From assembly GCA_005801425.1 (NCBI GenBank), contig SYDY01000055.1:1-15693 (forward strand): 15,693 bases of DNA, given 5' to 3'. This document shows, piece by piece, positions 1 to 15,693 of the stretch. Source of the DNA: Bdellovibrionales bacterium (GTDB lineage: Bacteria > Myxococcota > XYA12-FULL-58-9 > SYDY01). Both the position numbers and the translations under genes were made by a program. The notes below the pieces were generated by a model. The model was not told where the DNA came from, ran no database searches, and saw only the letters and a list, made by a program, of their open reading frames with translations. Every line of letters begins with the position of its first letter. Position 1 is the stretch's first letter.

Positions 1-1085
1 CGCCGATGTCCATCATGGTCGGTATAGGAAAAGGTGCACGCCTAGGGATTCTCATTAAGAATGCTGAAGCACTTGAAAACATGGAAAAGATCACAACACT
101 TGTGGTAGACAAAACAGGCACGCTAACCGTTGGAACGCCCACGCTATTCGATGTACAAGTGATGGAAGGATTTAATGAACAGGACGTTCTGGGCTTTGCG
201 GCGTCCGTTGAAAGATCAAGCGAGCATCCTTTGGCCAATGCACTTATCACTGGCGCACTTGAACGCCATGCACATCTTTCTCACGTTTCAAATTTTGAAT
301 CACTCACAGGCATGGGTGTCAAAGGTGAAATTCAAGGGAGAATAGTACTCGCTGGCAACAAACTTCTTCTAGAAAAGTTTGGCGTCGCAACTCACGGTCT
401 TTTAGAGTTAACAAAACATTCTCAAGCGACCGGATTGGGCACTATCCTGGTCGCCGTCAACGGAAAGCCAGCGGGCATTCTAAGCGTTAAAGATCCCGTG
501 AAAGCAAGTGCGAAACATGCGATTCAATATTTCCATGCGTGCGGTATTAATGTGATAATGCTTACCGGTGATAGTCGCAATACCGCAGAAATTGTGGGTG
601 CTGAACTGGGTATCAACCAAATTGAAGCAGAAGCTTTACCCTCGCAGAAAAATTTGGTGATCAAAAAACTCCAAGCACAAGGTAAAAAAGTTGCCGTTGC
701 AGGCGATGGAATCAATGATGCACCTGCCTTAGCCCAAGCAGATGTTGGCATTGCCATGGGTACAGGGACCGATGTTGCGATAGAAAGCGCTAGCATTACA
801 CTCGTGAAGGGTGATCTGAACGGCATCGTACGCGCCCACAAATTAAGCCGGGCTACCATGGCAAACATTCGGCAGAACCTGATCTTCGCGTTTGGTTATA
901 ACATCCTGGGTATTCCAATTGCTGCTGGGGTTTTGTACCCCGCATTTGGACTGCTACTCAGTCCAATGATCGCAAGTTTGGTGATGAGTTTGAGCTCTGT
1001 TTCGGTCATCGCAAACGCTTTACGTTTAGGTAAAACAGCACAGAATGGTTCGAAAAACCGATCACTCGTTAGTATGAGTCTCTGA
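1..1085 (+). CDS. copA: Cu(+)-exporting P1B-type ATPase, C-terminal part (5' end outside window)
   Basis: This is the catalytic and C-terminal membrane part of a P1B-1 ATPase that pumps cuprous ions out of the cytoplasm. The frame is open to the left edge. The first visible ATG at 6 is internal, because the codon before it gives the Pro of the usual TPMSIM stretch. Numbering from that Met, the phosphorylation loop DKTGTLT is at 35-41 with Asp35 the phospho-acceptor. The SEHP dipeptide region of heavy-metal ATPases is at 72-75, TGDS at 187-190 and GDGINDAP at 233-240. The last two helices carry YN (298-299) and MSLSS (327-331), the pattern known for monovalent copper specificity. The missing part should hold the metal-binding N-terminus, six helices and the CPC motif. 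It ends 80 bases before the next operon and is probably a separate unit. The family assignment is firm. Confidence 0.95.
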   Translation, partial: PMSIMVGIGKGARLGILIKNAEALENMEKITTLVVDKTGTLTVGTPTLFDVQVMEGFNEQDVLGFAASVERSSEHPLANALITGALERHAHLSHVSNFESLTGMGVKGEIQGRIVLAGNKLLLEKFGVATHGLLELTKHSQATGLGTILVAVNGKPAGILSVKDPVKASAKHAIQYFHACGINVIMLTGDSRNTAEIVGAELGINQIEAEALPSQKNLVIKKLQAQGKKVAVAGDGINDAPALAQADVGIAMGTGTDVAIESASITLVKGDLNGIVRAHKLSRATMANIRQNLIFAFGYNILGIPIAAGVLYPAFGLLLSPMIASLVMSLSSVSVIANALRLGKTAQNGSKNRSLVSMSL

Positions 1086-1117
1086 ATAAAAAATTCGAAC
1101 TCGATGCAAAAAGACCT

Positions 1118-1142
1118 GTCACGTTCTTCGATCTTCCGCCTA
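1118..1142 (+). promoter_or_regulatory. Putative ECF-type promoter, copy 1
   Basis: GTCACG at 1118-1123 is followed after 15 bases by CCTA at 1139-1142 (context TCCGCCTATA). The element lies 23 bases before the ATG at 1166. Transcription would start near 1149, giving a short leader that still contains the purine-rich ribosome site at 1154-1160. The spacing is one base shorter than in the other three copies. It shares GTCACG and TCCGCCTA exactly with the copies at 11626-11651 and 15240-15265. Confidence 0.7.
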
Positions 1143-1165
1143 TAAAACGTGGAAGAGGGAGAACC

Positions 1166-1633
1166 ATGATTTATTCTCAATTATTCGTTATATTCTTGCT
1201 GGTTACAGCATCAGCCTGTGGAAATGATAAAACATCTACAGATCTTTCATCTTCTGACGAAGAAAAAACGATCCCCACAGAGCCCAAGGAAGCTACTGAG
1301 CCTGCTGGCACCATGAAAATGACACAAGTCGGACGCTATCAGGTATGGCTTGAGTTTCCTGATACTTTGGTAAGAGGTCAGGCACAAGATCTGGCACTGA
1401 CCGTGAGAGACGCAAACGGAAAACCCGCGTCCAATCTCATCATCTCCGTAACGTTTATACATAAAGCGATGGGGCATGGGGGCAATAAAATTCCATTCAT
1501 TCAAGAAATAGGTGAAGGGAAGTATACCATAAGCAATGTCGCGGGAAGCATGAGCGGCACGTGGTCTCTTGGCCTCAAGTTTGTTGAAGGCGATATGGAT
1601 GATTTGGTTGCGTATGATATTGAGGTTTCATAA
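1166..1633 (+). CDS. Lipoprotein with YtkA/FixH-like domain
   Basis: This is a 155-residue predicted lipoprotein. A short hydrophobic signal ends in A-S-A-C, with Cys18 as the lipidation site. An acidic, Ser/Thr-rich linker runs to about residue 48. Residues 55-155 form one beta-rich domain of the YtkA/FixH type, with the MGHGG segment at 102-106 and a G-x-Y ... GTW pattern near 118-133. This family is often found beside copper transport or oxidation genes, and its biochemical role is not settled. A good ribosome site (gaggga) precedes the ATG. The stop shares one base with the next ATG (TAATG), so it is probably translationally coupled to the multicopper oxidase. A role as a periplasmic copper-binding accessory of that oxidase is inference. 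Confidence 0.75.
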   Translation: MIYSQLFVIFLLVTASACGNDKTSTDLSSSDEEKTIPTEPKEATEPAGTMKMTQVGRYQVWLEFPDTLVRGQAQDLALTVRDANGKPASNLIISVTFIHKAMGHGGNKIPFIQEIGEGKYTISNVAGSMSGTWSLGLKFVEGDMDDLVAYDIEVS

Positions 1634-2877
1634 TGAAATGTTTTTTTTGTTTTCTATGCATTTTGATCTGCGCATGTACAAACGCAACGGATGATGAAAC
1701 ACATGCATCGCCTACGGTGACAGTTACCAAGGAACAGGCTCAACTTGGATGTTTGTCGATGGGCAGCGGCGATGAGGCCCACGTGATGTGCAATCACGGG
1801 CATAGTCTCAATTTTCGATCTGAAAATCTCTATGCACGTTGGATGTATCTGAATGCGAAGGAAGTGCATCCCATCAGCGAAGCAGATCTCATGATGGGTT
1901 CAGAAAGCCATGCATCATCCATGCTACCAGATCCTATGACACCTCTTTTACGCGCAAGTGTAGGAGAGCGCGTTAAAATACGTGTCATGTCCTACGGCCC
2001 TGAAATGCATGATTTTCATGTTCATGGACACGTGTGGAATGATGGAAATCGCGCCCTGGATACACACCCATTGATGCCCGCCGAAGTGTACGATGGCGCA
2101 GAATTTTACGCCGGTGCTGGTGCGTCCAGTGCGACATCGCGCGCTGGACCAGGCGATTGGATGTACCACTGCCATGTGGAACCCCATATTGCATCGGGAA
2201 TGTGGGGGATTTTTCGCGTTACAGCATCAGACGATAGCATAGGCGAGGATCCTAACGGCCGTTACCCCACAGAAATTCCGCCCCTTCTAGGTGCTGACGG
2301 GCAAACCATCGATGTATGGGTCGTGGCTGCTGAAGTTCCTCTGGCGGTTACACGTGAATTTGATGTAACAACCTCAACACTGCAAACAGTGGAGCGCATG
2401 GCGCGGTTGTACGTGCCTCTTCCTGACGAAACGACTTTTAGGCAAGCAACAGCACATTCAGTCCAGCAAATGCTACGTCCGCAAGCAGAAACATGGATGC
2501 CGTGGGTTTTGTCGCTGAGACTTGGAACACACGTGCGCCTGCATTTGCGTAACATCATGCAAGAAGCCCCGGTATCACTGCATCCGCACGGTGTTCGTTA
2601 CGACATCAACAACGACGGTACAACACCTGATGATGTAGCATGGCCCGGTGGTTCTGAAGTTGTATACGAGTGGACGGCAGACACAGCAGGAACATGGCCA
2701 ATGCATGATCACGCACGTTCTATAGAAAACATCGGTCGTGGTTTGTTTTCAGCTATTGTCGTAAAAACACCTGATGAAGAAACACGTTTGGATCGTGACT
2801 ATCTAATTATTTTTCATGACTTTGATATGAACTGGATGATGGGAATGCCCGATGGCTCGATGATGCAAGGCCATTAA
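1633..2877 (+). CDS. Two-domain multicopper oxidase, type 1 copper in domain 1
   Basis: This is a 414-residue secreted oxidase. The Cys-rich hydrophobic N-terminus resembles a lipoprotein signal, with Cys15 after I-C-A. Domain 1 (about 100-197) carries HDFHVHGH (126-133) and HCHVEPHIASGM (179-190). These supply the type 1 ligands His126, Cys180, His185 and Met190. Domain 2 (about 225-377) has no Cys site but holds HPHG (317-320) and HDH (358-360). The four HxH pairs give all eight histidines of a trinuclear cluster. The type 1 site therefore comes first, the reverse of three-domain oxidases and of the oxidase at 12088-13407. Two-domain enzymes normally form trimers with clusters shared between subunits. 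The Met/His-rich C-terminus (400-414) suggests copper binding. The likely reaction is oxidation of Cu(I) or a phenolic substrate with reduction of O2 to water; the substrate is unproven. Confidence 0.88.
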   Translation: MKCFFCFLCILICACTNATDDETHASPTVTVTKEQAQLGCLSMGSGDEAHVMCNHGHSLNFRSENLYARWMYLNAKEVHPISEADLMMGSESHASSMLPDPMTPLLRASVGERVKIRVMSYGPEMHDFHVHGHVWNDGNRALDTHPLMPAEVYDGAEFYAGAGASSATSRAGPGDWMYHCHVEPHIASGMWGIFRVTASDDSIGEDPNGRYPTEIPPLLGADGQTIDVWVVAAEVPLAVTREFDVTTSTLQTVERMARLYVPLPDETTFRQATAHSVQQMLRPQAETWMPWVLSLRLGTHVRLHLRNIMQEAPVSLHPHGVRYDINNDGTTPDDVAWPGGSEVVYEWTADTAGTWPMHDHARSIENIGRGLFSAIVVKTPDEETRLDRDYLIIFHDFDMNWMMGMPDGSMMQGH

Positions 2878-2912
2878 AAAAACGGTTTTAAAATTGTATA
2901 GAGCGATAGACA

Positions 2913-3449
2913 ATGATGGTGGAAAATTCAGAGCGAACGCTCGATACATTCATGGCGCGATTGGCCCAAGGTGATCGCTCTGCATTTAACGTCATTTTTG
3001 AACGCTTGTGGCCGCCCACATTAAGTTTTTGCGCCAATATATTAAAAAATGACGCCGATGCTGCCGATGCCGCTCAACAAGCGATGGAGAAGATCCTTGT
3101 TCAAGCTTCCAACTACGATCCACAACGTCCAGCGCTGCCATGGGCACTCGCTATTGCGTCATGGGAATGCCGAACAATTCTTCGAAAGTATGCACGTCGA
3201 CGTGAAGCTCCTTACGATCTCGTGCCTGAACCGATGCCATCAAAAACCGATGACATGCATATACAACGTCAACTCATTGAAGCGGCACTCGTTACAATGA
3301 GAACACTATCAGGCATGGACCAAGAAACCTTGGTAGCCACATTTTGGGAAGAAGAAGCGAATGTCAGTGGTGCGACACTGCGCAAGCGTCGCGAGCGTGC
3401 CATCGTTCGACTTCGTAATGCGTTCAGGAGGCTTTATGGAATCGATTGA
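2913..3449 (+). CDS. ECF-like RNA polymerase sigma factor with short region 4
   Basis: This 178-residue protein has the two-part layout of an extracytoplasmic-function sigma factor. Region 2 spans about residues 10-95 and includes the D-A-A-Q-Q-A-M core-binding segment and the W-A-L-A-I-A-S-W-E-C-R helix. Region 4 spans about 117-175 and ends in the basic recognition-like helix GATLRKRRERAIVRLR. Between the L-V-A-T-F-W helix and GATL there are only about seven residues. Canonical sigma region 4 has about eighteen there, so the first helix of the usual helix-turn-helix seems absent. ATGs at 2913 and 2916 are both possible starts. It follows the oxidase by 35 bases and overlaps the next gene by 14, as sigma/anti-sigma pairs often do. 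The promoter at 1118 would make it autoregulated. Confidence 0.85.
   Translation: MMVENSERTLDTFMARLAQGDRSAFNVIFERLWPPTLSFCANILKNDADAADAAQQAMEKILVQASNYDPQRPALPWALAIASWECRTILRKYARRREAPYDLVPEPMPSKTDDMHIQRQLIEAALVTMRTLSGMDQETLVATFWEEEANVSGATLRKRRERAIVRLRNAFRRLYGID
3426..3431 (+). promoter_or_regulatory. Ribosome binding site that sets the start of the membrane partner gene
   Basis: AGGAGG lies inside the end of the sigma factor gene, four bases before the ATG at 3436. It favours 3436 over an upstream in-frame start at 3361 that would overlap the sigma gene by 89 bases. Confidence 0.75.
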
Positions 3450-3987
3450 TTTGATACGTATAAGGCGACGCGTTCGGCTGGCTTATGAGTTCGGTCGTTT
3501 TCAATGGGCTATTTTTGGAATTGCACCCGTTGCACTTCTTGTATGCATCGCGATGTGCTTTGTGCCGAGACCCATCTCAACACTATGGTTTGGCATGGCA
3601 ATCGTTGTGATCGGCGCAACAATGCTGTGGTATGGTCGCGATCCACAGCGCGCTGTACTGCCGGGGGTCATCGCTGGTCTTATCCCGTTGGTGTTGGCTC
3701 TTTGTGCAAACAACATGCACATGTGTGGAGCCGAAGGCTGTACAACATTATGCGTGCCTGCATGTGTTCTTGGCGGCGTTGTCGCGGGTCTTCTTGTCAC
3801 GTACGTGGGCCACCTACGACGTGCTGGCCTTTTATTTTTATTTTCTGCTTCAGTACTTGCTTTACTCACAGGCGCAATGGGGTGCTCTTGTGTTGGATTC
3901 TCCGGCATCATCGGCCTTGGTATTGGATTTTGGACGGGTGTTGTGCCGGTGTTACTTCGCATGCTGTTTAGCAGAAAAACATATTAA
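3436..3987 (+). CDS. Six-helix membrane protein with periplasmic Cys cluster; candidate anti-sigma factor/metal sensor
   Basis: This is a 183-residue protein. A short basic N-terminal tail (1-24) is followed by six hydrophobic segments near 25-43, 48-66, 74-93, 104-124, 130-148 and 153-176. Positive charges at the tail, 68-72, 126-129 and the C-terminus place those parts in the cytoplasm. The Cys-containing loops then face the periplasm. One loop region holds Cys90, Cys97, Cys102, Cys106 and Cys110 with Met94-His95-Met96. The other holds Cys150 and Cys152. A six-helix protein with periplasmic cysteines beside a sigma gene recalls NrsF (DUF1109), a metal-sensing anti-sigma factor, but I see no clear sequence match. 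No classical zinc anti-sigma motif is present. An anti-sigma role rests on gene overlap and topology only. Confidence 0.6.
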   Translation: MESIDLIRIRRRVRLAYEFGRFQWAIFGIAPVALLVCIAMCFVPRPISTLWFGMAIVVIGATMLWYGRDPQRAVLPGVIAGLIPLVLALCANNMHMCGAEGCTTLCVPACVLGGVVAGLLVTYVGHLRRAGLLFLFSASVLALLTGAMGCSCVGFSGIIGLGIGFWTGVVPVLLRMLFSRKTY

Positions 3988-3992
3988 GATCG

Positions 3993-4018
3993 GTCACACT
4001 GCCTGCCTTAAGTGCCTA
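3993..4018 (+). promoter_or_regulatory. Putative ECF-type promoter, copy 2 (weaker match)
   Basis: GTCACA at 3993-3998 is followed after 16 bases by CCTA at 4015-4018 (context TGCCTATC). The -35 half has A for G at its last base, and the TCC before GCCTA is missing. It lies 67 bases before the preferred start of the SbnA-like gene. Spacing and the GCCTA half agree with the minus-strand copies. Confidence 0.55.
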
Positions 4019-4070
4019 TCTGAATGAGTGGTTTGTGTCGTTTTTCTACGATGACATGATCACTTGTCTC

Positions 4071-4078
4071 GGGGGAGG
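4071..4078 (+). promoter_or_regulatory. Ribosome binding site that sets the SbnA-like start
   Basis: GGGGGAGG ends seven bases before the ATG at 4086. The upstream in-frame GTG at 4035 has no such site. A transcript from the promoter at 3993 would begin near 4025 and leave that GTG almost no leader. Confidence 0.75.
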
Positions 4079-4085
4079 CACATTG

Positions 4086-5180
4086 ATGTTTTCGCATCGT
4101 CCAGAACGTGATTTTAAAATCGGTTCCACAGATCGGCTTTTCAGTGATGTGAGTGAAGCACTCGGCATTGTGCCTACCGTGCGATTAAACAAGATCAGTC
4201 GCTTCTGCAAAAAACATGCGTGTTATCTCAAATTGGAGGCATGCAATCCTGGAGGTAGCATCAAAGAAAAAAATGCAGCCTATCTGATCAAAAATGCAGA
4301 GCAACGCGGCCTCCTCAAGCCTGGCAGTACTATTGTCGAGTCATCCTCAGGTAATTTTGGGATCGGACTTGCAATGATCGGTGCTGCACGTGGCTACCGG
4401 GTCATTATCGTTGTTGATGCAAAAACGGCCCCTCCCATGCGTAGGATCTTGAAAGCCTATGGGGCAGAGCTTGTAGACGTACCGCTCACCGAAGCAGATC
4501 TCAATGGATCAATGCAGATCGCAAGAATGAACCGTGCATCCCAAATTGCTACCGCGATTTCAAACTGCTGGTATCCCTGTCAGCACAAAAATCCTTTGAA
4601 CCCCAATGCCCATTATGAATTCACCGCACCTGAAATTATTTCTGATTTTGGAGGAACACCACCCGACGCGCTGGTGGTCGGCGTAAGTACGGCCGGACAA
4701 CTTAGCGGTCTCAGCCGTTACTTCCGTCGCTTTTACCCGAACGTCACCATTGTTGGTGTAGATGTTTCAGGTTCAATTATTTTCAATACCCCTCCACACC
4801 CATACAAAATGACAGGCATAGGCCTTTCGTTTGTTCCGCCTAATTATAATCCCAAGCAACTTGATGTTGCGTACATGATCAACGATCGACTCGCTTTTTC
4901 TTTTTGCCGAGCACTGGCCAAAAGTGAAGGTCTTCTCCTCGGAGCATCTACAGGCGCAATTGTTGCGGCAGGTCTCGCATTTGCGGCCCATGCGCCCGAG
5001 AAAAAAAAGATATTGATGATCAACCCTGATCACGGCAACCGTTATCTTGAAACTGTTTTCAACGACGAATGGATCGAAAATCAAGGCCTTTCACTGTTGA
5101 AAGAAAGTGAACTTGATGACGCGATAAGTGTTCTTGAGCCTATTCCCGCACCTATATTGTACGGTACCAACACGCCATGA
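4086..5180 (+). CDS. SbnA-like PLP-dependent synthase (cysteine synthase fold, beta-replacement)
   Basis: This is a 364-residue fold-type II PLP enzyme. NPGGSIKEK (55-62) gives the Schiff-base lysine Lys60. SSSGNFG (86-92) is the asparagine/substrate loop, VSTAGQLSG (200-208) the phosphate-binding loop and GAST (286-289) the base-contacting segment. The ESSSGN and PPHP...GIG patterns (about 236-246) and the AHYEFTAPEI segment (175-184) fit SbnA-type enzymes better than CysK. SbnA condenses O-phosphoserine with glutamate to N-(1-amino-1-carboxyethyl)glutamate in staphyloferrin B synthesis. The partner dehydrogenase SbnB is absent here, so the product may be the conjugate itself, a related amino-acid adduct, or an intermediate used elsewhere. 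Its stop overlaps the exporter start (ATGA), so the two are co-translated. The fold is certain, the SbnA-like class likely, the substrates inferred. Confidence 0.82.
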   Translation: MFSHRPERDFKIGSTDRLFSDVSEALGIVPTVRLNKISRFCKKHACYLKLEACNPGGSIKEKNAAYLIKNAEQRGLLKPGSTIVESSSGNFGIGLAMIGAARGYRVIIVVDAKTAPPMRRILKAYGAELVDVPLTEADLNGSMQIARMNRASQIATAISNCWYPCQHKNPLNPNAHYEFTAPEIISDFGGTPPDALVVGVSTAGQLSGLSRYFRRFYPNVTIVGVDVSGSIIFNTPPHPYKMTGIGLSFVPPNYNPKQLDVAYMINDRLAFSFCRALAKSEGLLLGASTGAIVAAGLAFAAHAPEKKKILMINPDHGNRYLETVFNDEWIENQGLSLLKESELDDAISVLEPIPAPILYGTNTP

Positions 5181-6523
5181 ACCTCCAACCCCCCACGCCC
5201 GTATCGTTTCGAGATCTGTGGCGACAATTTCTCCCATTGTCGATAAGCGATGTCACAATGGCGGCGGGTGATCCGATGATCACCATGACTCTTGCGCGTA
5301 TGCCAGAACCAACCATCACATTGGCGGCTATGGGCATCGCCAAAAGTATTGCCGTCTTGTTCGAAAGCCCTATTATTATGCTCCTTCATGCTTCAAATGC
5401 ATTAGGACATGCTGTTCGTTCGCGCCGGGCTTTGTGGCATTTTATGCTGCTATGTTGTTTCGTGCTCACAGCTCTTCTCGCCGTTCTTTCAATACCATCG
5501 GTATTCCATGCTCTCGCAATACATATCATGGGCCTTACCGACAATTTGATTTCTCCTGCACATACAGCACTTTTATTCTTAATCTTTTGGCCAGCGATCA
5601 TCGGTTGGCGTCGTTATCACCAAGGACTTTTGATCAGAAACGGAGAAACACGATCTATTGCGCGTGCGGGTCTCGTGCGTTTGGGAATCGTCACGATAAT
5701 CCTTTTTCTCGCCAGCGCAGCTGGTTTTCCTGGGATTTATGTTGGAGGCTTGGCGCTTATCGCGGGGATCATGGCTGAGGCAATCATTGTGACCATCGCT
5801 GCAGCGCGTAGCGATACGATACATGCGCTTCACGCACATAGCGTCGAACATTTTCCCAACGATCTCGCAGGTATTTGGCGCTTCTACTGGCCATTGGCAA
5901 ATGCGATGCTTGTTGTATGGGGTGGAAGGGCAATTCTTATCGCAATCATCGCACGTGCTGTCGATTCTTCAAGTGCACTTGCGGTATGGCCTGCAGCATG
6001 GGGACTAACCCTTCTGATCGCCAATGCCACCCGAATGGTGCAGCAGGTGATCATAAAATATAACGGGATCGCTACCACCCATTTGCTTGTGCTATTTACT
6101 CTTAGTGTTGGTGGCCTTTGTACAATATTTCTTCTTGTTATTGGCACAACCTCAATAGGCTCTTCATGCATCAGCATCTTTGTTGGTCATAATCGGGAAC
6201 TCAGCAACGGTGTTCAATCCGTTGTTCTTTTGTGCATTCCAATCCCTCTTCTCATTGCAATTCAAAATGCTGCACAGGGATTTCTTATCAGTCGTGGAGA
6301 AACAGGAAAAATCAATATTGCAACATGGATTGGTACTGTGATTCTCTTAGGTGTCTCAACCTTTGCTGTGCAGGCCCAGCTTCCTGGGGCAACTTCCGCA
6401 GCGATCGCGATGATGAGCGCAAGTCTTGGTGAAACTGCATTTCTTACTATTTTAGCATACGTGAGTGCAAATGGGTGGTCCCAACGGCACTCCAACTTAT
6501 CTGTTCACGGACCCAGAACGTAA
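5177..6523 (+). CDS. MATE/ANKH-like multi-helix exporter
   Basis: This is a 448-residue integral membrane protein with about twelve hydrophobic helices and short loops. The N-terminal F-R-D-L-W ... F-L-P-L-S-I-S-D segment, the ESPIIMLLHASNAL stretch (about 63-76) and the repeated R-N-G-E-T / R-G-E-T-G turns point to the MOP (MATE-like) exporter superfamily. The closest class I recall is the progressive ankylosis (ANKH) group, whose animal member moves citrate, ATP or pyrophosphate outward. The four-base ATGA overlap with the synthase upstream suggests that it exports that enzyme's product. Its last 27 bases overlap the opposite-strand lipoprotein gene tail to tail. Part of a diverged paralogue survives at 11863-12093. 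The superfamily is likely; the substrate is unknown. Confidence 0.75.
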   Translation: MNLQPPTPVSFRDLWRQFLPLSISDVTMAAGDPMITMTLARMPEPTITLAAMGIAKSIAVLFESPIIMLLHASNALGHAVRSRRALWHFMLLCCFVLTALLAVLSIPSVFHALAIHIMGLTDNLISPAHTALLFLIFWPAIIGWRRYHQGLLIRNGETRSIARAGLVRLGIVTIILFLASAAGFPGIYVGGLALIAGIMAEAIIVTIAAARSDTIHALHAHSVEHFPNDLAGIWRFYWPLANAMLVVWGGRAILIAIIARAVDSSSALAVWPAAWGLTLLIANATRMVQQVIIKYNGIATTHLLVLFTLSVGGLCTIFLLVIGTTSIGSSCISIFVGHNRELSNGVQSVVLLCIPIPLLIAIQNAAQGFLISRGETGKINIATWIGTVILLGVSTFAVQAQLPGATSAAIAMMSASLGETAFLTILAYVSANGWSQRHSNLSVHGPRT

Positions 6524-7237
6524 TCGCTCGGCACGATCAAGGATCTCTCGCGCAACAGTCGAGTCGTCGGAACGAATCATCACAGAAAATCCGTTCCCTG
6601 TAGATGTCACGCTCACTTGGACACCGTTTGGCACAAGCGGACAGTTGGGCATTTCTGCGACCATGTGGCCAAGCGAAGCGTTGCGGGCGAGATGACAATC
6701 GATCACACGCTGCAGCCACTCGGCGGTCATCCCGGGAATAGCTCGAAATGTGACAACAGCCCCAAGCATTCGCCGTGTGGGTACTTTGCCCGTACTCACG
6801 GGGCCCATGAATGGTGCCACACTCTCAATGTCCTCAATGTGGTTAAACGGACTCATGTCTCTGTCGTCTGCGCTGATCCCAATACAGGCGTGTGCCTCAG
6901 CATCGCGAAGCGCGACAGAAGCCGCACGATGATCGGCTGCCTGACGTCGATGCTTCTCGGCGACACGCAGATACTCAGGCGTAGGATTTAAAACAGAGGT
7001 CCAGCACATGCCGGTGTCAACGCCTGCACTTTTTTGACCACCTCTTTGCAAGCATCGCGTCCGATCCTCCACCGAGCTTGGGTCGTATGGACCGCCGTAA
7101 GTTTCTGCTAAACGCTCATGCTTTTGGCCTTCCATCTCGTGTTGTGCCGCGCTCATATCGTGCGGCCGCGCGCCCTGCGTCGTTGTACAAGCAACCACCA
7201 AATTCATGATGGAAATCCACCCAAGTAATCGACCCAT
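6497..7237 (-). CDS. Lipoprotein of unknown function, His/Cys-containing
   Basis: This is a 246-residue predicted lipoprotein with lipobox V-V-A-C and Cys17 as the anchor. Right after it, PHDMSAAQHE (25-34) begins a polar, probably helical stretch of the kind seen in several uncharacterised lipoproteins. A second helical stretch at 90-117 (R-V-A-E-K-H-R-R-Q) is also rich in Ala, His and Arg. Cysteines are at 62, 78, 118, 181 and 199. The C-terminal half (about 155-245) looks like a compact alpha/beta domain that I do not recognise. A good ribosome site (ggag) precedes the ATG, and the ABC ATPase stop is 57 bases upstream, so it is probably the last gene of that operon. The 3' end overlaps the convergent exporter gene by 27 bases. 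The function is unknown. Confidence 0.7.
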   Translation of the reverse strand: MGRLLGWISIMNLVVACTTTQGARPHDMSAAQHEMEGQKHERLAETYGGPYDPSSVEDRTRCLQRGGQKSAGVDTGMCWTSVLNPTPEYLRVAEKHRRQAADHRAASVALRDAEAHACIGISADDRDMSPFNHIEDIESVAPFMGPVSTGKVPTRRMLGAVVTFRAIPGMTAEWLQRVIDCHLARNASLGHMVAEMPNCPLVPNGVQVSVTSTGNGFSVMIRSDDSTVAREILDRAERLRSGSVNR

Positions 7238-7294
7238 GTTAGCTCCACTTCCTTTCGTTGACCGCCCAATTAACCTGAAAAAAAATGGTGATGA

Positions 7295-8008
7295 TCACAA
7301 TAGATCCCTTCGAGGCCGTTCTTCTTTCACAATCCGCCCATCCTCCAACGTAATCACCCTATCTGCTTGATAACCAAATGCCATGTTGTGTGTTGTGATG
7401 ATGATGGTGAGGCCCTTCTCCGCAGCCAAACGACGAAACAACGCGAATATCGCTTCGCCATTGGTCTTATCGAGATTTCCCGTAGGCTCATCTGCCACCA
7501 AAATCTGTGGTTCGACAATCAACGCACGCGCAAGCGCAACACGTTGCATTTGCCCGCCCGACAGTTCACGCGGCAGGTGATTCGCACGATCTGTGAGGGC
7601 CACCATGGCAAGCACCTCACGGGTTTTTTCGGGGTAAGCCTTGCGCCCCAAAAACATCAGCGGCAGCTCTACGTTTTCAGTCACCGTCAATGTGGGCAAC
7701 AAATGAAACTGCTGAAACACAAATCCAAATACGCCACGGCGAACATCAACCAAGTTTTCTTCCGATAGCCCTGCAACCGATTTCCATGCCACCACGAGAG
7801 TTCCTTCCGTGGGTGTATCAAGGCAGGATAGTAAGTTGATCAGGGTTGTTTTTCCCGATCCTGAAGGCCCCAGAATAGAAATCATTTCGCCTCGGCGAAT
7901 AACCAAATCCACACCATCAAGTGCTTTTACGATTTCGCTTCCGCGCTTGTATGAGCGTTTAAGACCATGGGCTTCTATCAGATATTCATTGTCCGTTTCA
8001 GTATTCAT
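7295..8008 (-). CDS. ABC transporter ATP-binding protein, LolD/MacB type
   Basis: This is a 237-residue ATPase with every expected motif: Walker A GPSGSGKT (47-54), Q-loop VFQQFHLLP (97-105), signature LSGGQ (149-153), Walker B ILVADE (169-174) and the switch His207. The FQQFHLLP...T-V-T-E-N-V-E-L-P segment is typical of the LolD/MacB/FtsE group, which drives FtsX-like permeases by transmitting motion rather than by forming a channel. I chose the ATG at 8008, one base after the permease stop. An in-frame start at 8080 would add 24 residues inside the permease gene. It pairs with the permease encoded just upstream. No MacA-like adaptor is present in the window. Confidence 0.93.
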   Translation of the reverse strand: MNTETDNEYLIEAHGLKRSYKRGSEIVKALDGVDLVIRRGEMISILGPSGSGKTTLINLLSCLDTPTEGTLVVAWKSVAGLSEENLVDVRRGVFGFVFQQFHLLPTLTVTENVELPLMFLGRKAYPEKTREVLAMVALTDRANHLPRELSGGQMQRVALARALIVEPQILVADEPTGNLDKTNGEAIFALFRRLAAEKGLTIIITTHNMAFGYQADRVITLEDGRIVKEERPRRDLL

Positions 8009-8009
8009 G

Positions 8010-9293
8010 TTACGCCGCTCCTTCGCGGATGGCCTCAACGGGACGCATGGATGCAGCACGCCAAGCAGGATAAAGCCCACCCAAAAAACCGAGAATCATC
8101 GCGCCGATCACTGCATATCCAATGACAGCCGGTGTGATTTTCACAATGGAGCCCGACACCCCTAAATCAGCGAGTGATTTGATCGCATGTTCTACCAGAC
8201 CTGTTCCAAGCACCGCAGCGGCTGATCCCAACAAAGCACCGAACACACAAATCATCAGTGTCTCAAGCCAAATTAACTCAAAGATATCACTGCGACTGGC
8301 ACCAATGGCTTTCATGATCCCTATCTCGCCCGTTCGCTCATATACACTCATGAGAATGGTGTTGATCACGCCGATTAATGCCACGATCACGGCAATCACT
8401 GCCACGGCAGCAATCATGGTTTGGGCGGTTGCAACCAAGCCTACAAGTGTATTTTTAACTTGCTGCAGTCCCACCACTTGGACTTCTGGTAACTTCAACC
8501 ATCGGGCCTCAAATTCATGCATCTTAAAAGCACTAAATTCCTTGAGCTTAATGCCGAGAATGGTCACTTGATTTTGACGATTGAAGTACGTTCGTGCTGC
8601 ATCGATGGGCATAAACACCGTGCCATCATCCTGTGTTCCCGTACGTTCAAGAACACCCACCACGGTCAATGCATGTTGGACCGGATGGGTTGTTCCATGA
8701 GGTGTGATTGATACGTAGAATGTATCGCCCACTTTGCGCTGTTCGTATTCTGCTGCCTCAAATCCCAATACCACTTCCTTGTTTGCTGTGGTGGAAAACC
8801 AATGGCCACCATCATAACCTGGGCCTTGCTTGAATTTAAGCCACGGCTTCATCACCGTAAAACTTGAAGCATCGATCCCGCTAATGATGGAAAACGTTTT
8901 TTCCGATCCTTCATCCCGAACACCGCTGCCTTCTTTTTCTGCGATCCCAACAAACACCGGCGTGATGCTTGCAATGTCGGGATCATTTTTAACTTTGTCG
9001 AACGTTTCGCTTGGCAAATAGAGCAATCCTGTTCCACCCTTCAGCATCATGGTTGCAGCTTCATAGGGGCATCCCTTTGCCATGATCATCACTTGGAACC
9101 CAAGCATCTCAATGCTTTTATCAATCGCACCACGATAACCGAGCATAAAACCGCCAAGCGATACCGCCACAGCAACAGCCAATGCCACGCCGCTCACAGT
9201 CAGTGCCGTGCGAACCATGCGCCGACGTAGGTTTTTAAATGCCAATCGCATGTACTGGACAACACGCATGGAACTCTTGTTGATTTTCCCCAT
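8010..9293 (-). CDS. MacB/FtsX-like ABC transporter permease
   Basis: This is a 427-residue permease with the MacB layout. A basic N-terminus is followed by helix 1 (about 28-50) and a large periplasmic domain (about 55-285). Three helices then fill the last 140 residues. The coupling segment E-R-T-G-E-I-G-I-M-K-A-I-G-A-S lies between helices 2 and 3. The C-terminus has the R-P-V-E-A-I-R-E pattern of this family. The ATG at 9293 shares one base with the TGA of the upstream gene; a GTG directly before it at 9296 is the alternative. With the ATPase it should form a mechanotransmission machine acting on periplasmic or outer-membrane cargo such as lipoproteins, peptides or a redox partner. The cargo is unknown. 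The small anchored protein and the FMN-binding-like protein upstream are candidate partners. Confidence 0.9.
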   Translation of the reverse strand: MGKINKSSMRVVQYMRLAFKNLRRRMVRTALTVSGVALAVAVAVSLGGFMLGYRGAIDKSIEMLGFQVMIMAKGCPYEAATMMLKGGTGLLYLPSETFDKVKNDPDIASITPVFVGIAEKEGSGVRDEGSEKTFSIISGIDASSFTVMKPWLKFKQGPGYDGGHWFSTTANKEVVLGFEAAEYEQRKVGDTFYVSITPHGTTHPVQHALTVVGVLERTGTQDDGTVFMPIDAARTYFNRQNQVTILGIKLKEFSAFKMHEFEARWLKLPEVQVVGLQQVKNTLVGLVATAQTMIAAVAVIAVIVALIGVINTILMSVYERTGEIGIMKAIGASRSDIFELIWLETLMICVFGALLGSAAAVLGTGLVEHAIKSLADLGVSGSIVKITPAVIGYAVIGAMILGFLGGLYPAWRAASMRPVEAIREGAA

Positions 9294-9667
9294 CACTTAA
9301 ACTCCACGGCACTTGCCCAAAACACATAGTCCGAATTATCCGGCATGATACGACCTTCGACACGCGCAACGTGTCCATCTTTTTTCTTTGGCGCATGCAT
9401 CGCGATATCCGCCAAATCTACTTTGATAGAATTTGTTCCTGCGAAAAAATAGAAATAACACCCCATGGCTTCGCACTGGTCGCGCACAATATCTTCAAGC
9501 AAAATCGTCTTTTGGAGGTAATCGTCAGGATGCGCGATGAGTTCGGCCACTTCCACTTTGGGCGCATCCGTGAATGCGCCATACACATTGGGCATACGAA
9601 ATTGTCGCCAGAGCAATAGTCCTCCACCCAGCAATAGAAGTGCACAAAACACCACAATGGTTCGCAT
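9293..9667 (-). CDS. Membrane-anchored OB-fold (DUF4920-like) protein
   Basis: This is a 124-residue protein with one N-terminal hydrophobic anchor (about 3-20) and a small beta domain (about 38-123). The D-Q-C-x4-G-C segment (Cys65, Cys70), then an I-K-V-D-L strand and the R-V-E-G-R-I strand, resembles DUF4920 and other OB-fold periplasmic domains. In those, a V-C-x-x-x-G-C turn is common. The two cysteines could form a disulfide or bind metal. It lies three bases after the FMN-binding-like gene and one shared base before the permease gene, so it belongs to the same complex or pathway. The family match is by pattern only. Confidence 0.65.
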   Translation of the reverse strand: MRTIVVFCALLLLGGGLLLWRQFRMPNVYGAFTDAPKVEVAELIAHPDDYLQKTILLEDIVRDQCEAMGCYFYFFAGTNSIKVDLADIAMHAPKKKDGHVARVEGRIMPDNSDYVFWASAVEFK

Positions 9668-9670
9668 GAG

Positions 9671-10396
9671 TTACCCCTTGGTTTTATTTTTTCGTTGCAA
9701 AGCCTGCTTGGATTTCTCGAAAAATGGTTCAAAACGTTTTCCATATATAAAAAAATCCAATAAAATTAGATTTTTACGAATACCGCGCAACGATGCGTCG
9801 TAGTCAGGGCGAGTCGTTGCATCCAACGCTGGAGGTTTGATCTTGCCCAGTTTATCGGCGGGTGCATGTGGATCGACAGCTGCGTAATAATCGTGTTTAT
9901 AAAAATCGGCCAACGTCATCTTTTCAAATTGTTCCCGAAACGCTTTTAAGCGCAATTGGGTGGCTGCTGGACTCTCCAATCGTTGAAAGAAAAATTTCCG
10001 GATCTCAGCGGTTGTAGGATCCATCGACAAAAACACCTGGATCACACCGCCTTTTCCAGGAACATTAACGCCGTGAACAATACCCATTTTTTGTGTGCCT
10101 TTGAACACGCTGTAAACCGTATAAGGCGTCTCATAGGTTTCGTAGATGGGGTCGAGGTCGCTTCCTAATCGATCTTTTAAAGAGGCAAACAAAACTGTCC
10201 CACCCGTCATGCGTGTAAATTCTTTAAGTTCCTCTTTGTATGAAGTCATCTCGGGATAAAGATATTTAAGATCTTCAGCAGGATCTGTTAGTGTGCACCC
10301 GATGGCTGCCCATGCCCGTTGTGGCAATAAAAATATTGCCACAATCATCATCAGCGTTTTACCAATACAAGTAATACTGCAACGTTCCAATAACAT
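9671..10396 (-). CDS. Periplasmic FMN-binding-domain-like protein
   Basis: This is a 241-residue exported protein with a signal peptide ending near A-W-A (28-30). The segment GIVHGVNVPGKGGVIQ (105-120), then L-S-M-D-P and Q-R-L-E-S-P-A (138-144), recalls the RnfG/NosR-type FMN-binding domain. There a glycine-rich strand is followed by a D-P-x-G turn and an E-T/E-S-P motif. The S-G-A-T motif for covalent flavin attachment is not seen, so flavin may bind non-covalently or not at all. The start at 10396 has a purine-rich site (aggtggag) but overlaps the porin gene by 38 bases. The alternative ATG at 10351 also leaves a complete signal peptide. The C-terminus (209-241) is hydrophobic, then very basic. 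A redox or regulatory role for the ABC system is inference. Confidence 0.55.
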   Translation of the reverse strand: MLLERCSITCIGKTLMMIVAIFLLPQRAWAAIGCTLTDPAEDLKYLYPEMTSYKEELKEFTRMTGGTVLFASLKDRLGSDLDPIYETYETPYTVYSVFKGTQKMGIVHGVNVPGKGGVIQVFLSMDPTTAEIRKFFFQRLESPAATQLRLKAFREQFEKMTLADFYKHDYYAAVDPHAPADKLGKIKPPALDATTRPDYDASLRGIRKNLILLDFFIYGKRFEPFFEKSKQALQRKNKTKG

Positions 10397-11585
10397 TCAC
10401 TCCACCTTTCTGCCGCATCATTTGTGTTTCTGCGTTGAGTTTGATCCAATGCAAATTGGAATTGGCGACGTCGTTTCTAAAGTACCACGTTATTTCTGTG
10501 AGAACGGAAGCATCAATGGATTTCAAGGCAAGCACGGGATCGATATCGCGACTTTTCGACATATTTTGCCAAAACCAACGAAATTGCGTGCACGCGCCAA
10601 AGCGTCTGGAAGCATGCAAATAGCTGAGTTCATGCAGTTGATTGAACACACCATCAGGCGCATCCCATCCACCACCTAATTCGGATGTCCAGGTAACAAG
10701 ACCCGTCGGCACAGCGTGGCGATAACGTACATCAACACCAAAACGCAAAGTATCTACATGCGCGTTTCCTGATGCATGTTGTGCGACTGCAATACTGCGT
10801 GCAAGGGCATCTGGCGACAGTCGCTGTCCAACCATCACTGCAACACCACCTTCAAGCCCATACTCAGAGGCGTATTGATTGGATAAGCTGATACGCCCTC
10901 CCATCAAGCCTGCCTGGCCTGCGTATTTGGGATCGTAGCCTGATCCCATCATGTAATAGAGATTGTACTGCAGATGCTGATTAAGATTTCCCCACAGACC
11001 TGCATACCAATCACGTTCATAACCAAAATTGCGTTCATTGGATAACTGCAAAACAAGGCCATGGGTATCTGTTTGCAGATTCAAACCAAACGGCAGATAG
11101 AATCGTCCGATGCGAAAATTAAAACGGCCCACAAGGGCATTTTGATAGGATGCTTTCAAAAGCGGATCGAGTACGTTGTAAAAATCAACGTAAGCGTTGT
11201 GATATTCAAAAAAAAAGCCGCGCCGATCCATGCCCTCAAGATCATTCAAAAAACCAACATAACCATCACGGCGAACAAGGCGACCTTGAAAATTGATAGC
11301 TGAAAAGGTTCGTGTCGCGGTGGAGAATTTTTTGAGAACTTCAAAACCGATGGATTGTCTGCTCGCCATGGATTGGTTCGCATCAATGCCAAATTCAGAC
11401 ATCAGTTCTTTTCGGAAACCAAAATTTTCAAGAAAAAATTGTTTGAAGGAAGATTTATTTTTGATTTCATCTTCTTGTGGTTGCGGTTTTACGTCCGCAA
11501 AAGGATCTTCATCCTCTGCGGCAAGCGAGGGCGAATGGGCCATCAACCCAATCCCAATCAATATTGTCATTATTGATAACCGCAT
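10359..11585 (-). CDS. Outer-membrane beta-barrel (porin-like) protein
   Basis: This is a 408-residue protein with a clear signal peptide (1-22, S-L-A cleavage site) and an acidic linker with KPQPQ. The rest (about 70-408) is made of alternating amphipathic strands rich in Tyr, Phe, Trp, Gly and Asn. It ends in Y-Y-L-Y-W, the aromatic last residue recognised by the barrel assembly machinery. The strand F-N-F-R-I-G-R-F-Y-L-P-F-G is typical of putative porins. It is the first gene of the minus-strand operon; gaggga six bases before the ATG is the ribosome site, and a putative ECF promoter sits 41 bases upstream. As porin and ABC permease share an operon, it may be the outer-membrane exit or entry of that system. 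The specific family is not recognised. Confidence 0.8.
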   Translation of the reverse strand: MRLSIMTILIGIGLMAHSPSLAAEDEDPFADVKPQPQEDEIKNKSSFKQFFLENFGFRKELMSEFGIDANQSMASRQSIGFEVLKKFSTATRTFSAINFQGRLVRRDGYVGFLNDLEGMDRRGFFFEYHNAYVDFYNVLDPLLKASYQNALVGRFNFRIGRFYLPFGLNLQTDTHGLVLQLSNERNFGYERDWYAGLWGNLNQHLQYNLYYMMGSGYDPKYAGQAGLMGGRISLSNQYASEYGLEGGVAVMVGQRLSPDALARSIAVAQHASGNAHVDTLRFGVDVRYRHAVPTGLVTWTSELGGGWDAPDGVFNQLHELSYLHASRRFGACTQFRWFWQNMSKSRDIDPVLALKSIDASVLTEITWYFRNDVANSNLHWIKLNAETQMMRQKGGVNVIGTLQYYLYW

Positions 11586-11625
11586 CAGGATCCCTCAAGC
11601 CCTCAGGATGTTGTTTTACTGTAAT

Positions 11626-11651
11626 TAGGCGGATATCAACCCAATCGTGAC
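11626..11651 (-). promoter_or_regulatory. Putative ECF-type promoter, copy 3 (porin/ABC operon)
   Basis: On the minus strand GTCACG (11651-11646) is followed after 16 bases by CCTA (11629-11626), within the string TATCCGCCTA. Transcription would start near 11619, about 34 bases before the porin ATG. Over 28 aligned positions it matches the copy at 15240-15265 at 23. Confidence 0.7.
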
Positions 11652-11862
11652 AGAACATTTGTACTTGATGAGCAAACAGCTGCGTTTCAGCGCTGAATTC
11701 ACGGATTAAAACAACGCAAATATTTTTCTTCTCATTTTTTTGCCCCCACTCCCACTTTTAGTTCAAAAGCTCATCACGGCCGTTTCGGGTTCATATGTAC
11801 CTAAGGACGGCGATGGAGCTATCAACTCCACCACCGCCTATGCGTGTCACCTTCAGAAAAAT
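11652..11862 (+). other. Gene-free stretch with a perfect 12-base palindrome
   Basis: No convincing gene was found here. TTCAGCGCTGAA at 11686-11697 is a perfect palindrome about 35 bases upstream of the porin promoter and could be an operator. From 11710 one plus-strand frame stays open to the TAG at 11887 and runs straight into the transporter remnant, but it has no good start. Its sequence shows only faint resemblance to the intact transporter, so it may be decayed coding sequence or chance. Confidence 0.4.
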
Positions 11863-12093
11863 GCCCCTGCACTTCAAAATACGGCATAGGGGTTATTGAT
11901 AAGCAATGGAAAAACAGGGCAGATCAACATTGCGACATGGATCGGCACTGCCATTCTCGTGAGCATTGCAATATTTAGTGTATACATCAAACTTCCAGGT
12001 GCAACCGCTGCAGCTTTTGCGATGATGAGCGCATGCCTCAATGAAACAGCATTTCTTACAGTTTTTGCACATATCAATGATAAACGCTCATGA
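11863..12093 (+). pseudogene. C-terminal remnant of a second ANKH/MATE-like transporter gene
   Basis: From about 11869 the plus strand encodes the last 70 or so residues of a protein close to the end of the intact exporter at 5177-6523. The clear match runs from L-I-S-N-G (11893) through INIATWIGT, LPGAT, AMMSA and ETAFLT. I count 39 identical of 59 residues. At the position of Gln in the intact copy (Q-N-A-A-Q-G) the remnant has TAG at 11887-11889. No start codon or upstream two-thirds exists. The TGA at 12091-12093 overlaps the end of the opposite-strand oxidase gene by six bases. The divergence shows an old paralogue rather than a recent duplication. Confidence 0.85.
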
Positions 12094-13407
12094 CCGTTTG
12101 GTTGGCGGTACTACACCGTCTGCCTTCATGCGGGCAGGATCTGCGGGACCTGCAATGCTACCTGCTGGATGCTTGTACCAGCCAGTGGGATCTGCTGTAT
12201 CGGGATTATCGCGAACTTTTAGAATCGTGAACATACCGCCCATATCGATGTAACTAAAGGGTCCTTTACCACCACGCATCGGAAGACTATTCGGCGGAAT
12301 GGGCATTTCCATTTCGCCCATGTTGCCCATACCGGTTGTGCCCATGGTCATGTACTCTGGCATGATGCGTTTCATTCGTTGATCAAGCTGATGCGTATCT
12401 GCACCGATCATCGGTGGGATCCCATGTCCCATTTGCGTCATCACATGATGGGTCATGTGACAATGCATGGCCCAGTCGCCTGCCTCTTCCGGTATAAATT
12501 CGATCACGCGCGTGCTTCCTGTGGCGACGAGAACGGTTGTCTCTGGTATTTGCGCTGTTTTTGAAAGGTAGCCGCCGTCGGTCGCGGTTAGCGTGAATGT
12601 AAGTCCATGAATATGGATCGGGTGATGATCCATGGGGCTTAAATTACCAAGTCGAATGCGAACACGTTCACCCCTACCAACAACAAGAGGTGCCGTTCCG
12701 GGAAACGACCTGCTGTTAAAAGTAAGAACGTTGAAATCTTTCATCTCGTTTGGATCAGGACGACGTGCACCAACATTGAGACGCCACTCGTGTGTCATCA
12801 ATGCAAAATCGCGATCAACCCGGGGCCCACGTGGGCGTTTAGGATGCACGATAAACATGCCTTCCATACCAAGAGCGATTTGGGTCATCTCATCGAAATG
12901 TGAATGGTACATGAAAGTACCCGGATATCGAACCGTAAATTCATACATGAATGTTTCGCCAATTGGGATCGGTCGCTGGGTTAATCCCGAAACACCGTCC
13001 ATCCCATTCGGCAGAATGATCCCATGCCAGTGAACTGTCGTGGGCTCGGGCAGACGATTGGTTACGTAGATCCTAAGATGGTCACCCTCGACAGCCTCGA
13101 TGGTTGGCCCTGGTGTGCTTCCATTGTAACCCCAGCATTCGGCACGCAACCCGGGCGCAAATTCATGATCGACCGGCTCTGCGATGAGGTGGCCCACTTT
13201 GACACCATGAACGATATTCCACGGTAGCGTCGAACCATTAGGCGTGACAACGGCGATTTGTCCTCCTGGAGCGACGATGCTTCTGCGTGATGGCAATCGA
13301 TGAGGCATGGGTGCAGGTGCCTCTCTGGCTTCGACGGGCGTTACGCGCGCGATCAATGCTGCACCGGCAACCATGCTGCTGTACTGAATGAATTCCCGTC
13401 GATCCAT
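12088..13407 (-). CDS. Tat-exported two-domain multicopper (copper) oxidase, type 1 copper in domain 2
   Basis: This is a 439-residue oxidase with a twin-arginine signal (DRREFIQ at 2-8, cleavage near V-E-A, 25-27), so it is exported folded. Domain 1 (about 75-190) has HWHG (126-129) and HSH (168-170), with Ser in place of the type 1 Cys. Domain 2 (about 200-330) has HPIHIHG (262-268) and HCHMTHHVMTQM (315-326). These give type 1 ligands His262, Cys316, His321 and Met326. Only about 95 residues separate the HSH and HPIHIH motifs, so the middle domain of three-domain oxidases is absent. A Met-rich tail (345-391) and the FTILKVRD segment match the copper oxidases that often accompany TolC-family and Cus genes. 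The likely role is periplasmic oxidation of Cu(I) to less toxic Cu(II). It follows the TolC-family stop by three bases and has its own gagga site. Confidence 0.92.
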   Translation of the reverse strand: MDRREFIQYSSMVAGAALIARVTPVEAREAPAPMPHRLPSRRSIVAPGGQIAVVTPNGSTLPWNIVHGVKVGHLIAEPVDHEFAPGLRAECWGYNGSTPGPTIEAVEGDHLRIYVTNRLPEPTTVHWHGIILPNGMDGVSGLTQRPIPIGETFMYEFTVRYPGTFMYHSHFDEMTQIALGMEGMFIVHPKRPRGPRVDRDFALMTHEWRLNVGARRPDPNEMKDFNVLTFNSRSFPGTAPLVVGRGERVRIRLGNLSPMDHHPIHIHGLTFTLTATDGGYLSKTAQIPETTVLVATGSTRVIEFIPEEAGDWAMHCHMTHHVMTQMGHGIPPMIGADTHQLDQRMKRIMPEYMTMGTTGMGNMGEMEMPIPPNSLPMRGGKGPFSYIDMGGMFTILKVRDNPDTADPTGWYKHPAGSIAGPADPARMKADGVVPPTKRS

Positions 13408-13410
13408 TTT

Positions 13411-14835
13411 TTAATGTCCTCTTGATGACTCATTTTTCGTGTCTTGTGTGATATTTCTTGATGCTCGCGTATGCGGCGAGGACACATGTCCACCTGCAAG
13501 CAGTGCATCAAGTTCCGCTACAGCGCTCCAGTACTCTCGCAGCGTTTCGACGTAAGCAAGCTGTACATCCAGCTGCTCTCGACGTGCTTGCAGCAAATGA
13601 AAAATACCGATCTGCATGGCATTGTATTGCAAAAGCGTTTGCTCAGTGACACGACGTTGAGCAGGCACAATGACCTCTTGATACTGATGGGCACGTGCAT
13701 GCGATGATGCCACGCGACTGCGTGCTTCTCGTACAGCCGATCGCAGATCGACAGCCATGCCGTAGTAACTTTCCATCAGCGCATCGAATTCAGCTTCAAC
13801 CGCCACAAGAGTTCCTTGTTTGCGATCGAATAATGGGATCCCCACCGTCAGGCCGCCACCAAAGCGCCAATTTCGATTTAAGTTCGATGCATTTGTGTCC
13901 TCTTCTGGATTTCCCTGAAGGCTGTGAAAATCAATTGTAATATCAGGAAGCCATCCAGCAACGCGTGTTACGCCTGCTCGCCGAGCAAGTCCTTCGAGAC
14001 GATGTTTTGCCTCCATCAAATCAAGACTTGCTTCAAGCGCGCGTGTTTCCGTATTTTCCGGGATTGTTGGCTGTTCAGAAACCGCTGAAAGTTCGTTTTT
14101 GATGCGCCAATTTGTGTCTTCGCCGTGGGTACCGAGAAGACGTTGGACCTGTTCTCGCTCGGTAATGATATCCAGCTCTATTTGAGCAACGGTGATCCGT
14201 GCTTTTTCGTACGCCGCTTCCTCGCTCACAAGATCGAGAACAGCGATATTTCCTGCGCCAAACATTGCCCTCGCCGCATCCCGACTCGCTGCAAAACCAT
14301 CAAGAACCTGTTGCGCGATGGCCAGACGTTGTTCGGCAGATTGCAATCGATAGAAAGCAATGCGAACACGATATCCAAGATCAACGACCGATCCTGCAGC
14401 ACGATAACGGGCAGCTTCGAGATCAGATCTGGCCGCTCGTGCGCGGATCGGCGCCATGATTGCGCTTGTAATATTGTACTCCACACGCAGTTCTAAAAGT
14501 GTGTTACGTTCGGGAAGTATCTCACCTTCCACGGTCGGATTAGGTAGAAGTCCTTCCTGGATCATATGTCCTCGTTCAATTCCCATACCGCGCAAAACCG
14601 CACGTAGTTCTCTGTTGTTGGCCAGCGCGACTCGAACTGCGGTCTCTGCATCAAGCGGTTGTTTGAGCAGCTGTCTTGCATCTTCATCGGCTACTGGATC
14701 GATATTTACTTCGGCGATGCGAGGGAGACTTTCAATCCGAGTGAGCTCATGAACCTGTCGAACATCGGCCATGATAGAAGATGCGATGCAACCTGTTGTA
14801 CTCAGAGAACTCAAGAATAGAATGACCCACTTCAT
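13411..14835 (-). CDS. TolC-family outer-membrane efflux lipoprotein (CusC-like)
   Basis: This 474-residue protein has a short signal and Cys16 after T-T-G, a plausible lipid anchor as in CusC/OprM-type proteins. The body shows the internal two-fold repeat of the family. Each half has long alpha-helical hairpins (about 130-235 and 355-450, rich in Ala, Arg, Glu and Leu) and a short strand region (about 95-125 and 295-345, including G-G-L-T-V-G-I-P-L-F-D-R). The ATG at 14835 overlaps the upstream stop as ATGA; an in-frame ATG at 14871 would add 12 residues without a proper signal. No RND pump or periplasmic adaptor lies in the window, so its inner-membrane partner must be outside. TolC-family plus copper-oxidase gene pairs are common in copper resistance loci. 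Confidence 0.88.
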   Translation of the reverse strand: MKWVILFLSSLSTTGCIASSIMADVRQVHELTRIESLPRIAEVNIDPVADEDARQLLKQPLDAETAVRVALANNRELRAVLRGMGIERGHMIQEGLLPNPTVEGEILPERNTLLELRVEYNITSAIMAPIRARAARSDLEAARYRAAGSVVDLGYRVRIAFYRLQSAEQRLAIAQQVLDGFAASRDAARAMFGAGNIAVLDLVSEEAAYEKARITVAQIELDIITEREQVQRLLGTHGEDTNWRIKNELSAVSEQPTIPENTETRALEASLDLMEAKHRLEGLARRAGVTRVAGWLPDITIDFHSLQGNPEEDTNASNLNRNWRFGGGLTVGIPLFDRKQGTLVAVEAEFDALMESYYGMAVDLRSAVREARSRVASSHARAHQYQEVIVPAQRRVTEQTLLQYNAMQIGIFHLLQARREQLDVQLAYVETLREYWSAVAELDALLAGGHVSSPHTRASRNITQDTKNESSRGH

Positions 14836-15185
14836 GGTTGTCGCACCAATATCATTCCACACTTTGGGCATTCGCCTTCATGATCGGATACAACTTCTTT
14901 GTGCATGGGGCAGACGTATTGGGATTTGGCTGACCCATGGTTGGAATGATGATCCACATCATTGACTTGGGGATCGGCTGGGCGAAGCCCGGGCCACTGA
15001 TCAGTTGATTCTCCCGGAAGTGGCGGGTCTTCGAGCAGCGTTCGGATGACAGAAGACGGCTTAGCTTCTGCCCCGGAAATTGAGGCAGCCGATGTTGGAG
15101 GAAAACTGACAGGCACTGTTCGAGACGCACAACCCATTCCGAGACTGCCCACCCATAAAAACAAGAAATTCCTTATGAAATGCAT
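14832..15185 (-). CDS. Lipoprotein with C-terminal heavy-metal-binding domain
   Basis: This is a 117-residue predicted lipoprotein (L-G-M-G-C, Cys19). A proline/serine-rich linker leads to a His cluster (HHSNH, 79-83) and a short C-terminal heavy-metal-binding domain (90-114) with YVCPMH and CPKCGM. This domain is usually found at the N-terminus of copper ATPases or in CusB-type adaptors, where Cys and Met/His residues bind copper. Here it stands alone on a lipid anchor. It is the first gene of the minus-strand operon, with a strong aggagg site five bases before the ATG and a putative ECF promoter 55 bases upstream. It overlaps the TolC-family gene by four bases. A likely role is to capture or relay periplasmic copper to the oxidase or efflux duct. 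Confidence 0.88.
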   Translation of the reverse strand: MHFIRNFLFLWVGSLGMGCASRTVPVSFPPTSAASISGAEAKPSSVIRTLLEDPPLPGESTDQWPGLRPADPQVNDVDHHSNHGSAKSQYVCPMHKEVVSDHEGECPKCGMILVRQP

Positions 15186-15239
15186 TTTTTCCTCCTGTTC
15201 CCGCTCAACACCAGAGAACGCGAGAACTTCACAGCAACA

Positions 15240-15265
15240 TAGGCGGATAGCAACAAAAGCGTGAC
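15240..15265 (-). promoter_or_regulatory. Putative ECF-type promoter, copy 4 (HMBD-TolC-oxidase operon)
   Basis: On the minus strand GTCACG (15265-15260) is followed after 16 bases by CCTA (15243-15240), again within TATCCGCCTA. Transcription would start near 15233, about 48 bases before the lipoprotein ATG. The element lies in the 129-base gap between this operon and the MFS gene upstream. Confidence 0.7.
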
Positions 15266-15314
15266 TCTCGGCTACATTTTTTCTGCTGCAGAGGTGCGAA
15301 GACAGGCTCTGCGA

Positions 15315-15693
15315 TCATGCCGTTCGTAAATGCCATCGATGTCGTGTGCTTAAAAAAACAAGTATGCTTAAAAAAGAAAATACGGCGCCTACAAGAAATG
15401 TGATTTTGGCGCCGAACTGATCCCAAAGGATACCGGCCACAATGCTTGCAATCAGCAACGCCGCCGCACTGAAAAGATTGAATAGACCATAGGCCGTTCC
15501 GCGAAATGCCGGTTCACAGGTGTCGGCGACCAAGGCAGTTAACGTCCCTTGGGTTAACCCCAGGTGCAACCCCCAAAGCATGACGCCGAAAAAAACGCTC
15601 GAAAGATTGTTTCCCAGTCCAAGCATAAGATCGGAGAGACACAAGACAAGTAGCCCGGAAAGTAAAAGCCATTCGCGTGGAATGCGATCCGAC
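15315..15693 (-). CDS. MFS transporter, C-terminal part (5' end outside window)
   Basis: The frame is open to the right edge and covers about 125 residues. It begins with SDRIPRE, the conserved D-R loop motif of major facilitator proteins, followed by about four hydrophobic helices. The stretch F-R-G-T-A-Y-G-L-F-N-L-F and W-D-Q-F-G is typical of drug or metabolite MFS exporters in the second half of the protein. A TTG at 15644 is not a real start, because coding continues upstream without a stop. The substrate cannot be told. It is separated from the lipoprotein operon by 129 bases holding a promoter, so it is probably a different unit. Near the 3' end a TTTTTTAAGCA string occurs twice (about 15349-15375), perhaps a small local duplication. 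Confidence 0.8.
   Translation of the reverse strand, partial: SDRIPREWLLLSGLLVLCLSDLMLGLGNNLSSVFFGVMLWGLHLGLTQGTLTALVADTCEPAFRGTAYGLFNLFSAAALLIASIVAGILWDQFGAKITFLVGAVFSFLSILVFLSTRHRWHLRTA

Follow-up and report, generated by a model that had tools for sequence, protein, structure and literature searches.

A probable copper-responsive ECF sigma factor system of Myxococcota with a two-block promoter and a six-helix membrane partner

Introduction

The sigmaF factor of Caulobacter is paired with NrsF (PF06532, formerly DUF1109), a six-helix protein with conserved periplasmic cysteines that takes part in a heavy-metal response (PMC3511200). In Myxococcus xanthus, the CarQ-CarR pair joins an ECF sigma factor to a six-helix membrane regulator (PMC8156234). 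The same species has CorE, which serves a small copper regulon that includes a multicopper oxidase and P-type ATPases, with a site ahead of a gene for outer-membrane efflux (PMC3107203). For ECF41 sigma factors, the −35 element is TGTCACA and the spacer is 16 ± 1 bp (PMC3426412).

Here, we analyzed a stretch of 15,693 nucleotides from a Bdellovibrionales bacterium of the Myxococcota (contig SYDY01000055.1), which we call the window. It carries an ECF sigma gene, the gene of a six-helix membrane protein, and four copies of a two-block element. Taken together, our data most likely describe a sigma/anti-sigma pair that senses copper and controls a small, local regulon in Myxococcota. The papers that we searched contain no description of this sigma/partner/promoter system.

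Results

A sequence-only reading of the window had proposed that a two-part promoter element, GTCACR-N14/15-GCCTA, stands before each transcription unit that begins there and would be expected about 0.06 times by chance. Exact matching returned the same four copies, at the same positions and on the same strands, and none elsewhere in the window. Site 1 (1118..1142, + strand, GTCACG-N14-GCCTA) precedes unit 1, which starts at the ATG at 1166. Site 2 (3993..4018, +), the weakest, precedes a gene for an SbnA-like enzyme (ATG 4086), and the sequence GGGGGAGG lies immediately upstream of that ATG. Sites 3 (11626..11651, −) and 4 (15240..15265, −), both GTCACG-N15-GCCTA, precede a porin-like/ABC unit (start 11585) and an HMBD-OEP-MCO2 unit (start 15185), respectively. 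The start codons lie 23, 67, 40, and 54 nt beyond the GCCTA block of sites 1 to 4, respectively, and each copy is oriented toward its gene, as had been described. Three of the four sites fit GTCAC(G/A)-spacer-TCCGCCTA. Dinucleotide shuffles of the window (n = 200) gave a mean of 0.01 matches and none of the 200 reached four. Judged from the ORF map, exactly four transcription units would start in the window.

Site 1 follows directly on the C-terminal part of a P-type ATPase gene. Unit 1 opens with a gene for a YtkA-like lipoprotein (1166..1633, +; PF13115, E = 3.4e-7), followed by that of a multicopper oxidase, MCO1, assigned by domain search (1633..2877, +). The domain order of MCO1, Cu-oxidase_2 and then Cu-oxidase_3, is the reverse of that in MCO2, the second multicopper oxidase of the window. 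The third gene (2913..3449, +) encodes a 178-aa protein that the sequence-only reading had called ECF-like; it proved to be a genuine sigma2-sigma4 ECF protein (PF04542 at residues 29 to 95, 1.4e-7). It reached 38.1 bits with the sigma70-ECF model, under the cut-off of 42.9, and the profile of its family matched the solved RpoE, SigK, and SigW across both regions. As is usual for ECF factors (about 180 to 200 aa), it holds sigma2 and sigma4 only, and by sequence it has the kind of autoregulated two-block promoter, with a spacing of about 16 bp, that these factors recognize. The window sigma has no C-terminal Cys-rich extension, and there were no cysteines in the last 40 residues of 31 sigmas. 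Among the 157 groups of the 2021 ECF classification, the family may already have a number.

Between MCO1 and the sigma gene, we found no terminator-like hairpin; site 1 therefore plausibly drives the sigma gene as well. A scan for alternative sigma-70 promoters gave fewer promoter-like sites than shuffles did. These scans are consistent with unit 1 being a single operon, of which site 1 would be the autoregulatory site. The last gene of the unit overlaps the sigma gene (3436..3987, +) and encodes the 183-aa, six-helix membrane partner described below, a putative anti-sigma factor and metal sensor.

Behind site 2 lie a PLP-dependent synthase of the SbnA/cysteine-synthase type (4086..5180, +; PF00291; TIGR03945 at 299.8 bits, below the cut-off of 349.95) and a polytopic membrane protein (5177..6523, +), which by inspection resembles MATE exporters and has no Pfam match. 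Under a shared site, the two could possibly make and then secrete a small amino-acid product that binds metal. A further MATE-like gene has left a C-terminal remnant at 11869-12138 (+); over 92 aa, this remnant is 53% identical to the product of 5177-6523, which suggests duplication and decay inside the cluster. Unit 3 (6497..11585, −) encodes a 408-aa porin-like protein, exported proteins of 241 and 124 aa, a MacB/FtsX permease, an ABC ATPase, and a 246-aa lipoprotein. The unit behind site 4 encodes an HMBD heavy-metal-binding lipoprotein (14832..15185, −; PF19335, 1.6e-13), an outer-membrane efflux protein of the CusC/TolC type (13411..14871, −; PF02321, 3.9e-30), and MCO2 (12088..13407, −; PF07732/PF07731).

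We extended the pattern search to the whole host genome (3.38 Mb) and obtained 8 GTCACR-N14/15-GCCTA matches, compared to 4 for a reversed-pattern control. Four are those of the window, two lie at a second cluster (C55, locus L034), and two are inside unrelated coding sequences, namely, a leucyl-tRNA-synthetase-like ORF and, in antisense orientation, a CinA-like ORF. Because the last two sit inside coding sequences, every intergenic copy (six in all) belongs to one of the two sigma clusters. Those at L034 adjoin a paralogous sigma gene and stand before a YtkA-like and multicopper oxidase pair paralogous to that of unit 1. Identity to the window is 78% for the MCO1 paralogue, 49% for YtkA, and about 33 to 40% for the sigma paralogue; this mismatch suggests gene conversion or different ages. 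A GCCCA variant of the element gave 10 matches in the host genome, 7 of them within ORFs and none ahead of a plausible copper gene; two of the three outside ORFs have identical sequence.

Scanning an alignment of the sigma factor against 84,980 genomes yielded 33 relatives of the window sigma, labeled as Myxococcota, deltaproteobacteria, or unspecified proteobacteria. We then ran an unbiased dyad search, without use of the earlier motif, over all pairs of 5-mers with gaps of 8 to 21 in the 330 bp that precede the sigma gene at 31 nonredundant loci. The top dyad was GTCAC-N16-GCCTA, present at 20 of the 31 loci; pooling N15 and N16 raised this to 23/31, and allowing GCCCA added 5 more (28/31). 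A downstream control had a best dyad of 9 loci. At three of the 31 loci (L045, L046, and L053), a 9/10 match was not found in the 330 bp upstream of sigma. Across 435 kb of loci, the GTCAC and GCCTA blocks occurred 10 times at N15 and 34 times at N16 (44 in total) and no more than once at any other spacing, while letter-permuted controls over the same 435 kb had a mean of 2.07, with GC-rich words reaching up to 25. A leave-one-out matrix at >11.5 bits gave 49 matches in 406 kb versus 3 in shuffles; of the 49, 27 stood immediately ahead of a sigma gene. Fifteen loci of less related ECF sigmas that came from the sigma search had no copy of the motif. In GC-rich genomes, the consensus reads GTCACG(C)(T)-spacer-CGCGCC(T/C)A. 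Across loci, the sites keep a fixed direction and a position between 5 and about 300 nt ahead of starts, and their spacer is poorly conserved.

A matrix built solely from foreign loci ranked the window sites first to fourth (site 1, 25.3 bits; site 3, 21.8; site 4, 19.2; site 2, 11.6), and the best nonsite in the window scored 7.9 bits. Since the unbiased search finds the dyad upstream of foreign sigma genes and the foreign matrix ranks the window sites 1 to 4, GTCAC/GCCTA is very probably the cognate, autoregulated promoter of the window sigma; recognition of the sites by the sigma factor is what their strict co-occurrence across loci points to. The signature also stands before the matching sigma gene in relatives and thus would mark a self-switching control system, probably for copper. 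The ECF −35/−10 assignment made in the sequence-only reading is therefore backed by conservation near sigma genes in relatives, and neither poor conservation nor a background-like frequency, two of the outcomes it had named as fatal, was found. Its view of the element as part of one autoregulated regulon is likewise supported. Oxidases and efflux genes recur behind sites elsewhere, and the SbnA/MATE and ABC/porin units are attached in this genome only, as far as tested; SbnA, MATE, the ABC permease, and the porin-like protein had no homologues in other sigma loci, and we rejected them as conserved members. That reading had not included the partner as a putative anti-sigma factor, nor the paralogous cluster, the small Cys-rich peptides, or the spread of the system across the family.

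Several kinds of genes lie behind sites in relatives. Multicopper oxidases do so in L044, where the homologue of MCO2 has a site of its own, and in L066. A CusC-type outer-membrane protein followed by CusB with HMBD was found in L049 and, by inspection, in L054; cupredoxin was found in L057 and, by inspection, in L060. Divergent sites at L043:3159-3246 separate the sigma operon from a gene for a 55-aa Cys-rich peptide, and a third site (L043:5652-5676) precedes MbnP and its di-haem partner MbnH; these positions link the sigma family to MbnP/MbnH. Further sites precede an RND efflux pair (L035) and an FAD/GMC oxidoreductase (L050). Outside sigma clusters, genome-wide site counts were near the control level, and the regulon therefore appears small and largely local.

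At 13 of the 33 loci (L056, L062-L065, L067-L069, L071-L073, L075, and L076), and also at L034 and L038, an ORF of 37 to 55 aa lies between the site and the sigma gene; its product has a signal peptide and ends in a Cys-rich tail. One example is MRRWLKVTLIAAVLGIPTAAYAGTQLASGCPCADCPCPDCPCG, and the copy in L034 (about 9107-9239, −) lies upstream of the sigma paralogue. Going by their sequences, these are probably unannotated periplasmic metal-binding peptides. Bufferins are marked by MNIO genes. We rejected a link to bufferins, as the nine genomes checked have MNIO genes that are not adjacent to the sigma clusters.

A profile search placed the partner directly downstream of, or overlapping, the sigma gene in 33 of 33 loci. 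Of 195 genomes sampled from the phylum, 51 had a match to its profile. The window protein has cysteines at positions 97, 102, 106, 110, 150, and 152, and the first five of these are cysteine in 27 to 30 of 30 sequences. The AF2 model has six helices (mean pLDDT, 92.1; pTM, 0.85). K/R fractions are 0.00 to 0.01 in the Cys loops and 0.27 in the N terminus and predicted cytoplasmic loops; the exception is the loop that joins helices 1 and 2, which is predicted to be periplasmic and at 0.23 is as basic as the cytoplasmic loops. From the near lack of K/R around them, the cysteines are predicted to be in the periplasm.

No Pfam family and no known anti-sigma family matched the partner. We examined it for homology to NrsF and rejected this: there was no PF06532 match in 30 members (E ≤ 1) or in the window's genome, and the hhalign probability against NrsF-like proteins was 0.6%. 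Fold searches against the PDB gave no Foldseek match at E ≤ 0.001 and no VIA match at Z ≥ 8. A likeness to RND-pump helices at Z of about 6 is not meaningful for a helical bundle and was set aside. At L052:9093-10931, a single frame joins a second partner copy, which has a site in front of it, to a CusC/TolC-like outer-membrane protein and includes an internal stretch that resembles a signal peptide; this frame is either a natural fusion or an assembly error.

Discussion

We propose the following model. RNA polymerase with the ECF sigma factor (2913-3449) would read GTCACG as the −35 and GCCTA as the −10 element. Site 1 would drive the operon that holds the sigma gene, making the system autoregulated. 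In the absence of metal, the partner (3436-3987) would sit at the inner membrane and hold the sigma factor through its basic N-terminal helix. Binding of copper, probably Cu(I), by the periplasm-facing C97, C102, C106, C110, and C150 would release the sigma factor, which could then switch on the oxidases, the HMBD/CusC efflux genes, YtkA, the ABC/porin unit, the SbnA-like/MATE unit, and its own operon. That the partner acts as an anti-sigma factor, that copper is its ligand, and that binding releases the sigma factor are suggested by linkage, topology, Cys conservation, and the targets. We have good confidence in this reading as a whole, from the sigma-read −35/−10 and autoregulation through the six-helix anti-sigma factor and its release by copper to the small, local copper regulon. 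Points against it are that some targets (the FAD/GMC oxidoreductase, the SbnA-like enzyme, and the MATE-like protein) are not obviously copper genes, that site 2 is weak, that a 9/10 match is missing at three of the 31 loci, that the loop joining helices 1 and 2 is basic, and that the partner resembles no known anti-sigma family.

The part played by the partner could be a different one. The motif may be a sigma promoter while the partner is a co-regulated transporter or a positive sensor and the sigma factor is controlled otherwise. The partner has no homology to known anti-sigma factors, and extra copies stand behind sites without a second adjacent sigma in L045 and L052, as a target would. 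Set against this are the invariable linkage (33/33) with overlapping or adjoining reading frames, the predicted cytoplasmic basic N-terminal helix, and a topology and periplasmic-Cys logic like those of NrsF/CarR; extra partner copies can also act as feedback. We consider this alternative unlikely. We would give a similarly small chance to a signal other than copper, such as another soft metal (Ag, Au, Hg, or Cd) or thiol/oxidative stress. Cys clusters bind many soft metals, NrsF responds to Cr and Cd (PMC3511200), and a CorE target is also induced by Cd and Zn (PMC3107203). However, the targets are distinctly those of copper, namely, multicopper oxidases, cupredoxin, MbnP/MbnH, and CusCB with HMBD, with P-type ATPases nearby.

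That the element is instead the operator of a classical copper regulator of the CueR/CsoR/CopR type seems very improbable to us. The targets are copper genes, and one regulator of this type often controls several copper units. Yet the site is neither a dyad, as had already been said of it, nor a direct repeat; it consists of two blocks at N15/16 with a fixed direction and position, and it tracks the sigma gene across Myxococcota and is absent from less related ECF loci. Chance co-occurrence of short upstream words, with which the near-control counts outside clusters would agree, can be practically dismissed given the shuffles and is already refuted by the unbiased recovery at 23 of 31 foreign loci and by the leave-one-out matrix.

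The copper-sensing sigma/anti-sigma reading has a broader form, in which the partners are a new family of copper-sensing, six-helix, periplasmic-Cys anti-sigma factors unrelated to NrsF/CarR, with an ECF group of its own and the promoter GTCAC-N15/16-GCC(T/C)A across Myxococcota, and in which the operon often encodes a hidden, secreted 37- to 55-aa Cys-rich copper-buffer peptide (e.g., ...GCPCADCPCPDCPCG). For this wider claim, we see the chances as evenly balanced. The analysis provides a testable promoter code and a regulon map for a sigma/anti-sigma family whose partner has no Pfam family, and it exposes unannotated Cys-rich secreted peptides. The partner would be a second, apparently unrelated way to link an ECF sigma factor to metal sensed in the periplasm, and the narrow promoter/sigma pair could serve as an orthogonal metal-responsive switch.

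Compared to the described systems, the locus shares features with each and is identical to none. With ECF41, it shares nearly the same −35 block and a similar spacer. However, the ECF41 −10 element is CGTC, as opposed to GCC(T/C)A here, and ECF41 factors have a large C-terminal extension and COE-enzyme targets, whereas the window sigma is 178 aa long without the extension. We thus do not place it in ECF41. CorE and CorE2 (ECF44, now ECF238) are, as here, copper-linked myxobacterial ECF sigma factors with a small, largely local regulon. CorE senses copper via its own C-terminal Cys-rich domain, has no linked anti-sigma factor, and has a −35 element that contains AAC. The window sigma is without such a domain and its family has the membrane partner in every locus, which excludes it from the CorE-like factors. 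The locus also resembles sigmaF-NrsF and CarQ-CarR, in which an ECF sigma factor is likewise co-encoded with a six-helix membrane regulator and has a small regulon and a two-block promoter. The sigmaF promoter is GTAACC-N16-CGAA compared to GTCAC-N15/16-GCCTA here, and NrsF has two conserved cysteines whereas the partner has five or six in another arrangement. By prediction, the partner shares with NrsF its six transmembrane helices with conserved cysteines on the periplasmic side. By analogy, it most likely works like NrsF, although profile comparison does not support membership in that family.
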